A DNA stretch of 64,000 nucleotides from Streptomyces lienomycini (GTDB lineage Bacteria; Actinomycetota; Actinomycetes; Streptomycetales; Streptomycetaceae). Position 1 is the first letter of the stretch. The number at the start of each line of letters is the position of its first letter. Shown piece after piece: positions 1 to 64,000 of the stretch. The translations under genes were made by a program, and so were the position numbers. The notes under the pieces were generated by a model. It saw nothing but the letters and a program-made list of their open reading frames with translations, made no database searches and was not told the origin of the DNA. The stretch is from positions 3,410,001 to 3,474,000 of the forward strand of contig NZ_CP116257.1 of the NCBI RefSeq assembly GCF_027947595.1. The letters are read 5' to 3'.

Positions 1-566
1 ATCGCGTCGTAGTACGCGAACTGCCCCAGCGTCCGCAGCCCGTCCTCCCTGCCGCGCCGCACGGCCGGGTCGAAGTAGACGCGGTCGCGCTCGTCGTCCT
101 GCGCCCGGCGGAACTCCGGGTCGCCGGCGGCCCGGCGCCAGTCGTCCGGGAAACCGGGATCCAGGCCCTCGTGCGAGTCGGAGCCGTCCACCCGGCGCAG
201 CGCCGGCAGATAGGGCGCGAGGACGTTGCCGGGGCTGCGGGCGGCGTACAACTCCACCAGGTCGAGCATGTCGCCGGTGCCGGAGCAGAAGCCGATGATG
301 CCCGCGGTGTAGCCGCGGCCGTCACCGATGTCCTCGATGTACCGGTACTGCGCCTTCCAGTCGAGCGAGGAGTTCTCCGCGCTCGACACCAGTTGCATGG
401 CGATCTCCTTCTTCGCCGCGTCGTCGAGCCCCGCCGCGGGCGCGGGTGCCGCGGCCCGAGCGGGGGTGGTCAGGGGGACTGTCGCCAGGAACGCGGATGC
501 CATGGCGAGCACGGTACGGCGCGAGGTGCCGGCGGGGTGCGCCGGGTCGGGGGAAGGGTGCCTCAC
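1..566 (-). CDS. csn: GH46 chitosanase, secreted (3' part cut by window edge)
   Basis: Endo-chitosanase of glycoside hydrolase family 46, which cleaves beta-1,4 bonds in chitosan outside the cell. About 188 codons are visible and the C-terminal part lies beyond the left edge. The GTG start at 566 has a GGAG ribosome site 8 bases upstream. Residues 15-38 form a twin-arginine signal (SRRTVLA, then a hydrophobic stretch ending TPARA). The mature part carries the family signature: AENSSLDW holds the catalytic acid Glu64, and GDGRGYTAG holds the base Asp82. Their 18-residue spacing equals that of Glu22 and Asp40 in the N174 enzyme. Also conserved are IIGFCSGTGDM and DERDRVYFDPAV. A palindrome matching the streptomycete chitosanase operator lies about 50 bases upstream. 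Identification is secure; the missing 3' end is only a window effect. Confidence 0.96.
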   Translation of the reverse strand, partial: MRHPSPDPAHPAGTSRRTVLAMASAFLATVPLTTPARAAAPAPAAGLDDAAKKEIAMQLVSSAENSSLDWKAQYRYIEDIGDGRGYTAGIIGFCSGTGDMLDLVELYAARSPGNVLAPYLPALRRVDGSDSHEGLDPGFPDDWRRAAGDPEFRRAQDDERDRVYFDPAVRRGREDGLRTLGQFAYYDA

Positions 567-613
567 GGAATCTCCAGGTGGGGTGGGGGGACAGGGAGTG
601 CCGGGCACTGACA

Positions 614-624
614 GGAAAGTTTCC
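614..624. promoter_or_regulatory. CsnR-type operator of the chitosanase gene
   Basis: GGAAAGTTTCC is a perfect 11-base palindrome lying 48-58 bases upstream of the chitosanase start codon. As I recall, streptomycete chitosanase genes carry a box RGAAASTTTCY bound by the ROK-family repressor CsnR/CsxR, and this sequence fits every position. No ROK regulator is visible in the window. Confidence 0.75.
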
Positions 625-702
625 TACCAGAAAACGGGCGGACTGGGCACCCGTCCCGCACGAAATCGCTACGGACCGGGGGCGGCGGCCGCCCCGTATC
701 CG

Positions 703-3447
703 TCAGGGAATCGGCTGCTCCGCCCAGATGACCTTGCCGGTCGGCGTGTAGCGGGTGCCCCAGCGCTCGGCGAGCTGCGCGACGAGGAACAGCCCGCGCC
801 CGCCCTCGTCCGTCATCGCCGCGTAGCGCAGATGGGGCGAGGTGCTGCTGCTGTCGAACACCTCGCAGATCAGGCTGCGGTCGCGCAGCACCCGGACGTG
901 GACGGTCTCGCCGCCGTAGCGGATCGCGTTGGTGACCAGCTCGCTCAGGATCAGCTCCGTGGTGAAGGCCGACTCGTCCAGCCCCCACTCGGTCAGCCGC
1001 CGGGTGACCCGCGAACGCACCTCGGCGACCGCCGCCGGATCGTTCGGGACGTCCCACTCGGCGACCTGGTCCGGACCGAGCGTGCGGGTACGGGCGACCA
1101 GCAGGGCGATGTCGTCGCCCGGCCGGTCCGGGAGCCGGGCGTCCAGGACGGTCCGGCAGGTCTCCTCGGGTGTCTCGCCGGCCGTCTCCAGCGCCCGGCG
1201 CAGCTGCTCCAGACCGACGTCGATGTCGTGCTCGCGGTCCTCGACGAGCCCGTCGGTGTACAGCACGAGGCGGCTGCCCTCATCCAGCCGCAGTTCCGTC
1301 GTCTCGAACGGGAGACCGCCGAGGCCCAGCGGGGGACCGGCGGGCACCTCGGGGAACTCCACCGTGCCGTCGGGCCGGATCAGGGCGGGCGGCGGATGCC
1401 CCGCGCGGGCCAGCACACAGGTGCCGTCGACCGGGTCGTAGATCGCGTAGAGGCAGGTCGCTCCGGTCACCGGAGCGGCGGTGTCGTCGGCCGCCTCGTC
1501 CTGGTCGATGCGGCCGACCAGCTCGTCCAGCAGCCCGAGCAGTTCGTCGGGCGGCAGGTCGAGGGCGGTGAAGTTGTGCACCGCGGTCCGCAGCCGCCCC
1601 ATGGTGGCCGCCGCGTGCAGGCCGTGCCCGACGACGTCGCCGACCACGAGCGCGACCCGCGCCCCGGACAGCGGCAGCACGTCGAACCAGTCCCCGCCGA
1701 CCCCCGCCTGCGCGGGCAGGTAGCGGTAGGCGACGTCCAGGGCGTTCTGGTCGGGCAGCCTGCGGGGCAGCAGACTGCGCTGGAGGGTCACCGCCATGCT
1801 GTGCTCGCGGGTGTAGCGGCGCGCGTTGTCGATGGAGACGGCCGCCCGTGCGACCAGCTCCTCGGCGAGCGCCAGTTCGTCCTCGTCGAAGGGCTCGGGC
1901 TTGACCGAACGCCACAGGCTCACCACCCCGAGCACCAGCGTGCCCGCCCGCAGCGGGACGGTGATCAGCGAGTGGACGCCGTACTCCACCACCTGCGCGG
2001 AGCGCTCGTAGTCCTGTGCCTGCCAGCCCGGGGCCTCGCCGAGGCGGGGCTCGAGGACGGGCCGGGCCGTCTGCAGGGTGCGGCCCTGCGGGGAGGAGGC
2101 GACGTAGCGGATCCGCCGGCCCACCGGGTAGAGCGGGACGTCCTCGCGGACGCCGCTGAGCGCGGCGCGGCGCAGCGGTGTGAGCCCGTCCGGCTGACCG
2201 CCGGCCAGCACGGTGTCGAACAGGTCCACGGTGACGTAGTCCGCGAAGCGCGGAACGGCCAGTTCGCCCAGCTCCTCGGCGGTGCGGGTGACGTCCAGGC
2301 TGGTCCCGATGCCGACACCGGCGGCGTACAGGATGTCCAGGCGCTCCCGGGCGGTCTCCGCCCGGCCGGACAGTGCGCGCAGCTCCGTGGAGTCGCGGAA
2401 CGTGGCGACGCTGCCGGCCGGACCGCCCCGTACGTCCGTGGGCCGCTGGTTGATGGCCAGCAGCCGGTCCTTGACCAGGTGCACCTCGTCGGTGGCCGCC
2501 TGCCCGGACGCCAGCAGCTCCGCCAGGTCGGACGGCAGCCCCAGCGCGCCGACGGGCCGGCCCTCGGCGTCGGCGGGCAGGTCGAGCAGACGCCGCGCCT
2601 CGTCGTTGGAGAGCAGCAGCCTGCCCTCCCCGCCGACGATGAGCACACCCTCGCGGACGCTGTGCAGGACGGCGTCGTGGTGCTCGTACATCCGGGTCAT
2701 CTCGTGCGGTCCCAGGCCGTGCGTCTGCCGCAGCAGCCGACGGCTCACCAGGGCCGTGCCGCCCGTCGCCAGGGCCAGCCCGACGGCCGCCGCTCCCAGC
2801 ACCAGCGGCAGCTGGCGGTCGGCGACTCCGCCCACGTTCTCCGTGGTGATGCCGGCCGAGACGGTGCCCACGACCGTGCCGTCGGGTGCCTTGACGGGCA
2901 CGATGGCCTGGACCAGCCGTCCGAGGGTCCCGTCGATCTCCTCCGTGACCGTCTTCCCGGCCAGCGCGGGGCCGATGTTGCCGACGAACTCCTTGCCGAT
3001 GCGATTCGACTTGGGGTGGGTGTAGCGGATGCCGGCGGTGTTGGTGACGACCACGAAGTCCACGTCCGTGGCCTTGCGCACCGCCTCGGCCCGGGGCTGG
3101 AGGACCGCCGTGGGATCGGGGGCGCGCAGCGCCTCGCGGATGCCGGGCGAGTGGGCGAACGAGGCGGCCACGGAGAGGGACCGGTTGCGGGCCTCGACCG
3201 TGCTGTCGTGCCGTACCTGGAGCACCAGCGCGACCGCCGCGGCCACCACGAGCAGCAGCACGATGACCACGTTCATCACGAAGACCTGGCCGGCCACGCT
3301 GCGTCCGGACAGCGCCGAGCGCAGCGCCGAGGCGTGCCCCGCGTCCGGTCCCCGCCGTGACCGGTCCGCGTCCTGCCGGTGTCGGACGTGCGGACCGCCG
3401 GGACGACGGGGTGACCGTGCTCCCGATCGACCCATCAGTCGGACCAT
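703..3447 (-). CDS. Membrane sensor SpoIIE-family phosphatase with HATPase domain
   Basis: A 914-residue signalling protein. Domain order with the ATG at 3447: membrane helix 53-77; extracytoplasmic PDC/Cache sensor about 80-205 with a CitA/DcuS-like RYTHPKSNRIGK at 141; second helix 213-234; PAS about 250-360; GAF about 370-535; PP2C-type SpoIIE phosphatase about 555-760 (GGDWFDV, VGDVVGHG, LYTDGLVE); and a C-terminal HATPase domain (SELVTNAIRYGG, GGRGLFLV). Such proteins dephosphorylate STAS anti-sigma antagonists and often phosphorylate them through the HATPase domain. A STAS protein (4901-5266) and an RsbW-like kinase (4463-4891) lie close by. The start is uncertain: an ATG at 3435 is also possible, and neither has a clear ribosome site. 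The ligand is unknown; the citrate/C4-dicarboxylate resemblance is only suggestive. Confidence 0.9.
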   Translation of the reverse strand: MVRLMGRSGARSPRRPGGPHVRHRQDADRSRRGPDAGHASALRSALSGRSVAGQVFVMNVVIVLLLVVAAAVALVLQVRHDSTVEARNRSLSVAASFAHSPGIREALRAPDPTAVLQPRAEAVRKATDVDFVVVTNTAGIRYTHPKSNRIGKEFVGNIGPALAGKTVTEEIDGTLGRLVQAIVPVKAPDGTVVGTVSAGITTENVGGVADRQLPLVLGAAAVGLALATGGTALVSRRLLRQTHGLGPHEMTRMYEHHDAVLHSVREGVLIVGGEGRLLLSNDEARRLLDLPADAEGRPVGALGLPSDLAELLASGQAATDEVHLVKDRLLAINQRPTDVRGGPAGSVATFRDSTELRALSGRAETARERLDILYAAGVGIGTSLDVTRTAEELGELAVPRFADYVTVDLFDTVLAGGQPDGLTPLRRAALSGVREDVPLYPVGRRIRYVASSPQGRTLQTARPVLEPRLGEAPGWQAQDYERSAQVVEYGVHSLITVPLRAGTLVLGVVSLWRSVKPEPFDEDELALAEELVARAAVSIDNARRYTREHSMAVTLQRSLLPRRLPDQNALDVAYRYLPAQAGVGGDWFDVLPLSGARVALVVGDVVGHGLHAAATMGRLRTAVHNFTALDLPPDELLGLLDELVGRIDQDEAADDTAAPVTGATCLYAIYDPVDGTCVLARAGHPPPALIRPDGTVEFPEVPAGPPLGLGGLPFETTELRLDEGSRLVLYTDGLVEDREHDIDVGLEQLRRALETAGETPEETCRTVLDARLPDRPGDDIALLVARTRTLGPDQVAEWDVPNDPAAVAEVRSRVTRRLTEWGLDESAFTTELILSELVTNAIRYGGETVHVRVLRDRSLICEVFDSSSTSPHLRYAAMTDEGGRGLFLVAQLAERWGTRYTPTGKVIWAEQPIP

Positions 3448-3559
3448 GTGACCATGTCTACACTGCCGGGCCCCAGGAGGCGAGGGGCACCCCCTGTGCC
3501 GGAGCGGCCCGCCGGACCGGGGCCGCGGGTGTCCCACCGGGGGCGCGTGGGGCGTGCGG

Positions 3560-3916
3560 GGCGGGCACGACGGGCGGCGAGCGGCAGGGCGATGCCGTCG
3601 GGACGGTCCGTGGCGTGGCGGGCGGTCGCCACGCCACGGTCCCCGACGCCCGCCGGTGAGCGGCTCCCCGGCCCGGCGGCGGGCGCACCGGCCCTGGCGG
3701 GCGCGAGGCGCGGGGAGGCGATGCCGTCGTCGGTGCCGGGCCGCTCCACGGGACGGTCCGCGCAGCGGGCGAGGACGGCACCGGGCTCGATCCGGAACCC
3801 GGTAGGCGGGCAGGGGACGCGGGGGCCGACCCCGAGCGCCACCCCGCCGGGCAGGTCGAGTGACCGGGTGCGTCCGTCCGGGTGGCGCACCAGCGGCGGC
3901 GGGTGCCCCGCACGCG
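3560..3916 (-). pseudogene. Decayed C-terminal fragment of a SpoIIE/PP2C phosphatase
   Basis: On the minus strand one frame reads AGHPPPLVRHPDGRTRSLDLPG, then GFRIEPGAVLARCADRPVERPG, and ends with a DRPDGIALPLAAR-like tail. These are the last three conserved blocks of a PP2C/SpoIIE phosphatase (AGHPPPLL, the GAVLALYTDGLVE block, and the final D-DIALLLAR strand). The acidic metal-binding block is damaged: CADRP stands where YTDGL is expected. The N-terminal half is absent, and the match stops abruptly near 3916, where a fragment of a different gene begins on the other strand. I read it as a dead remnant. Confidence 0.6.
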
Positions 3917-3938
3917 CCGCGCGGGCCCGCCCGACCCC

Positions 3939-4268
3939 GGTGAGCCCGGCGGCCCCGGCGACGGCACCGCGAGCCGCACGGCCACCTGCACCGGGACCGC
4001 GGACTGGGGCAGCGGCTGCAACGGCCGGGTCACCAGCACCGCGGGCAGCGAACCGATCAGCTCCTGGACCACGACGGTCACCCTGCCCGCCCAGCAGTCC
4101 GTCTCGGCCCTGTGGAACGGCACGCCCACCTGGAGCGGCAACGTCATGACGGTGCGGGCGAGTGGGAACGGCGCCCTGGCGGCCGGCGCGTCGACCGGTT
4201 TCGGGTTCACCGCGACCGGGAACGGCGGCGACGCCGCGCCCTCGGTCAACACCTGCACCGCCTCCTGA
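3939..4268 (+). pseudogene. Orphan carbohydrate-binding module (CBM2) fragment
   Basis: From about GEPGGPGDGTA to a TGA at 4268, one frame encodes most of a family 2 cellulose/chitin-binding module: TADWGSGCNG, ISSWTTTVTLPAQQ, SALWNGT, GALAAGASTGFGF, and the closing half-cystine NTCTAS. There is no catalytic domain, signal peptide or credible start with a ribosome site. The upstream 20 residues are basic and unlike a CBM linker. The module is therefore probably the 3' stump of a secreted glycosidase or chitinase whose 5' part was deleted, back to back with the phosphatase stump. The binding aromatic at the module start is replaced (TCTGTADW where TYTVTxxW is usual), so binding may be lost. 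Confidence 0.6.
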
Positions 4269-4462
4269 CCCGTCCGGCGCCGTCCCGCACCGACAGGGAC
4301 GGCGCCGTTTCGGTCGCACTCGGAGCCGGTCCGGTGCGAAAACGGCGTGTCCGGCGGAAGTCGGGGCGAAGGGGCCGTGTGCGGCGCCCCGGTGCGTATC
4401 GTGAGGGGCGGGGACCTTCACCTCCCCTCCACCCGGCCCCGGACCCGACGGTGAGGCTCGCT

Positions 4463-4891
4463 ATGACCCCGGCGCACGGATCCGGCACCGCGGACGCCTC
4501 CGGTGTGTCCGCGGTGGTGGAGTTCCGGGGCGGAACGGCGATGATCCCCGCCTCCCGGGACGTCGTGCACGGCTTCGTCGCGCGACTGGCCGAGCGGGGC
4601 GTGGAGCCGGCGGACACCTTCGCGGACGCCGCCCGCCTGGTCGTGAGCGAGCTGGTGACGAACGCGCTGCGGCACGCGCCCGGACCCTGCCGGCTGGTAC
4701 TGACACTGGCGGACGGTCATGTGGAGATCGCGGTGCGGGACACCGGGGACGGCTTCCCGACCTTCCTGCCCCGCGACCCGCTGCGGATCGGCCGGCACGG
4801 TCTGGAGATCGTGACGCGGCTGTGCGGCGAGGTCGTCACCAGACCGCACGCGAGCGGGAAGACGGTGTCCGCGCGCCTGCCGCTGCTCTGA
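4463..4891 (+). CDS. RsbW-like ATP-binding protein (anti-sigma/anti-antagonist kinase)
   Basis: A 142-residue GHKL ATPase of the RsbW/SpoIIAB type common in Streptomyces. The N box is SELVTNALRHA, followed by the G1 motif DTGDGFP, a G2-like IGRHGLEIV, and a closing KTVSARLPLL strand. Such proteins phosphorylate STAS antagonists and bind sigma factors or other partners. The ATG at 4463 is preceded by GTGAGG; an in-frame GTG at 4451 is less likely. It converges with the STAS gene, leaving only nine bases between the stop codons. Its partner is not shown by the sequence, but the neighbouring STAS protein and sensor phosphatase make a plausible three-part switch. Confidence 0.85.
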   Translation: MTPAHGSGTADASGVSAVVEFRGGTAMIPASRDVVHGFVARLAERGVEPADTFADAARLVVSELVTNALRHAPGPCRLVLTLADGHVEIAVRDTGDGFPTFLPRDPLRIGRHGLEIVTRLCGEVVTRPHASGKTVSARLPLL

Positions 4892-4900
4892 GCCCTCGCC

Positions 4901-5266
4901 TCAGGCGGCCAGAGCCTCCTCCACGCTCGGGTAGCAGGGGATGAGCGCGTCGACGCCCACCAGCCGCAGCACGCGGTCGACGGCGTCACGCGGTGCGGCG
5001 ATCCGGAACCAGACGCCGAGGGACTCGGCCGCCCGGTGGGCCGAGATGAGCACGTTGATGCCGCTGGAGTCCAGGAAACCCACCTCGCCGAAGTCGACCA
5101 CCGTGCCCGGCGCCGACTCCACCGAGGACAACAGGGCGTCGCGGAGCCGTCCGCTGCCGTCGAGATCGACCTCCCCGGCGAGGACCACGACGCCGACACC
5201 GCCGCCGGTGGTGGTGCGGGTGATCAGCAGCCGCTCCGGTACCGCCGCTCCCTCGATGTGCGCCAC
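4901..5266 (-). CDS. STAS-domain anti-anti-sigma factor
   Basis: A 121-residue single STAS domain (SpoIIAA/RsbV/BldG type). The phosphorylation loop FLDSSGINVL carries the acceptor serine, preceded by the VLAGEVDLDGSG strand. It starts at GTG 5266 with GAGGG eight bases upstream. Dephosphorylated STAS proteins sequester RsbW-like kinases and free their sigma factor; phosphorylation by the kinase blocks this, and SpoIIE phosphatases reverse it. Both other activities are encoded within 4.5 kb. Confidence 0.9.
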   Translation of the reverse strand: MAHIEGAAVPERLLITRTTTGGGVGVVVLAGEVDLDGSGRLRDALLSSVESAPGTVVDFGEVGFLDSSGINVLISAHRAAESLGVWFRIAAPRDAVDRVLRLVGVDALIPCYPSVEEALAA

Positions 5267-5436
5267 GCTGCCCTCACTTCTCGGGTGGGCCGCAGGTACC
5301 CGGCCGTCGTCGGTGGCTCGATGTTAAGGCCCCCGGCGGTCGGCGTGGCCCACTTGAACGGACCGGAGGCAATCGGCGGGGCGGGCCGGTCCGGGCTCGA
5401 CGCGCGCGACGCCGTTCCTCTGACTACGGTCGAGGT

Positions 5437-5718
5437 GTGGTGGCACACACATTCGAGGAGCTCGTGCACAAGCGTCGCGCGGCGGACCTGGCACAGCACC
5501 GGGTCGAGGAACTGCGCGACTCGTACGGGCCACCTACGCAGCATCAGTGGACCCCTCGGCAGTCGGACACCTACGAGACGGCCGTACGGGCCTGGCGCGA
5601 CCTGGACCGGGACGCGCGGACCGCGATGTCGGAGTACGTCAAGGAGGGAGGCCAGTCCCGGCACAAGATCGAGGCGAAGCTCCGCAAGGCCGTCCAGGAG
5701 GACGACCGGAGCACCTGA
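5437..5718 (+). CDS. Small conserved-type hypothetical protein, charged and helical
   Basis: A 93-residue protein I do not recognise. It is rich in Glu, Arg, Lys and Gln, has no signal peptide or membrane segment, and looks mostly alpha-helical (FEELVHKRRAADLAQHRVEE near the N-terminus, RHKIEAKLRKAVQEDD near the end). The GTG at 5437 has no clear ribosome site. TACGGT, a -10-like hexamer, ends seven bases before it, which suits a leaderless transcript. It stands alone, converging on glpD across a strong hairpin. Codon use is typical of the region, so it is probably real. Confidence 0.65.
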   Translation: MVAHTFEELVHKRRAADLAQHRVEELRDSYGPPTQHQWTPRQSDTYETAVRAWRDLDRDARTAMSEYVKEGGQSRHKIEAKLRKAVQEDDRST

Positions 5719-5733
5719 CCGGACCGACTTCAC

Positions 5734-5766
5734 CGGGGCCGGGACGGCGTGCCCGCCCCGGCCCCG
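5734..5766. terminator. Bidirectional terminator hairpin
   Basis: CGGGGCCGGG (5734-5743) pairs perfectly with CCCGGCCCCG (5757-5766) around a 13-base loop. It lies between the convergent small gene and glpD. Confidence 0.65.
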
Positions 5767-5784
5767 ACCGCGGGCGGTCGCCCC

Positions 5785-7368
5785 TCAGCCCCGGGCCGCC
5801 GCGACCTCGCCGACGAGGTCGCGTACGGCCGCCAGGGCCGCCGACCGGTCCCCGGGGACCAGACCGATGCGGGTGCGCCGGTCGAGCAGGTCGGCCTCGT
5901 CCAGGGCGCCCTCGTGGCGCAGGGCCCACACCAGTTCGGCCCCGGTGACGGGGTGGTCCGGCAGGACACGCTCGGCTAGGCGGGGATCCCGGGCCGCGAG
6001 GGCCCGGACCACCGGGGCCTCGGTGCCGTAGAGCCCCACCAGACGGCGCGGCGCCCTGACCTCGGCCAGCGTGCCCGGGGCCGCGGCGCCGACCAGGGGC
6101 AGCGCGGCGGTCGGCGACGGGCCCGCGGCCAGACCACGGGCGGCGACTGCGGCGTCCACGGCGTCCTCGGCCATGCGCCGGTACGTGGTGAGCTTGCCGC
6201 CGACCACGGTGATCACGCCCTCGGACGACGTGAGTACGGCGTGCCGGCGCGAGACGTCCGCCGTGCGGGGCCCGGCGCCGGACCGGCCCGACGGGCTGGT
6301 GTCGAGCAGGGGGCGCAGGCCCGCGAAGGCGCCCACCACGTCCTCGCGGTGGACCGGCACGTCCAGCACCGAGCCGAGCACGTCGAGCAGGAAGCCGACG
6401 TCGGTCTCGGGCACCTCCGGCACGTCCGGGACGTCCCCGTCCACCGGCTCGTCGGTCAGACCGACGTAGACGCGGCCGTCACCCTGGGGCAGGACGAGGA
6501 CGAAGCGGTTGGTCTCGCCGGGGATCGGAACGTGCAGTCCGGCCGGGAGCGGGCCGAGGTGCTCGGAGCGCAGGACGAGGTGGGTGCCGCGGGAGGGGCG
6601 GATCCGGATGCCGTCCACGAGGTCGCCCGCCCACACCCCGGAGGCGTTGACCACCGCGCGGGCCCGCACCACCCCCTCCTCGCCGGTCAGCTCGTCGCGC
6701 ACGCGGGCACCGGACCCGGTCAGCTCCAGCGCCCTGACCCGGGTCAGGATCCGCGCCCCGCGGGCCGCCGCGGTGCGGGCGAGCGCGGTCACCAGCCGGG
6801 CGTCGTCGGTGAGCCGGCCGTCCCAGGACAGCAGGCCGCCGCGCAGCCGGTCCGGGCGCAGCGCCGGGGCGAGGTGGCGGGTCTCCACGGCGGACAGACG
6901 GCGCGGCGCGGGCAGGGTGGCCCGTGCGGTGCGCGCCGCGAGCCGCAGGGTGTCCCCGGCCCGGAAACCCGCCCACGCCAGCGCGCCCTGGCCGCGCGAG
7001 ACCAGCGGCGTGAGCGGCAGGACGAACGGCTGGGCACGCACCAGGTGGGGCGCCGTGAGCTCCATCAGCACCCCCCGCTCCACCGCGCTCTCGTGGGCGA
7101 CGTCCAGCTGCCCGGAGGCCAGGTAGCGCAGGCCGCCGTGGATGAGCTTGGAGCTCCAGCGGGAGGTGCCGAAGGCCAGGTCGTGGGCGTCCACCGCGAC
7201 GACGCTCAGGCCCCGGGCCGCCGCGTCCAGGGCGGCACCGGCACCGGTCGCGCCGAGCCCGACGACCAGCACGTCCACGACGGGGCCGCCGACGGCGTCG
7301 GCCAGCTCGCGCGAGCGCCGCGCGGCGGACAGGGAGGCCCCGGCGGCGGGGCGGTCGACGGTGCTCAT
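5785..7368 (-). CDS. glpD: FAD-dependent glycerol-3-phosphate dehydrogenase
   Basis: A 527-residue GlpD/GlpA-type flavoprotein that oxidises sn-glycerol-3-phosphate to dihydroxyacetone phosphate and passes electrons to quinone at the membrane. An N-terminal Rossmann site (VVGLGATGAGAALDAAARG) is followed by the GlpD signature FGTSRWSSKLIHGGLRYL. Later come VNASGVWAGD, PQGDGRVYVGLTDEP and VVGGKLTTYRRMAEDAVD, then a C-terminal cap with HEGALDEADLLDRRTRIGL. Its ATG at 7368 overlaps the stop of the upstream tetR gene by four bases, so the two are translationally coupled. No glpF or glpK is nearby. The divergent genes instead encode an alkyl-DHAP-synthase-like enzyme and a lipid kinase, which suggests that the DHAP/G3P product feeds lipid metabolism. 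Confidence 0.95.
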   Translation of the reverse strand: MSTVDRPAAGASLSAARRSRELADAVGGPVVDVLVVGLGATGAGAALDAAARGLSVVAVDAHDLAFGTSRWSSKLIHGGLRYLASGQLDVAHESAVERGVLMELTAPHLVRAQPFVLPLTPLVSRGQGALAWAGFRAGDTLRLAARTARATLPAPRRLSAVETRHLAPALRPDRLRGGLLSWDGRLTDDARLVTALARTAAARGARILTRVRALELTGSGARVRDELTGEEGVVRARAVVNASGVWAGDLVDGIRIRPSRGTHLVLRSEHLGPLPAGLHVPIPGETNRFVLVLPQGDGRVYVGLTDEPVDGDVPDVPEVPETDVGFLLDVLGSVLDVPVHREDVVGAFAGLRPLLDTSPSGRSGAGPRTADVSRRHAVLTSSEGVITVVGGKLTTYRRMAEDAVDAAVAARGLAAGPSPTAALPLVGAAAPGTLAEVRAPRRLVGLYGTEAPVVRALAARDPRLAERVLPDHPVTGAELVWALRHEGALDEADLLDRRTRIGLVPGDRSAALAAVRDLVGEVAAARG

Positions 7369-7982
7369 GGGGCGAGGGTCCTCTCCAGGATGGTGCGCAG
7401 CTCCCCGAGGAGGGCCGCGGGGGTCAGCTCGGCGTCGTCCTCGTCGGTCATCGTTCGCAGCGACAGGGCGAAGGACTGCACGACCAGCAGCACCGACCGG
7501 GCCTGCCGGCCGGTGTGCGCGGCGCGCACCGACCCGTCGGCGTGGCCCTCCTCCAGCGAGTCGGCCAGCAGCTCCAGCAGGGCCTCCTGACTCGCCCCGC
7601 GCCGGTCGAGGACGTAGGGCAGCAGCAGCTCCGGGTCGACGTCGACGATCTTGCGGAAGAGGGGGTGGGCGCGGAACGCCTCCACCCCGGCCACCAGACC
7701 GTCGACGATGCGGGGACGGGTGCCGGTGCCCTGCCCGCGTTCGGGAACGGCCCCGGTGGCCACCGCGATCCACTCCCGGGTCATCAGGTCGCCGACCAGG
7801 GACCGCACGTCGGGCCAGCGCCGGTACAGCGTCATCCGGGAGACACCGGCGCGGCGGGCGACGTCGGTCATCGTCGTGCGGCGCACCCCGACGGCCATCA
7901 CGCAGTCGCGGACGGCGTCCAGCACCGTGTCGTTGTCCGAGGGGGCGGGCCTGCTCGAGTGGTTGTGACGGTTGGGCGTCAT
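7365..7982 (-). CDS. TetR-family regulator of the glpD/lipid locus
   Basis: A 205-residue TetR regulator. The N-terminal helix-turn-helix is clear (TTMTDVARRAGVSRMTLYRRW), followed by a helical ligand domain. It is the first gene of a tetR-glpD operon with ATGA overlap. The ATG at 7982 directly abuts a 15-base inverted repeat (7983-7997). TACACT on the coding strand ends seven bases before the ATG, so transcription may begin at or next to the start codon (leaderless). I infer that it represses itself, glpD and the divergent flavoprotein gene; a fatty-acid or acyl-CoA type ligand is conceivable but not shown. Confidence 0.85.
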   Translation of the reverse strand: MTPNRHNHSSRPAPSDNDTVLDAVRDCVMAVGVRRTTMTDVARRAGVSRMTLYRRWPDVRSLVGDLMTREWIAVATGAVPERGQGTGTRPRIVDGLVAGVEAFRAHPLFRKIVDVDPELLLPYVLDRRGASQEALLELLADSLEEGHADGSVRAAHTGRQARSVLLVVQSFALSLRTMTDEDDAELTPAALLGELRTILERTLAP

Positions 7983-7997
7983 GTGTCACAGTGTAAC
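7983..7997. promoter_or_regulatory. Imperfect inverted repeat, likely TetR operator
   Basis: GTGTCAC-A-GTGTAAC is a dyad with five of seven paired positions. It lies immediately upstream of the tetR start in the 71-base divergent intergenic region, overlapping the putative -10 (TACACT on the minus strand). Its position fits an autoregulatory operator that also faces the gene at 8054. Confidence 0.5.
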
Positions 7998-8053
7998 GCC
8001 CAGTGGGGCGGTGCGGACGGCATCCCTCGAAGCGACCGTGAGGACGACAGGCA

Positions 8054-9652
8054 ATGGACATGCTGTGGAACGGCTGGGGCGACCCGGCCCGGGCGACGCC
8101 ACTGCCCGACACGGTGACCGGGCTGCTGCGCGAGGCGCTCGGCGTCACACCCCGCGACGCCGCCGCGCTCCCGCTGGAGGAGATCGACGTACCCGCCCCG
8201 CCGCTGGGCGAGGCCGCCCGCCGCGCGCTGGAGGCGGCCGTCGGGGACCGCGCCGAGGACGTGCGCACGGACGCGGAGAGCCGCCTGAGGCACACCCGCG
8301 GCAAGTCCACCCCCGACCTGCTGCGGATGCGGGCCGGCGACACCGCCGACACCCCGGCCGCCGTGGTCCTGCCGGACGACCACGACGAGGTGCTCGCCGT
8401 GCTGGCCGCCTGCGCGGAACACCGCCTGTCCGTCGTGCCGTTCGGCGGCGGCACCTCCGTCGTCGGCGGTCTCGCCCCGGGGTGCGGGGGCGCGTTCGTC
8501 GCCCTCGACCTGCGCCGCATGAACCGCCTGCTCGACCTCGACGAGGTCTCCCGCACCGCCACCCTCCAGCCCGGCCTGCGCGCCCCCGAGGCCGAGGCGC
8601 TGCTCGCCGAGCACGGCTACACCCTCGGCCACTTCCCCCAGTCCTACGAGTGGGCCACCCTCGGCGGCTTCGCCGCGACCCGCTCCAGCGGCCAGGCCTC
8701 CGCCGGGTACGGCCGCTTCGACGAGATGGTCCTCGGCCTCACCCTCGCCACCCCCCGGGGCACCCTCGACACGGGCCGCGCCCCGCGCTCGGCCGCCGGA
8801 CCCGACCTGCGCCAGCTCGTCCTGGGCTCGGAGGGCGCCTTCGGTGTCATCACCTCCGTCACCGTGCGCGTGCGGCCCGTGCCGCAGGTCCGCCGCTACG
8901 AGGGCTGGCGCTTCGCCTCCTTCGACGAGGGCGCCGCGGCCCTGCGCCGCCTCGCCCAGGACGGCCCCCGGCCCACCGTGCTGCGGCTGTCCGACGAGAC
9001 CGAGACCCTGATCGGCCTCGCCCAGCCCGACGCCCTCGGCGCCTCCCTGGAGAACCGGGACGCCGGCTGCCTCGCGGTCGTCGGCTTCGAGGGCACCGAG
9101 GAGGACACCGCCCACCGCCGCGAGGGCGCCGCCGCCGTGCTGAGCGAGTGCGGCGGCACCTTCGCCGGAGACGAACCGGGGGAGCGCTGGGCCCACGGCC
9201 GCTACTCGGCGCCGTACCTGCGCGACTCCCTGCTCGACGCGGGCGCGCTCGCCGAGACCCTGGAGACGGCGGCCCACTGGTCCCGCCTCCCCGCCCTCTA
9301 CGCCGCCGTCCGCGAGGCGCTCACCGCCACCCTCACCGAGTCCGGCACCCCGCCCCTGGTCATGTGCCACATCTCGCACGTCTACGAGAACGGCGCCTCC
9401 CTGTACTTCACGGTCGTCTCCGCCCAGGGCGAGGACGCCGTGGCGCACTGGACCCGGGCCAAGCACGCCGCGAACGACGCGATCCTCGCCGCGGGCGGCA
9501 CCATCACCCACCACCACGCGGTGGGCACCGACCACCGCGACTGGTACGTCCGGGAGGTGGGCCCCCTCGGTGTCGAGGCGCTGCGCGCCGTCAAGCGGAG
9601 CCTGGACCCCGCCGGACTGCTCAGCCCGGGCGTCCTGCTGCCCGCGGACTGA
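8054..9652 (+). CDS. Alkyl-dihydroxyacetonephosphate-synthase-like FAD oxidase
   Basis: A 532-residue flavoprotein of the PCMH/vanillyl-alcohol-oxidase fold, closest in layout to alkyl-DHAP synthase (AGPS) and glycolate-oxidase-like proteins. The FAD site is VVPFGGGTSVVGGL, followed by YTLGHFPQSYEWATLGGFAATRSSGQASAGYGR, shown here only for its AGPS-like order. The C-terminal HHHAVGTDH matches the AGPS histidine motif. AGPS swaps the acyl chain of acyl-DHAP for a fatty alcohol in ether-lipid synthesis. Location beside glpD (which makes DHAP) and a diacylglycerol-kinase-like gene supports a lipid role, but many bacterial relatives are untested, so the reaction is inference. The ATG at 8054 has AGGACGACAGG upstream. 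A 72-base gap separates it from the lipid kinase gene. Confidence 0.82.
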   Translation: MDMLWNGWGDPARATPLPDTVTGLLREALGVTPRDAAALPLEEIDVPAPPLGEAARRALEAAVGDRAEDVRTDAESRLRHTRGKSTPDLLRMRAGDTADTPAAVVLPDDHDEVLAVLAACAEHRLSVVPFGGGTSVVGGLAPGCGGAFVALDLRRMNRLLDLDEVSRTATLQPGLRAPEAEALLAEHGYTLGHFPQSYEWATLGGFAATRSSGQASAGYGRFDEMVLGLTLATPRGTLDTGRAPRSAAGPDLRQLVLGSEGAFGVITSVTVRVRPVPQVRRYEGWRFASFDEGAAALRRLAQDGPRPTVLRLSDETETLIGLAQPDALGASLENRDAGCLAVVGFEGTEEDTAHRREGAAAVLSECGGTFAGDEPGERWAHGRYSAPYLRDSLLDAGALAETLETAAHWSRLPALYAAVREALTATLTESGTPPLVMCHISHVYENGASLYFTVVSAQGEDAVAHWTRAKHAANDAILAAGGTITHHHAVGTDHRDWYVREVGPLGVEALRAVKRSLDPAGLLSPGVLLPAD

Positions 9653-9724
9653 CCCCGCCGGGCCGAGCGCCGCCACCCCGTGAGACAACAGTCCGGCACC
9701 ACCCGTCAGCCCGGAGGCACATCG

Positions 9725-10606
9725 ATGCGACAGTTCACCGCCGTCGTCAACCCCACCGCGGGCGGCGCCACCTCGGCCGCCGCGCTCCTCGGGGTGGCCC
9801 GGCTGCTGCGGGAGGCCGGGGCGGAGCTGGAGACCGAGTACAGCCACAGCCTCGCGCACGCCCGCGAACTCGCCCGGCGGGCCGGGGAGTCGGGGCGGGT
9901 GGTGCTCGCCGTCGGCGGTGACGGCATGGCGGGCGGGATCGGCGGCGCCCTCAGCGGCACCGGTGCCGTGCTCGGGCTGGTCCCGGCCGGGCGCGGCAAC
10001 GACTTCGCCCGCGCCCTGGAACTGCCCACCGAGTCCGCCGCCCTGGCCGAGGTGCTGCTGCGGGGCGAACCCCGCCCCGTCGACACCGTCGAGGTCACCT
10101 CCGCCGTCCACGACCGCACCGTCGTCCTCGGCAGCGTCTACGCCGGTGTCGACGCGCTCGCCAACCGGCACGCCAACACCACCCGCCTGCTGCGAGGGGC
10201 CGCCTCCTACTACGCGGGGGCCGTCCGGGCCGTCGCGGGCTGGCGCGCGACGCGCTACCGCGTCACGGTCGACGGCGACGAGCACGCCTTCACCGGCTAC
10301 ACGGTGGTCGCCGCCAACTCCGGCTACTACGGGTTCAACCGCCTCGTCGCACCCTCCGCCCGTGTGGACGACGGCCTGCTGGACGTGGTGATGATCCACC
10401 AGGCGCCGCGGCGGCTGTTCTTCGCCCTGATGAACGAACTGTCGACCGGCGCCCACGTCCACCGGCCCCAAGTACGCGTCCTGCGCGGCCGGGAGGTCCG
10501 CATCGAGGCGGACCGGGCGATACCCTACGGCGCCGACGGCGAGGTCGAGGCCGTCGTACCGGTCACGGCCAGGGTGCTGCCCGGCGCGCTGCGCGTCCTG
10601 TGCTGA
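9725..10606 (+). CDS. Diacylglycerol kinase family lipid kinase
   Basis: A 293-residue protein of the DgkB/YegS/sphingosine-kinase family, which phosphorylates lipid hydroxyls with ATP. It begins FTAVVNPTAGG (nucleotide-binding), and has the catalytic-domain signature VVLAVGGDGMAGG and the loop LVPAGRGNDFAR. The C-terminal half contains FNRLVAPSARVDDGLLDVVMIH, and IEADRAIPYGADGE near the end provides the conserved DGE. The start ATG at 9725 has GGAGG nine bases upstream. It follows the AGPS-like gene in the same direction and is probably co-transcribed, so it may act on an ether or acyl glycerol made by that enzyme. Confidence 0.9.
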   Translation: MRQFTAVVNPTAGGATSAAALLGVARLLREAGAELETEYSHSLAHARELARRAGESGRVVLAVGGDGMAGGIGGALSGTGAVLGLVPAGRGNDFARALELPTESAALAEVLLRGEPRPVDTVEVTSAVHDRTVVLGSVYAGVDALANRHANTTRLLRGAASYYAGAVRAVAGWRATRYRVTVDGDEHAFTGYTVVAANSGYYGFNRLVAPSARVDDGLLDVVMIHQAPRRLFFALMNELSTGAHVHRPQVRVLRGREVRIEADRAIPYGADGEVEAVVPVTARVLPGALRVLC

Positions 10607-10615
10607 ACACACCGC

Positions 10616-10647
10616 GGGGCCGGACGCCCGCTTCGGTGCCCGGCCCC
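10616..10647. terminator. Bidirectional terminator hairpin
   Basis: GGGGCCGG (10616-10623) pairs with CCGGCCCC (10640-10647) between the convergent lipid kinase and catalase genes. Confidence 0.55.
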
Positions 10648-10660
10648 ACGGCCCGGTGGA

Positions 10661-12940
<2,280 letters not shown>

Positions 12941-13075
12941 CGGCCGTTCTCCGTTTCTGGGCGGGCCGCTGCACGCGCCCGGTCGTGTTCGAGTACCGAC
13001 TGCCGTGGTGGGCCGTGACCGCGTACCCAGGGTTCGGGACTCAAGGCATGGGCGCGGGGAACCGGAGCGGTTGGC

Positions 13076-13303
13076 TCAGGTGACGGTCTGTCCGTCGTGG
13101 GCGCCGCCACTGCAGAGCCGCGTGAAGGAGCCGGTTCCGTCCCCGTCCGCCGAGATGACGATCACTCCGCCGCCCCGGACGCACTCGGTCGCCGTCACCT
13201 CGCCCGGACGGGCCGGTGCGCCGCGTTCCGCGGCCTGGGCTCCGGCGGCACACAGGACCGATACGGCCAGGGCCGCGATCGCGGTCCACGACGACTTGCG
13301 CAT
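13076..13303 (-). CDS. Small secreted protein with Sec signal peptide
   Basis: A 75-residue protein of unknown function. It begins with MRKSSWTAIAALAVSVLCAAG and cleaves after AQA, leaving a mature part of about 50 residues with two cysteines (TECVRGGG and SFTRLCSGG) that could form one disulphide. Streptomyces genomes hold many such short secreted proteins. The ATG at 13303 has GAAGGAG upstream. It is not coupled to its neighbours. Confidence 0.75.
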   Translation of the reverse strand: MRKSSWTAIAALAVSVLCAAGAQAAERGAPARPGEVTATECVRGGGVIVISADGDGTGSFTRLCSGGAHDGQTVT

Positions 13304-13436
13304 GGGGACGGCTCCTTCTCACCGGTGCCGTCCCAGCGTCACCGTCCCGGGCCGGGCACGCCACCGGGGGCGTGCACGCGGGGGAGCGCGCACGGCGGGG
13401 GCGCGCATGCGGTGCACGGGGGCGGCAAGCATGGCG

Positions 13437-13471
13437 GAGGGCCCCGACCGCGTCCGCGGACCGGGGCCCTC
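13437..13471 (-). terminator. Terminator of the sugar-ABC/DUF2264 operon
   Basis: GAGGGCCCCG (13437-13446) pairs with CGGGGCCCTC (13462-13471), with a further inner GC stem in the loop. It sits 17 bases after the DUF2264 stop codon. Confidence 0.65.
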
Positions 13472-13487
13472 GAACCGCCGTACCGGG

Positions 13488-15383
13488 CTACCCCTGGGTG
13501 TGCGTCACCCCCACCGGCCCGAACGAGACCCGGGTGCGGGCGCCGTCGGCCGCCCAGACCACCTCCACGCCGTCCGCACCGGGCACCACCTCCGCGATCG
13601 CGTCGCCCGCCGCGACGCTCACCGGTTCACCGGTCAGCGCGGCCAGGCTCACGTGCACCGAGGTGCCGCCGGCCGCGCCGGACAGCCGGGGCAGCTCCGC
13701 CCACGGCACGTACGCGGTGCCCTGCGGGGCGCGCACGGTCTCCGCCCCGGGATCCCAGCCGTACAGGCCGTGCAGCGCCGAGGTCAGGGGCTCCTCGGGG
13801 CCGGTCGCCCACCCGGTGTGGGTGACGCGCGCCCCGGCCGGCGCCCCGACCACCCGGTGCACGCGCAGCTCGTACGGCCCCCGGACCACCGTCACGCTCT
13901 CCACCCGCAGCCCCGGCACCATGGGCGGCCCCCCGGCGAACACCGGCCGGTGCCAGGACGCCGCCCAGCCCCAGCCCTCGCCCTGACCCGCCCCCAGTGG
14001 ACGGACGCGGCGACGCGCACTGGACCGGCCGTTCACCTCGACCGACAGGTGGTTGTCCGCCACGTTCTCCCGCGCCGTGGGTCCCGTCCGGGTCGAGTAG
14101 GCCTGCCGGCCGTAGTGCGGGTCCTCCTCGGCCGCCGACTCGCCCTCGTGCGGCCGGACGTGGTCACTGCCGTGGTTGTGCAGCCGTACGATGCCGTCGC
14201 CCCGCGTCGCCTGCACCAGCAGTCCCGGTGCGGGCAGCGCCAGGACCCGGTCCGCCTCCTCGACCGGCGCGGGCTCCTCGGGCGCCGTCCACAGCGGGTG
14301 GTCCGCCGGGGCGAGCAGCGAGACGAAGGCCTTCGACGCCCAGTACGGGGAGGCCGGACCCGAGTACGGCTGCAGGGTCGCCTCGTGCGGGCCGTACCAG
14401 CCCAGGCTCAGCAGCCCCTCGTCGGTCAGCGCCCCTCGGTCCACGAAGTACCGCAGGCTGCCGCTGACCAGGCGCCGCGAGGCACCCGGCGTCAGCGGGG
14501 TGTGTCCGGTCAGCGCGCCCAGACCCACGGCCGCCGACGCGGCGAAGCGGTAGGTGAGCGAGCGGCCGAAGTGCAGCGGCGCACCGTCGGCCCCGAACAT
14601 CAGGGCGAAACCGTCGAGGTGGGCGCGCAGCCGGTCCCCGTACCGGGAGAGCGCGTCCGTGTCGCCGCCGAGGTGGGCGTCGAGCACCGGGTAGAGGTGC
14701 AGCGCCCAGCCGTTGTAGTGGTCGAAGGCGCGTCCGTCGCCGTCGGCGTACCAGCCCCCGCCCCGGTACCAGCCCTCCATCAGCTCCAGCGCCCGCTCCC
14801 GGGCCGCGGCCGTCTCGGCGTCGCCGCGGCCGACCGACTCCAGGAACCCGGCGACCGTGTACGGGAACAGGTACCAGTTGTTCGGCGCCGGAACGTGCCG
14901 CAGGGCACCGCGCAGCCACTCCTCCACCCGGTCCTGGACGGCGGAGTCGAGGTGCTTCCACAGCCACGGCGCGGTCAGCCGCAGCCCGAGCGCGACCGAC
15001 GCCGACTCCACCATGGGCTGGCCCTGCACGTCGTGGTCGAGGATCAGCGGCCAGGACTCGGTGTCGTCGCGGCCGGGGGTGCGGGTGCCCGACGCGAGGC
15101 CCTCGGCGTAGCGGTCCAGCCAGCCGTGCGGGTCCGCGCCGCCGGCGCCCGCGACGCGGAAGCCCGCCGCGAGGAAGGTCCGCGCGAAGCCCTCCAGACC
15201 GTCGGAGCGCACCCCCGAGCGCGAGGGCCGTCCGGGCAGGTCGAGCAGGGCGCGGCCCGGGGTGCTCCAGCGCCACGCGGCCCACAGCAGCCCGTCCGCG
15301 ACGGCCTCCCAGTGGGCGCGGGTGTAACCGGTGTACGGGCTCGACGCACGGTCCTCGGTGGGCAGTTCGAACGGGATGCTCAT
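13488..15383 (-). CDS. DUF2264 family protein, probable carbohydrate-active enzyme
   Basis: A 631-residue cytoplasmic protein matching the DUF2264 layout. The N-terminal half has the pattern of an alpha/alpha toroid (WSTPGRALLDLPG, TESWPLILDHDVQGQPMVE, NNWYLFPYTVAGFLE, AFDHYNGWALHLYPV, ALTDEGLLSLGWYG). The C-terminal half is beta-rich (ENVADNHLSVEVNGR, YELRVHRVVG). DUF2264 genes commonly sit in uronic-acid and plant-glycan utilisation loci, and the fold recalls heparinase/hydrolase toroids; the reaction is not known to me. It has no signal peptide, so any substrate would be an imported oligosaccharide, fitting its place as last gene of a sugar ABC importer operon. Its ATG overlaps the dehydrogenase stop by four bases. 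Confidence 0.82.
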   Translation of the reverse strand: MSIPFELPTEDRASSPYTGYTRAHWEAVADGLLWAAWRWSTPGRALLDLPGRPSRSGVRSDGLEGFARTFLAAGFRVAGAGGADPHGWLDRYAEGLASGTRTPGRDDTESWPLILDHDVQGQPMVESASVALGLRLTAPWLWKHLDSAVQDRVEEWLRGALRHVPAPNNWYLFPYTVAGFLESVGRGDAETAAARERALELMEGWYRGGGWYADGDGRAFDHYNGWALHLYPVLDAHLGGDTDALSRYGDRLRAHLDGFALMFGADGAPLHFGRSLTYRFAASAAVGLGALTGHTPLTPGASRRLVSGSLRYFVDRGALTDEGLLSLGWYGPHEATLQPYSGPASPYWASKAFVSLLAPADHPLWTAPEEPAPVEEADRVLALPAPGLLVQATRGDGIVRLHNHGSDHVRPHEGESAAEEDPHYGRQAYSTRTGPTARENVADNHLSVEVNGRSSARRRVRPLGAGQGEGWGWAASWHRPVFAGGPPMVPGLRVESVTVVRGPYELRVHRVVGAPAGARVTHTGWATGPEEPLTSALHGLYGWDPGAETVRAPQGTAYVPWAELPRLSGAAGGTSVHVSLAALTGEPVSVAAGDAIAEVVPGADGVEVVWAADGARTRVSFGPVGVTHTQG

Positions 15384-16411
15384 GCCAGGAACGCCAGCCT
15401 TTCGCGTCGTACGGGGTGGAGGAAACCGGAACCGGAGGCCCAACGGGTGGTCTCGGCGAGCGCCAGGTCGGCCAGCCGACGCCACTCGTTGCCCTCGGAA
15501 CCGGCCAGGTGCGGGGTGATCAGGGCGTGCTCGCAGTCCCACAGCGGGTGCTCCGGCGGCAGCGCCTCGGGATCGGTGACGTCCAGGACGGCCCGGATGC
15601 GGCCCGCAAGGACGGCGTCGGTGAGCGCCTCCTGGTCGATCACCGCCCCGCGGGAGGTGTTGATCAGCACCGCGTCGGCGGGCATCGCGTCGATCAGTGA
15701 ACGGCTCACCAGGCCACGGGTCGTGGGCAGCAGCGGGGTGTGCACGCTGACGGTGTCGCAGCGCGCGAACAGCTCGGGCAGCGTCACGTTCTCCACGCCG
15801 AGCTCGGCGGCCTCCGCGTCGCTCACGTACGGGTCGTGCAGCAGGACCCGTACATCGTGCGGACGCAGCAGCTCCACGACCCGGCGGCCGATCAGCGAGG
15901 CCGACAGGATGCCCACCGTGCGCCGGTAGTTGCCGACGCCGCGCGGGGTACGCAGCCAGTTGCCGCGCACCCGGGAGGCCCGGTAGTCGCGGGCCCGCTC
16001 CAGCACCCGCTTGCCGCTCAGCAGGATCATGCCGAGCGTGTACTCGGCCACCGGCAGCGCGTTGGCCGCGGCGGCCGAGGAGACCTCGACGCCCCGCTCC
16101 CAGCACGCGTCGGTGACATGCCCGCGGACACTGCCCGCCGTGTGCGCCACGGCCCGCAGCAGGGGCGCCGCCCGCAGCACCTGAGCGTCCAGCGGCGGAC
16201 AGCCCCACCCGGTGATCAGCAGCTCCACGTCCGCCAGTACGGATCTCGCCCGCGCCGTCGTCAGGTCGTCCAGCACCGGCAACGGCGCGAGGTCGCAGAC
16301 CCGACGGAAGGCGGCGAGGGACTCGGGGTCGAGGACGGCCGAGGCGGCGTCCGGGGACATGGCCACGGCGGCACGGGGCCGGCGGCCGGGTCCGGGGGCG
16401 TGCACGGTCAC
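15380..16411 (-). CDS. D-2-hydroxyacid dehydrogenase family protein
   Basis: A 343-residue NAD-dependent dehydrogenase of the D-isomer 2-hydroxyacid family. The substrate-domain motif AHTAGSVRGHV is followed by a nucleotide-binding domain with an altered glycine motif (VGILSASLIGRRVVELL, where GxGxxG is usual). The catalytic arginine lies in LINTSRGAVIDQEAL, the glutamate region in DVTDPEALPPEHPLW, and the active-site histidine in ITPHLAGSEGNEWRR. The start is taken as GTG 16411: it overlaps the permease stop as GTGA and has GGAG upstream. An ATG at 16360 is in frame but has no ribosome site. The modified glycine loop is typical of this sugar-locus subgroup. It probably reduces or oxidises a sugar acid from the imported oligosaccharide. 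Confidence 0.85.
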   Translation of the reverse strand: MTVHAPGPGRRPRAAVAMSPDAASAVLDPESLAAFRRVCDLAPLPVLDDLTTARARSVLADVELLITGWGCPPLDAQVLRAAPLLRAVAHTAGSVRGHVTDACWERGVEVSSAAAANALPVAEYTLGMILLSGKRVLERARDYRASRVRGNWLRTPRGVGNYRRTVGILSASLIGRRVVELLRPHDVRVLLHDPYVSDAEAAELGVENVTLPELFARCDTVSVHTPLLPTTRGLVSRSLIDAMPADAVLINTSRGAVIDQEALTDAVLAGRIRAVLDVTDPEALPPEHPLWDCEHALITPHLAGSEGNEWRRLADLALAETTRWASGSGFLHPVRRERLAFLA

Positions 16412-17271
16412 TTGACGGCTCCGGCGGTCAGGCCGCTGCGCCAGAAACGCTGGAGCAGCACGAAGGCGAGGATGAGCGGCAGCACGGCGAGCAGCGAACC
16501 CATGATCACCACGGGGTAGTACTCGGGGGACACGGACGCCGAGCTGTTCCACTGGTACAGGCCGAGACTGACGGGATACAGGTCCTGGTCGGACAGCATC
16601 ACCATGGGCAGGAAGAAGTTGTTCCAGATGGCGGTCAGCTGGAAGAGGAAGACGGTGATCAGACCGGGCCCGAGCATCCTGAGCGCCACCCGCGCGTACG
16701 TGGTCAGCTCCCCGGCCCCGTCCACGCGCGCCGCCTCCAGCACCTCGTCGGGCACGTAGCCCCGGGCGAAGATCCGGCCGAGGTAGACGCCGAACGGATT
16801 GAACAGCACCGGGATGAACACCGCCCAGAAGGTGTTGACCAGGCCGGCCTCCGAGGCCATCAGGTACAGCGGCAGCGCGAGCACCGTCTGCGGCACCATG
16901 ACCGCCGCGAGCACCAGGCCGAACAGCTTCTCCTTGTGCCGGAAGCGGTACTTGTCGAAGGCGTAGCCGCAGGCCACGCTCACCAGTGCGCCGACGGCGG
17001 CGCCGATCACCGCGTACAGCAGGCTGTTGACGTACCAGCGGCCGTACAGTCCGCCGTCCATGGCGAACAGGTCCTTGAGGTTCTGCAGGAGCGAGAAGTC
17101 GCTCAGGGACAGCAGGTCGCTGCTGAACAGGGCGTCGCGGTTCTTGGTCGAGGCGAGCACCAGCCACAGCACCGGCAGCAGCGTGTAGAGGACGGAGACG
17201 GCGACGACCACGTTGACGGTGGCGCGGCCCAGGAGCTTCGGGCGGAGCAGGGTGCTGTCGGTGGCGCTCAT
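16408..17271 (-). CDS. Carbohydrate ABC permease, MalG type
   Basis: A 287-residue inner-membrane permease with six predicted helices. The family EAA loop reads EAARVDGAGELTTYARVALR, which contacts the ATPase. The C-terminus RFWRSGLTAGAVK is typical of CUT1 sugar permeases. Its ATG overlaps the stop of the MalF-type gene (ATGA), and its own stop is overlapped by the dehydrogenase start. No cognate ATPase gene is present; many streptomycete CUT1 systems share the multitask ATPase MsiK encoded elsewhere, and I infer this here. Confidence 0.93.
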   Translation of the reverse strand: MSATDSTLLRPKLLGRATVNVVVAVSVLYTLLPVLWLVLASTKNRDALFSSDLLSLSDFSLLQNLKDLFAMDGGLYGRWYVNSLLYAVIGAAVGALVSVACGYAFDKYRFRHKEKLFGLVLAAVMVPQTVLALPLYLMASEAGLVNTFWAVFIPVLFNPFGVYLGRIFARGYVPDEVLEAARVDGAGELTTYARVALRMLGPGLITVFLFQLTAIWNNFFLPMVMLSDQDLYPVSLGLYQWNSSASVSPEYYPVVIMGSLLAVLPLILAFVLLQRFWRSGLTAGAVK

Positions 17272-18254
17272 CGGGCCTCCTCGGAGTCGGCGCGGCTGGT
17301 GAAGCGGGTGACGCCGTAGGACAGGGCGATGGTGCACACCAGCAGGACCACCGAGGCGGCCGCCGCGAGGCTGTAGTTGTTGCGGGTGAAGGCAGCGTCG
17401 TAGATGTACATGCTGGGCGAGAACCGCGAGTTGATCATCGGGGAGGACTGGCTGAGCAGCATCGGCTCGGTGAACAGCTGGAGCGCCCAGATCAGGGTGA
17501 AGATGGCGACCATGACGATCGAGGCGCGTACCAGGGGCGTCTTGACCTGGAGGGCCGTGCGCACCGGGCCGGCGCCGTCGACGACGGACGCCTCGATGAC
17601 CTCGCGGGGCACGGCCTGGAGGGCGGCGTAGAAGACCACCATGTTGTAGCCGAGGTTGCTCCACAGCGCGATGTTCACGATGGACGGGATCACGGTGTGC
17701 ACGCCGAGGAAGTCGATCGTGAGGTCGCCCTTGGCGAACAGCTCGATCACCGGGCTGATGCCGGGCGTGTAGAGGTACAGCCAGATCAGTGCCGCGATGA
17801 TGCCGGGCACCGCGTGCGGCAGGAACAGGCCCAGTTGGGCGAGGCCGCGCAGCCGGACCACGCCCGAGTCGAGGAGCAGGGCGAGGGCGAGCGCGCCGAC
17901 GACCATCAGGGGGATGTAGATCAGGCAGTACAGGGCGACCGTGCCGAGCCCGCCGAGGAAGGTGGGGTCGGTGAGGACGGCCGCGTAGGAGCGCAGCCCG
18001 ACGAAGACCTGGCGCTCCGGGCCGAAGCCGAGGCCCGGCTGGTCGTCGCTGAAGAAGCTCAGGTAGACGGCGGTGCCGACGGGGATCAGGAAGACGGTGA
18101 CCAGCAGGGCGAAGAACGGCGTCATGAGGACGCCGGCTGCGGTCAGTTGACGGCGCTTGGCCGCTCTGCGGGCGCGCGGGCCCGAGTCGGAGGGTGCCGG
18201 GGAGGCGGCGCGGGCGGCGCCGGCCGGCACCCGTGCGTGGGTGGTCGTGGTCAT
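17268..18254 (-). CDS. Carbohydrate ABC permease, MalF type
   Basis: A 328-residue inner-membrane permease. A basic cytoplasmic N-terminus (residues 1-36) precedes six helices, and the EAA loop is EASVVDGAGPVRTALQVKTP. It pairs with the MalG-type protein to form the translocation pore. The start ATG at 18254 lies 26 bases after the binding-protein gene, and the stop overlaps the next start. The substrate is unknown; the binding protein and the downstream DUF2264 and dehydrogenase genes suggest an acidic or plant-derived oligosaccharide. Confidence 0.93.
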   Translation of the reverse strand: MTTTTHARVPAGAARAASPAPSDSGPRARRAAKRRQLTAAGVLMTPFFALLVTVFLIPVGTAVYLSFFSDDQPGLGFGPERQVFVGLRSYAAVLTDPTFLGGLGTVALYCLIYIPLMVVGALALALLLDSGVVRLRGLAQLGLFLPHAVPGIIAALIWLYLYTPGISPVIELFAKGDLTIDFLGVHTVIPSIVNIALWSNLGYNMVVFYAALQAVPREVIEASVVDGAGPVRTALQVKTPLVRASIVMVAIFTLIWALQLFTEPMLLSQSSPMINSRFSPSMYIYDAAFTRNNYSLAAAASVVLLVCTIALSYGVTRFTSRADSEEAR

Positions 18255-18280
18255 GGGTGTGTCACCTGCCTTTCGTCGGC

Positions 18281-19612
18281 TCAGGTGCTGTGCTGGGTGG
18301 TGGACAGGCCGAGGGCCTTGAGGTCGGGCATGGTGCCCTCCTGCGCGCTGCGCAGCGACTCGACGAGGCTGCCCTGGCCCCCGCCGACCCGGGCGAAGGA
18401 GTCCTGCATGACCTTCTGGGTGGCGCTCATCCGCGGACCCCAGAGCCACTGGTCGCCGATCTTCTCGGCCTCCTGCTCGAACAGGGCGTAGATGTCCTGC
18501 CCGCCGTAGTACGAGCGGTCGAAGGCCTCGCGGCCCACGGAGACCAGCCCCGGCGCCGCCGGGTACTGGCTGCTGGTGCCGCTGGAGAGCCGGGCGCGCA
18601 GGGAGTCGGGGTGGGAGACCTGCCACTCGATGAACTCCATGGCGGCCTCCGGGTGCCTGCTGTCCTCGGTGATCGCGAAGGTCGAGCCGCCGTGCGTGCC
18701 GGTCGAGGGGCTGCCGGTGTCCCACTGCGGCATCGGCGCGATCCGCCACTGGCCCTTCTGCCCGGGCCGCGCGTTCATCTGCGCGCCGGCGTCCCAGGCG
18801 CCGCTGAGCCGGGTGAGGACCAGGCCGTTGCCGATCTGCGCGTCGGACTGCCTGCTCTCGACGGCGTTCATGAAGACGTCGTCCCGGTCGATCAGCCCCT
18901 GCCAGTACTCGGCCACCCGCCGTGAGGGCGAGTCGGCGAGGGAGACGTTCCAGGCACCCTTCGAGGTGTCGAACCACTGGGCGCCCGCCTGCCAGGCGTA
19001 GCAGGCGAACTGCGTCATGCCGTCGGTCGGGAAGAGCACCAGCCGCCGGTCGGGCGCCGTGCGGTGCACCGTCGCGGCCTGCTCGGCGAACTCGTCCCAG
19101 GTGCGGGCGACGTCGAGCCCGTAGTGGTCGAACAGGTCGGCGCGGTAGTGCATCACCATGGGCTCGACGTCCAGCGGCACGGCGAACACCCGCCGTTCGA
19201 AGGTGGTCAGGCCGAGCGCCTGCGGCAGCAGCTTGCGGCGCAGGCCGTCGCTCATCAGGTCGGTGAGGTCGCGGGCGACGCCGTCGATGGCGAACCCCGG
19301 CACCTGCGGATATTCGAGAGTGGCGACGTCGGGGGCGTTCCCGGCCCGGGCGGCGTTGCTGAGCTTGGCGTAGCCGCCCTGCCCGCCGGACGGGATCTGC
19401 TGGAACTCCACCTGGATGGTGCGGTGGGTGCGGTTGAACGCGTCGACCACTTCCTGGCTGCCGCGCAGGGCGGACCAGAAGGTGATGCGGGTGGTGGTGC
19501 CCGTGCGGGCCGACGATGCGCCGCTCCCCCCGCTGCAGGCGCTCGCGGCTCCTGCAAGGGGTAGGGCGGTCATCGCGGCGAGCACGGAGCGACGGCTGGG
19601 TCGTCCGGGCAT
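18281..19612 (-). CDS. Extracellular sugar-binding lipoprotein of ABC importer
   Basis: A 443-residue solute-binding protein of the CUT1 (family 1) type. The N-terminus SRRSVLAAMTALPLAG is twin-arginine-like and ends in AASAC, so the mature lipoprotein would start at Cys26, followed by a Gly/Ser linker. The mature chain begins with the family pattern ITFWSALRGSQEVVDAFNRTH, and later GGSTFAITEDSRHPEAAMEFIEW. The ATG at 19612 has GGAGG eight bases upstream. It is the first gene of the five-gene operon. The promoter and operators lie at 19675-19744. Confidence 0.93.
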   Translation of the reverse strand: MPGRPSRRSVLAAMTALPLAGAASACSGGSGASSARTGTTTRITFWSALRGSQEVVDAFNRTHRTIQVEFQQIPSGGQGGYAKLSNAARAGNAPDVATLEYPQVPGFAIDGVARDLTDLMSDGLRRKLLPQALGLTTFERRVFAVPLDVEPMVMHYRADLFDHYGLDVARTWDEFAEQAATVHRTAPDRRLVLFPTDGMTQFACYAWQAGAQWFDTSKGAWNVSLADSPSRRVAEYWQGLIDRDDVFMNAVESRQSDAQIGNGLVLTRLSGAWDAGAQMNARPGQKGQWRIAPMPQWDTGSPSTGTHGGSTFAITEDSRHPEAAMEFIEWQVSHPDSLRARLSSGTSSQYPAAPGLVSVGREAFDRSYYGGQDIYALFEQEAEKIGDQWLWGPRMSATQKVMQDSFARVGGGQGSLVESLRSAQEGTMPDLKALGLSTTQHST

Positions 19613-19674
19613 GGCGCCTCCGCGGCTCCTGCGGGTCCGCGCGGGACGCGGACACGACTCTTCGAGACACCGGA

Positions 19675-19704
19675 ATCCTGAACGCCCTGACTCAAACGGT
19701 CAAT
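19675..19704 (-). promoter_or_regulatory. Promoter of the sugar ABC operon with overlapping operator
   Basis: On the minus strand TTGACC (-35, 19703-19698) and CAGGAT (-10, 19680-19675) are 17 bases apart, predicting a start near 19668. The plus-strand core CTCAAACGGTCAAT (19691-19704) matches 12 of 14 bases of the regulator operator at 19725-19744 and covers the -35 box, an arrangement expected for repression. Confidence 0.65.
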
Positions 19705-19724
19705 AGATCGATCAGAAGAAAATG

Positions 19725-19744
19725 AAACGCTCAAACGCTCATTC
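19725..19744. promoter_or_regulatory. Operator 1 of the DeoR/LacI-type regulator
   Basis: AAACGCTCAAACGCTCATTC is identical in 17 of 20 positions to the reverse complement of 20863-20882, the region before the regulator gene. It contains a tandem AAACGCTC repeat. It overlaps the regulator's own stop codon (19739-19741) and lies upstream of the ABC operon promoter. Confidence 0.7.
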
Positions 19745-20845
19745 GTCGAGCGGTGCGGACCACCGGTCCGTGGACCCCCGCACCATCAGACGCGGCAGCA
19801 GCTCGACGCGTCGGCCCGGCTGCCTGCCGCCGGGCGCCTCGGACAACCGCTGGAGCAGCAGCTCCGCCGCCGCGTGCCCGACCTCCGCCTTCGGCGGCGA
19901 CACGGCCGTCAGCGGAGGCGAGGCCAGCCCGGCCACGACATCGTCGTACGCCACGACCGAGCAGTCCTGCGGCACGCGCACGCCCTCCTCCGCCAGCCGC
20001 TGGACCACCATCAGCGCGTCCACGTCACCGTGCAGCACCATCGCGGTCGCACCCACCTTGCGCATCAGCGCGGGCAACTCCGCCGTCTCGTCCGCCGAGT
20101 ACGGCCCGTCGGCCCCGGCCTCCGGCGCGACCAGCGTCCACGCCCACCCCTCCACCAGGGGGTGCGCCCCGGCGATCTCGGTGAAGGCGGCCCGCAGCGA
20201 GCGGGCGGTGGGGCTGTCGTGCCGGGTCGCGAACACCATGCGCCGGTGACCGAGACCCACCAGGTGCTCCACCGCCAGATGCGCGCCGTACCAGTGGTCC
20301 GAGCACACCGAGTCCAGGGCGTGCGGCGCGCTGCCGCGCCACGGGCGGCGCTCCATCAGCACGGTCGGCACCCCGATCCCGGCCAGCCACGCGTGGTCGG
20401 CCTCCTCGTCGGTCCGGCCGCGCCAGCGCGGGGCGATCAGCAGCCCGTCGGCGCCGTCCGACAGCGCCCGCTCCACCAGCGGGCGTTCGGCGCCGGACGC
20501 CTGGGGCGCGAGATGCAGGGCCATGCGCACCCCGGCCCGCTCCAGGACCGTGCGGGCCCCGTGCAGGGTCTCGGTCAGGTACGAGTGCCGGACGGGGACC
20601 ACCACGGCCACCCGGTCCCCGCCCGCCGGGGCCGGGTCGTGGGCCGTCTCCCGGGCGGGCAGCGTCGACCGCACGACCCCGTGGCCGCGGCTCAGCCGCC
20701 CCTCCCGCGTCAGCTCCTCCACGTCGCGGCGCACCGTGACCACCGACACCTGCAACTCGTCGGCGAGGTCACGGACCCGCGCGGTACCGCGCGACTGGAC
20801 CGCCGCCAGTATCCGCTGGCGCCTGAGATCGACCGGCTCGCGCAT
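19739..20845 (-). CDS. DeoR-type HTH / LacI-type sensor regulator of the sugar operon
   Basis: A 368-residue hybrid regulator. Residues 1-60 form a DeoR-family winged helix (RQRILAAVQSRGTARVRDLADELQVSVVTVRRDVEEL). Residues 75-368 form a LacI/GalR-type periplasmic-binding-protein sensor (VAVVVPVRHSYLTETLHG, LVGLGHRRMVFATR, VVAYDDVVAGLASPPLTAV, MVRGSTDRW). Such proteins repress sugar operons and release DNA on binding the sugar. It lies 126 bases upstream of the importer genes on the same strand. The same 20-base element is found before itself and before the importer, so autoregulation and operon control are directly suggested. The ATG at 20845 is the only good start. Confidence 0.9.
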   Translation of the reverse strand: MREPVDLRRQRILAAVQSRGTARVRDLADELQVSVVTVRRDVEELTREGRLSRGHGVVRSTLPARETAHDPAPAGGDRVAVVVPVRHSYLTETLHGARTVLERAGVRMALHLAPQASGAERPLVERALSDGADGLLIAPRWRGRTDEEADHAWLAGIGVPTVLMERRPWRGSAPHALDSVCSDHWYGAHLAVEHLVGLGHRRMVFATRHDSPTARSLRAAFTEIAGAHPLVEGWAWTLVAPEAGADGPYSADETAELPALMRKVGATAMVLHGDVDALMVVQRLAEEGVRVPQDCSVVAYDDVVAGLASPPLTAVSPPKAEVGHAAAELLLQRLSEAPGGRQPGRRVELLPRLMVRGSTDRWSAPLDE

Positions 20846-20862
20846 CAGGGCTCCCCACCCGA

Positions 20863-20882
20863 GAATGTTCGTTTGAGCGATT
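20863..20882. promoter_or_regulatory. Operator 2, autoregulatory site of the DeoR/LacI-type regulator
   Basis: GAATGTTCGTTTGAGCGATT lies 18-37 bases upstream of the regulator start. Its reverse complement matches operator 1 at 17 of 20 positions. A -10-like TATGAT (minus strand, 20895-20890) ends eight bases upstream, so the site would cover the transcription start. Confidence 0.7.
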
Positions 20883-20924
20883 GGGAGTCATCATAACGAT
20901 CGCCCGCGCCGGGTGCCGGTGTCC

Positions 20925-21221
20925 CTACGGTTCGGGGTCCGCGAGGAGGGGGCCCAGCGGACCCAGGTCGAGGTTCAGGTCGGAGCGGCTCAGGCCGTGC
21001 TGGGCGCAGAGGTCGTCCATCCGCTCGTCGAGCAGCATGAGCGCCGTGCCGAGCCGGTCCTCCTGGTCCGCGCTCAGGGTGCCCTCGTCGAAGCGGCGCA
21101 CGGCCTGGCGCTCCATGAGCTGGCGCAGCAACTCCACCACGGTCAGGACCAGGGCGGCCAGGTCGTTCGTGACCCGCTCGGGATCCAGGTCGAGGGCGTG
21201 CGCGGCCCGGGGCCCGGTCAC
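20925..21221 (-). CDS. gvpK: Gas vesicle protein GvpK
   Basis: A 98-residue GvpK-family protein, an accessory factor needed for gas-vesicle assembly in organisms that make them. Conserved blocks are LDLDPERVTNDLAALVLTVVE, LLRQLMERQAVRRFD and LGTALMLLDERMDDLCAQHGL. The GTG start at 21221 overlaps the gvpS stop (GTGA). It is the last gene of the cluster. Confidence 0.93.
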   Translation of the reverse strand: MTGPRAAHALDLDPERVTNDLAALVLTVVELLRQLMERQAVRRFDEGTLSADQEDRLGTALMLLDERMDDLCAQHGLSRSDLNLDLGPLGPLLADPEP

Positions 21222-21466
21222 AGCGGCCCGCTGTCCGGCCAGGGAGCGGGCACCCGCTCGTTCACCGACGACAGCAGCGCGTGCAGGGAGATCCGCACCA
21301 GCGGCACGTCCGCGATGGCCAGGACGAGATCGCCGCTCACCACGACACCGGTCGCCAGCACCCGGTCCAGCAGGTCGACCAGGGGCACGCCGATCGGCGC
21401 GTACGGATCCGGGCCGCCCCAGGGCACCGGGGCCGGACCCGGCGCACGGGCGTCCGGGACGGTCAT
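21218..21466 (-). CDS. gvpS: Gas vesicle GvpA/J-family protein GvpS
   Basis: An 82-residue member of the GvpA/GvpJ family. After a short Pro/Gly-rich leader, the core reads VPLVDLLDRVLATGVVVSGD, then LAIADVPLVRISLHALLSSV, the amphipathic helix-strand-strand-helix unit of the family. It lacks the last helix of GvpA and is probably a minor shell or nucleation component. The position between gvpL and gvpK identifies it as GvpS of streptomycete clusters. Overlaps both neighbours by four bases. Confidence 0.88.
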   Translation of the reverse strand: MTVPDARAPGPAPVPWGGPDPYAPIGVPLVDLLDRVLATGVVVSGDLVLAIADVPLVRISLHALLSSVNERVPAPWPDSGPL

Positions 21467-22302
21467 GGGCGGACCTCCTGCTCCGGGCCGGCCTGCGGGT
21501 CCTGGTCCCAGCGGGCGAAGGAGTACGGGATCCACGGGCCCGAGGCGTCGACCCGCACGGCCGGACACCGGCCGTCGGCGGCGAGCCGCGCCAGGGCCTC
21601 GGTGAAGGCGGTGCGCCGCGCGTCGTCCACCAGGTAGGCGGCATTGAGCAGTTGCGGGGCACGACGGCCCGTCAGCCGCTCGCTCTGCGGGCGGTGCCGT
21701 GTCGTGGCGACGGCGTGGCACCGCAGCTCCGCGTCGACCGCCTCCGCCTCGGCCAGCGCCCTGCCGTGGGCGGTCCGCCGGTCGCGCCGTCGTGCGCTGG
21801 CCCGGCCGAGGTAGGCACGCCCGCCGCCGGCGTCGCTCGGGGCCGCGGTGTCCGCGGCGGGCTGCGGCGCGCTCTCGGCGGCATGCACCTTCACCGCCCA
21901 CTCCGTACGGTCCCTGAGCCGGTCGAGCAGTGTGTCCAGCACCGGCTGCCGGGCGGCGACGGCCCGTGCGGCGGTCAGGTCCCCGCGGTACAGGGTCGCC
22001 ATCGGCAGCGGCACGACCGGGCCCCGCCCGGCCGCGGCCTCGACGCCCCGGTGATGGGCACGCGCGCAGCGTTCCAGGTCGTCCGGCCGGTTGAGGCGTT
22101 CCGTCAGCGCCTCCTCGTCGAACAGGGCCGCGGGGACGTCCTGGACGACCAGGTACAGGCCGCCCGCGCGCAGCACACGCAGCGGCCCGCCCTCCTCGTG
22201 CCCCCTCACCGACGCCAGCCCGGCCGGGTCCGGCGGGGTGCGGGTGACGGCGAAGGCGCAGACGATGCCGGTGGCCGCCGTTGTGGCGGCGGTCGTGCTC
22301 AT
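21463..22302 (-). CDS. gvpL: Gas vesicle GvpL/GvpF-family protein
   Basis: A 279-residue member of the GvpF/GvpL family, the second in the cluster. It has the family elements LPMATLYRGDLTAARAV, EWAVKVHAAE and the C-terminal LNAAYLVDDARRTAFTEALARLA, then GPWIPYSFA. GvpF/L proteins act as chaperone-like adaptors for GvpA. The ATG at 22302 overlaps the gvpJ stop. Confidence 0.9.
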   Translation of the reverse strand: MSTTAATTAATGIVCAFAVTRTPPDPAGLASVRGHEEGGPLRVLRAGGLYLVVQDVPAALFDEEALTERLNRPDDLERCARAHHRGVEAAAGRGPVVPLPMATLYRGDLTAARAVAARQPVLDTLLDRLRDRTEWAVKVHAAESAPQPAADTAAPSDAGGGRAYLGRASARRRDRRTAHGRALAEAEAVDAELRCHAVATTRHRPQSERLTGRRAPQLLNAAYLVDDARRTAFTEALARLAADGRCPAVRVDASGPWIPYSFARWDQDPQAGPEQEVRP

Positions 22303-22643
22303 CGCACGGCTCCCGCGGTCTCCCCGGCGGCCCCCTCCAGGGCGTCGAGGCGCTCCCGCAGCCGCGCGTTCTCCTCGGCGAGCGCGTCCCGCGCGGCCCG
22401 GGACGACAGCGCGGGGTCGGTCTCCCACCAGTCGATGCCCGCCTTCTTCGCGGTGTCCACCGACGCGATGAACAGCCGCAGCCGGATCGTCAGCAGCTCG
22501 ATGTCGAGCAGGTCGATCTTGATGTCGCCCGCGATGACGATGCCCTTGTCGAGGACGCGTTCGAGGAGGTCGGCGAGGCTGCCGGAGGGGGGCCCGTAGG
22601 GCTCTGCCTCCGGGCCCGGATACCGGTGGTCGAGGTCCGTCAC
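22299..22643 (-). CDS. gvpJ: Gas vesicle structural/nucleation protein GvpJ
   Basis: A 114-residue GvpA-family protein with the core GSLADLLERVLDKGIVIAGD and IDLLDIELLTIRLRLFIASV, followed by a charged, coiled-coil-like tail (LAEENARLRERLDALEG). GvpJ is a minor homologue of the shell protein used to nucleate the conical ends. The GTG start at 22643 has GGAG six bases upstream. A 27-base gap separates it from gvpZ. Confidence 0.9.
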   Translation of the reverse strand: MTDLDHRYPGPEAEPYGPPSGSLADLLERVLDKGIVIAGDIKIDLLDIELLTIRLRLFIASVDTAKKAGIDWWETDPALSSRAARDALAEENARLRERLDALEGAAGETAGAVR

Positions 22644-22670
22644 CTCGTACTCCCCGAGGGAGCGTCAGCG

Positions 22671-23651
22671 TCAGTGGCGGCGACGGCGACGGGGGCGTTC
22701 GTCGTCCTCGTACTCCCCGTCCTCGTCCTCGTCCTCGGCGTCTGCGTCGTCTTCCTCGTCTTCCTCGTCCTCATACGGGTCCTCTTCGTCGTCGTACTCG
22801 CCCTGCTCGTCGTCCTCGTACCGGTCCTCTTCGCCCTCGTCCCCCTCGTCCCCCTCGGCGTCGTCGGGTTCGTCGGCGTTCTCCTCCTCCAGCGCGTCCT
22901 CGTGGCTCTTGACGACCTCGCCGTCGCGGATCTCGCCGCGCCAGCCCTCGACCTCCTCGCCGCTCGTCAGGGTCACGTGCCGCGCGAAGTGCTTGAGGTC
23001 CAGCCGCAGTCGGCGTCCCTGGGCACGCCAGAGGTTGGCGGTCTTCTCGAAGAAGCCGGCCGGGTAGTACTCGACGACCACGACGACCCGGGTCAGCCGG
23101 GGCGCCAGTTCGTGGAAGGTGACCACCCCGTTGGGACTGCCCTTGGCGCCCTCGGAGGTCCAGGCGATCCGCTCGTCGGCGATCTGCTCCTGGACGGTCG
23201 CCTTCCAACTGCGGCTCGAAAAGGCGATCTTGGCGGTCCAGTCCGAGGTCGTCTCGTCGTGGGGGCTGACGCTCTGCACACCCTTGGTGAAGTCGCTGAA
23301 GTCCTGGAGCTGCGTCCACTGGTCGTAGACGGCGCGCAGGGGGACGCCGATGTCGACGGTCTCCATGATGTGCGTCGCCTTGATGCTGCCACCGCTCCTG
23401 GAACCGCCACCACCGCTCTTGGAACCGCCGTTGCCGTTCCTGGAGCCGCCGCCGCCCGTGCCGTTGCCGCCGCCGCCGCCCCCGGAGCCACCGCCGTCGG
23501 ACGATTCGGTCAGACGGTCGGTCAGGGACCCGATCCGTTCCCCCGCCCTGCCGACGAGGCCGTGTCCCGCCGCGGACAGGTAGCCGCCCAGTGCGTCCTT
23601 GAGGTCGCCGAGCGGAGACGCGCCGCCGTCGCCCTGCCGGTCGGGGGTCAT
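22671..23651 (-). CDS. gvpZ: Gas vesicle cluster protein GvpZ (SRPBCC domain, acidic tail)
   Basis: A 326-residue protein in four parts. The N-terminus (1-45) is followed by a Gly/Ser/Asn low-complexity linker (about 50-90). An SRPBCC (polyketide cyclase/START-like) domain spans about 95-235 (IMETVDIGVPLRAVYDQWTQ, WTAKIAFSSRSWKATVQEQI, VVVVVEYYPAGFFEKTANLW). An extremely acidic Asp/Glu tail of about 90 residues ends in RPRRRRRH. Its role in gas-vesicle clusters is not established. The polyanionic tail could bind a basic partner such as the lysine-rich tail of GvpY encoded just upstream. The start overlaps the gvpY stop. Confidence 0.85.
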   Translation of the reverse strand: MTPDRQGDGGASPLGDLKDALGGYLSAAGHGLVGRAGERIGSLTDRLTESSDGGGSGGGGGGNGTGGGGSRNGNGGSKSGGGGSRSGGSIKATHIMETVDIGVPLRAVYDQWTQLQDFSDFTKGVQSVSPHDETTSDWTAKIAFSSRSWKATVQEQIADERIAWTSEGAKGSPNGVVTFHELAPRLTRVVVVVEYYPAGFFEKTANLWRAQGRRLRLDLKHFARHVTLTSGEEVEGWRGEIRDGEVVKSHEDALEEENADEPDDAEGDEGDEGEEDRYEDDEQGEYDDEEDPYEDEEDEEDDADAEDEDEDGEYEDDERPRRRRRH

Positions 23652-24196
23652 CCGCGCCCACCTCCGCGCCCGACGCCCGGGCCCACCGCCCGCTTCGCCG
23701 GTACGGCCTTCCCGGCCGCCGCCTTCTTCGCCGCGGTCTTCTTCGCGGCCTTCTTGGCCGTCTTGCGGGGCGGCGACGGCGCGGGTCGCCGGTCTTCCTC
23801 CCGGTCCTCCTCGTCGAAGTAGGCGTCCTCGTCCCGGCGGGAGTCGTCGTCCCGGGCGTCGTCGGCACCCTCGTCCCGCCGGCCCTCGCCGGTGAGCGCG
23901 TCGGTCCGGTCGCGAAGCGTGTCCGCGAGCCCGGTGAGCCGCCGGTTCGCCGCGGCCGTGACGGCCGCACGCCCCGCGGTCAGCAGCTCGCCCCTGACCT
24001 GCTCGGTCAGCTCCTGGAACTGCGGCGTCCGCTGCAGGCCGCCCAGCCCCTGGCTGAGTACCTGGCCGGGGGAGAGACCGGCACGCCGGCCCACGAGGTA
24101 GGAGCCGACCGCGAAGGCGAGTTTGGCCTTCTTCGTGCGCCCCAGGAGATATCCGCTCGCCACGGCCGCCGCCATGGCCGTCCTGCTGTCGTTCAT
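23648..24196 (-). CDS. gvpY: Gas vesicle cluster protein GvpY with lysine-rich tail
   Basis: A 182-residue protein whose N-terminus (AVASGYLLGRTKKAKLAFAVGSYLVGRR) is the GvpY signature. A helical middle part is followed by an Asp/Arg/Glu region (RRDEDAYFDEEDREED) and a histone-H1-like tail (KTAKKAAKKTAAKKAAAGK). The function is unknown. The short hydrophobic N-terminal segments could associate with membrane or the vesicle surface. ATG overlaps the gvpG stop. Confidence 0.85.
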   Translation of the reverse strand: MNDSRTAMAAAVASGYLLGRTKKAKLAFAVGSYLVGRRAGLSPGQVLSQGLGGLQRTPQFQELTEQVRGELLTAGRAAVTAAANRRLTGLADTLRDRTDALTGEGRRDEGADDARDDDSRRDEDAYFDEEDREEDRRPAPSPPRKTAKKAAKKTAAKKAAAGKAVPAKRAVGPGVGRGGGRG

Positions 24197-24471
24197 ACGT
24201 GCCTTCTCCGTGCTCGATTCGTGGTGGTCGTACGGCCGGTGGTCCGGGCCGGGCGTTCGAGGAGGGTGAGCAGACGCTCCTCCTCCCGTTCGAAGACGGC
24301 CTCGTCGACGGCGCCCTCGTCCAGGGCCCGGTTGAGCGCGGCCAGCCGCGCCTGTACCGCGCGCGGGTCATGGACCTGCCGACGGGCCTCCTGAAGCAGG
24401 TGGTCGGCGATCCACGCCGTGCCGCGCACCGGTGCGAGGGGCAGCAGGAGGAGTCCGCTCACGATGCCCAC
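24193..24471 (-). CDS. gvpG: Gas vesicle protein GvpG
   Basis: A 92-residue GvpG-family protein. It begins MGIVSGLLLLPLAPVRGTAWIA, matching the hydrophobic N-terminal motif of the family, and continues as charged helices (LNRALDEGAVDEAVFEREEE). GvpG is an assembly factor that works with GvpF and GvpL. It is four bases downstream of gvpF and overlaps gvpY. Confidence 0.9.
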   Translation of the reverse strand: MGIVSGLLLLPLAPVRGTAWIADHLLQEARRQVHDPRAVQARLAALNRALDEGAVDEAVFEREEERLLTLLERPARTTGRTTTTNRARRRHV

Positions 24472-24475
24472 CGCG

Positions 24476-25297
24476 TCACCGGCCGGCCGGCGTCGAGGGG
24501 CGCGGGTCGACGAAGCTGTAGCACGGCAGGGGCCCGGTCACGCTGAGGGCCAGCCGGTCCCCGCAGGCACGGGCCCGCGCCGCCACGGCCTCCCGGAACC
24601 GCTGCTCGTCGTCCGCACGCAGCAGGAACGACGCGCTGAGCACCTGCTCGTCGTCGGTCGCGCCCTGGACCGTGCGCACGGCGAGCGGGGCCAGACGGTC
24701 GACGACCTCCCGGGCCGCGCGCCGCGCCTCACGGCGCACACCGAGGGCGATCGCCTCGCCCAGCCGGACGTTGGCCTCGTAGTCCGGCCGGCGACGGGTG
24801 CGCAGGGCCAGGTTCCGCAGCTGGTCGTCCCGGCGCACCAGATCGGCGAAGTGGCCGGGGACCACCGCCCCCTTGACGTTGAGTTCGACACACCCCCGGA
24901 CGCCTTCGAGCTGCTCCGTCAGGTGGACGGCGTCGGAACGCAGTTGGGAGAGCAGGGTGTCGGTCCGGGGGCTGAGGACGGCGAACCGCATCGGCAGGAC
25001 CGGTCCCTGCGCGGCGAGTTCGTCCAGCACGGCCTGGTGGGCCAGCAGGTCCCGGCGCCTGGGCCGGATCCGCGGGGGAGCTGCCGACACCGCCGCGCAC
25101 AGCCCGGACTCGGTGAGCAGCCGTACCGGGGCGCCGTCCACACCGGGGGAGCGGGGCGCGCGCATCCCGGCGGGGGCGATGCCGTAGACATACAGCGCCT
25201 TCGGCACCGAGGCGGAGGCGGAGGCGGCGCCGGGGGACGCGGCGGTGTCGGTGGCCGCGACCGTGCCGGTGGCCGTGGTGGGGGCGGGCGCGGTCAT
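24476..25297 (-). CDS. gvpF: Gas vesicle protein GvpF
   Basis: A 273-residue GvpF/GvpL-family protein. After a 30-residue Ala/Thr-rich leader comes ALYVYGIAPAG, the usual family start, followed by HQAVLDELAAQGPVLPMRFAV, CVELNVKGAV and the C-terminal GPLPCYSFVDPR. GvpF binds the shell protein GvpA and prevents its premature aggregation. Its ATG overlaps the stop of gvpA only if gvpA is read in a shifted frame (see gvpA). Confidence 0.92.
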   Translation of the reverse strand: MTAPAPTTATGTVAATDTAASPGAASASASVPKALYVYGIAPAGMRAPRSPGVDGAPVRLLTESGLCAAVSAAPPRIRPRRRDLLAHQAVLDELAAQGPVLPMRFAVLSPRTDTLLSQLRSDAVHLTEQLEGVRGCVELNVKGAVVPGHFADLVRRDDQLRNLALRTRRRPDYEANVRLGEAIALGVRREARRAAREVVDRLAPLAVRTVQGATDDEQVLSASFLLRADDEQRFREAVAARARACGDRLALSVTGPLPCYSFVDPRPSTPAGR

Positions 25298-25802
25298 TCG
25301 TCCTCCGTCTCAGTGCGCCGGCGGGGGCGGGAGCGAGGGCGGTCGTCCTCGTCGCGGCGGGGGCGGCCGTCCGGCCGCGGGGCCGTTGCGTGCCCCGGCC
25401 GCGCTCCGCGCGCTCGCGGGGCAGGACCTCCTCCGCCTCCTCCCGCTCGGGCTCGTGCTCGGGCGCGAGGACGTCGCGCACCTTGTCGGTCAGGGAGCGC
25501 GCCGTCCGCCTGGCGCCCGCCTTGCCCACGGTCTTGGCGACCGGACCGCCGAACAGCTCGGGCACGGTCTTGGAGCGCACGTCGTGCTCCAGGTCCAGGC
25601 GGTTGCAGGCCTCGGCGAACCGGAGATACGTGTCGACGCTCGCGACCACGATGCGGGCGTCCACCTTGAGGATCTCGATGCCGACCAGGGAGACGCGCAC
25701 GAAGACGTCGATCACCATGCCGCGGTCGAGGATGAGTTCGAGGACGTCGTAGAGGGTTCCCGCGCGGGGCGCGCAGACGACCTCGTCGTCGTAGGTGATC
25801 AT
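25294..25802 (-). CDS. gvpA: Gas vesicle shell protein GvpA, apparent frameshift in tail
   Basis: GvpA forms the gas-vesicle shell. The core is intact: GTLYDVLELILDRGMVIDVF, VRVSLVGIEILKVDARIVV and SVDTYLRFAEACNRLDLEHD (residues 15-75). The charged tail should end at a TGA (25294-25296) that overlaps the gvpF ATG, as in every other junction of this operon. In the sequence given, the frame from ATG 25802 misses that stop by one base and instead runs on over gvpF to 24729. Adding one G in the GGGG run at 25393-25396 (minus strand) restores a tail ending RTETEDE and the ATGA overlap. The core is unaffected, so shell assembly might survive. It could be a base-calling or assembly error. Confidence 0.82.
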
Positions 25803-25838
25803 GCGGTGGTCCTTCCGGGTGCGGGCCTCACGGTCCGC

Positions 25839-26156
25839 TCACTGGTCCTGGGCACCGCGCCGGTAGCGCGCGATCCTGCGGTACTGGATCAGGTCGCCCG
25901 CCGCGTCCAGCCCGACCTCGTAGGTGGCGAGCAGGCTGGTGGTGTCGGGGATGCGCGCGACCTCGAGCACGTCCACGTGGACGGTCCAGCCGCCGTCCTG
26001 GCTCCGGCACACCGCGGAGACCCCCTCCAGGTGGTGCCGGATCAGCTCGGACAGGGCGTCGGCCGCGTGCCGGGCGGCGTCACGGGCGTCCCGCACGCCG
26101 CGCTCGCGCGTGGCGGTGGAAGTCGTGCGGCGCCGTCGCTCGCCAGGTTCTGTCAT
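25839..26156 (-). CDS. gvpO: Gas vesicle protein GvpO
   Basis: A 105-residue GvpO-family protein, the first gene of the cluster. It has a basic N-terminus and the conserved blocks GWTVHVDVLEVARIPDTTSLLATYEV and DLIQYRRIARYRRG, quoted only as short landmarks. GvpO is needed for vesicle production in haloarchaea. The ATG at 26156 is chosen; an in-frame GTG at 26165 is possible but has no ribosome site. The 108 bases upstream, after the methyltransferase gene, should hold the cluster promoter, though I see no clear consensus there. Confidence 0.88.
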   Translation of the reverse strand: MTEPGERRRRTTSTATRERGVRDARDAARHAADALSELIRHHLEGVSAVCRSQDGGWTVHVDVLEVARIPDTTSLLATYEVGLDAAGDLIQYRRIARYRRGAQDQ

Positions 26157-26264
26157 GCTGCCCACTCTGACCGCGGACCCCGGTCCCCGCGTGCGCAGTT
26201 ACCCCATCCGGGGTCGCCTCCGGCGCGGTGAGGCGCCCGGGGCGGCCCGGGACGGGGCGGTGGG

Positions 26265-26921
26265 TCAGGCGTCCGGGGTGCCGGCCGGCGGGCGTCGGCA
26301 GTGCAGGAAGAGGTGCGGCTCCGGCCGGGCCTCCGGGTGGGCCGGGGTGAACATCGACGCCTCCTGCGCCAGCACCTCCAGACCCGCGTCCTCGACCAGG
26401 GCGGTGAGGTCCTGCGTGGGGAAGCTGGTCACGCGCACCGGCTGGCCCATGAAGGTGGCGTCGACGCCCTCGACGTCCAGCGGCACGGTCGCCAGGACCA
26501 GATGGCCCCCCGGCTTCAGCAACCGCACCAGGTGCCGCACGAGGTCCTGCTGCTCCCGCCGGTCCAGCTGGAGCAGCGAGAAGTACACGCAGACGGCGTC
26601 GAACGAGCCCTCCGCGAGCGGTACGTTGCGGATGTCGGCGCACCGGAAGGTGGCGGTCGGCACCTGCCGTGCGGCCAGCTCCACCATGACGGGGGAGACG
26701 TCGACGCCCAGCACCTCGTGCCCGGCGTCCGCGAGGGTCTCGGCGGTCGGCCGGCCCGTGCCGCTGCCCACGTCGAGGACCCGGCTGCCCGGCGCGAGCC
26801 GCGCGAGCAGCCACTCCAGTGAGCGGCGGTGCGTCTTCGACCCGGCGAACGCCCTCTCGTACTCGGCGCCCAGCGCGTCGAACGCGGCGGCGGCCTGCGG
26901 GCGTTGCTGGTCGTCGGTCAC
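26265..26921 (-). CDS. Class I SAM-dependent methyltransferase
   Basis: A 218-residue methyltransferase. Motif I is VLDVGSGTGRPTAETLA, with the acidic motif II end VLGVDVSPVMVE, then ADIRNVPL and LLKPGGHLVLATVP (post-I and motif III). The substrate is unknown; the fold matches the ubiE-like/methyltransf_25 group. The start GTG 26921 has GAAGGGA nine bases upstream; an ATG 42 bases earlier lacks one. It lies between the SDR and the gas-vesicle cluster on the same strand but with gaps over 100 bases, so coupling is doubtful. Confidence 0.85.
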   Translation of the reverse strand: MTDDQQRPQAAAAFDALGAEYERAFAGSKTHRRSLEWLLARLAPGSRVLDVGSGTGRPTAETLADAGHEVLGVDVSPVMVELAARQVPTATFRCADIRNVPLAEGSFDAVCVYFSLLQLDRREQQDLVRHLVRLLKPGGHLVLATVPLDVEGVDATFMGQPVRVTSFPTQDLTALVEDAGLEVLAQEASMFTPAHPEARPEPHLFLHCRRPPAGTPDA

Positions 26922-27041
26922 GGCGGTCCCTTCGGTGCGGTGGGCCGGGTGCCCCCGGAGCATCGTTCCACCGGGACAGAGCCGCCGACAAGGGGCCCTT
27001 GGGGGGACGGGCCGCCGGGCGGCGGGCCCGGGCGGGACGTG

Positions 27042-27839
27042 CTATCCGCCGTCGTCCCGCGCCGTCCCCGGCTCGGCCGTCCGGCGGTGCACCGCGGCCT
27101 TGACCCGGTCCGGCAGCACCTTGCCGGCCACCCCCTGGGCCTTGGTCCTCGCCGAACCGGTGACCAGCTTCCCGCGCCCCTTCATGACGGCGTCGAACGC
27201 CTGCCGGGCGACCTGCGCCGGGTCGTCCTTCGGCATCGTCCCGACCCTGGTGTCCGCCATGCCCGCCCGCCGGAAGAAGTCCGTCTCCGTCGGACCGGGC
27301 ATGAAGGAGGTGACCGTGACACCGGTGTTCCCGACCTCCTCCTGCAACGCCTGGGCGAAGGACTGGACGAACGACTTCGACGCGTTGTAGACCGACTGGA
27401 AGGAACCCGGCATCGTCGCCGCGACCGAGGACGTGAACATCAGCCGCCCCACCCCGCGCGCCACCATGTCCCGCAGCAGGGGCTTGGCGAGCCGCACCGT
27501 CGACGACACGTTGAGGTCGATGACGGACTGGTCGTCGGCGCGGTCGGTGTCGACGAAGGCGCCGCCCTGCCCCACCCCGGCGTTGAGGGCCGCCACGTCC
27601 ACCGCGAGCCCGGTCAGGGCGGCGACCAGCTGGTCCACGCCCTCGGCCGTCCGCAGGTCCGCGCGTACGGCCCGCACCTCGACGCCGGTCTCCCGCAGCC
27701 GCCGCGCGGCGTGCTCCAGCCGTTCGTCCTCGGCGTTGACCACGAGGTCGTAGCCGTGCTCCGCGAACAGCGCGGCGAGTTCGTACCCGATCCCGCTGGA
27801 CGCCCCGGTGACCAGGGCGAGCGGCCTGCTGCCGTCCAT
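27042..27839 (-). CDS. Short-chain dehydrogenase/reductase
   Basis: A 265-residue classical SDR. The cofactor motif is VTGASSGIGYELA, the structural motif LNAGVGQGG (variant of NNAG), and the catalytic set Ser (FTSSVAA), Tyr and Lys in YNASKSF. Arg or Asn after the first strand (VVNAEDERLE) does not settle NAD versus NADP. The start ATG 27839 has GGAGG six bases upstream. The substrate is unknown. It follows the tetR gene by 91 bases and may belong to its regulon. Confidence 0.88.
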   Translation of the reverse strand: MDGSRPLALVTGASSGIGYELAALFAEHGYDLVVNAEDERLEHAARRLRETGVEVRAVRADLRTAEGVDQLVAALTGLAVDVAALNAGVGQGGAFVDTDRADDQSVIDLNVSSTVRLAKPLLRDMVARGVGRLMFTSSVAATMPGSFQSVYNASKSFVQSFAQALQEEVGNTGVTVTSFMPGPTETDFFRRAGMADTRVGTMPKDDPAQVARQAFDAVMKGRGKLVTGSARTKAQGVAGKVLPDRVKAAVHRRTAEPGTARDDGG

Positions 27840-27930
27840 GGCTCCTCCGTCCTCGGCGCACCCGCGCCGTGCCGACTCCGGGTGCCCCGATCCGCGTCCG
27901 CACATCACCGCCCGGCCCGAGCCGGACCGC

Positions 27931-28515
27931 TCACCGGGGCCGCGCCCCGTCCAGGGCCAGGTCCACCAGCCCCCGTACGAGTACGTCGTCCAGCGGCGCC
28001 CCGCTGAGCAGGACCCGGACGAACAGCGGACCGCTGACGGCCTCGATCAGCAGCCCGGGGTCGGTGTCCGCGGCCAGCTCGCCCCGCTCGGCGCCGCGCC
28101 GGACCATCACCACGGCCCGGTCGAGACGCTCGCGCCAGTAGGGGCCGCGCCGGTCCGCCAGGGTGTCGTCGTCCTCGACGCTCAGCCGCAGCAGCGCCCG
28201 GCCCTGCGGGGTGGCCAGCAACCGGGCCAGGGCGGAGAAGAACGCCAGCAGGTCGTCCCGGACGCGTCCGGTGTCCGGGACCGGCAGCGCGGTGTCCAGT
28301 TCCGTGGTCAGCGCGTCCAGGATCAGGTTCTCGCGCGTGCCCCACCGCCGGTACACGGACGTCTCGTGCACCCCGGCCGCGCGGGCCACGGCGCCGACCG
28401 TCACGCCCGCCAGGCCCTGACTCGACAGCAGGTCCACGGCGGCGGCCAGCACGGCCCGCCGCATCCGCTCCCCGCGGCGGCGCAGGGGCGGGGCGACGGG
28501 GTCCGGTGAGTTCAT
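27931..28515 (-). CDS. TetR-family regulator
   Basis: A 194-residue TetR regulator with the helix-turn-helix VTVGAVARAAGVHETSVYRRWG and a TetR_C-like ligand domain. It is divergent from an alcohol dehydrogenase gene; the 112-base gap holds two direct 19-base repeats that are probable operators. It may also control the downstream SDR. The ligand is unknown, perhaps an alcohol or aldehyde substrate of the dehydrogenase. Confidence 0.87.
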   Translation of the reverse strand: MNSPDPVAPPLRRRGERMRRAVLAAAVDLLSSQGLAGVTVGAVARAAGVHETSVYRRWGTRENLILDALTTELDTALPVPDTGRVRDDLLAFFSALARLLATPQGRALLRLSVEDDDTLADRRGPYWRERLDRAVVMVRRGAERGELAADTDPGLLIEAVSGPLFVRVLLSGAPLDDVLVRGLVDLALDGARPR

Positions 28516-28529
28516 CGGACCAGCCTAAA

Positions 28530-28580
28530 GCAAGTTGCCCTGCGTTGGGTGTACGGTTAACGCAAGTCGACCTGCGATGG
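28530..28580. promoter_or_regulatory. Paired 19-base direct repeats, likely TetR operators
   Basis: GCAAGTTGCCCTGCGTTGG (28530-28548) and GCAAGTCGACCTGCGATGG (28562-28580) agree at 16 of 19 positions and start 32 bases apart, about three helical turns. Each has weak internal dyad symmetry (GCAAG ... CCTGC). They fill the divergent region between tetR and the alcohol dehydrogenase gene. Confidence 0.7.
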
Positions 28581-28627
28581 ACCGCTGGGGCCGTCCGGGG
28601 TCGCCGCCGCACCGAGGAGGTCCTGTC

Positions 28628-29641
28628 ATGGCGCAGATGCTCGCCGCCCGCCTGCACGTCCCGAGCCGCACCCTGCGACTCGACGAGGTGCCCCGCCCGC
28701 AGCCGGGCCCCGGGGAGGTGCTGGTCAAGGTCGAGGCGGCCGGCGTGTGCCTGTCCGACGTGCACCTCATCGACGGCACCCTCACCCCGCTCCTCCTGCG
28801 GGGCGACACGGTCACCCTCGGCCACGAGGTCTCCGGCACCGTCGCCGAGACCGGCGCGGGCGTCACCGCCTGGTCGCCCGGACAGCGGGTCGTGCTGCAC
28901 GCCGGTGAGACGCGGGACGGCGTCACCTACACCCGTGGCGTCGACTACGACGGCGGCTGGGCCGAGTACGCCCTCTCCGCCGCCGACGCCATGACACCGC
29001 TGCCCGACGCCATCCCCTTCGAACAGGGCGCGATCATCCCGGACGCCGTGTCCACCCCGTGGGGCGCCATCACCGAGACCGCCGTGGTCCGGCCCGCCGA
29101 GGCGGTCGGCGTGTGGGGCGCCGGCGGCCTCGGCGTCCACGCGCTGCAACTGCTCCGGGCGATCGGCGCCTGCCCGGTCGTGGCCGTCGACCCCAACCCC
29201 GTCGCCCGCGAACGCGCCCTGGCCGCGGGCGCCGACCTCGCCCTGGACTCCGCCGACCCCGAACTGGGGCAGACGGTCCGGGCGGCGACCGGCGGCCTCG
29301 GGCTCGCCGCCGCCTTCGACTTCGCGGGCGTGCCGCCCGTGCGGGAGCAGGCGGTCTCCGTCCTGGCACCCAGGGGGCGACTCGTCCTGGTGGGCCTGAC
29401 CGACAAGCCCCTCACCGTCACGGACGGGACCCGCTTCAGCTACCTCCAGCAGCGCGTCCTCGGCCACTACGGCTCCGACATGCCGGTCGCCCTGCCACAG
29501 CTCCTGCGGCTGATCCAGGGCGGACGGCTGGACTTCTCCGGTTCCGTCAGCGGGGTGCTGCCGCTGGCCGAGGCCGCCGAGGCGGTCGCCCGGCTGGAGC
29601 GGAAGGAGGGCGACCCGATCCGGCTGGTGCTCCGCCCGTGA
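28628..29641 (+). CDS. Zinc-type medium-chain alcohol dehydrogenase
   Basis: A 337-residue MDR-family dehydrogenase. The catalytic zinc site shows Cys in GVCLSD and the His-Glu pair in LGHEVSG. The nucleotide-binding motif is GVWGAGGLGVHALQL, and VVAVDPNPVARERA suggests NAD (aspartate after the second strand). The four-cysteine lobe that binds structural zinc in classical enzymes is absent: the loop after VVLHAG is acidic and has no cysteine. The ATG at 28628 has GAGGAGG upstream. It is divergent from, and probably controlled by, the TetR protein. The substrate is unknown. Confidence 0.9.
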   Translation: MAQMLAARLHVPSRTLRLDEVPRPQPGPGEVLVKVEAAGVCLSDVHLIDGTLTPLLLRGDTVTLGHEVSGTVAETGAGVTAWSPGQRVVLHAGETRDGVTYTRGVDYDGGWAEYALSAADAMTPLPDAIPFEQGAIIPDAVSTPWGAITETAVVRPAEAVGVWGAGGLGVHALQLLRAIGACPVVAVDPNPVARERALAAGADLALDSADPELGQTVRAATGGLGLAAAFDFAGVPPVREQAVSVLAPRGRLVLVGLTDKPLTVTDGTRFSYLQQRVLGHYGSDMPVALPQLLRLIQGGRLDFSGSVSGVLPLAEAAEAVARLERKEGDPIRLVLRP

Positions 29642-29684
29642 GATGAGGGAGCGCCGAGAACTCCCGCGGCGGCTGAACGCTTGA

Positions 29685-29712
29685 GCCCCCGGTTCCGTAT
29701 GGAGCCGGGGGC
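29685..29712 (+). terminator. Terminator after the alcohol dehydrogenase gene
   Basis: GCCCCCGGTTCC (29685-29696) pairs with GGAGCCGGGGGC (29701-29712) around a four-base loop, with one mismatch. It separates the dehydrogenase from the DUF1996 gene. Confidence 0.65.
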
Positions 29713-29751
29713 ATTTCACGTCCGAGTTCCGTCACGACACTGGAGCACGCC

Positions 29752-31827
29752 TTGGGACACGACAGGCGCAGACGCCCGACCGGGGCGCGGCGCGCGACCT
29801 TCGCAGCGGTCGCGCTGATACTGGGAGGCGGCGGCCTGGCGGCCGTGAACGTCTTCGCCTCGGCGACGGAGTCCGGCAACGCGGCCGTTCCCCTGGGCAG
29901 TTCCGGAGTCGCGGCCACCGTCGACTGCCCCGACCCGACCGAACGCCTGACGGCCGTTCCGGAGCAGGCGAGGCCCGAGGTGGACACCGAACTCGCGCAC
30001 CTCGACGAGCAGATCGCCGCCGCCTACCGCGGGCTCCAGGACGCCGCCCGCACCGCGGACGACGGCACCCTCGACGAGGGCGCGATTCTGGACCCCCTGA
30101 AGAAGGAGCGCGCGGCGACGATCGAACGCATCGCCGCCGCCGTCGACAAGGCCGGGGACCGCCCCGAGGGCCTGGACACCCTGGCCGAGTGCACCCTGCG
30201 CCGCACCGGGACCGCGTCGGCGGACACGAGCGGCAGCCCGGACCGGCAGGGCCAGGAGCAGGGGCAGAAGGAGGGGAAGCGGGAGCAGGGCCAGGGGGAC
30301 GGCAAGGGCGGCGAGTCCGGTGCGGGGCAGCAACAGCCGCCCGGCAACGGCGGCCAGGCGGGCAACGGCCCCGTGACGGCGGACTACGCCGACATCGAGT
30401 CCGTCCGGCCGGGCCCGGTACGGGCACCCCGGCAGCAGAAGGCGTCGACCGGCTCCTTCACCACCAGCTGCGGCGTCAACGCCGAGGGCCTGTTCAACTC
30501 GGACAACCTGATCGCCGCCCCCGGCGTCGGCAACGGCGCCCACCACTTCCACGACTACGTCGGCAACCAGGCCAACGACGCCTTCGCGAGCGACGAGGAC
30601 CTGGCCGCCGGCGACACCAGCTGCGCCGACCAGGGCGACAAGTCCTCGTACTACTGGCCCGTGCTGCGCCTCCAGAACGGCACCGCCGAACAGGACGCCC
30701 AGTCGCCCGGCGGCGGCGTGGAGGGCAACGCCGGAGAGATCGTCACGCCGGCCGAGGTCACCCTGACGTTCGAGGGCAACGAGCGCGGCAAGGTCACCGA
30801 GATGCCGCGCCTGCTGCGCATCATCACCGGCGACGCCAAGGCGTTCGTCAACGGCGACACCAACGCGAACGCCTCCTGGAGCTGCACCGGCCTCGAGTCC
30901 CGGCAGCTGAAGGACAAGTACCCGCTGTGCCCCTCCGGCAGCGACGTGGTGCGCACCTTCACCTTCCAGAGCTGCTGGGACGGCCGCAACACCGACAGCG
31001 CCAACCACCGCACCCACATGGCCTTCGCCGCCGCCGACGGCGGTTGCCCCGAGGGCTTCCGGCCCGTTCCACGACTGGTGCAGCGGGTCGTCTACGACGT
31101 GGCCGCGCCAAGCCTGGAGGACGGGGGCAGGACCGTGCCGCTGTTCGCCGTGGACTCCTTCCCCGAGCAGTTGCACAAGCCGGTCACCGACCACAGCGAC
31201 TTCATCAACGTCTTCGACGAGGGCCTGATGCGCGAGATGGTCGAATGCATCAACTCCGGCCGCGCGTGCGGCCCGGACGCACCCCCGGCGTCCGAGCCGG
31301 GCGGGGGCGAGGAGCAGCCCGGCGGCGAGGACGGCGGCCGGACCGCCGAGCCCCCGGCCGGGCAGACCGCCACGGCCTCGGCACCCGCGGGCACCGGCCA
31401 GGACGGCCAGGACCAGCAGGACGGCCAGACGGGCGGGACCGCCGGGAAGGACGCCGGGAAGAACGACGGGGAGAACGACGGGAAGGCCCCAGGCCGGAAC
31501 GAGGAGCAGAACGCGGGGCGGACCGGCGGGGGCGAGCCCGCGCCCCCGGCCGACGGCCGGGACACCGGTGCGTCCGCGAGCGCCGAGCCCAGGGCCGCTA
31601 CGCCGGCCGCCGACACCCCGGACGACGTGAGCGGAGCCGCGGCCGCGACCGGCGACACCGGCAGCGGTGGCAACGCCGGGGGTGCCGGGCCGGCGCCCGG
31701 ACCGCAGGCGCGGGGCGGGCTCGCCGAGACGGGTTCCGGGCTCGGCCTGTGGCCGGCGGCGGTCGGCGGCGTGCTCTTCGCCGGTGGATGCGTGCTGCTG
31801 ATCCGTTCCAGGCGGCGTGCGCCGTGA
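29752..31827 (+). CDS. Secreted DUF1996 protein with sortase-type wall anchor
   Basis: A 691-residue surface protein. The TTG start at 29752 has GGAG eight bases upstream. A signal sequence (ATFAAVALILGGGGLAAVNV) is followed by a helical segment, a Gln/Gly/Lys-rich linker, and a DUF1996 domain about residues 220-505: SCGVNAEGLFNSDN, GAHHFHDYVGNQ, SSYYWPVLRLQNG, SCWDGRNTDSANHRTHMAF. A long Pro/Gly/Glu/Ala linker leads to LAETGSG, a membrane helix and RSRRRAP, a sortase substrate tail with LAETG as the motif. DUF1996 domains occur in fungal and actinobacterial wall proteins and are often linked to polysaccharide binding or breakdown; the activity is not known to me. The next gene is an LPMO, but a strong terminator separates them. 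Confidence 0.87.
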   Translation: MGHDRRRRPTGARRATFAAVALILGGGGLAAVNVFASATESGNAAVPLGSSGVAATVDCPDPTERLTAVPEQARPEVDTELAHLDEQIAAAYRGLQDAARTADDGTLDEGAILDPLKKERAATIERIAAAVDKAGDRPEGLDTLAECTLRRTGTASADTSGSPDRQGQEQGQKEGKREQGQGDGKGGESGAGQQQPPGNGGQAGNGPVTADYADIESVRPGPVRAPRQQKASTGSFTTSCGVNAEGLFNSDNLIAAPGVGNGAHHFHDYVGNQANDAFASDEDLAAGDTSCADQGDKSSYYWPVLRLQNGTAEQDAQSPGGGVEGNAGEIVTPAEVTLTFEGNERGKVTEMPRLLRIITGDAKAFVNGDTNANASWSCTGLESRQLKDKYPLCPSGSDVVRTFTFQSCWDGRNTDSANHRTHMAFAAADGGCPEGFRPVPRLVQRVVYDVAAPSLEDGGRTVPLFAVDSFPEQLHKPVTDHSDFINVFDEGLMREMVECINSGRACGPDAPPASEPGGGEEQPGGEDGGRTAEPPAGQTATASAPAGTGQDGQDQQDGQTGGTAGKDAGKNDGENDGKAPGRNEEQNAGRTGGGEPAPPADGRDTGASASAEPRAATPAADTPDDVSGAAAATGDTGSGGNAGGAGPAPGPQARGGLAETGSGLGLWPAAVGGVLFAGGCVLLIRSRRRAP

Positions 31828-31853
31828 CGACCGCCCCGCCGGCATGACGACGG

Positions 31854-31881
31854 GTGGGCGGGGGAGGCTGCCCCCGCCCAC
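31854..31881 (+). terminator. Strong terminator after the DUF1996 gene
   Basis: GTGGGCGGGGG (31854-31864) pairs perfectly with CCCCCGCCCAC (31871-31881) around a six-base loop. Confidence 0.8.
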
Positions 31882-31949
31882 GGGGAGTGGCTCGATTCGG
31901 GTGTTGCCAATTCCTTTACCCGGGCGCAGCCTGGTCTTCGAGCCGACTT

Positions 31950-31963
31950 TGGGAGCGCTCCCA
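31950..31963. promoter_or_regulatory. CebR box before the LPMO gene
   Basis: TGGGAGCGCTCCCA is a perfect 14-base palindrome identical to the published consensus of CebR, the streptomycete cellulose-utilisation repressor released by cello-oligosaccharides. It lies 55-68 bases before the LPMO start. Confidence 0.93.
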
Positions 31964-32017
31964 TGCGCTCGCGATGCCGCCGCTCCACGCTGTCCCCCCA
32001 CGCGAGAGAAGGACGTC

Positions 32018-32704
32018 ATGACTTGTCATGATCACACCAAAGACACGCCCCGCGGAACGACCCGCCGGGCGGCGACCCTCGTCCTCAGCACCCTCACGGC
32101 GGTCCTGCTCACCCTGATCCCCTGGAGCGGCACCGCCGTCGCCCACGGCTCGGTCGTCGACCCGGCCTCCCGCAACTACGGCTGCTGGGAACGCTGGGGC
32201 GACGACTTCCAGAACCCGGCCATGGCCGACCAGGACCCCATGTGCTGGCAGGCGTGGCAGGACAACCCCAACGCCATGTGGAACTGGAACGGCCTGTACC
32301 GCAACGGCTCGGCCGGTGACTTCCAGGCGGTCGTCCCCGACGGCCGGCTCTGCAGCGGCGGCCGGACCGAGGGCGGACGCTACAACTCCCTCGACGCCGT
32401 GGGCGCGTGGCAGACCACCGACGTCACCGACGACTTCACCGTCAAGCTCCACGACCAGGCCAGCCACGGCGCCGACTACTTCCTGGTCTACGTCACCAAG
32501 CAGGGCTTCGACCCCGCCACGCAGGCCCTGACGTGGGGAGACCTTCAGCAGGTCGCCCGCACGGGCAGCTACGGGCCCAGCCAGGACTACGAGATCCCGG
32601 TGAGCACCTCGGGACTGAGCGGCCGGCACGTCGTCTACACGATCTGGCAGGCGTCGCACATGGACCAGACGTACTTCCTGTGCTCCGACGTCGACTTCGG
32701 CTGA
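32018..32704 (+). CDS. Lytic polysaccharide monooxygenase, AA10 family
   Basis: A 228-residue copper enzyme that oxidatively cleaves crystalline cellulose or chitin outside the cell. A long signal peptide with twin arginine (TTRRAATLVLSTLTAV) ends in AVA, so the mature chain begins HGSVVDPASRNYGCWERWG and its His1 forms the copper brace. The second brace histidine is in LHDQASHGADYFLVYVT, and the axial Phe in the closing SDVDFG. The mature part is a single domain with no carbohydrate-binding module. The upstream CebR box points to cellulose as inducer and probable substrate. The ATG at 32018 has GAGAAGGA upstream. Confidence 0.95.
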   Translation: MTCHDHTKDTPRGTTRRAATLVLSTLTAVLLTLIPWSGTAVAHGSVVDPASRNYGCWERWGDDFQNPAMADQDPMCWQAWQDNPNAMWNWNGLYRNGSAGDFQAVVPDGRLCSGGRTEGGRYNSLDAVGAWQTTDVTDDFTVKLHDQASHGADYFLVYVTKQGFDPATQALTWGDLQQVARTGSYGPSQDYEIPVSTSGLSGRHVVYTIWQASHMDQTYFLCSDVDFG

Positions 32705-32823
32705 CCCGCGCCACTCCCGCCCCCCACCCCCGCCGGGCGCGTCGCACCCGGCGGGGACACCGGTCGTGCGACGGCCCGCCGAACCGCTCCGCGTCCGCTT
32801 GCGGGTGCGGTATACGTCCCCTC

Positions 32824-34542
32824 ATGGACTACTACGACCTGGGCGGCCACGGCCGCCCGGTGACGACCTCGTCGCCCGAGGCCCAGCGGTGGTTCGACCG
32901 CGGGCTGGTGTGGACGTACGCCTTCCACCACGAGGAGGCCGTCGCGTGCTTCGAGGCCGCCGCCGCGGCGGACCCGGACTGCGCCATGGCCCACTGGGGC
33001 ATCGCCCACGCGCTGGGCCCCAACTACAACAAGCCGTGGGAGGCCTTCGGCGCCGAGGAGCTGACCCGGACCGTCGGGCGCACCCACGCCGCCGTCGAAC
33101 GCGCTCACGACCTGGCCGACCGGGCCACCCCCGTCGAGCGCGCCCTGATCGGCGCCCTGCGCGCACGCTACCCGCGGGCGAGCGCCGTCGAGGACTGCTC
33201 GGTGTGGAACGCGCCGTACGCCGACAGCATGCGCGCCGTGTACGAACTGGCCCCGGACGACCTGGACGTGGCCACCCTCTACGCCGACGCCCTGATGAAC
33301 CTCACGCCCTGGCGGCTGTGGGACCTGCGCACGGGACGGCCCGCCGAGGGCGCCCGCACCCTGGCGGCGAAGGAGGTGCTGGACCGGGCCCTGGCCGCCG
33401 GCGGGGGGCGCGACCACCCCGGCGTACTGCACCTCTACATCCACCTGATGGAGATGTCCCCCACGCCCGAGGCGGCCCTCGCCGTCGCCGACCGGCTGCG
33501 CGGCCTCGTCCCCGACGCCGGGCACCTCCAGCACATGCCGTCGCACCTCGAAGTGCTGTGCGGCGACTACCGCCGCGTGGTGTCGGACAACGCCGCCGCG
33601 ATCGCGGCCGACGAGAAGTACCGCGCGCGGTCGGGCGCGATGAACTTCTACACCCTCTACCGCTCGCACAACCTCCACTTCAGGATCTACGGCGCGATGT
33701 TCCTGGGGCAGTACGAGGTCGCCCTCGACACCGCGGCGCGGCTGGAGGCGTCCGTCCCCGAGGAACTGCTGCGGGTGGAGAGCCCGCCGATGGCCGACTG
33801 GCTCGAGGGGTTCCTGGCGATGCGGGTGCACGTCCTGATCCGGTTCGGCCGCTGGGCGGACATCCTCGCCCTGCCGCTGCCGGCCGACCCGCGCCTGTAC
33901 TGCGTGACGACCGCCATGCTGCACTACGCCCGCGGCGTCGCCCTCTCGGCCACCGGCCGGGTCCCGGCGGCGGAGGCCGAACGCGACCTGTTCCGCGCGG
34001 CGGTCGCCCGGGTGCCGGAGTCCCGCACGCTGTTCAACAACACCTGCGCCGACATCCTCGCCGTCGCCTCGGCCATGCTCGACGGCGAACTGGAGTACCG
34101 CAGGGGCGACCACACCGCCGCCTTCGCCGCCCTGGAACGCTCGATCGAGCTGGACGACAACCTGCCCTACGACGAGCCCTGGGGCTGGATGCAGCCCACC
34201 CGGCACGCCTACGGCGCCCTGCTCCTCGAACAGGGCCGGATCGCCGAGGCCGAGGCGGTCTACCGGGCCGACCTGGGCCTCGACGACACACTGCCCCGCC
34301 CGCTCCAGCACCCGAACAACGTCTGGGCCCTGCACGGACTCCACGAGTGCCTGGTGCGGCTGGGCAGGACGGGGGAGGCGCGGATCGTGGCACAGCAGCT
34401 GAAGCTCGCCGCCGCTCTGGCGGACGTACCGGTCGAGGCGTCCTGCTACTGCCGCCTCGACACAGTACGGGCCGCCGGTGGAGGGACCGACTGCTGCGCC
34501 ACGGACCGCCGGCCCCTCCGGGAGTCCCGGATCAGACGTTGA
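32824..34542 (+). CDS. Tetratricopeptide-repeat protein
   Basis: A 572-residue cytoplasmic protein built of TPR-like helix pairs. Examples are [20 protein letters not shown] (about 36-55), [20 protein letters not shown], and [20 protein letters not shown] followed by [15 protein letters not shown]. It belongs to a widespread bacterial family of unknown function with a conserved [16 protein letters not shown] block. The ATG at 32824 has no ribosome site. TATACG ends eight bases upstream, suiting a leaderless transcript. Its stop codon lies inside the 3' end of the convergent terD gene (11-base overlap). The last 30 residues, with CCATD, are unlike the rest and may be an extension. Confidence 0.8.
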
Positions 34543-35107
34543 CGCCGAAGTCGGCGGCGATGCCCGCGAGACCGGAGGCGTAGCCCTGTCCGACCGCCCG
34601 GAACTTCCACTCGGCGCCGTGCCGGTACAGCTCGCCGAAGACCATCGCGGTCTCGGTCGAGGCGTCCTCGGACAGGTCGTAGCGGGCCAGCTCCTGGTTG
34701 TTCGCCTGGTTGACGACGCGGATGAACGCGTTGCGGACCTGGCCGAAACTCTGGCCGCGGTTCTCCGCGTCGTGGATGGAGACCGGGAAGACGATCCGGT
34801 CCACCTCGGCCGGGACCGCGGCGAGGTTCACCTTGACCGCCTCGTCGTCGCCCTCGCCCTCACCGGTGAGGTTGTCACCGGTGTGCTCGACCGAGCCGTC
34901 CGGGCTGGTGAGGTTGTTGTAGAAGACGAAGTGCCCGTCGGAGAGCACCTTGCCCGACGCGTCGAGAAGCAGCGCGGAGGCGTCGAGGTCGTAGTCGGTA
35001 CCGGTCGTGGTGCGCACGTCCCAGCCCAGACCGACCAGCACGGCGGTCAGACCGGGCGCCTCCTTGCTGAGCGAGACGTTGCCGCCCTTGGCCAGGGAAA
35101 CTCCCAC
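34532..35107 (-). CDS. terD: TerD-family stress protein
   Basis: A 191-residue TerD-domain protein of the tellurite-resistance/calcium-binding family. Conserved features are [21 protein letters not shown], the acidic calcium loop [32 protein letters not shown] and [21 protein letters not shown]. These proteins are numerous in Streptomyces and are linked to stress and calcium. The GTG at 35107 has GGAG nine bases upstream. It stands alone, divergent from the BlaI-type regulator. Confidence 0.93.
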
Positions 35108-35185
35108 TGCGTTCTCCTTCGTTCCGTCCAGTGATCAGGTCCGCCGATCACGTCTGCCGATGACGTCCATGTTCCTGCCCGCCAA

Positions 35186-35201
35186 TCTACAACACTGTAG
35201 A
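35186..35201. promoter_or_regulatory. BlaI/MecI-type operator
   Basis: TCTACA-ACAC-TGTAGA is a perfect inverted repeat with the TACA/TGTA halves typical of BlaI/MecI operators. It lies upstream of the blaI-like gene. A second dyad, AGAAG-N6-CTTCT (35200-35215), and a -10-like TATACG (35214-35219) follow it. Confidence 0.75.
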
Positions 35202-35261
35202 AGACAAGCCTTCTATACGATGGCGCCCCGGAAGAGGATCGGCGGCGGAAGGAGGCGGGCC

Positions 35262-35648
35262 GTGACGGATGACCGGCGACCGCGGCGGCGGGGCCAGGGC
35301 GAACTGGAGGCCCTGGTGCTGTCCGCACTGCGGGAGGCGGAGGGCCCCGCGACGGCCGGCTGGGTGCAGGAGCACCTCGGCGGCGACCTCGCCTACACCA
35401 CGGTGATCACCATCCTGACCCGGCTGCTGGAGAAGGGCGTCGTCAGCCGCGAGCGCGCGGGCCGGTCCTTCGCCTGGACACCCGCCTCGGACCAGGCGGG
35501 ACTGGCCGCGCGCAGGATGCGCAAGGTCCTGGACGCGGAGAGCGACCGCGAGGCGGTGCTGGCCAGCTTCGTCACCGGTCTCGCCCCGGACGACGAGAGG
35601 CTGCTGCGCGAACTGCTGGGGCACGCGCGTGCCGCGGAGGACGGCTGA
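35262..35648 (+). CDS. BlaI/MecI/CopY-family repressor
   Basis: A 128-residue penicillinase-repressor-type winged-helix protein: RRGQGELEALVLSALREAE, TAGWVQEHLGGDLAYTTVITIL, TRLLEKGVVSRER. The GTG at 35262 has GGAGG nine bases upstream; an upstream ATG at 35220 lies directly on the predicted -10 and is unlikely. It is followed after six bases by an M56-type metallopeptidase gene, the usual partner. No beta-lactamase is nearby, so the target is not necessarily antibiotic resistance. Confidence 0.9.
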   Translation: MTDDRRPRRRGQGELEALVLSALREAEGPATAGWVQEHLGGDLAYTTVITILTRLLEKGVVSRERAGRSFAWTPASDQAGLAARRMRKVLDAESDREAVLASFVTGLAPDDERLLRELLGHARAAEDG

Positions 35649-35654
35649 CACCGC

Positions 35655-36587
35655 ATGGGGGTCTTCGTCTTCCTGCCCCTGGTCCTGCCGCTGACGGCAT
35701 GGCCGATCGCCAGGCTGGCCGAGCAGCACCTGCACCCGCGGACCGCGACCCGGCTGCTCACCGCCGTCGCCGCCGTGATGGCCCTGTGCAGCACGCTGTG
35801 CCTGGCCCTGGTGATGGTGGTCGGCACCGCCCAACTGCCCGGCAACCCGCTGCCGGACGGCTGGTCCGACCCCGAGGTGCGGGCGGCGGTGCCCCAGGAC
35901 GAGGTCGCCGGCAAGGCGGCCATCCCCGCGCTGTGCGCCGTGGTCGCGGCCTCGGCCCGGGCCCTGTGGCGGCACGGCAGGGTGCGCCGCCGCGCCCACC
36001 GCGCGCTGGCCGGGCTGCCGGGCACCTCGGTGGCCGTACTGCCGGACGACGTGCCCTACGCCTACGCGCTGCCCGGCGGGCGCCGGGACCGCGTGGTGGT
36101 GAGCACGGCCCTGCTCGACTGCCTCGAACCCGGTGAACGGCGGGCGCTGTTCGCCCACGAGCGCGCCCACCTCGCGGCCCGGCACCACCGGTTCCTGCTC
36201 GCCGTCCGGCTCGCCGCCCTGGCCAACCCCTTCCTGCGCCCCCTGCGGACGGCCGTGGCCTACACGGCGGAGCGGTGGGCGGACGAGGCGGCGGCACGGG
36301 CGGTCGGCGACCGCCGGTCGGTGGCGACGGCGATCGGCAAGGCCGCCCTCGTCTCCCGCGGCACCCCCGTCGCCACCCTCGCCGGACTCGCGGCGCCGGG
36401 CCCGGTGCCGCGCCGGGTGGCGGCCCTGCTCGGCCCCGCTCCCGCGGCCCGCACCTGGCCCCCGGTGTTCACCTCGGTGGGCCTGGCGGCGTGGGCCGCG
36501 GCCGCAGGAACCGCCGTCTCGGCGATGTCGTCCGCGAACGCCGCCGTCACGATGTTCCTCATCCTGCGGACCGCGACACACCTCTGA
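35655..36587 (+). CDS. M56 (BlaR1-like) membrane metallopeptidase
   Basis: A 310-residue membrane peptidase. Three or four hydrophobic segments (5-20, 36-58, near 95, and near the C-terminus) frame a cytoplasmic zinc site: HERAH in LFAHERAHLAARHH and a downstream acidic ligand in ERWADEAAARAVG. It is the streptomycete short form without a penicillin-binding sensor domain. Such proteins are paired with BlaI regulators and thought to trigger their cleavage, but the stimulus is unknown. Confidence 0.9.
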   Translation: MGVFVFLPLVLPLTAWPIARLAEQHLHPRTATRLLTAVAAVMALCSTLCLALVMVVGTAQLPGNPLPDGWSDPEVRAAVPQDEVAGKAAIPALCAVVAASARALWRHGRVRRRAHRALAGLPGTSVAVLPDDVPYAYALPGGRRDRVVVSTALLDCLEPGERRALFAHERAHLAARHHRFLLAVRLAALANPFLRPLRTAVAYTAERWADEAAARAVGDRRSVATAIGKAALVSRGTPVATLAGLAAPGPVPRRVAALLGPAPAARTWPPVFTSVGLAAWAAAAGTAVSAMSSANAAVTMFLILRTATHL

Positions 36588-36693
36588 GCGCCCGTCACCC
36601 CGTCGCCGGTCGTCCCGGATTCCACAGTTCCCTTCGGAAAACCGCAGGTCACAGAGGTGCCCCCGAAATTTCTTCACTCGATCGGGTGGGCGA

Positions 36694-36723
36694 CCAATCC
36701 GGACCCGAGCCGGCTTCGGATTA
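36694..36723 (+). promoter_or_regulatory. Putative SigK promoter of the fasciclin gene
   Basis: CCAATCC (36694-36700), 16 bases, CGGATTA (36717-36723). The same elements with identical spacing lie before sigK (52739-52768) and before the lipid operon (45821-45849). It would start transcription near 36730 and leave a 5' leader of about 175 bases. The rest of the gene-free stretch 36588-36907 shows no other feature I can name. Confidence 0.78.
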
Positions 36724-36907
36724 CCCGTGTGAGCGAAGAACCGAGACCACGCCGACAGCGAACCGGCGGCTGACCCCGCAACCGGGTCGGCCGGCCTTCA
36801 CGTAACGGCGCCGCGTACTCGGCGGACCGCCGCACACCACCGCAGCTCTGCACCACGACACCGCTTCAACGCAGCCCTCAAGCTGCCCGTTTTCAGGGAG
36901 ATTCTCC

Positions 36908-37567
36908 ATGAACGCCCGCATCCGCCGCTCCGCCGTCGCCGTCGTCGCGGCCGCCGTCCTGCCCCTGTCCCTGGCCGCCTGCTCCGACGACGGCGACAGC
37001 GGCTCCTCGGACTCCGCCCAGGCCGCCTCCTCGGCGCCCGCGGCGAACGACGACAAGTCGGCCGACACCTCCGGCGGCATGGCGGACTCCGACGAGCCGT
37101 TCGGCCCGGCCTGTTCCACGGTGCCGAAGGAGGGCGCCGGTTCGTTCGACGGGATGGCCAAGGACCCGGTCGCCACGGCCGCCTCGAACAACCCGGCCCT
37201 GTCCACGCTCGTCTCCGCGGTCAAGAAGGCCGGACTGGTCGACACGCTCAACAACGCCGAGAACATCACGGTCTTCGCGCCGACCAACGACGCCTTCGCC
37301 AAGATCCCGAAGGCCGACCTGGACAAGGTCCTCAACGACAAGGCGATGCTCACCGACATCCTGACCTACCACGTCGTGGGCCAGAAGCTCGCCCCCAAGG
37401 ACCTGGAGAACGGCTCCTTCGACACCCTGCAGAAGTCGAAGCTGACCACCTCGGGCTCGGACGAGTCCTACAAGGTCAACGACTCCGCCGGCGTGGTCTG
37501 CGGCAACGTGAAGACCGCCAACGCCAACGTCTACATCATCGACACGGTCCTCATGCCGAAGAGCTGA
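36908..37567 (+). CDS. Fasciclin (FAS1) domain lipoprotein
   Basis: A 219-residue surface lipoprotein. The signal peptide ends in LPLSLAAC, a good lipobox, so the lipidated residue is Cys25. A Ser/Ala/Asp linker leads to one FAS1 domain (about 85-219): NNPALSTLVSAVKKAGLVDTL, ITVFAPTNDAFAKIP, ILTYHVVGQKL, NANVYIIDTVLMP. It is the counterpart of mycobacterial MPT70/MPT83, the classic SigK-dependent proteins. FAS1 domains mediate adhesion, and some bacterial ones bind small ligands. A SigK-like promoter lies upstream. Confidence 0.93.
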   Translation: MNARIRRSAVAVVAAAVLPLSLAACSDDGDSGSSDSAQAASSAPAANDDKSADTSGGMADSDEPFGPACSTVPKEGAGSFDGMAKDPVATAASNNPALSTLVSAVKKAGLVDTLNNAENITVFAPTNDAFAKIPKADLDKVLNDKAMLTDILTYHVVGQKLAPKDLENGSFDTLQKSKLTTSGSDESYKVNDSAGVVCGNVKTANANVYIIDTVLMPKS

Positions 37568-37639
37568 CACGCGGGCGGGCGGACACGTGGGCCGGGGACA
37601 GGTCGGGCAGAGGCCCGCCCCCGGCCCACGCGCCGACCC

Positions 37640-37815
37640 TGTGGTAGCTTGCGCAAGCCAGTCGAACCCACCTGGTGGGTCAGGGAATCCGGTGCGAATC
37701 CGGAACTGACGCGCAGCGGTGAGGGGGACGGGCGGAACACGGGCCACTGGCCGGCGTACGCCGGCCGGGAAGGCGTTCCGTCCGGTCGAACCCGAGTCCG
37801 AAGACCTGCTGGCAC
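37640..37815 (+). promoter_or_regulatory. Cobalamin riboswitch
   Basis: The leader holds the B12-element core: GGGAATCCGGTGCGAATCCG (37683-37702), then AACTGACGCGCAGCGGTGA, and the 3' closing element GAGTCCGAAGACCTGC (37794-37809). It precedes a three-gene ABC importer. Such riboswitches repress translation or transcription when adenosyl- or other cobalamins are plentiful. Confidence 0.93.
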
Positions 37816-37890
37816 CCGTGCCGCGTGCGGCGCGGGCCGCACCGTACGAACGGGCTTCGCGTACGAGCCCTCGACGCCAGAGGATCTTCC

Positions 37891-38967
37891 GTGCCCGCAG
37901 CGCGCCCCGGCGGTCTCCGCCGCCTCCTCCGCCCCCACCGCGCCGTCCGCGCCCCCGCCCTGCTGCTGTCCGCCGCCCTGCTGGCCTCCGGCTGCGGCGC
38001 CGGCGCGAGCACCGACGCCCCGGCCGCCCCGGCCGACGCCGCCGGTCGGCCACGCACCGTCAGTGACTGCGGGCACCAGGTGCGGGTCGCCGCGCCGCCC
38101 CGGCGGGCGGTCTCCCTCAACCAGGGCAGCACGGAGATCCTGCTCTCGCTCGGCCTCGCCGACCGCATGGCGGGCACCGCCACCTGGACCGACCCGGTCA
38201 TGAAGGGACTGGAGAAGGCGAACGCGGGCGTCCCCCGGCTCGCCGACGACATGCCGTCCTTCGAGACGGTCCTGGACGCGGAACCCGACCTCGTCACCGC
38301 CTCCTTCGCCTCCACCCTCGGCACCGGCGGCGTGGCCACCCGCGAACAGTTCACCGAACTCGGCGTACCGGCCTACCTGTCCCCGTCCGACTGCGCCGGC
38401 AAGGACAACAGCGGCGACGGCGACGGCGTCCGGGCCGAGCCCCTCACCATGGACACCGTCTACGGCGAAGTCCGCGACCTGGCCCGCCTCTTCGGCGTCG
38501 AACAGCGCGGCGAGAAGCTCGTCGCCGACCTGAGGTCAAGGGTCGACAAGGCGACATCCGGCATCGACGCCTCCGGCGTCACCCTCATGTACTGGTTCGC
38601 CAACTCCACCTCGCCCTACCTGGCGGGCTGCTGCGGTGCCCCGGGCATCATCACCCGCGCGGTCGGCGCCGAGAACGCCATGGACGACACCCACGAGGAG
38701 TGGCCGCAGACCGGCTGGGAGACCGTCGCCGACCGGAACCCAGACGTCCTGGTCCTCGGCGACCTCACCCGCAGGTCCCAGACCGCCGAGACGGCGGCGA
38801 AGAAGATCGAGTTCCTGGAGTCCAACCCCGTGACCAGGAACCTGACCGCCGTACGCGAGAAGCGCTACGTGCTGCTCAGCGGGCAGGCCATGAACCCCAC
38901 CATCCGTACCGTCGAGGGTGTGGAGCGGGTGGCGGCCGCGCTGCGCGCGTACGGGCTCACCAAGTGA
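37891..38967 (+). CDS. Cobalamin-type ABC importer substrate-binding lipoprotein
   Basis: A 358-residue BtuF/FhuD-type binding protein. A hydrophobic signal (ALLLSAALLASGC) ends in a lipobox-like sequence. The chain then shows PRRAVSLNQGSTEILLSLGLADRMAG, quoted for its family order, then FETVLDAEPDLV, WETVADRNPDVLVLGD and the C-terminal TVEGVERVAAALRAYG. The GTG at 37891 has AGAGGA nine bases upstream and lies just after a B12 riboswitch, so the substrate is most probably a corrinoid, with cobalt complexes as an alternative. The stop overlaps the permease start (GTGA). Confidence 0.9.
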   Translation: MPAARPGGLRRLLRPHRAVRAPALLLSAALLASGCGAGASTDAPAAPADAAGRPRTVSDCGHQVRVAAPPRRAVSLNQGSTEILLSLGLADRMAGTATWTDPVMKGLEKANAGVPRLADDMPSFETVLDAEPDLVTASFASTLGTGGVATREQFTELGVPAYLSPSDCAGKDNSGDGDGVRAEPLTMDTVYGEVRDLARLFGVEQRGEKLVADLRSRVDKATSGIDASGVTLMYWFANSTSPYLAGCCGAPGIITRAVGAENAMDDTHEEWPQTGWETVADRNPDVLVLGDLTRRSQTAETAAKKIEFLESNPVTRNLTAVREKRYVLLSGQAMNPTIRTVEGVERVAAALRAYGLTK

Positions 38968-40028
38968 CCTCCGCGGGCCGGGCGGCCCCCGGTTCCGGCA
39001 TACGCGCATCCCGCCGCCCCCACCTCGTGTGGGCGGCGGCCGGGATCGTCGCCCTGTGCGCCTCCCTGGCCGTCGCCGTCACCCTCGGCCCCGCCGACAT
39101 CGGCGTCGGCGACGTGTGGTCCGTGATCGCCGCCCACCTCGGCGCCGGCACCCCCGCCGCGGACGTGTCGCCGATCCGCGACGGCATCGTCTGGGACCTG
39201 CGGCTGCCCCGCACCCTCCTCGCGGCCGTGTGCGGTGCCGGGCTCGCGGTGTGCGGGGCCGTGCTCCAGTCCCTGCTGCGCAACCCGCTCGCGGACCCCT
39301 TCGTCCTCGGCGTCTCCTCCGGTGCCTCGACCGGCGCCGTCCTGGTCGTCGTGCTCGGCGTCGGCGGCGGCGCGCTGTCGGTCCCCGGCGGGGCGTTCAT
39401 CGGCGCGGTCTGCTCCTTCGCGCTGGTGATGCTGCTCAGCCACAGTCTCGGCGGCACCACGGACCGGGTGGTGCTCGCGGGCGTCGCGGCGATGCAGCTG
39501 TTCTCCGCGCTCACCTCGTTCGTGGTCATGACCGCCGCCGACGCCGAGACCACCCGCGGCGTGCTGTTCTGGCTGCTCGGCTCGCTCGGCGGCGCGGGCT
39601 GGAGCGACGTGTGGACCACCGCCGCGGTCCTCGTGCTGGTCCTCGCCGTGTGCCTCGGGTACGCCAGGACCCTGGACGCCTTCGCCTTCGGCCGGGACGC
39701 GGCGGCCACGCTCGGCGTCCAGGTGGCCCGTACCCGGCTGGTCCTGCTGTGCGCCACCGCCCTGCTCACCGCCGTCCTGGTCGCCTCGGCCGGTGCGATC
39801 GGCTTCGTCGGCCTGGTGCTGCCGCACGCGGTTCGGGCCCTCACCGGTCCCGGGCACGCCCGGCTGCTGCCGGTGTGCGCACTCGCCGGGGCGGTGTTCC
39901 TGGTGTGGGTCGACACCCTGGCCCGTACCGTCCTCGAACCGCAGGAGGTCCCGGTGGGCGTGGTGACCTCGCTGATCGGTGTCCCGGCCTTCGTCCTCGT
40001 CCTGTACCGCACCCGGAGGGCACGGTGA
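38964..40028 (+). CDS. FecCD-type ABC permease (BtuC-like)
   Basis: A 354-residue permease with about ten membrane helices. Family marks are WDLRLPRTLLAAVCGAGLAVCG, LLRNPLADPFVLGVSSGAS, and GFVGLVLPHAVR, the L-loop that meets the ATPase. It imports a corrinoid together with the adjacent binding protein and ATPase. The start is GTG overlapping the previous stop; its own stop overlaps the ATPase start. Confidence 0.93.
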   Translation: MTSAGRAAPGSGIRASRRPHLVWAAAGIVALCASLAVAVTLGPADIGVGDVWSVIAAHLGAGTPAADVSPIRDGIVWDLRLPRTLLAAVCGAGLAVCGAVLQSLLRNPLADPFVLGVSSGASTGAVLVVVLGVGGGALSVPGGAFIGAVCSFALVMLLSHSLGGTTDRVVLAGVAAMQLFSALTSFVVMTAADAETTRGVLFWLLGSLGGAGWSDVWTTAAVLVLVLAVCLGYARTLDAFAFGRDAAATLGVQVARTRLVLLCATALLTAVLVASAGAIGFVGLVLPHAVRALTGPGHARLLPVCALAGAVFLVWVDTLARTVLEPQEVPVGVVTSLIGVPAFVLVLYRTRRAR

Positions 40029-40798
40029 CACTGAGCGCCGAGCGGGTCTCCCGCTCCGCCGGCGGGCGGCTCATCCTGGACGGCGTCGACCTGAGCCCCC
40101 GTACCGGCGCCATGACGGGCCTGCTCGGACCCAACGGCTCCGGCAAGTCCACCCTGCTGCGGCTGCTCGCCGGCGTGCTCGCCCCGGCCTCGGGCGTCGT
40201 CACCCTCGACGGACGCCCCCTGGACCGGGTGGGCCGCCGGGACGTCGCCCGGCGCGTGGCCGTGGTCGAGCAGCAGACGGACACCCAGGTGGAACTGACC
40301 GTCCGCGACGTCGTCCGGCTGGGCCGCATCCCGCACCGCCGCGCCTGGGCACCGGCGTCGGCGGCCGACGAGGAGGCGGTGACGGACGCCCTGGAGCGCA
40401 CCGCCCTGGCCGGTCGGGCCGACCGGCTGTGGCACACGCTCTCCGGGGGCGAACGCCAGCGCGTCCAGATCGCCCGCGCCCTCGCCCAGGAGCCGCGCGA
40501 ACTCCTGCTCGACGAACCGACCAACCACCTCGACATCCAGCACCAGCTCGACGTACTGGCCCTCGTCGCCGCCCTGCCCGTCACCAGCGTGGTCGCCCTG
40601 CACGACCTCAACCTGGCGGCGATGTACTGCGACCACCTCGTCGTCCTCTCGGAGGGCCGGGTCGTGGCCCGCGGCGCACCGGCGGACGTCCTGACGGCGC
40701 ACCTGGTGGCGAAGGTCTACCGGGTACACGCCGAGATCACCCGCACCGCCCCGGCCGACCGCCCCCACGTGCGCTTCCTGGGCACCCTGCCGGGCTAG
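40025..40798 (+). CDS. ABC ATPase (BtuD/FecE type)
   Basis: A 257-residue ATPase. Walker A is [19 protein letters not shown], the signature LSGGERQRVQIARALAQEP, Walker [16 protein letters not shown], and the H-loop VVALHDLNLAAMYC. It powers the preceding permease; the three genes overlap by four bases each and share the B12 riboswitch. Confidence 0.94.
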   Translation: MTLSAERVSRSAGGRLILDGVDLSPRTGAMTGLLGPNGSGKSTLLRLLAGVLAPASGVVTLDGRPLDRVGRRDVARRVAVVEQQTDTQVELTVRDVVRLGRIPHRRAWAPASAADEEAVTDALERTALAGRADRLWHTLSGGERQRVQIARALAQEPRELLLDEPTNHLDIQHQLDVLALVAALPVTSVVALHDLNLAAMYCDHLVVLSEGRVVARGAPADVLTAHLVAKVYRVHAEITRTAPADRPHVRFLGTLPG

Positions 40799-40839
40799 GG
40801 GCCGCGCGTCGGCCGAGGACGCGGCACCCCGGGAGGAGG

Positions 40840-41279
40840 TCAGTCGTCCGTCAGGCCGGCGGCGAGCGCGGCCCCCAGCTCCCAGCAGGCATCCAGGTCG
40901 GCCCTGCCCGGTTCACCGGCCACGGTCACCGCGGGCGCCGCACGCTGCCAGCCGAGACCGGTCGTGACGGACTCGATGCCGCGTACCGCGCCCGTGGTGT
41001 CGCTGCCCCCGTGCACGTAGTAGCCGAAGGGGCGGCCACGGGTGTCGTCCAGGCACGGGTAGTAGACCTGGTCGAAGAAGTGCTTGAGCGCTCCGGACAT
41101 GTACCCCAGATTGGCCGGGGTGCCCAGCAGGTAGCCGTCGGCCTCCAGCACGTCGACGGCCGTGGCCGCCAGCGCCGCCCGCCGGACCACCCGCACCCCC
41201 TCGATCTCGGGCGCGGTCGCCCCGGACACGACGGACTCCAGCATCGCCCGGCAGTTCGGCGACGGCGTGTGATGCACGA

Positions 41280-41295
<16 letters not shown>
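40840..41295 (-). CDS. Flavodoxin-like NAD(P)H-dependent FMN reductase family protein
   Basis: A 151-residue flavodoxin-fold protein: LLIVHHTPSPNCRAMLESV (phosphate-binding loop), EADGYLLGTPANLGYMSGALKHFFD (FMN-site loop), then GRPFGYYVHGGSDTTGAVRGIE. This resembles WrbA/NADPH-dependent FMN reductase proteins. The substrate is unknown. The GTG at 41295 lies within the 3' end of the ABC-F gene (16-base overlap), so it is probably translated from the ABC-F transcript. Confidence 0.82.
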
Positions 41296-43025
<1,730 letters not shown>

Positions 43026-43105
43026 GGGAGTCCGTTCAGCGTGGTCGGTGGACGGCCCGCGGGGCACTGCGCCTCGGACGCGGGCCGGGTCGGCACGCCG
43101 GCGGC

Positions 43106-44740
43106 TCACACCTCGGGCGCCCCCGTCTCCGTCAGCTCCCCGCCGGCCAGCCGCAGCCAGCGGCCGACGCCGATCCCGCGCAGGAACCTCCGGTCGTGAC
43201 TGACGACGACGAAGGCCCCCCGGTAGGAGTTCAGGGCGCTCTCCAACTGGCCCACGCCGACCAGGTCGAGGTTGTTCGTCGGCTCGTCCAGGAGCAGCAG
43301 GTGCGGGGCGGGTTCCGCGCACAGGACGCAGGCCAGCGTGGCCCGAAGCCGCTCGCCGCCGGAGAGCAGGCCGACCGGCAGGTGGGCGCGGGCGCCCCGG
43401 AAGAGGAAGCGGGCGAGGAGGTTCATCCGCTCGGCCTCCGGCCGGTCCGGGGCGTAGGCGGCGAAGTTCTCGGCGACGGTGCGCTCGTCGTCCAGCAGGT
43501 CCAACCGCTGGGAGAGGTACGCGACGCGTCCGTCGGCCCGCCTGATCCCGCCGCCCTCCGGCTCCAGGCCGCCGTGGACCAGACGCAGCAGCGTGCTCTT
43601 GCCCGCGCCGTTGGCCCCGGTCAGCGCGATCCGCTCGGGGCCCCGGACCGTCAGGTCGACGCCCTGCGCCCCGAACAGGTCCCGGTCGCCGAGCCGGATC
43701 CGCAGCCCCTCGCCGAGGAAGAGGGTGCGGCCGGCGGGGACGCGGGTCTCCGGCAGGTCCAGGGCGATGCGCTCCTCCTCGCGCAGCGACCGCTCCGCCT
43801 CGTCGAGCCGTGCCCTGGCCTCACCGACCCGGTTGGCGTGGGTCTGGCCCGCCCGGCCGGCGGACTCCTGGGCCCCGCGCTTCATGTTGCCCGCGAAGAT
43901 CCGGGGGAGCCCGGCGCTCTTGAGGTTGCGGGCGGCGTTGCTCGCGCGGCGGTCGGCGCGCTCGCGGGCCTGCTGCAGCTCCCGCTTCTCCCGCTTCAGC
44001 TCCTGCTCGGCGTTGCGGACGTTCTTCTCGGCGACTTCCCGCTCGGAGCGGACGGCCTCCTCGTACTCGGTGAAGTTGCCGCCGTGGAAGCGCAGTTCAC
44101 CGCGATCGAGTTCGGCGATGCGCTCCATGCGGTCGAGCAGCTCCCGGTCGTGGCTGACCAGCAGCAGGCAGCCGTGGTAGTCGCCGAGCACGTCGTGGAG
44201 TCTGCCGCGGGCGTCCACGTCGAGGTTGTTGGTGGGCTCGTCGAGCAGCAGCACGTCGGGCCGCTTCAGCAGCTGGGCGGCGAGTCCGAGGGAGACGACC
44301 TGGCCGCCGCTGAGCGTGCGCAGCCGGCGGTCCAGGTCGAGACCGCCCAGGCCCAGGCGGTCGAGCTGGGCGCGGGTGCGCTCCTCGATGTCCCAGTCGT
44401 CGCCGATGGCGGTGAAGTGCTCCTCGGCCACGTCCCCCAACTCCACGGCGTCGATGGCCCGGATCACGGCGTCGACGCCGAGGACCTCGGCCACGGTCAG
44501 CCCGCCCGTCAGGGGGAGGGCCTGGGGCAGATGGCCGAGGACACCGGAGACGGACACCGAGCCGGCGGTGGGCCGCAGCTCGCCGGCGATCAGCTTGAGC
44601 AGGGTGGACTTGCCTGCACCGTTGGGGGCCACGAGGCCCGTACGGCCGGCTCCCACGGTGAACGACAGGTTCTCGAAGACGGGGGTGTCGTCGGGCCAGG
44701 AGAAGGACAGGTCGGAACAGCGGACGGCGGCGTCGGACAT
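43106..44740 (-). CDS. ABC-F ATPase, leader-peptide controlled
   Basis: A 544-residue ABC-F protein. Site 1: [52 protein letters not shown]. Site 2: [51 protein letters not shown]. The long linker is charged and helical ([20 protein letters not shown]). Relatives in actinomycetes give resistance to macrolides, lincosamides or pleuromutilin-type drugs, and some are housekeeping; the drug cannot be read from sequence. The ATG at 44740 follows GAGG. A nine-residue leader ORF and hairpins lie upstream, suggesting induction by ribosome stalling. The other ABC-F gene starts 80 bases downstream and may be co-expressed. Confidence 0.88.
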
Positions 44741-44820
44741 GGAGACGACCTCGTGGCGGTGAAGGGCAGGGCACAGACCTCTGCCCGGGAAGCGAGACAG
44801 GGAAAAGGGCACGACGAGGA

Positions 44821-44858
44821 GGCCACTGCGACGGCGCTCGAACGCGCCCGCTGCGGCC
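44821..44858 (-). promoter_or_regulatory. Possible attenuator hairpin before the ABC-F gene
   Basis: On the minus strand GGCCGCAGCGGGCGC and GCGCCGTCGCAGTGGCC can fold into an interrupted stem closed by GTTCGA. It lies between the leader peptide and the ABC-F start, and CCCTTTTCCC follows 14 bases after. This would suit a conditional terminator; the fold has internal loops and is unproven. Confidence 0.4.
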
Positions 44859-44866
44859 TACCGGGA

Positions 44867-44881
44867 CCGGGTCTCACCCGG
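44867..44881 (-). promoter_or_regulatory. Hairpin spanning the leader peptide stop codon
   Basis: CCGGGT-GAG-ACCCGG on the minus strand is a perfect six-base stem with the leader stop TGA at the loop. A ribosome stalled on the leader would keep it open, as expected for an attenuation control element. Confidence 0.5.
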
Positions 44882-44903
44882 AGATGTCGTCGTCACCCAC
44901 CAT
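44874..44903 (-). CDS. Leader peptide MVGDDDISG upstream of the ABC-F gene
   Basis: ATG 44903 to TGA 44874 encodes nine residues, MVGDDDISG. GAGGAG lies eight bases before the ATG, one of the best ribosome sites in the region. An in-frame GTG at 44924 would add seven residues but lacks such a site. The ABC-F start is 133 bases downstream, across two potential hairpins. Short leaders of this kind sense drug-stalled ribosomes before several ABC-F resistance genes; that role here is inferred. Confidence 0.55.
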   Translation of the reverse strand: MVGDDDISG

Positions 44904-44943
44904 GTCCGCGACTCCTCGCTGCACGATCAACGTCTCTCCCAGA

Positions 44944-45705
44944 CTAGCAGCCGGGCTCCCGCACCGGACCCGGCGCCGGGTCGGACGAGGCACCCCGAGC
45001 CGGGCCGAGAACCGGCGGCTCGGCCGCCTCCAAGGCCCGGGCGACCAGCTCGGAGGGCGCCGCCTCCGGGGAGAGCAGGTGGGCGACCGCCGCCGTCGCG
45101 GTGCGGTGCCACTGAGCGTGGTGGCGGAGCATGGCGTGGTCGCCGCGGTCCAGCAGCACCATCCCCGCCTGGGCCCCGGCGGCGCGGGCCCGCAAGACGT
45201 ACGCGGCCGACTCGGCGGGATCGGTGACGCGGTCGCGGGTGCCGTGCAGGACGAACAGGTCCCGGCCTCGCAGCTGGGCGACGGGCTCGCCCGGAGGGCA
45301 CCAGGGCGCGAGGGCGACCACACCCCGGACCGGGGCGGCGTCCGCCGCGCGCAGGGCCGCCCGGCCGCCCATGGAGTGGCCCAGCAGGACCACCGGCACG
45401 TCACCGACCAGGGCCCGCAACCCGGCGAGCGCCCGCCGGGTGTCGGCCAGTGGCTCCGCGGCGGCACCGTTCCAGCCGCGGCTGCGGTAGCGCACCCGGG
45501 CCAGGAGCACGTCGTCGCGGCCGGTGCCCGCCTCCAGCGCCCGCAGGAAGGGGCGCATCCGCAGGGCCGCGAGCTGCCAGGGACGCGCGGCGCTGCGGCT
45601 CTCCGCCCGCCCGCCGTGCAGTACCAGCACGGCCGCGCGGGTCCGCACCGGACGGCGCCGCACCTCCAGCGCGCCACCGGTCGACGGATCCTGCTCCACA
45701 CCCAT
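44944..45705 (-). CDS. Alpha/beta hydrolase
   Basis: A 253-residue alpha/beta-hydrolase. The nucleophile elbow is LLGHSMGGRAALR (Ser), the oxyanion region VLHGGRAESRS, the acid is likely the Asp in LHGTRDRVTDPAE, and the histidine is in DRGDHAMLRHH. The substrate is unknown; the subgroup resembles dienelactone-hydrolase-like and thioesterase-like proteins. It is divergent from the SigK-type promoter at 45821 and ends 40 bases before the ABC-F leader peptide, on the same strand. Confidence 0.85.
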   Translation of the reverse strand: MGVEQDPSTGGALEVRRRPVRTRAAVLVLHGGRAESRSAARPWQLAALRMRPFLRALEAGTGRDDVLLARVRYRSRGWNGAAAEPLADTRRALAGLRALVGDVPVVLLGHSMGGRAALRAADAAPVRGVVALAPWCPPGEPVAQLRGRDLFVLHGTRDRVTDPAESAAYVLRARAAGAQAGMVLLDRGDHAMLRHHAQWHRTATAAVAHLLSPEAAPSELVARALEAAEPPVLGPARGASSDPAPGPVREPGC

Positions 45706-45820
45706 GTCGGTCCCTTTCCCTTCCCGTTTCCCTCATCTTCCCCGCCCCTGCCCGCCCCAGATGATCCGTTGCCGGGCCGCCCCCGGACTGGTGGTCGTCC
45801 GAGCGGTCCGCAACCTGCGG

Positions 45821-45849
45821 CAATCCGCCCGCCCCGCGGCTCCGGATTA
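45821..45849 (+). promoter_or_regulatory. Putative SigK promoter of the lipid-modification operon
   Basis: CAATCC (45821-45826), 16 bases, CGGATTA (45843-45849). The -10 element and spacing are identical to the fasciclin promoter at 36694-36723, and the -35 differs only in its first base (GCAATCC for CCAATCC). Transcription would start near 45856, about 36 bases before the first gene. Confidence 0.75.
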
Positions 45850-45891
45850 CTCACGCAAGCGTTGATCACAGTGGGGTGGAGGAGCAGCGAA

Positions 45892-47172
45892 ATGCCGCGA
45901 GTGTCAGGGGAGGCCGTGCGCCGCAGTGCCGTCGTCGGCAGCGGAGTGGCGGGTCTGACCGCCGCCCACGTACTGGGCCGCGAGCACCGCGTCACCCTCT
46001 ACGAGGCCGACGACCGCCTCGGCGGGCACGCCCACACCCACGACCTGACCGCGTCCGACGGCCGCGTCCACCGGGTCGACTCGGGATTCATCGTGCACAA
46101 CCGCCGCACCTACCCGAACCTGTTGCGCCTCTTCGACGAACTCGGGGTGGCCACGCAGGAGTCGGAGATGAGCATGTCCGTACGGTGCGAGGGCTGCGGT
46201 CTCGAGTACGCCGGTGCCCGCGGCCCCGCCGGACTGCTCGCCCGCCCGCGCAACGCCCTGCACGGCCCCTACCTGCGGATGCTCGCCCAGGTGCCCCGGT
46301 TCCACCGCGCCGCCCGCGAGCTGCTCACCGACGGCGCCGACCAGTCCCTGACCCTCGGCGAGTTCCTGGACCGCGAGGGCTTCTCGCCGTACTTCCGGGC
46401 CCACTTCACGACGCCCGTGGTCTCCGCGGTCTGGTCCTGCGACGCCGCCACCGCGCTGCGCTACCCGGCCGCCTACCTGTTCCGCTTCCTGCACCACCAC
46501 GGCATGCTCGCCGTCGGCGGCTCCCCGGTGTGGCGCACGGTCACCGGCGGCTCCCGCTCCTACGTCGACCGGATCGCCGAGCGGCTGCCCGACGTGCGCA
46601 CCGCCGCCCCGGTCCGCTCGGTGACCCGGCACGCGGACGGCGTGGACATCACCGCGGCCGACGGCACCACCGACACCTACGACCACCTCGTCGTCGCCGT
46701 CCACCCCGACCAGGCACTGGCGCTGCTGGCCGACCCGACGCCCGACGAGAAGGAGGTCCTCGGCGCCTTCCGGTACTCCCGCAACGCCACCCTTCTGCAC
46801 ACCGACACCGCCCTGCTGCCCCGCTCGCGCGGCGCCCGGTCCTCCTGGAACTACCTCATGCCGGCCTGCGACGCGGGCGCCGACCGGGTCCGCGTCAGCT
46901 ACGACATGAACCGGCTGCAGCGCCTCGACGCCGCCGACACCTACGTCGTCACGCTCGGCGGCGAGGACCGTGTCGACCCCGGCCGGGTGCTGGCCCGCAT
47001 GACCTACGAACACCCCGTCTACACACCCGAGTCGGTCGCCGCCCAGCGCCGCCTGCCCGGCCTGCGCACCCCGGTCACGGCCTACGCCGGCGCCTACCAC
47101 GGCTGGGGGTTCCACGAGGACGGCTGCCGCTCGGGGGTGGAGGCCGCCGCGGCGCTCGGAGTGACCTGGTGA
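45892..47172 (+). CDS. FAD-dependent amine-oxidase-family protein (lipid operon)
   Basis: A 426-residue NAD(P)/FAD-binding protein. The dinucleotide site is AVVGSGVAGLTAAHVLG, followed by YEADDRLGGHAHTHD and VDSGFIVHNRRTYPNLLRL, marks of the amine-oxidase/phytoene-desaturase-like family found beside CFA-synthase genes. The C-terminal FAD motif reads YAGAYHGWGFHEDGCRSGVEAA. In other bacteria the amine oxidase/DUF1365/CFA-like set is part of an ECF-sigma stress response and modifies unsaturated acyl chains; the exact reaction here is inferred. The ATG at 45892 has GGAGG 12 bases upstream. It is the first of five genes overlapping by four bases each. Confidence 0.88.
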   Translation: MPRVSGEAVRRSAVVGSGVAGLTAAHVLGREHRVTLYEADDRLGGHAHTHDLTASDGRVHRVDSGFIVHNRRTYPNLLRLFDELGVATQESEMSMSVRCEGCGLEYAGARGPAGLLARPRNALHGPYLRMLAQVPRFHRAARELLTDGADQSLTLGEFLDREGFSPYFRAHFTTPVVSAVWSCDAATALRYPAAYLFRFLHHHGMLAVGGSPVWRTVTGGSRSYVDRIAERLPDVRTAAPVRSVTRHADGVDITAADGTTDTYDHLVVAVHPDQALALLADPTPDEKEVLGAFRYSRNATLLHTDTALLPRSRGARSSWNYLMPACDAGADRVRVSYDMNRLQRLDAADTYVVTLGGEDRVDPGRVLARMTYEHPVYTPESVAAQRRLPGLRTPVTAYAGAYHGWGFHEDGCRSGVEAAAALGVTW

Positions 47173-47912
47173 CCCCGGACCCGACGGCACGCCCCGGCCT
47201 GTACCCCTGCGAGATCGGGCACATACGCCTCGACCCGATCCGGTACGCCATGCGCCACCGGACCTACATGTGGCTCGTCGACCTCGACCACCTGCCCCAA
47301 CTGCCGCGTCCACTGCGCCCGCTGGCCGGCTTCCGCGCCCGCGACCACTTCACCGGCGACGCCCCCTCACCGCGCGCGGGCCTTGACCGCTTCCTCGCCT
47401 CCCACGGCGTCGACCTGGAGGGCGGCCGGGTGCTGATGCTCACGCACGCCCGCGTCCTCGGACACGTCTTCAACCCGCTGACCCTGTACTGGTGCCACGG
47501 CCCCGACGGCACCCCGCGCCGCGTGGTCGCCGAGGTGCACAACACCTACGGCGAGCGTCACGCGTACCTGCTGGACCCCGACGAGGCGGGTGTCGCGCAC
47601 GTCGACAAGGAGTTCTACGTCTCGCCGTTCAACCCCGTCGACGGCGCCTACCGCATGCGGCTGCCGCTGCCCGCCGACCACCTCGACCTGACCGTACGCC
47701 TGGACCGCCCCGGCGCCCGGCCGTTCACCGCGACCGTCCGCGGCACCCGGCGGGAGGCGACCCCCGCCGCCCTCCTGCGGCTGGCGCTGCGGCACCCCCT
47801 GTCGACCCTCGCGGTGTCGGCCGGCATCCGCAGGCACGGCATCCGCCTCTACCTGCGCGGCCTGCCCGTCCAGCCGCGCCCGAGTCACCGCACCACGGAG
47901 AAGGCATCATGA
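47169..47912 (+). CDS. DUF1365 family protein
   Basis: A 247-residue DUF1365 protein: GLYPCEIGHIRLDPIRYAMRH, MWLVDLDHLPQLPRP, LTHARVLGHVFNPLTLYWCH, EVHNTYGERHAYLL, FYVSPFNPVDGAYRM. No function is established for the family, which almost always lies between an amine-oxidase-type flavoprotein and a CFA-synthase-like methyltransferase, as here. Conserved His and Asn residues could form a catalytic or metal site. GTG start overlapping the previous stop; stop overlapped by the next ATG. Confidence 0.9.
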   Translation: MTPDPTARPGLYPCEIGHIRLDPIRYAMRHRTYMWLVDLDHLPQLPRPLRPLAGFRARDHFTGDAPSPRAGLDRFLASHGVDLEGGRVLMLTHARVLGHVFNPLTLYWCHGPDGTPRRVVAEVHNTYGERHAYLLDPDEAGVAHVDKEFYVSPFNPVDGAYRMRLPLPADHLDLTVRLDRPGARPFTATVRGTRREATPAALLRLALRHPLSTLAVSAGIRRHGIRLYLRGLPVQPRPSHRTTEKAS

Positions 47913-49195
47913 CCGCAACCCACCCACGCCCCGCCGCCGCGCCCCCGGTCACGGAAGGCCGCGGCACCCCGGTCGACCCGCACCGCTGGCCCGACGTCGC
48001 CGCACCGCCCCGCACCTCACGGGCCCGCCGGGCCATCGCCGCGGCCGTCGTGGGCCGCGCCCTGCGCCGACTGCCGCTGCGGGTACGGTTCGCCGACGGC
48101 GCCACCGTGGGCCTCGGCGGTCCGCTGGTGGAGGTCCACGACCCCGACGCCTTCCACGGGCGGATCGGCGCCCAGGGCCTCATCGGCTTCGGCGAGTCCT
48201 ACATGGCCGGCGAGTGGGACGCCCCGGACCTGGTCGGCGCCCTCACCGTGCTCGCCGCCCACGCGGCCGACCTGGTCCCCGCCCCGCTCCAACGGCTGCG
48301 CGGCCTGTGGCACCAGCGCCGGCCCGCCGCCCGCCGCAACACGCCCGAGGGCGCCCGGTCCAACATCAGCAGCCACTACGACCTGTCCAACGACCTGTTC
48401 GCCCTCTTCCTCGACGACACCCTCAGCTACTCCTCCGCCGTCTTCCCCGCCTTCCCGGCCCGCCGCGAGTCCCTCGCCGCCGCCCAGCAGCGCAAGATCG
48501 ACCGGCTGCTCGACCTCGCCGAGGTCCGCGACGGCACCCGCCTCCTGGAGATCGGCACCGGCTGGGGCGAACTCGCCCTGCGCGCCGCCGCCCGCGGCGC
48601 CCACGTCACCTCCCTCACCCTCTCCCGCGAACAGCGCGACCGCGCCCTCGAACGCGCCCGCGAGGCGGGCCTCGCCGACCGCGTCCGGGTCGAACTGCGC
48701 GACTACCGCGAGGAGAAGGGCACCTACGACGCGCTCGTCAGCGTCGAGATGATCGAGGCCGTCGGCGCCGAGTTCTGGCCGGTGTACTTCCGCACCCTCG
48801 ACGAGCGCCTCGCCCCCGGCGGCCGGGCCGCCCTCCAGGCCATCACCATGCCGCACGACCGGATGCTCGCCGCCCGCCACACCCACACCTGGATCCAGAA
48901 GTACGTCTTCCCCGGCGGCCTGATCCCCTCCACCGACGCGATAGAGGACACGGTCCGCGACCACACCGGTCTGCGCGTCGCCCGCCGCGACGACTACGGA
49001 GCGCACTACGCCGAGACGCTGCGGCTGTGGCGCGAGCGGTTCACCGAGCGCGCCGCCGAGGTGGACGCCCTCGGCTTCGACGAGACCTTCCGGCGCCTGT
49101 GGACCTTCTACCTCGCCTACTCCGAGGCCGGCTTCCGCGCCGCCTACCTCGACGTCCAGCAGTACCTGTTCACCAAGGAGGGCCCCGCCCGATGA
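47909..49195 (+). CDS. Cyclopropane-fatty-acyl-phospholipid-synthase-like methyltransferase 1
   Basis: A 428-residue SAM-dependent enzyme of the CFA synthase/mycolic-methyltransferase family. An N-terminal lipid-binding-like domain (residues 35-140) includes GESYMAGEWDAPDLVGAL. The core follows: ISSHYDLSNDLFALFLDDTLSYSSAVF, the SAM motif LLEIGTGWGELALRAA, VSVEMIEAVGAEFW (active-site loop), WIQKYVFPGGLIPS, and the tail FYLAYSEAGFRAAYLDVQQYLF. In E. coli Cfa the bicarbonate ligands include the Glu of EMIEAVG and the His-Tyr pair, and these are kept. It should add a methylene or methyl to an unsaturated chain. Overlaps both neighbours. Confidence 0.9.
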   Translation: MTATHPRPAAAPPVTEGRGTPVDPHRWPDVAAPPRTSRARRAIAAAVVGRALRRLPLRVRFADGATVGLGGPLVEVHDPDAFHGRIGAQGLIGFGESYMAGEWDAPDLVGALTVLAAHAADLVPAPLQRLRGLWHQRRPAARRNTPEGARSNISSHYDLSNDLFALFLDDTLSYSSAVFPAFPARRESLAAAQQRKIDRLLDLAEVRDGTRLLEIGTGWGELALRAAARGAHVTSLTLSREQRDRALERAREAGLADRVRVELRDYREEKGTYDALVSVEMIEAVGAEFWPVYFRTLDERLAPGGRAALQAITMPHDRMLAARHTHTWIQKYVFPGGLIPSTDAIEDTVRDHTGLRVARRDDYGAHYAETLRLWRERFTERAAEVDALGFDETFRRLWTFYLAYSEAGFRAAYLDVQQYLFTKEGPAR

Positions 49196-50502
49196 GCACC
49201 GCCCGCACCGCCAGGACCGGCGCCGCCCACCGGCTCGCCGCGCTCGTCGAGGACGCGCTCGGCGGCCCGCTCCCCGTCCGGCTGCGCGCCTGGGACGGCT
49301 CCGAGACCGGCCCCGCCGACGGCCCCGTGGTCGTCGTCCGCTCCCGGCGGGCGCTGCGCCGCCTGCTGTGGCAGCCCGGCGAACTGGGCCTGGCGCAGGC
49401 CTACGTCACCGGCGAACTGGACGTCGACGGCGACCTGGCCGACGGCCTGCGCCGGATGTGGGCGGCCACCCGCGAACGCCGGCTGCGTCCGCCCCGCCTC
49501 TCCCTCGCCGACCGGGCCCGCGCGGCGGGCACCGCCGTCCGCCTCGGCGCCCTCGGCCCGCGCCCCGCGACGCCCGCCTCGCAGGCCCGGCTGCGCGGCG
49601 GCCTGCACACCAGGTCCCGCGACCGCGCCGCCATCAGCCACCACTACGACCTCTCCAACGACTTCTACCGCCTCCTCCTCGACGAGACCATGGCCTACTC
49701 GTGCGGGGTGTGGGCGGACGAGTACACCGACGCGGACGCCGCCGACGCCCAGCGCGCCAAGCTGGAGCTGATCTGCCGCAAGCTCGGCCTCACCGTCGGC
49801 TCCCGCCTCCTGGACATCGGCTGCGGCTGGGGTTCGCTCACCCTCTACGCGGCCGAACGGCACAAGGCGAAGGTCACCGCCGTCACGCTCGCCGAGGAGC
49901 AGGCGGCGCACGTCCGCGAACAGGTGCGGGAGCGCGGCCTGGAGGACCGGGTCGAGGTCGTCTGCCAGGACTACCGCGACATCACCAGCGGGGGCTACGA
50001 CGCCGTCTCCACCATCGAGATGGGCGAGCACGTCGGCGACGCCGAGTACCCGGCCTTCACCGCCGCCCTGCACCGCATGGTCCGCCCCGGGGGACGCGTC
50101 CTGGTGCAGCAGATGTCCCGGGGCCGCAATGCCCCCGGCGGCGGCGCCTTCATCGAGGCGTACATCGCCCCGGACATGCACATGCGGCCCCTCGGCGAGA
50201 CGGTCCAGCTCCTGGAGGACGCCGGTCTCGAAGTGCGCCACGTCGAGTCGCTGCGCGAGCACTACGTCCGCACGGTCACGGCATGGGAACGCACCCTGGA
50301 GGAGCGCTGGGACGAGTTCGTCGCGCTGGTCGGGAAGGAGACCGCGCGGGTGTGGCGGCTCTACCTGGTGGGCGGCGCGCTCGCCTTCGAGCAGCGGCGC
50401 ATGGGCGTCGACCAGATCCTGAGCGTCCGGCCCACCGCCGAGGGCGTCAGCGGCATGCCCGCGACGCCGGGGGAGTGGTACGAGCGGCTGGACCGCCCGT
50501 GA
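49192..50502 (+). CDS. Cyclopropane-fatty-acyl-phospholipid-synthase-like methyltransferase 2
   Basis: A 436-residue paralogue of the preceding enzyme but clearly divergent. Core motifs are AISHHYDLSNDFYRLLLDETMAYSCGVW, LLDIGCGWGSLTLYAA, and a changed active-site loop, TIEMGEHVGDAEYP, with VGD where VGA/VGE-FW is usual. The end reads VWRLYLVGGALAFEQRRMGVDQIL. The tandem pair suggests either two successive steps on one chain or a heteromeric enzyme. ATG overlaps the preceding stop; stop overlaps the DUF1295 start. Confidence 0.9.
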   Translation: MSTARTARTGAAHRLAALVEDALGGPLPVRLRAWDGSETGPADGPVVVVRSRRALRRLLWQPGELGLAQAYVTGELDVDGDLADGLRRMWAATRERRLRPPRLSLADRARAAGTAVRLGALGPRPATPASQARLRGGLHTRSRDRAAISHHYDLSNDFYRLLLDETMAYSCGVWADEYTDADAADAQRAKLELICRKLGLTVGSRLLDIGCGWGSLTLYAAERHKAKVTAVTLAEEQAAHVREQVRERGLEDRVEVVCQDYRDITSGGYDAVSTIEMGEHVGDAEYPAFTAALHRMVRPGGRVLVQQMSRGRNAPGGGAFIEAYIAPDMHMRPLGETVQLLEDAGLEVRHVESLREHYVRTVTAWERTLEERWDEFVALVGKETARVWRLYLVGGALAFEQRRMGVDQILSVRPTAEGVSGMPATPGEWYERLDRP

Positions 50503-51314
50503 GCGGCTTCCCGTGGGGCGCGTTCGCCGTGGGCCTCGGCTGGGCCGCGGCGGCCGCGCTCGCCGTCATGCTGGCCACCTTCGCCGTCGCCCTGCGCAAG
50601 GGCGTCCACCGGGTCGTGGACGTGGCCTGGGGCCTCGGCTTCGCCGCCGTCGCCGTCGTGACCTGCGCGGTCGCGGCGGCGAGGGGGGAGGGCGATGCCG
50701 GGCGCCAGGCCCTGGTCGGGGCCCTCACCGTCGTATGGGGAGTGCGGCTGGCCGCGCACATCGCGCGGCGCGGCCGGGGCCACGGCGAGGACCCGCGCTA
50801 CGACGCCATGCTCGCCAAGGCGCGCGGCAACCGGAACCTCTACGCCCTGCGCATGGTGTACCTGCTCCAGGGCGCCCTGGTCTGGCTGGTGTCGCTGCCG
50901 GTGCAGGCCGCCTCGTACGGGCCGGGGCCCCTGTCGGTCCTGGCCTGGGCCGGGGCGGCCGTGTGGGCGGTGGGGCTGGCCTTCGAGGCCGTCGGGGACG
51001 CCCAGCTGGCCCGGTTCAAGGCGGACCCGGCCAACCGGGGCCGCATCATGGACCGCGGCCTGTGGAGCTGGACCCGGCACCCCAACTACTTCGGCGACCT
51101 CTGCGTCTGGTGGGGCCTGTTCCTGATCGCCTGCGACGCGGGCCCGGCCGCCGCCGCGGTGTCCGTCGTCGCCCCGCTGGTGATGACGTACCTGCTGATC
51201 GGCGGCAGCGGGAAGCGACTCCTCGAGCGGCACATGGCGGACCGGCCGGGGTGGACCGAGTACGCGGCGCGCACCAGTGGCTTCTTCCCGCGTCCGCCGC
51301 GCCGGTCCGCGTAG
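50499..51314 (+). CDS. DUF1295 membrane protein (steroid 5-alpha-reductase-like)
   Basis: A 271-residue membrane protein with about seven helices. The C-terminal signature GLWSWTRHPNYFGDLCVWWGLF, then RPGWTEYAARTSGFFP, is that of DUF1295, related to steroid 5-alpha-reductases and isoprenylcysteine methyltransferases, which reduce or modify hydrophobic substrates using NADPH or SAM. It could reduce a double bond in the lipid made by the upstream enzymes; this is inference. Last gene of the operon, followed by a strong two-way terminator. Confidence 0.9.
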   Translation: MSGFPWGAFAVGLGWAAAAALAVMLATFAVALRKGVHRVVDVAWGLGFAAVAVVTCAVAAARGEGDAGRQALVGALTVVWGVRLAAHIARRGRGHGEDPRYDAMLAKARGNRNLYALRMVYLLQGALVWLVSLPVQAASYGPGPLSVLAWAGAAVWAVGLAFEAVGDAQLARFKADPANRGRIMDRGLWSWTRHPNYFGDLCVWWGLFLIACDAGPAAAAVSVVAPLVMTYLLIGGSGKRLLERHMADRPGWTEYAARTSGFFPRPPRRSA

Positions 51315-51328
51315 GACGGGACCCGGGA

Positions 51329-51356
51329 GGGGGTGAGGGCCGCGGCCCTCACCCCC
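51329..51356. terminator. Bidirectional terminator between lipid operon and sigK-rskA
   Basis: GGGGGTGAGGGCC (51329-51341) and GGCCCTCACCCCC (51344-51356) form a perfect 13-base stem between the convergent DUF1295 and rskA genes. Confidence 0.88.
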
Positions 51357-51357
51357 T

Positions 51358-52109
51358 TCAGGCCGGCATGCTCATCAGCGCGATCGGGTCCGAGGTCGGC
51401 TGCTCCGACCCGCCGGACGGCTCGACCGTGATGCCCACACCGGCCGCACCGTCGACGGCGCCCTCCATCAGGACCGCCTGGCTGGTGCTGCCGGGGTCCA
51501 TCAGGCCCGCCGAGCGCATCGTGCCGTGGTCGTCGAACCAGAGCTGGTACACCTTGCCCCGCGGCGGTTCGGCCATGCCCGAGGCGAGGAAGACCGCCCG
51601 GTCCTGGCCCTCGGAGACGACCAGCGTGCCGCTCGCCCCGTCGGCCAGTCGCGCCGTGCGGGACTCGGCGTCCGGCGCGGCCAGCACTCCGGCGAGGGTC
51701 TCGGCCCGCCGCTCGGCCTGCGCGGCCCGCTCCCCGGCGTCCTGCGCGCGGTCGTACTGCCACGCCGCCGTGCCGCCCAGACCCGCCGCGGCGGCCAGGC
51801 AGGCGGCCAGCGCCCAGCGGGCCAGACCGCGCCCGCGGGCACGACGCGGCGCGTCTTCCCGGCCGTGCCGCCGCCCGGCGGAACCTGGCGCACGGTGGTG
51901 ATGCGGTGCAGTACCCGGTCCTTGAGCACCGGTCCGGGTACGACCGTCGCGGCCAGCCCCAGCCGGGCCGTCGCGGCGGCGAACTCCCGGGTCTCCTGCC
52001 CGCAGGTGGCGCAGTCCGCCAGGTGGCGTTCGAAGGCGTCCCGCTCGTCGTCGGGCAGGGCGTGCAGGGCGTAGGCGCCCGTCAGGCTGTGCAGGTCCTC
52101 GGTGCGCAT
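51358..52109 (-). pseudogene. rskA: Anti-sigma-K factor RskA, interrupted by an apparent frameshift
   Basis: The gene should encode about 250 residues. From ATG 52109 the first frame gives a complete N-terminal sigma-binding domain: LHSLTGAYALHALPDDERDA, HLADCATCGQETREF with the H-x3-C-x2-C zinc motif, and VLKDRVLHRI. It then changes frame within 51800-51890. The second frame continues with a membrane helix (ARWALAACLAAAAGLGGTAAW) and the outer RskA domain (GTLVVSEGQDRAVFLASG, GKVYQLWFDDHGTMRSAGLM), ending at 51358. The total length, 752 bases, is one short of a whole number of codons. If real, the product loses its membrane anchor and sensor. The ATG shares one base with the sigK stop. A sequencing error is the main alternative. 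Confidence 0.8.
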
Positions 52110-52693
52110 CACGCGCTCACCCCCAGGCAGTCGCGGAGCCGGATGAGACCGTCGCGCAGTCGCGTCTTGACCGTGCCGAGCGGCAGCGCGAGCGCCTCGG
52201 CCACCTGCCGGTAGGTCAGGCCGCGGTAGTAGGCGAGGGTCACGGACTGGCGCTGGATCTCGGTCAGGGTGCGCAGACAGCGCCGCACCTGCTCCCGCTC
52301 CAGGCGGGACTCGACCTGTTCGGTCACCTCGTCGTACTCGGGCGTGCGGTCGAGCAGGGCGGCCTTGTGGTCGCGGGCCGCGGCGGCCTCCACCGACCGC
52401 ACCCGGTCCACGGCCCGCCGGTGGGCCAGGGTCAGGATCCAGTTCACCACCGTGCCGCGCTCGGGCCGGTAGCGGGGCGCCGTGCGCCACACCTCGACCA
52501 GCACCTCCTGCGCGACCTCCTCCGACTGGGCCTGGTCGCGCAGCACCGCCCGGGCGACCCCGAGCACGGACCCCGCCACCGCGTCGTACACGGCGGCGAA
52601 GGAGTCCTGATCGCCCAGGGCCACCTCACGGATCAGCTGCTGCAGATCGGGTTGGGACGATGGATTTCTGCCGATGTGTACGGCTTCCTTCAC
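52109..52693 (-). CDS. sigK: ECF RNA polymerase sigma factor SigK
   Basis: A 194-residue group 4 sigma factor. Region 2 shows FAAVYDAVAGSVLGVARAVL and EEVAQEVLVEVWRTAPRYRP, followed by VVNWILTLAHRRAVDRVRS; region 4 reads QRQSVTLAYYRGLTYRQVAEAL then PLGTVKTRLRDGLIRLRD. The paired RskA-type anti-sigma gene and a fasciclin target identify the SigK (ECF19) group. The GTG start at 52693 has GGAG nine bases upstream. A promoter of the same type as at the fasciclin and lipid operons precedes it, so it probably activates its own gene. Confidence 0.92.
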   Translation of the reverse strand: MKEAVHIGRNPSSQPDLQQLIREVALGDQDSFAAVYDAVAGSVLGVARAVLRDQAQSEEVAQEVLVEVWRTAPRYRPERGTVVNWILTLAHRRAVDRVRSVEAAAARDHKAALLDRTPEYDEVTEQVESRLEREQVRRCLRTLTEIQRQSVTLAYYRGLTYRQVAEALALPLGTVKTRLRDGLIRLRDCLGVSA

Positions 52694-52738
52694 GACGGTT
52701 GCTCCAAAAGAATGTGCGACGGCGGGGAGGTCCCCGCG

Positions 52739-52768
52739 TAATACGAGGCAGCGCCCCCCGCGGATTGG
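52739..52768 (-). promoter_or_regulatory. Putative autoregulated SigK promoter
   Basis: On the minus strand CCAATCC (52768-52762), 16 bases, CGTATTA (52745-52739). The -35 and spacing are identical to the fasciclin promoter, and the -10 differs at one position. The predicted start near 52732 leaves a 40-base leader to sigK. Confidence 0.8.
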
Positions 52769-53060
52769 TCGCGGGTCGCGCGAAGCCGCGGTGGCCTCGC
52801 CCGCAGCCCACCCTCCCACGGGTGCACGGGGGGTCCCGGACCCGTCCGCGCCGCCTTCCCCCCGAGGAGGCCGCCCTCGTCGACGCGCCGCGCGCCGTCC
52901 CCGGGGCGTGGACCGAGGGCCTGTCCCGCGTCGCGGTGGACGACGCCGGCCTCCCGGTCGGCCGCGCCCTGCCGGCCCGCTGCCACATCGGCGACCGCCC
53001 GGCGCTGTGCCCGGCCCCCGTCGCCGTCCACCCGCCGTCCCGCGGCACTTTCCTCCGCGC
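52769..53060. other. Gene-free stretch between sigK promoter and LacI promoter
   Basis: I see no convincing gene here. One plus-strand frame (about 52860-53060) reads VDAPRAVPGAWTEGLSRVAV and VDDAGLPVGRALPARCHIGD, with fairly protein-like composition but no start with a ribosome site and no recognised family. It may be a decayed gene fragment. Confidence 0.35.
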
Positions 53061-53066
53061 AACCCC

Positions 53067-53128
53067 TTGACCCGACGTCCGCGGTCCTCCACATTACTGG
53101 TTAATGCGCATGAGGTAATGCGCATTAA
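53067..53128 (+). promoter_or_regulatory. Promoter and LacI operator of the hydantoinase operon
   Basis: TTGACC (53067-53072) and CACATT (53090-53095) with a 17-base spacer form a probable promoter. Immediately after it TTAATGCGCAT (53101-53111) and ATGCGCATTAA (53118-53128) form a perfect 11-base inverted repeat; the right part contains the 12-base palindrome TAATGCGCATTA (53116-53127). The central CG and its place over the transcription start are typical of LacI-family operators. The gene for the LacI-family regulator starts 28 bases downstream. Confidence 0.82.
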
Positions 53129-53155
53129 CAACGTCGGCGCGACAGAGGGGAAGCA

Positions 53156-54277
53156 GTGGTGGCGAAGGAAGCCGCAGGGCGGGCGAGGCCGGGGAGGGCT
53201 CCCGCGCCGGCCGGTCGGCGGGCCCGGCCGAGGCAGGCGGAGGTGGCCGGGCTCGCCGGTGTCTCGCAGGCGACGGTGTCCCTGGTGCTCTCCGGGCGCG
53301 ACCTCGCGACGGGGCGGCCGATCTCCGCGGAGACCCGGGCCAAGGTCCTGGACGCCGCCCGCAGCCTCGGCTACGTCCCCGACCCGGCCGCCAGCCGCCT
53401 CGCCGCCGCCCGCAACAACCTGCTCGGCGTCTTCAGCTTCACCGCGACCTTCCCGACCGACGTGCGGCACTCGTACTACCCGTTCCTCGTCGGCGTGGAG
53501 CAGGAAGCCGCCGCGCAGGGCTACGACCTGGTGCTCTTCACCGGGTCGAGCACCGGGGGAGCGGGCGCCGGGGGTGCCGGGGCGCTCAACCGCGTACGGC
53601 TGGCGGACGGCTGCCTCTTCCTGGGCCGCCACGCCCCCGCCGACGAACTGAGCCGCCTGGTGGCCGACGACTTCCCCGTCGTCCACGTCGGCCGCCGCGA
53701 CGAGCCGGAGGGCCTCGCCTGGGTCGGCGCCGACTACGTCAGCGCCAGCCGCGAGGTCGTCACCGCGCTCGCCGGGCTGGGCCACCGCCGCGTCCTGCTC
53801 GTCCGCGAGGACGACGACGCGCCCGCCTCCACCGACCGTGAACGCGGCTTCCTCGACGGGCTCGCCGACAGCGGACTGCCCGCGGGCCCCGGGGCCGTGT
53901 TCCGTTCCGGCGAACCGCGCCGCGACCTCACCGCCGAGCGGCTCCGCGGCTGGCTGGCCGACGGGGTCACCGCCTTCGTCGCCGAGGAGACCGACACCGG
54001 CGCCGCCTGGCGTGCCCTGCGCGCAGCCGTCGACGAGGCGGGCCTGGACTGCCCCGGCCAGGTGTCCCTCGCCCTGCTCGGCAGCCCGCCCGCCGACCTC
54101 GCCGACGGACCGGCGCCGATGGGCTTCGACATCCCGCGCCCGGCGCTCGGCGCGGAGGCCGTACGGCTGCTCGCCGCCCGCATCGCGGGCGGGCCCGCCG
54201 AGGGCACCCTCGTCGCCTGCGCCTTCAGACCGGGCGCGACCGCGGGCCCGCCGACCGCCCCTCGAACCCGCCCCTGA
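53156..54277 (+). CDS. LacI-family regulator leading the hydantoinase operon
   Basis: A 373-residue LacI/GalR regulator. After a basic, Pro/Arg-rich 25-residue leader comes the helix-turn-helix and hinge: QAEVAGLAGVSQATVSLVL, RPISAETRAKVLDAARSLGY, PDPAASRLAA. The sensor domain includes LLGVFSFTATFPTDVRHSYY, LAGLGHRRVLLVRED and ERGFLDGLADSGLP. The GTG at 53156 has AGAGGGGAAG upstream. Only 45 bases, without promoter signals, separate it from the flavoprotein gene, so it is probably the first gene of the operon it controls. The palindrome at 53101-53128 is its likely operator. Confidence 0.9.
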   Translation: MVAKEAAGRARPGRAPAPAGRRARPRQAEVAGLAGVSQATVSLVLSGRDLATGRPISAETRAKVLDAARSLGYVPDPAASRLAAARNNLLGVFSFTATFPTDVRHSYYPFLVGVEQEAAAQGYDLVLFTGSSTGGAGAGGAGALNRVRLADGCLFLGRHAPADELSRLVADDFPVVHVGRRDEPEGLAWVGADYVSASREVVTALAGLGHRRVLLVREDDDAPASTDRERGFLDGLADSGLPAGPGAVFRSGEPRRDLTAERLRGWLADGVTAFVAEETDTGAAWRALRAAVDEAGLDCPGQVSLALLGSPPADLADGPAPMGFDIPRPALGAEAVRLLAARIAGGPAEGTLVACAFRPGATAGPPTAPRTRP

Positions 54278-54322
54278 ACCTCGCCCCACCCACAGAACCG
54301 ACCGCACCACCCAAGGAGCAGC

Positions 54323-55921
54323 GTGATACCGGAACCCGACATCCTCGTCGTCGGCGGCGGCCTCGGCGGCGTCGCTGCGGCCCTCGCCGCCTGCCGGGCC
54401 GGCCGCAGTGTCGTCCTGACCGAGGAGACGGACTGGATCGGCGGCCAGCTCACCAGCCAGGCCGTACCGCCCGACGAACACCCCTGGGTCGAACAGTTCG
54501 GCACCACCGCCACCTACCGGCGCCTGCGCGAGGGCATCCGGCAGTACTACCGCCAGTGGTACCCCCTGCGCGCCGAGGCCGCGGCCCTCACCGACCTCAA
54601 CCCCGGCGCCGGCCGGGTCAGCAAGCTCTGCCACGAGCCGCGCGTCGCCCTCGCGGTCCTGGAGGGCATGCTCGCCCCGCACCGGGCGGCCGGACGCCTC
54701 ACCGTCCTCACCGAGCACCGGCCGGTGGCCGCCGAGGCGGACAACGATGTCGTACGCGCCGTCACCCTGGAGGACGTCCGCGACGGCACCCGACGCACCG
54801 TCCCCGCCCGCTACGTCCTGGACGCCACCGAGACCGGCGAACTGCTGCACCTCGCCGGCGTCGAGCACGTCAACGGCGCCGAGTCCCGCGCCGAGTTCGA
54901 CGAACCGCACGCCCCCGACGAGGCCCAGCCGAACAATCAGCAGGGCATCACGGTCTGCTTCGCCCTCTCCCACCACGAGGGCGAGGACCACACGATCGAC
55001 CGTCCCGCCGACTACGACTTCTGGCGCGACTACAAGCCCGACTTCTGGCCCGGCCCGCTGCTCGGCTTCGAGGCCCCCGACCCGCGCACCCTGGAACCGG
55101 TGCCGCGCACCTTCGAACCCAACCCGGACCTCGACCCGCTGGCCGTCAGCGCCGACCAGAGCGCGGACGCGGGCGACAAGGAACTGTGGGGCTTCCGCCG
55201 CATCCTCGCCCGCAAGCTGCACACCGACGGCGCCTTCGACTCGGACATCACCCTCGTCAACTGGCCGCTCAACGACTACTGGCTGAGGCCCTACATCGGC
55301 CAGGAGGCGGAAGCCCTGCGCGAGGCACGGCAGTTGTCCCTGTCGGTCCTGTACTGGCTCCAGACCGAGGCGCCCCGCACCGACGGCGGCACCGGATTCC
55401 CCGGACTCCGCCCGCGCCCCGACGTCACCGGCACCGCCGACGGCCTCGCCAAGGCGGCCTACGTCCGCGAGTCCCGCCGCATCAAGGCCGTCACCACCGT
55501 CACCGAGCACGACGTCTCCATCGACCTGATCGGCCCCTACGGCCGCACCCGCCACCGGGACTCCGTGGGCGTCGGCAACTACCGCATCGACCTGCACCCC
55601 TCCACCGGCGGCGACGGCTACGTCGACATCGGCTCCGTGCCCTTCGAGATACCGCTCGGCGCGCTCGTCCCGCGCCGGGTGCGCAACCTGCTCCCGGCCG
55701 GCAAGAACCTCGGCACCACCCACATCACCAACGGCTGCTACCGGCTGCACCCGGTGGAGTGGAACGTCGGCGAGGTCGCCGGAGCCCTCGCCGCGCACTG
55801 CCTCGCCGAGGACGTCGAGCCGCACCAGGTGCAGGCCGAGGACAAGAGGTTCGAGGAGTTCGCCAAGGTACTCGACCGCGACGGCGTACAGCGTCACTGG
55901 CCCGACGTCAGGGGCTACTGA
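54323..55921 (+). CDS. FAD-dependent oxidoreductase
   Basis: A 532-residue flavoprotein of the FAD_oxidored (PF12831) type. The N-terminal dinucleotide site is ILVVGGGLGGVAAALAACRAG, followed by ETDWIGGQLTSQAVPPDEHPW, a family mark, and YVLDATETGELLHLAGV. Near the end LLPAGKNLGTTHITNGCYRLHP and WNVGEVAGALAAHCL complete the FAD site. No signal peptide, so it is cytoplasmic. Members oxidise or dehydrogenate small polar substrates, often in sugar or amino-acid catabolism; the substrate here is unknown. The GTG at 54323 has AAGGAG eight bases upstream. The hydantoinase gene follows after a 101-base gap. Confidence 0.86.
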   Translation: MIPEPDILVVGGGLGGVAAALAACRAGRSVVLTEETDWIGGQLTSQAVPPDEHPWVEQFGTTATYRRLREGIRQYYRQWYPLRAEAAALTDLNPGAGRVSKLCHEPRVALAVLEGMLAPHRAAGRLTVLTEHRPVAAEADNDVVRAVTLEDVRDGTRRTVPARYVLDATETGELLHLAGVEHVNGAESRAEFDEPHAPDEAQPNNQQGITVCFALSHHEGEDHTIDRPADYDFWRDYKPDFWPGPLLGFEAPDPRTLEPVPRTFEPNPDLDPLAVSADQSADAGDKELWGFRRILARKLHTDGAFDSDITLVNWPLNDYWLRPYIGQEAEALREARQLSLSVLYWLQTEAPRTDGGTGFPGLRPRPDVTGTADGLAKAAYVRESRRIKAVTTVTEHDVSIDLIGPYGRTRHRDSVGVGNYRIDLHPSTGGDGYVDIGSVPFEIPLGALVPRRVRNLLPAGKNLGTTHITNGCYRLHPVEWNVGEVAGALAAHCLAEDVEPHQVQAEDKRFEEFAKVLDRDGVQRHWPDVRGY

Positions 55922-56022
55922 ACGACCCCGCGCGCGGAGCGAGTCCGGGCGGGGCAGCACCACCTGCCCCGCCCGGTGACCGCCCGCGCGTGGACCGACC
56001 CAGCACAAGGAGGTGCCCGGAC

Positions 56023-58152
56023 ATGACCACCCACCGCATCCGCGTCGGCATCGACGTGGGCGGAACCTTCACCGACGCCGTGGCGGTCGACGCCACGACG
56101 CTCCGGCTCGTGGGCCAGGTGAAGGTCTCCACGAGCCACCATCACGAGGACGGTGTCGCGCACGGCATCGTCGAGGCGCTCGACCGGCTGCTGACACAGA
56201 CCGGACACGCACCCGCCGACGTGGCCTTCCTGGCGCACGGCACGACCCAGGCTACCAACGCCCTGCTGGAGGGCGACGTCGCCACCGTCGGCCTGCTCGG
56301 CATCGGCACCGGCGGCGGAACGTACTTCACCCGCCGGCTCGCCACCCTCGCCAAGCTCGAACTCACCCCCGGCAAGCGGCTGCCGCTGCACTACGCGCAC
56401 GTCTCCGACCCCGAGGACGCTCCCGCCGTACGGGCCGCCGTGGACCAGCTCACCGCCGCGGGCGCCCAGGCACTGGTCGCCAGCGAACCCTTCGGCGTCG
56501 ACCGGCCCGAGGGCGAGGAGGCGGTCGCGGAGGCCGCCCGCGTCACCGGCCTGCCCACCACCGCCGCGCACGAGATCACCTCCCTCTACGGGCTGCGCAA
56601 ACGCACCCGCACCGCCGTGGTCAACGCGGCGATCCTGCCGCGCATGCTGGCCACCGCCGACCTCGTCGACGCCTCCATCACCAAGGCGGGCGTCACCGCC
56701 CCGCTGATGGTGATGCGCTGCGACGGGGGAGTGATGTCGCTGGACGAGATGCGGCGCAGGCCCCTGCTGACCGTGCTGTCCGGGCCGGCCGCCGGGGTCG
56801 CCGGAGCGCTGATGCAGGAACGCGTCAGCGAGGGCGTGTTCCTGGAGACCGGCGGCACCTCCACCGACATCAGCGTCGTCAGGCGCGGCAAGGTCGCGGT
56901 GCGGCACGCAGTGCTGCTCGGCCGGACCTCCTACCTCAACGCCCTCGACGTCCGCACCGTCGGCGTCGGCGGCGGCTCCATGGTGCGGGTCTCCGGCGGC
57001 CGGGTCACCGGCACCGGACCGCGCAGCGCGCACATCGCCGGGCTGCCGTACGCCTGCTACGCCGACCCGGCCGACCTGCGGGACGCGAAGCTGAGCACGA
57101 TCAGCCCGCTGCCCGGCGACGCCGCCGACTACGCGGTCCTCGACGCGGCCGGGGGCCGGTTCGCGCTCACCATGACCTGCGCCGCCAACGCGCTCGGCCG
57201 GGTCCCCGAGGGCGACTTCGCCCACGCCGACCCCGAGACCGCCCGCGCCGCGCTGGCCCCGCTCGCCGCTGCCCTCGGCACCGACGTACCCACCGCCGCC
57301 GCCCGGTTGCTGGACGCCGGCACCGGCCAGGTGAAGTCCGTCGTGGACGACCTGGTGCGCGAGTACCGCCTCGACACCGACACCGCCGTCCTGATCGGCG
57401 GAGGCGGCGGCGCGGCCTCGGTCACCCCGCACCTGGCCGCCCGCACCGGCATGACCGGCCGCATCGCCCGGCACAGTGAGGTCATCAGCCCCATCGGCGT
57501 CGCCCTCGCCCTGGTCCGCGAACAGGTCGAGCGGATCGTGCCGGGCGCCACCCAGGAGCAGATCCTCGCCGTCCGCGCCGAGGCCGAGCGCGCCGTCGTC
57601 GAACAGGGCGCCGCCGCCGACGGCGTCGAGGTCGAGGTCACCGTCGACCCGCAGACCAATGTCGTCCGCGCCATCGCCACCGGCGCCACCGAACTGCGCA
57701 CCCAGGACCGGGCCCACCGCGCCGACGACGCCGAGCGCCTGCGGCTGGCCGCCGCCAGCCTCAAGACCGACCCGTCGAAGGTGCACGTCCTCGCGGGCAC
57801 CCCCGCCCACACCGTGTACGGCACCGAGGTCCACCGCCGCTTCCGGCCCGTCCGCCACCCGGTCCGCGTCGTGGACGCCGACGGCGTCGTACGCCACCAC
57901 GCCCCCGACGCCCGGGTCGAGGCCACCACCGTCGCCGCCGCCCCCGAGGTCCTCGCCAAGCTGGTCACCGAGCACACCTCCTACGGCGACGGAGGCGTCC
58001 GCGCCCCCGCCGTACGGCTGCTCCTCGGCTCCCGCGTCGCCGACCTCTCCGGCGTCCTGGACCCGCAGCCGCTGCTCGCCCTCGCCCGCAGCGAACTGCG
58101 CTCACGCGCCGCCGACGAGCCGGTGGTCGCCGTACTGGAGGTGCGCGAATGA
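56023..58152 (+). CDS. Hydantoinase/oxoprolinase family protein
   Basis: A 709-residue single-chain HyuA-type protein. It opens with the ATP-site motif VGIDVGGTFTDAVAVD, then FLAHGTTQATNALLEGD. The hydantoinase_A core contains VMRCDGGVMSLDEMRRRPLLT, LSGPAAGVAGALM, ETGGTSTDISVV and DVRTVGVGGGS. VLIGGGGGAASVTPHLAA and SPIGVALALVREQVERIVPG follow. It lacks a separate HyuB (hydantoinase_B) gene, unlike N-methylhydantoinases and 5-oxoprolinases, and is nearer acetophenone-carboxylase or stand-alone HyuA types. It is expected to activate an amide, lactam or carbonyl with ATP. The ATG at 56023 has AGGAGG upstream, and the stop overlaps the next ATG. Confidence 0.88.
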   Translation: MTTHRIRVGIDVGGTFTDAVAVDATTLRLVGQVKVSTSHHHEDGVAHGIVEALDRLLTQTGHAPADVAFLAHGTTQATNALLEGDVATVGLLGIGTGGGTYFTRRLATLAKLELTPGKRLPLHYAHVSDPEDAPAVRAAVDQLTAAGAQALVASEPFGVDRPEGEEAVAEAARVTGLPTTAAHEITSLYGLRKRTRTAVVNAAILPRMLATADLVDASITKAGVTAPLMVMRCDGGVMSLDEMRRRPLLTVLSGPAAGVAGALMQERVSEGVFLETGGTSTDISVVRRGKVAVRHAVLLGRTSYLNALDVRTVGVGGGSMVRVSGGRVTGTGPRSAHIAGLPYACYADPADLRDAKLSTISPLPGDAADYAVLDAAGGRFALTMTCAANALGRVPEGDFAHADPETARAALAPLAAALGTDVPTAAARLLDAGTGQVKSVVDDLVREYRLDTDTAVLIGGGGGAASVTPHLAARTGMTGRIARHSEVISPIGVALALVREQVERIVPGATQEQILAVRAEAERAVVEQGAAADGVEVEVTVDPQTNVVRAIATGATELRTQDRAHRADDAERLRLAAASLKTDPSKVHVLAGTPAHTVYGTEVHRRFRPVRHPVRVVDADGVVRHHAPDARVEATTVAAAPEVLAKLVTEHTSYGDGGVRAPAVRLLLGSRVADLSGVLDPQPLLALARSELRSRAADEPVVAVLEVRE

Positions 58153-58763
58153 GCGCCTCCCGGGCCCCGGTGACGGACGGCCTCGCCGCCACCGACGACA
58201 TCGGCTGGGCCGTACGGCTGCTGGCCGCCACCCCGACCCACGAGCACCGCGACCCGGAACTGCTGCGCCACTGGGCGCGGGCGGCCGACGCGTTCGGCGC
58301 CGCGCTCGCGCCCGTCGAGTGCACCGCGCGGACCGTGGAGAGCGACGGCGGGCTGCGACTCGGACTGCTGGCCCGCTACACCTCCCGACCGCCCACGGTG
58401 GAGCTGTTCACCGACACCCTCGCGCTCGCCGAGCGGGTCGTCGACGCCCGCGGCTGGCGCGACTGGTACCCGCCCGGCTCCGTACGGGCCGCCGCCCTCG
58501 CCCACGAGGCGGTGCACGTCCACCTCCACCACCGGGCGGCGAAGGCCGCGCTGAAGCGCGCCCTCGGGCACAACGCCCTGCGCCTGGGCCGGCTGCGCGT
58601 TCCCGGCCACGTCGCCGGGGCCGAGGAGGTGGCCGCGCACGCCTACGCCCGCACCGTCTGCGGACTCGGCCGCAGCCCCCTGCTGCTGACCGCCGCCCTG
58701 GCCGCCGAGGCCGAGACCGGAACCGTCCCCTCACCCGCACGTGACGCAAGAAGAGAGAACTGA
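58149..58763 (+). CDS. Unrecognised protein with HExxH motif
   Basis: A 204-residue protein I cannot place in a family. The middle carries AALAHEAVHVHLHHRAA, whose HEAVH fits the zinc-peptidase HExxH pattern. GAEEVAAHAYARTVCG, about 45 residues later, could give the third ligand (Glu), as in gluzincins. No signal peptide or membrane helix is seen. The ATG overlaps the hydantoinase stop (ATGA) and the stop is three bases before the permease, so it belongs firmly to this operon. It could be a metal-dependent hydrolase acting on the same substrate rather than a protease. Confidence 0.7.
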   Translation: MSASRAPVTDGLAATDDIGWAVRLLAATPTHEHRDPELLRHWARAADAFGAALAPVECTARTVESDGGLRLGLLARYTSRPPTVELFTDTLALAERVVDARGWRDWYPPGSVRAAALAHEAVHVHLHHRAAKAALKRALGHNALRLGRLRVPGHVAGAEEVAAHAYARTVCGLGRSPLLLTAALAAEAETGTVPSPARDARREN

Positions 58764-58766
58764 CCC

Positions 58767-60047
58767 ATGGGTGTCGTCATCCTCCTCGTCATGGCGGCCG
58801 GTGTCGCCGCGATGCTCACCCGCAAGCTCCCCACCGCCTTCGCGCTGGTCCTGCTCGCCGTGGTCATCGCCTTCCTCTCCGGCGCCCCCCTGACCGGCGA
58901 GAACAGCGTCCTGGACACGGTGCTCCAGGAGGGTGCCCCGGCGCTCGCGGCGACGATGGTCGCGATCATCCTCGGCTCCTGGCTCGGCAGACTGCTCGAC
59001 GAGACCGGCATCGCCGGCACCCTCGTCCGCAAGATCGTCGAGTTCGGCGGCGACCGGCCCACCGTCGTCGCCCTCGGTGTCCTCGCCGTCTCCGCGCTCG
59101 TCGGCACCGTCACCGGCTCCGCGCCCGCCGCGATGCTGGCCGGCATCATCGGCATCCCCGCGATGGTCGCCGTCGGCGTGCCCAAGGTGACCGCCGCGGG
59201 CACCGTGCTGATGGGCATCGCGGTCGGCGTCCCCTTCGAACTGCCCGTCTGGCAGTTCTTCTCCACCGCCCTCGACCTGCCCGTCGACACCGTACGCGGC
59301 TTCATGGTGAAGCTGTTCCCGTTCGCGCTGGTCGCCGCCGTCGCCTACGTCGTCATCGAGAACCGGCGGCGCGGCACCGAGCACGCCTGGTCGCTCAAGT
59401 CGGTCTCCGCCCGCCCGGCACCGCGCCGCGAACGCCTCGGCGACGCGCCCTGGTACGCGCTGCTCGCCCCCGTGATCCCGCTGGTCCTGGCCCTCGGCCT
59501 GGACGTGGCCATCATCCCCTCCATGCTGGCCGGCGTGCTCTACGCACTGGTCAGCACCACCCGCCCCGGCGAGATGAACAAGCGGCTGCTGCGCACCCTC
59601 TACGGCGGCTTCGAGGTGGCCGCGCCGCCGCTCGCCCTGTTCGTGGCGATCGGCATCCTGCTCGCGGCCGTCAAACTCCCGGGTGCGGTCGACGCGCTCG
59701 AGCCGCTGATGAAGGCGGTCAGCCCGCAGAACCCGGTGCTGTTCGTCATCGTCTTCACCGCGCTGGTGCCGCTGTGCCTGTACCGGGGCCCGCTCAACGT
59801 CTTCGGTCTCGGCGCCGGCATCGCGGGCGTCCTCATCGCCACCGGCATCTACCCGGCCGTCGCCGTCCTCGGCATGGCCACCTCCTACAACCAAGTCTTC
59901 GGCGTCGCCGACCCCACCAGCACCCAGACCGTGTGGGCCGCGCAGTACGCGGGCGTCAGCCCCCAGCAGGTCATGGTCCGCACCCTGCCCTACGTGTGGC
60001 TGGTCGCCCTCGGCGGCATGTGCGTCACCGCCGCCCTGTACGTGTGA
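58767..60047 (+). CDS. Multi-span membrane permease, ion-transporter-like
   Basis: A 426-residue integral membrane protein with about 11-12 helices in two halves. Family-like marks are ATMVAIILGSWLGRLLDETGIAGTL, quoted as landmarks, then GSAPAAMLAGIIGIPAM and VPFELPVWQFF in the first half, and PLCLYRGPLNVFGLGAGIAG near the end. The layout recalls the ion-transporter superfamily (GntP, CitM, DcuC), whose members import small carboxylates with protons or cations. It is probably the uptake system for the substrate handled by the flavoprotein and the hydantoinase. ATG 58767 follows AGAGAG. Confidence 0.8.
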   Translation: MGVVILLVMAAGVAAMLTRKLPTAFALVLLAVVIAFLSGAPLTGENSVLDTVLQEGAPALAATMVAIILGSWLGRLLDETGIAGTLVRKIVEFGGDRPTVVALGVLAVSALVGTVTGSAPAAMLAGIIGIPAMVAVGVPKVTAAGTVLMGIAVGVPFELPVWQFFSTALDLPVDTVRGFMVKLFPFALVAAVAYVVIENRRRGTEHAWSLKSVSARPAPRRERLGDAPWYALLAPVIPLVLALGLDVAIIPSMLAGVLYALVSTTRPGEMNKRLLRTLYGGFEVAAPPLALFVAIGILLAAVKLPGAVDALEPLMKAVSPQNPVLFVIVFTALVPLCLYRGPLNVFGLGAGIAGVLIATGIYPAVAVLGMATSYNQVFGVADPTSTQTVWAAQYAGVSPQQVMVRTLPYVWLVALGGMCVTAALYV

Positions 60048-60072
60048 CACCCCCCTCTCCCCAGGAGTCGAC

Positions 60073-61077
60073 ATGCACGAGCCGCACCTCGACCGCCGTC
60101 TGTTCCTGAAGGGCACGGCCGTCACCGGCGCCGCCCTCGCCCTGGGCACCACCACCGTGCCCACCGCCTCCGCAGCGCCCGGCGGATTCCCCGACTACAC
60201 CTACGTCCGCACCCTGCTGACGCCGTCCCGGCTCGCCTACAACCCCACCGGCGAGATCATCTTCCCGACCGTCCGCGGCGTCTACGACCGGCTGCCCGCG
60301 AAGGGCCGGCTCGGCCGCTACTACCTCTACTACGCCCCGCACGACGCCCCCGGCGGCATCTGCCTGGCCTACGGCGACTCACTGGAGGGGCCCTTCACGG
60401 AGTACCCCCACAACCCGATCGTCTCCAACAAGTGGTCGCCGCACTACTCCGTCAGCCACGTCTCCTCACCGCACGTCATGTGGCACGCGGGGAGGAAGGA
60501 GATGTGGCTGTACTTCCACGGCGAGAACACCACGACCAGGCTCGCCCGCTCCACCGACGGCATCCACTTCACCTACGACAAGGTCGTGCTGACCACCTCG
60601 ATGCTGCCCTCCGGCACCACCGAGACCTCGTACGCGCGGGTCTTCCCGCACGAACTGCCCTCGCGCGGCGCGCACTACGCCATGGTGTTCATGACCAACA
60701 ACACGTCCGACCACCGCGACATCGGCTGGGGCTGGTCCGCGGACGGCCGCACCTGGACGTTCGCCCAGGAGCCCCTGGTGCGCCACGGCGACGTCGGCGC
60801 GGTCAACGTGGGCGGCCCGCACCTGCTGCACCGCAACGACAGCACGTACGTCGTCTACAACAAGGACAAGGGGAGCGGCGGCGACCTGATGATCACCGAG
60901 GTCGGCAACGACTTCTCGCTCCGCCGGCACCTCGGCGTCTTCTACGACTCCCGCGGCTCGGCACCGGAGAACGGCCGCGCGGCGGCGCCGAGTTTCGGCA
61001 CCGACCACGGCGTGCCCTACATGATCTACGAGGCGGGGGAGCGGCTGGCCGGTTCGATCGCGATGGCCCGGGGCTGA
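60073..61077 (+). CDS. Tat-exported five-bladed propeller protein, GH43-like
   Basis: A 334-residue exported protein. The N-terminus DRRLFLKGTAVTGAALALG is a classic twin-arginine signal, with cleavage after TASA. The mature part has the repeated blade pattern of GH43/GH32/GH130-type glycosidases: YYLYYAPHDAPGGICLAYGDSLEGPF, cited for its G-Y-S-xx-GPF rhythm, SVSHVSSPHVMWHAGRKEMWLYFHG, TRLARSTDGIHFTYD, GWGWSADGRTWTFA and ITEVGNDFSLRRHLGVFYDS. Candidate catalytic acids cannot be assigned with confidence. It probably releases or binds a glycoside outside the cell for uptake by the permease. Last gene of the operon, followed by a strong terminator. Confidence 0.82.
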   Translation: MHEPHLDRRLFLKGTAVTGAALALGTTTVPTASAAPGGFPDYTYVRTLLTPSRLAYNPTGEIIFPTVRGVYDRLPAKGRLGRYYLYYAPHDAPGGICLAYGDSLEGPFTEYPHNPIVSNKWSPHYSVSHVSSPHVMWHAGRKEMWLYFHGENTTTRLARSTDGIHFTYDKVVLTTSMLPSGTTETSYARVFPHELPSRGAHYAMVFMTNNTSDHRDIGWGWSADGRTWTFAQEPLVRHGDVGAVNVGGPHLLHRNDSTYVVYNKDKGSGGDLMITEVGNDFSLRRHLGVFYDSRGSAPENGRAAAPSFGTDHGVPYMIYEAGERLAGSIAMARG

Positions 61078-61098
61078 CCCCGGCCCGCCGCCGCACAC

Positions 61099-61143
61099 GA
61101 CAGCGGGGCCGCGCGTCCGGATCGGACGGGCGGCCCCGCTGTC
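61099..61143. terminator. Strong bidirectional terminator
   Basis: GACAGCGGGGCCGC (61099-61112) pairs perfectly with GCGGCCCCGCTGTC (61130-61143). CGTCCG/CGGACG extends the stem inside. It lies between the convergent propeller and MFS genes. Confidence 0.88.
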
Positions 61144-61154
61144 GTCGGGTGTGC

Positions 61155-62771
61155 CTAGGCGACGGGCGCCGCCGGGTCCTTGTCGACCGGCGTGGCGGGG
61201 CCCTCGCCGGACTCCTCGGCCAGGCGCTCCATGCCGCTGGTGGTCTTCAGCGGCTTCTCCTTGATGAACACCACGGCGACCAGCGCCAGCACGGCGAACG
61301 GCGTGGCGACCAGGAACAGGTCGGCCGTGGCGACGGCGTAGGCGTGCTCGACGATGGCCCGCATCGGGGCGGGCAGCGTGGACATGTCCGGGACGCTGCT
61401 CCCGCCGGAGCCCTCACCGCCCGGGACGGTGATGCCCGCGTCGCTCAGTCCCTTGGCCGTCTCGCTGGCGACCCGGTTGGCGAGGATCGCGCCGAGGACG
61501 CTGACGCCGATGGTGCCGCCCATGCTGCGGAAGAAGGACAGCACGGAGGTCGCGGCGCCCAGGTCGGAGGCGGACACGTCGTTCTGGGCGGCCAGCACCA
61601 GGTTCTGCATCAGCATGCCGACGCCGACACCCAGGACCGCCATGTAGAGGCTCAGCAGACCGAAGCTGGTCTTGGCGTCGATGGTGGCCAGCAGGGCGAG
61701 GCCGACGGCCATGACGACCGCGCCCGCCACCAGGTACCGCTTCCACTTGCCGGTCCTGCTGATCACCTGTCCGGCGACGGTGGACGACACCAGCAGGCCG
61801 AGGATCATCGGCAGGCTCATCAGACCCGCGACGGTCGGCGTCTTGCCGAGCGAGATCTGGAAGTACTGCGAGAGGAAGACGGTCCCGCCGAACATGGCGA
61901 CACCGACCAGGAGGCTGGCGACGGTGGTCAGGGTGACCGTGCGGTTCCTGAAGATGTCGAGCGGGATGACGGGCTCGGCGGTGCGGGCCTCGACGAACAC
62001 CGCCGCGACCAGCAGCACCACGCCGCCGCCCGCGAGGGCGCCGGTCTGCCAGGACGCCCAGTCGAACTCGTTGCCGGCCAGCGACACCCAGATCAGCAGG
62101 GCGCAGACACCGGCGACGATCAGGAAGGCGCCGAGCCAGTCGATGCGCACCTGGCGCTTCACCGTGGGCAGGCGCAGGGTGCGCTGCAGCAGCGCGATGG
62201 CGAGCAGCGCGAACGGCACTCCGATGAAGAAGCACCAGCGCCAGCCCAGCCACGAGGTGTCCACCAGGACGCCGCCGACCAGCGGTCCGGCCACGGTGCC
62301 CACGGCGAAGACGGCACCGAAGATGCCCGCGTACTTGCCCAGCTGGCGGGGCGGGATCACGGACGCCATCACGACCTGCGCGAGGGCGGTCAGACCACCC
62401 GCGCCGATGCCCTGCACGACCCGGCTGAAGATCAGCAGCCCGACGCCGTGCGAGAACCCGGCCAGCAGCGAGCCGACCACGAACATGCTCAGCGACAGCT
62501 GGAGCAGCAGCTTCTTGTTGAAGAGGTCGGACAGCTTGCCCCACAGGGGCACCGTGGCGGTCATCGCCAGCAGTTCGGAGGTGACGACCCAGGTGTAGGA
62601 CGACTGGCTGGCGCCCAGGTCGGCGATGATCGTGGGCAGCGCGTTGGCCACGACGGTGCCGGCCAGGATCGCGACGAACATGCCGGCCATCAGGCCGGAC
62701 ATGGCCTGGAGTATCTGCCGGTGGGTCATGGAGGTGGGAGGCGCGTCGGCGGGCGCCTGGGATGCGGTCAC
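61155..62771 (-). CDS. MFS drug exporter, DHA2 (EmrB/QacA) family
   Basis: A 538-residue major-facilitator protein with 14 predicted helices. Motif A in loop 2-3 is GKLSDLFNKKLLLQ, motif B/C region RVVQGIGAGGLTALAQVV and VAGPLVGGVLVDTSWLGWRW. The C-terminal cytoplasmic tail is acidic. It exports drugs or endogenous metabolites using the proton gradient. The GTG at 62771 lies 49 bases after the tetR stop without an obvious promoter, so tetR and the exporter form one operon. The TetR ligand is probably the exported compound. Confidence 0.92.
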   Translation of the reverse strand: MTASQAPADAPPTSMTHRQILQAMSGLMAGMFVAILAGTVVANALPTIIADLGASQSSYTWVVTSELLAMTATVPLWGKLSDLFNKKLLLQLSLSMFVVGSLLAGFSHGVGLLIFSRVVQGIGAGGLTALAQVVMASVIPPRQLGKYAGIFGAVFAVGTVAGPLVGGVLVDTSWLGWRWCFFIGVPFALLAIALLQRTLRLPTVKRQVRIDWLGAFLIVAGVCALLIWVSLAGNEFDWASWQTGALAGGGVVLLVAAVFVEARTAEPVIPLDIFRNRTVTLTTVASLLVGVAMFGGTVFLSQYFQISLGKTPTVAGLMSLPMILGLLVSSTVAGQVISRTGKWKRYLVAGAVVMAVGLALLATIDAKTSFGLLSLYMAVLGVGVGMLMQNLVLAAQNDVSASDLGAATSVLSFFRSMGGTIGVSVLGAILANRVASETAKGLSDAGITVPGGEGSGGSSVPDMSTLPAPMRAIVEHAYAVATADLFLVATPFAVLALVAVVFIKEKPLKTTSGMERLAEESGEGPATPVDKDPAAPVA

Positions 62772-62820
62772 GACATCTCTTTCGGTGGTGGTCTGGTGGT
62801 TCGCGAGCCCGGCGCGGAGA

Positions 62821-63492
62821 CTACGCGGAGGGTGCCGGAAGGCCGGCGGCGAGGAGGGTGAAGACCTCGCGGAAGACGTCCAGGAAGGCGGCTTCGTCCT
62901 GGTGGGCGGACCAGTGGTCCATGCTGGTGCGCACGGCGGCGCCCGCGACCGCGGCCAGCAGCCGCGGGTAGAGCCCGGAGCCGGGCCCCGGCCCGGGGCC
63001 GCCCGCACCGCCTGTGCCGTTCGGGCCGCTCGTACGGTCGGGCCCGCGCAGGCGTTCGGCGATGGCGTCGGCCAGACCGGCCTCGGCCTCCATGTGCGCT
63101 CCGACGCCGCGTGCCAGGAGGTGCGGTGCGGCGTGCAGTACTTCGGCGTGCAGCCGCCACAGTTCGTGCTGCTGTTCCGCCTCGGCCAGCTCCGCCGCCA
63201 TGGCCTCGCGCAGGGCTGCCAGCGGGGAGAGTTCGGCCGGTGCGTCCAGGACCGCACGCCGCATGCGTGCGCCCGCGTCCGCGTCGATGACCACGAAGGC
63301 GTCGTCGCGGCTGTCGAAGTAGTTGAAGAAGGTACGCACCGACACCCCGGCCGCGGCGCTGATCGCCTCGACGGTGACCTTCTCCGCCCCGTGTTCGGCG
63401 GCGAGACGTACCGCGGCCTCGGCGAGAGCGGCACGCGTGGCCCGCTTCTTCCGCTCCCGCAGACCGCCCCCCGCGGTACCCTTCTCCGACAT
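62821..63492 (-). CDS. TetR-family repressor of the MFS exporter
   Basis: A 223-residue TetR regulator. The helix-turn-helix reads VTVEAISAAAGVSVRTFFNYFDSRDDAF. A Gly/Pro-rich loop (GTGGAGGPGPGPGSG) interrupts the ligand domain near residue 170. The start is taken as ATG 63492: -35 TTGCAT and -10 TACCAT, 16 bases apart, place transcription at about this codon (leaderless). An ATG at 63501 would lie inside the -10 box. A perfect inverted repeat covers the -10 and start site. Confidence 0.88.
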   Translation of the reverse strand: MSEKGTAGGGLRERKKRATRAALAEAAVRLAAEHGAEKVTVEAISAAAGVSVRTFFNYFDSRDDAFVVIDADAGARMRRAVLDAPAELSPLAALREAMAAELAEAEQQHELWRLHAEVLHAAPHLLARGVGAHMEAEAGLADAIAERLRGPDRTSGPNGTGGAGGPGPGPGSGLYPRLLAAVAGAAVRTSMDHWSAHQDEAAFLDVFREVFTLLAAGLPAPSA

Positions 63493-63495
63493 AAG

Positions 63496-63527
63496 TTGCA
63501 TGGTATGCAAAGATGCACGACATGCAA
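63496..63527 (-). promoter_or_regulatory. tetR promoter with overlapping operator
   Basis: Minus-strand -35 TTGCAT (63527-63522) and -10 TACCAT (63505-63500) are 16 bases apart. TTGCAT-GGT-ATGCAA (63496-63510) is a perfect inverted repeat over the -10 and the start of transcription, the expected autoregulatory site. Confidence 0.7.
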
Positions 63528-63531
63528 AATT

Positions 63532-63567
63532 GGCGGGCGCCGATCCCGGAAGGGACCGGCGCCCGCC
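63532..63567 (-). terminator. Terminator after the rhodanese/DUF2892 gene
   Basis: GGCGGGCGCCG (63532-63542) pairs perfectly with CGGCGCCCGCC (63557-63567), and CCC/GGG pair inside the loop. It ends the transcript coming from the right edge before the tetR promoter. Confidence 0.8.
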
Positions 63568-63584
63568 GTCACGGTGCGCCCGGA

Positions 63585-64000
63585 TCAGGCCGCCAGTCGG
63601 GCCAGCGTCTCCTCGAAGGGGACCGCGTCCCCGGCGGGCCGGTTGTGGGGCAGCCGGGCCAGTGCCGCGGCCATCCCGCAGGTGTTGGTCACCCCGGAGA
63701 AGACCAGCCCGGCGCCTATCGCGCCGGACAGCCAGTGTGCGGGGCGCCAGAAGCGGCCCGCCACGAAACCGGCCGCGACGAGCGACCCGGCGGCGAGGCG
63801 CACCTGCCGGTCCATCGGCCACGGCGTACGCGCCCCGGCCGGACGCTCCACGGGGTGACCGGCCGCCGCCCAGGCGCCGGTTCCGCCGTCGAGGGTGGAT
63901 GCCTCGACGTTCCGCGCCGCCAGCCGCGCGCAGCCCTTGGCGGACCGGTTGCCGGAGGCGCACACGAGCAGCAGCGGTCCACGCGCGGCGGCCGCCGCGA
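63585..64000 (-). CDS. Rhodanese-DUF2892 membrane protein (5' part cut by window edge)
   Basis: The visible 138 codons encode the end of a rhodanese domain (GPLLLVCASGNRSAKGCARL with the active-site Cys loop, then LDGGTGAWAAAGHPVERP) followed by a DUF2892 membrane part: MDRQVRLAAGSLVAAGFVAG, WLSGAIGAGLVFSGVTNTCGMA. This is the layout of E. coli YgaP, a membrane sulfurtransferase that carries persulfide sulfur. The N-terminus lies beyond the right edge. Confidence 0.88.
   Translation of the reverse strand, partial: AAAAARGPLLLVCASGNRSAKGCARLAARNVEASTLDGGTGAWAAAGHPVERPAGARTPWPMDRQVRLAAGSLVAAGFVAGRFWRPAHWLSGAIGAGLVFSGVTNTCGMAAALARLPHNRPAGDAVPFEETLARLAA

Follow-up and report, generated by a model that had tools for sequence, protein, structure and literature searches.

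Predicted SigK-dependent promoters with a variant -10 box in Streptomyces lienomycini

In a 64,000-nt window of the Streptomyces lienomycini genome (the whole stretch of DNA that was analysed), three promoter-like sites precede sigK-rskA, a fasciclin gene and a lipid-modification operon (Table 1). Within the full explanation proposed below, it is very probable that these sites are promoters of one SigK regulon (ECF18/19 type). The evidence on the sequence level consists of the sites, their positions, their conservation, their co-occurrence with SigK and a joint change of the -10 box. From these data, we infer that SigK would initiate transcription at each site.

SigK, RskA and the promoter-like sites

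The gene identities of the original prediction (sigK-rskA, fasciclin, amine oxidase/DUF1365/CFA/CFA/DUF1295) were borne out by Pfam, and the lipid operon indeed converges on sigK-rskA. SigK contains sigma-70 r2 and r4 domains and scored 285.2 bits with the NCBIfam model (cut-off 226), which identifies it as a SigK of the mycobacterial type. Its cysteines are located in RRCLRTL and LRDCLG and are putative counterparts of residues 133 and 183 (PMC7509140). In the adjacent anti-sigma gene, both RskA_N (PF22618) and RskA_C (PF10099) are present, split over two frames, which the original prediction had overlooked. Of 80 relatives, 79 possess rskA as one open frame, the remaining one being without a call. 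The break is a single-base shift near 51.8 kb relative to all five relatives that were aligned. It could stem from a sequencing error; otherwise, the frameshift would leave the regulon deregulated in the strain of the window.

Table 1. Genes and predicted SigK promoters in the window
Feature	Position	Strand	Basis
Predicted promoter of the fasciclin gene, CCAATCC-N16-CGGATTA	36694..36723	plus	pattern search
Fasciclin-domain lipoprotein (MPT70/MPT83-like)	36908..37567	plus	PF02469; lipoprotein call by eye
Predicted promoter of the lipid operon, CAATCC-N16-CGGATTA, preceded by G	45821..45849	plus	pattern search
FAD amine oxidase-like protein	45892..47172	plus	PF01593
DUF1365 protein (domain of UfaO)	47169..47912	plus	PF07103
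CFA/CMAS methyltransferase 1	47909..49195	plus	PF02353
CFA/CMAS methyltransferase 2	49192..50502	plus	PF02353
DUF1295 membrane protein	50499..51314	plus	PF06966
rskA, anti-SigK gene, broken: RskA_N and RskA_C in different frames	51358..52111	minus	Pfam
sigK, ECF sigma factor, 194 aa, SigK subfamily, two cysteines	52112..52693	minus	Pfam, NCBIfam NF007228, translation
Predicted promoter of sigK-rskA, CCAATCC-N16-CGTATTA	52739..52768	minus	pattern search

The three sites, with identical N16 spacing, were recovered by pattern search exactly where they had been reported, and no further exact copy of CAATCC-N16-CGKATTA exists in the window, as the original prediction had claimed for the box pair. 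Allowing up to two mismatches, six matches were obtained in the window compared to a mean of 0.21 in shuffled sequences, none of 100 shuffles attaining six. Besides the three exact copies, they comprise two reverse-strand readings of near-palindromic sites and one site with two mismatches (45762-45790). The whole-genome pattern search that had been proposed was also performed. In the genome (7.86 Mb, one contig), five matches were found with up to one mismatch, all of them exact and three inside the window, while the reversed pattern gave one match. A looser -10 box (CGKATNM, no mismatch) yielded the identical five sites and no match in the control. These genome-wide counts are based on pattern searches.

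The two sites outside the window, new with respect to the original prediction, lie upstream of a molybdoenzyme of the sulfite-oxidase superfamily and of a chaplin. The molybdoenzyme contains the domain PF00174, and its bit scores are far below the cut-offs for SoxC (117 versus 420), SorA (114 versus 600) and SorT (90 versus 570). Judged by eye, its N-terminus is membrane-spanning.

Conservation of the sites and co-occurrence with SigK

Exact sites were detected 72 times, in 39 of 295 Streptomyces genomes, whereas the reversed control gave none. Of the genomes with a close SigK, 34 of 38 harbor an exact site, compared to 5 of the 257 others; with the sites at sigK itself left out of the count, the figures are 27 of 38 and 5 of 257. 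Four genomes thus possess a close SigK and no exact site. The five sites in genomes without a close SigK are located before the molybdoenzyme (G152), before the amine oxidase (G164) and, in three cases, near an rskA homologue. When 80 Streptomyces sigK loci were searched with up to one mismatch, sites were found before sigK at 71 loci, before the molybdoenzyme at 37, before the amine oxidase at 21, before fasciclin at 10 and before chaplin at one. The flanks of these loci are of unequal length, and some do not reach far enough to include the lipid operon, so that the figures for targets other than sigK are not presence counts. No target label was assigned to 29 of the 170 sites at these loci, labels being given on the site's own strand only.

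Two or three copies of a motif can occur by chance, and the reversed pattern itself matched the genome once. Yet the shuffles, the 295-genome control (0 versus 72 sites) and the conservation over 80 loci refute, on the sequence level, a fortuitous agreement of the three sites in a GC-rich genome; its probability is negligible.

The whole genomes of eight close relatives, searched with CAATCC-N16-CGKATNM, revealed a site before sigK and before the molybdoenzyme in all eight, before fasciclin in seven (as CGGATTC), before the amine oxidase in just three and before chaplin in one. Since none of 20 fetched chaplin loci contained a site of the CGGAT or CGAA type either, chaplin is not supported as a general SigK target. 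The poorly conserved chaplin site perhaps makes this gene a target in the present strain. In other families, molybdoenzyme, fasciclin, sigK and rskA are grouped together, and one such locus (L199) also holds the whole lipid operon.

While the sigK box is widely kept in Streptomyces, the exact box is limited to this genus in a sample of the class (5 of 394 genomes, all Streptomyces), and the more distant SigKs sampled are accompanied by CGAA. Moreover, no CCAATCC-N16-CGNA lies within 280 nt in 48 of the 158 distinct SigK homologues, a group that includes 12 with 80-90% identity. Some of these 48 carry GCAATCC or one mismatch.

It might be argued that the promoters are read by another ECF sigma factor and that sigK is merely one of its targets. 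Many ECF-like frames exist in the genome (67 first-look candidates), and in some relatives the molybdoenzyme gene has a divergent ECF-like neighbor. However, the presence of the site follows close SigK homologues, the -10 base follows SigK relatedness and a single gene of the genome matches SigK at E 1e-40, making it highly unlikely that a different factor is responsible. The assignment of this promoter type to SigK, made in the original prediction, is supported by the score of the SigK model, the box upstream of sigK, the co-occurrence across genomes and the agreement of the -10 boxes.

The -10 box and the spacer

In S. lienomycini, four of the five sites possess CGGAT, and the site before sigK possesses CGTAT. 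Among 16 distinct SigK homologues with at least 90% identity, including that of the window, sigK is preceded by CGGAT in all cases but the window. The more distant SigKs sampled have CGAA, which the S. lienomycini sites do not match. We take the CGAA box as not defining for a SigK-RskA regulon; its absence is the reason for calling the present regulon a variant. Within a locus, sigK and a further target had the same third base in the -10 box in 61 of 62 pairs (58 G/G, 3 A/A, 1 T/G), and in a second, partly overlapping set in all 35 pairs (A/A). Because the boxes agree within loci, it appears that the promoters of the regulon were rewritten together. The spacer holds a third conserved element, C-N-G.

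The nearly inverted repeat of CAATCCG and CGGATTA could also mean that the site is an operator to which a transcription factor binds as a dimer. In the CGGAT clade the halves are nearly palindromic, and two sites of the window can be read on the reverse strand with two mismatches. By contrast, the symmetry is missing in the CGAA group, where the -35 box, the spacing and the targets persist, and also in the sigK site of the window (CGTATTA). Among 159 sites selected for their boxes, the position mirroring the initial C of CAATCC holds A in 103 cases, C in 54 and T in 2, the G demanded by symmetry never occurring, and the C preceding CAATCC (153 of 159) is mirrored by C in 143 sites and by G in only three. 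Owing to this asymmetric conservation and the loss of symmetry in the CGAA group, the operator interpretation was rejected as extremely improbable.

For the SigK promoters, the history of the -10 change was followed on a tree. Label A needs three changes, at least one of which is imposed by branches with good support (a single change suffices in 4% of 200 bootstrap trees), and label G needs four, at least two being forced, with the window's own T row lying among the G rows. As both labels need several changes, a single switch is not established. The four A rows that fall within the G branch are possibly long branches placed wrongly. For SigK, a few candidate specificity residues were obtained, whose covariation is inseparable from shared ancestry. 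We tentatively suggest that, in a SigK lineage within Streptomyces, -10 specificity changed from CGAA to CGGAT on one occasion or very few, that the promoters were rewritten jointly while the -35 box, the spacing and C-N-G were kept, that matching changes in SigK arose around the region 2.3 loop (e.g., positions 81 and 83), and that the regulon responds to redox or photo-oxidative stress of the envelope by making a modified membrane lipid; this combined scenario is possible rather than probable.

Proposed regulon and related systems

According to the proposed mechanism, an envelope signal would alter the membrane anti-sigma factor RskA, and SigK would then bind RNA polymerase and read the -35 box CCAATCC and, 16 bases on, the -10 box CGGAT(T)A, aided by the spacer element C-N-G. 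SigK may thereby transcribe sigK-rskA, the fasciclin gene, the lipid-modification operon, the molybdoenzyme gene, whose transcript is probably leaderless, and perhaps, in this particular strain, chaplin. Our best guess for the signal is redox or photo-oxidative envelope stress. The product of the lipid operon may be a methylated or furan fatty acid. DUF1365 adjoins the FAD amine oxidase-like gene, and by their domains the two would fit UfaO and UfaD of the furan fatty acid pathway.

SigK control of fasciclins and of a lipid locus is already known in kind from mycobacteria, and the link between SigK and a lipid operon is likewise not new in kind. The lipid-enzyme set at the sigK locus of M. tuberculosis presumably comprises amine oxidase, DUF1365, CFA and DUF1295. 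SigK control of the mycobacterial counterparts is in print. In the parts available, the M. bovis SigK locus is given as Mb0457c and Mb0456c (unknown function), UfaA1, Mb0453c (unknown), SigK and RskA (PMC10540498), and autoregulation of M. tuberculosis sigK via the Rv0449c promoter is reported (PMC7509140). As far as the available passages reach, the mycobacterial regulon (mpt70/mpt83/dipZ and the Rv0449c-to-rskA locus) shares with that of Streptomyces the SigK subfamily, RskA, fasciclin targets and a SigK-controlled lipid-enzyme set at the sigK locus. On the other hand, the S. lienomycini operon converges on sigK, while the mycobacterial one leads into it, and the S. lienomycini system differs by two CFA genes, the -10 box CGGAT and the further predicted targets molybdoenzyme and chaplin. 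A family taken as Mycobacteriaceae from gene order alone has the boxes CCATCC and CGAAT.

In the literature searched, as far as it was accessible, no description of the Streptomyces version was found. New, judged by sequence, would be the -10 box CGGAT of this clade versus CGAA of distant SigKs, with a regulon apparently rewritten together, the third conserved element in the spacer and the molybdoenzyme as a conserved predicted target. SigK, which is mainly known from tuberculosis bacteria and whose signal and role are poorly understood, hereby gains a small list of candidate targets in a genus that is tractable and for the most part harmless. In relatives, matching promoter pairs exist for either box type and, together with the candidate residues, offer a natural series for studying how sigma factor and promoter change in specificity together. 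The gene set ties a pathway resembling that of furan fatty acids, a molybdoenzyme and surface proteins together and makes their function testable.

Similar arrangements exist outside the SigK subfamily. In the singlet-oxygen response of Rhodobacter, the available part of PMC7380195 describes a desaturase with a predicted NAD-FAD-binding domain (ufaD) and a DUF1365 gene (ufaO) in one operon, a SAM-dependent fatty acyl methylase (ufaM) and control by the anti-sigma factor ChrR. Its sigma and anti-sigma factors belong to other families (ECF11, RpoE being the partner of ChrR), and the likeness of UfaD, UfaO and UfaM to the Streptomyces proteins is one of domains and description. The sulfite response of Sinorhizobium, in which RpoE1/RpoE4 (ECF26) and SorT take part, likewise places a molybdoenzyme of the sulfite-oxidase superfamily under ECF control (PMC3511301, in excerpt); the ECF group and partner genes are different, and the Streptomyces enzyme scores well below the SorT, SorA and SoxC cut-offs. 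Streptomyces coelicolor 'SigK' (SCO6520) has only the name in common, being a group 3 SigB homologue and not an ECF factor according to the excerpt of PMC9205884.

SigK-type promoters in the source genome and its relatives

The sigma factor encoded in the window scored above the cut-off of the NCBI SigK subfamily model, contains two cysteines and is 99% identical to SigK of Streptomyces coelicoflavus. SCO6520, a factor also named SigK in Streptomyces, is described as SigB-like and unrelated. The three boxes claimed in the original prediction are present in the window exactly as written (table). Within the source genome, a single contig of 7.86 Mb, a search for CAATCC-N16-CGKATTA that tolerated one mismatch gave five matches, all of them exact, and one match in the reversed control. 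A looser -10 box (CGKATNM) returned the same five sites and none in the control. Outside the window, the sites precede genes for a chaplin and for a sulfite-oxidase-superfamily protein (molybdoenzyme) of 533 aa with a molybdopterin oxidoreductase domain. Since the GTG of the latter follows the -10 box after 5 nt, its transcript is probably leaderless.

Positions of putative SigK-type promoters and other features
Feature	Location	Strand	Remark
Site before fasciclin gene	window 36694-36723	+	184 nt from -10 end to ATG
Site before amine oxidase operon	window 45821-45849	+	42 nt from -10 end to ATG
Site before sigK-rskA	window 52768-52739	-	45 nt from -10 end to GTG
Site before molybdoenzyme gene	G000 (source genome) C1:3543496-3543524 (L006:8497-8525)	+	outside window; pattern search
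Site before chaplin gene	G000 C1:4089130-4089158 (L007:8131-8159)	-	outside window; pattern search; 74 nt upstream of gene
rskA	window 51358-52111	-	anti-SigK gene
Cobalamin riboswitch RF00174	window 37642-37827	+	94.4 bits
Two adjacent frames	window 41280-44812	-	resemble ABC-F type twin-ATPase proteins (by eye)

Among 295 Streptomyces genomes, 39 contained a total of 72 exact CCAATCC-N16-CGKATTA sites (reversed control: 0). Such a site was found in 34 of the 38 genomes with a SigK match at E <=3e-98, a cut-off picked after the list of SigK matches had been inspected, but in 5 of the 257 remaining genomes. This co-occurrence is partly trivial because 31 of the 72 sites are those of sigK itself; the 41 sites away from sigK occurred in 27/38 close-SigK genomes versus 5/257 others. 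The exceptions, genomes having a site without a close SigK, carried it before the molybdoenzyme gene (G152), before the amine oxidase gene (G164) or near an rskA homologue (G253, G262, G276). In a class-wide sample 5 of 394 genomes matched, all five being Streptomyces. At the sequence level, the interpretation of the boxes as SigK promoters holds.

The best 80 Streptomyces SigK-homologue loci listed (79-98% identity, two loci from some genomes) comprised 170 sites at <=1 mismatch. The sigK gene was preceded by 71 of them (in 71/80 loci), the molybdoenzyme gene by 38 (in 37 loci), the amine oxidase gene by 21, the fasciclin gene by 10 and a chaplin gene by one, and 29 had no labelled gene downstream. 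Some of the latter diverge from the molybdoenzyme site, approximately 36 bases off on the opposite strand, and the gene downstream of them reads by eye like another ECF sigma factor (25% identity to SigK). Loci L022, L025, L040, L216 and others show by eye this ECF-like gene, with its own SigK-type box, diverging from the molybdoenzyme gene; a sigma cascade is possible. The SigK homologue of G206 (L123/L134; 87% identity) has no upstream CCAATCC box even though CFA and DUF1295 genes converge on sigK, and autoregulation may have been lost there.

In the genomes of eight close relatives (G118, G148, G195, G200, G215, G246, G277 and G419), 30 CAATCC-N16-CGKATNM sites were detected. Labelled by their neighbouring genes, sigK and molybdoenzyme sites were present in all eight, the fasciclin site in seven, the amine oxidase site in three and the chaplin site in one; none of these genes lies near the sites at L206, L209 and L211. 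The chaplin gene is the weakest of the targets. Its site is present in L080 and L230, and the gene adjoins sigK in L178 and L179; however, none of 20 chaplin loci sampled in the eight relatives showed a CGGAT- or CGAA-type site. The genes sigK, rskA, fasciclin and molybdoenzyme are grouped in L144, L153, L155, L156, L158 and L198, and in L199 this cassette precedes a complete lipid operon (amine oxidase, DUF1365, CFA, CFA, DUF1295). Hence, loci scattered in the source genome are neighbours elsewhere, possibly in the ancestral layout, and this arrangement supports the molybdoenzyme site by a line of evidence separate from the motif.

Change of the -10 box and the spacer element

Of 158 distinct SigK homologues, the window's included, 110 had a CCAATCC-N16-CGNA match no further than 280 nt upstream. 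At >=80% identity (n=84), 70 had CGGA, two CGTAT and 12 no box; at 70-80% (n=23), 18 had CGAA, one CGCAT and four no box; at 55-70% (n=35), 19 had CGAA and 16 no box. Below 55%, the box occurred in 0/16 homologues. Promoters of one locus were concordant: comparison of the sigK site with another target site by the third base of the -10 box gave 58 G/G, three A/A, one T/G and no A/G among 62 pairs. A second set of 20 genomes with more distant SigK, which partly overlaps the first and in which several sigK boxes were known beforehand, showed A/A in 35/35 pairs (amine oxidase 16, molybdoenzyme 14, fasciclin 4, DUF1295 1); in L261 one site carried no label, and in L264 sigK alone had a site.

On a tree of 117 box-bearing SigK proteins (>=57% identity), all 70 G rows fell into one 77-row branch (97/99), alongside four A, two T and one C rows. 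Since label A needs three changes (at least one by well-supported branches) and label G four (at least two), a single switch with misplaced long branches and a few switches are both possible. Whether one switch or a few occurred, the sequences indicate that the regulon promoters followed the -10 change. SigK positions separating the -10 groups among the 158 homologues include 76, 81, 83 and 101, of which 81 and 83 presumably lie near the loop reading the -10 base, as in other ECF structures. These positions are a lead; shared ancestry alone could explain them.

SigK homologues of other genera mostly have, where a box was found, CCAATCC-N16-CGAA, and many outside Streptomyces have no box of this form. 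In family f4, taken as Mycobacteriaceae from its gene order, a CCATCC-like box with CGAAT precedes the DUF1365 or amine oxidase gene in 6/12 loci (L182, L183, L184, L190, L191 with 17 bases, L185 with TCATCC); no such box was assigned to these genes in L186-L189, L192 and L193. A third shared element, spacer bases C11 and G13, was observed. Sites were chosen by their two boxes only and are related by descent, so the following counts are not independent: C11 and G13 were present in 143/159 and 155/159 CGKAT-type sites, 66/72 and 70/72 Streptomyces CGAA sites, 13/19 and 17/19 CGAA sites of other genera, and 4/5 and 5/5 f4 sites.

The anti-sigma factor gene

In the window, the RskA_N and RskA_C domains are encoded in separate frames, while 79 of the 80 relatives have one open frame for both and the remaining locus (L063) sits at a contig edge. 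One base near 51.8 kb is missing compared to 5/5 aligned relatives, and this shift splits the gene. Other non-triplet gaps in 45892-52693 are compensated nearby or are located close to where the operon meets rskA (near 51.3 kb), except for one versus L015 at the very start of this region. The break is possibly a sequencing error. Natural RskA mutations are reported to raise the SigK regulon in M. bovis and M. orygis, and the N-terminal part of RskA can inhibit by itself (PMC7509140), which makes the effect of the split gene in the source strain uncertain.

Possible signal and neighbouring features

DUF1365 is described as a domain of the Rhodobacter protein UfaO. The desaturase UfaD carries a predicted NAD-FAD-binding domain; UfaM is a methylase. 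Co-expression of UfaO, UfaD and UfaM suffices for a furan fatty acid in Rhodobacter devoid of chromosomal copies (PMC7380195). This fatty acid otherwise builds up in Rhodobacter lacking chrR, in which singlet-oxygen-response genes are raised (PMC7380195). Light is reported to induce the M. kansasii fasciclin genes (PMC9861118) and UV to lower RskA in the soil actinobacterium strain Act20 (PMC8965627). Taken together, these reports suggest photo-oxidative or redox envelope stress as the signal of the SigK regulon. The kind of system is already known; the Streptomyces variant would consist of the coordinated -10 change, the spacer element and the molybdoenzyme target. No description of it was found in the literature searched, the 2008 SigK regulon paper being outside that search.

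Downstream of the cobalamin riboswitch lies, by eye, an apparent binding-protein/permease/ATPase transport operon.
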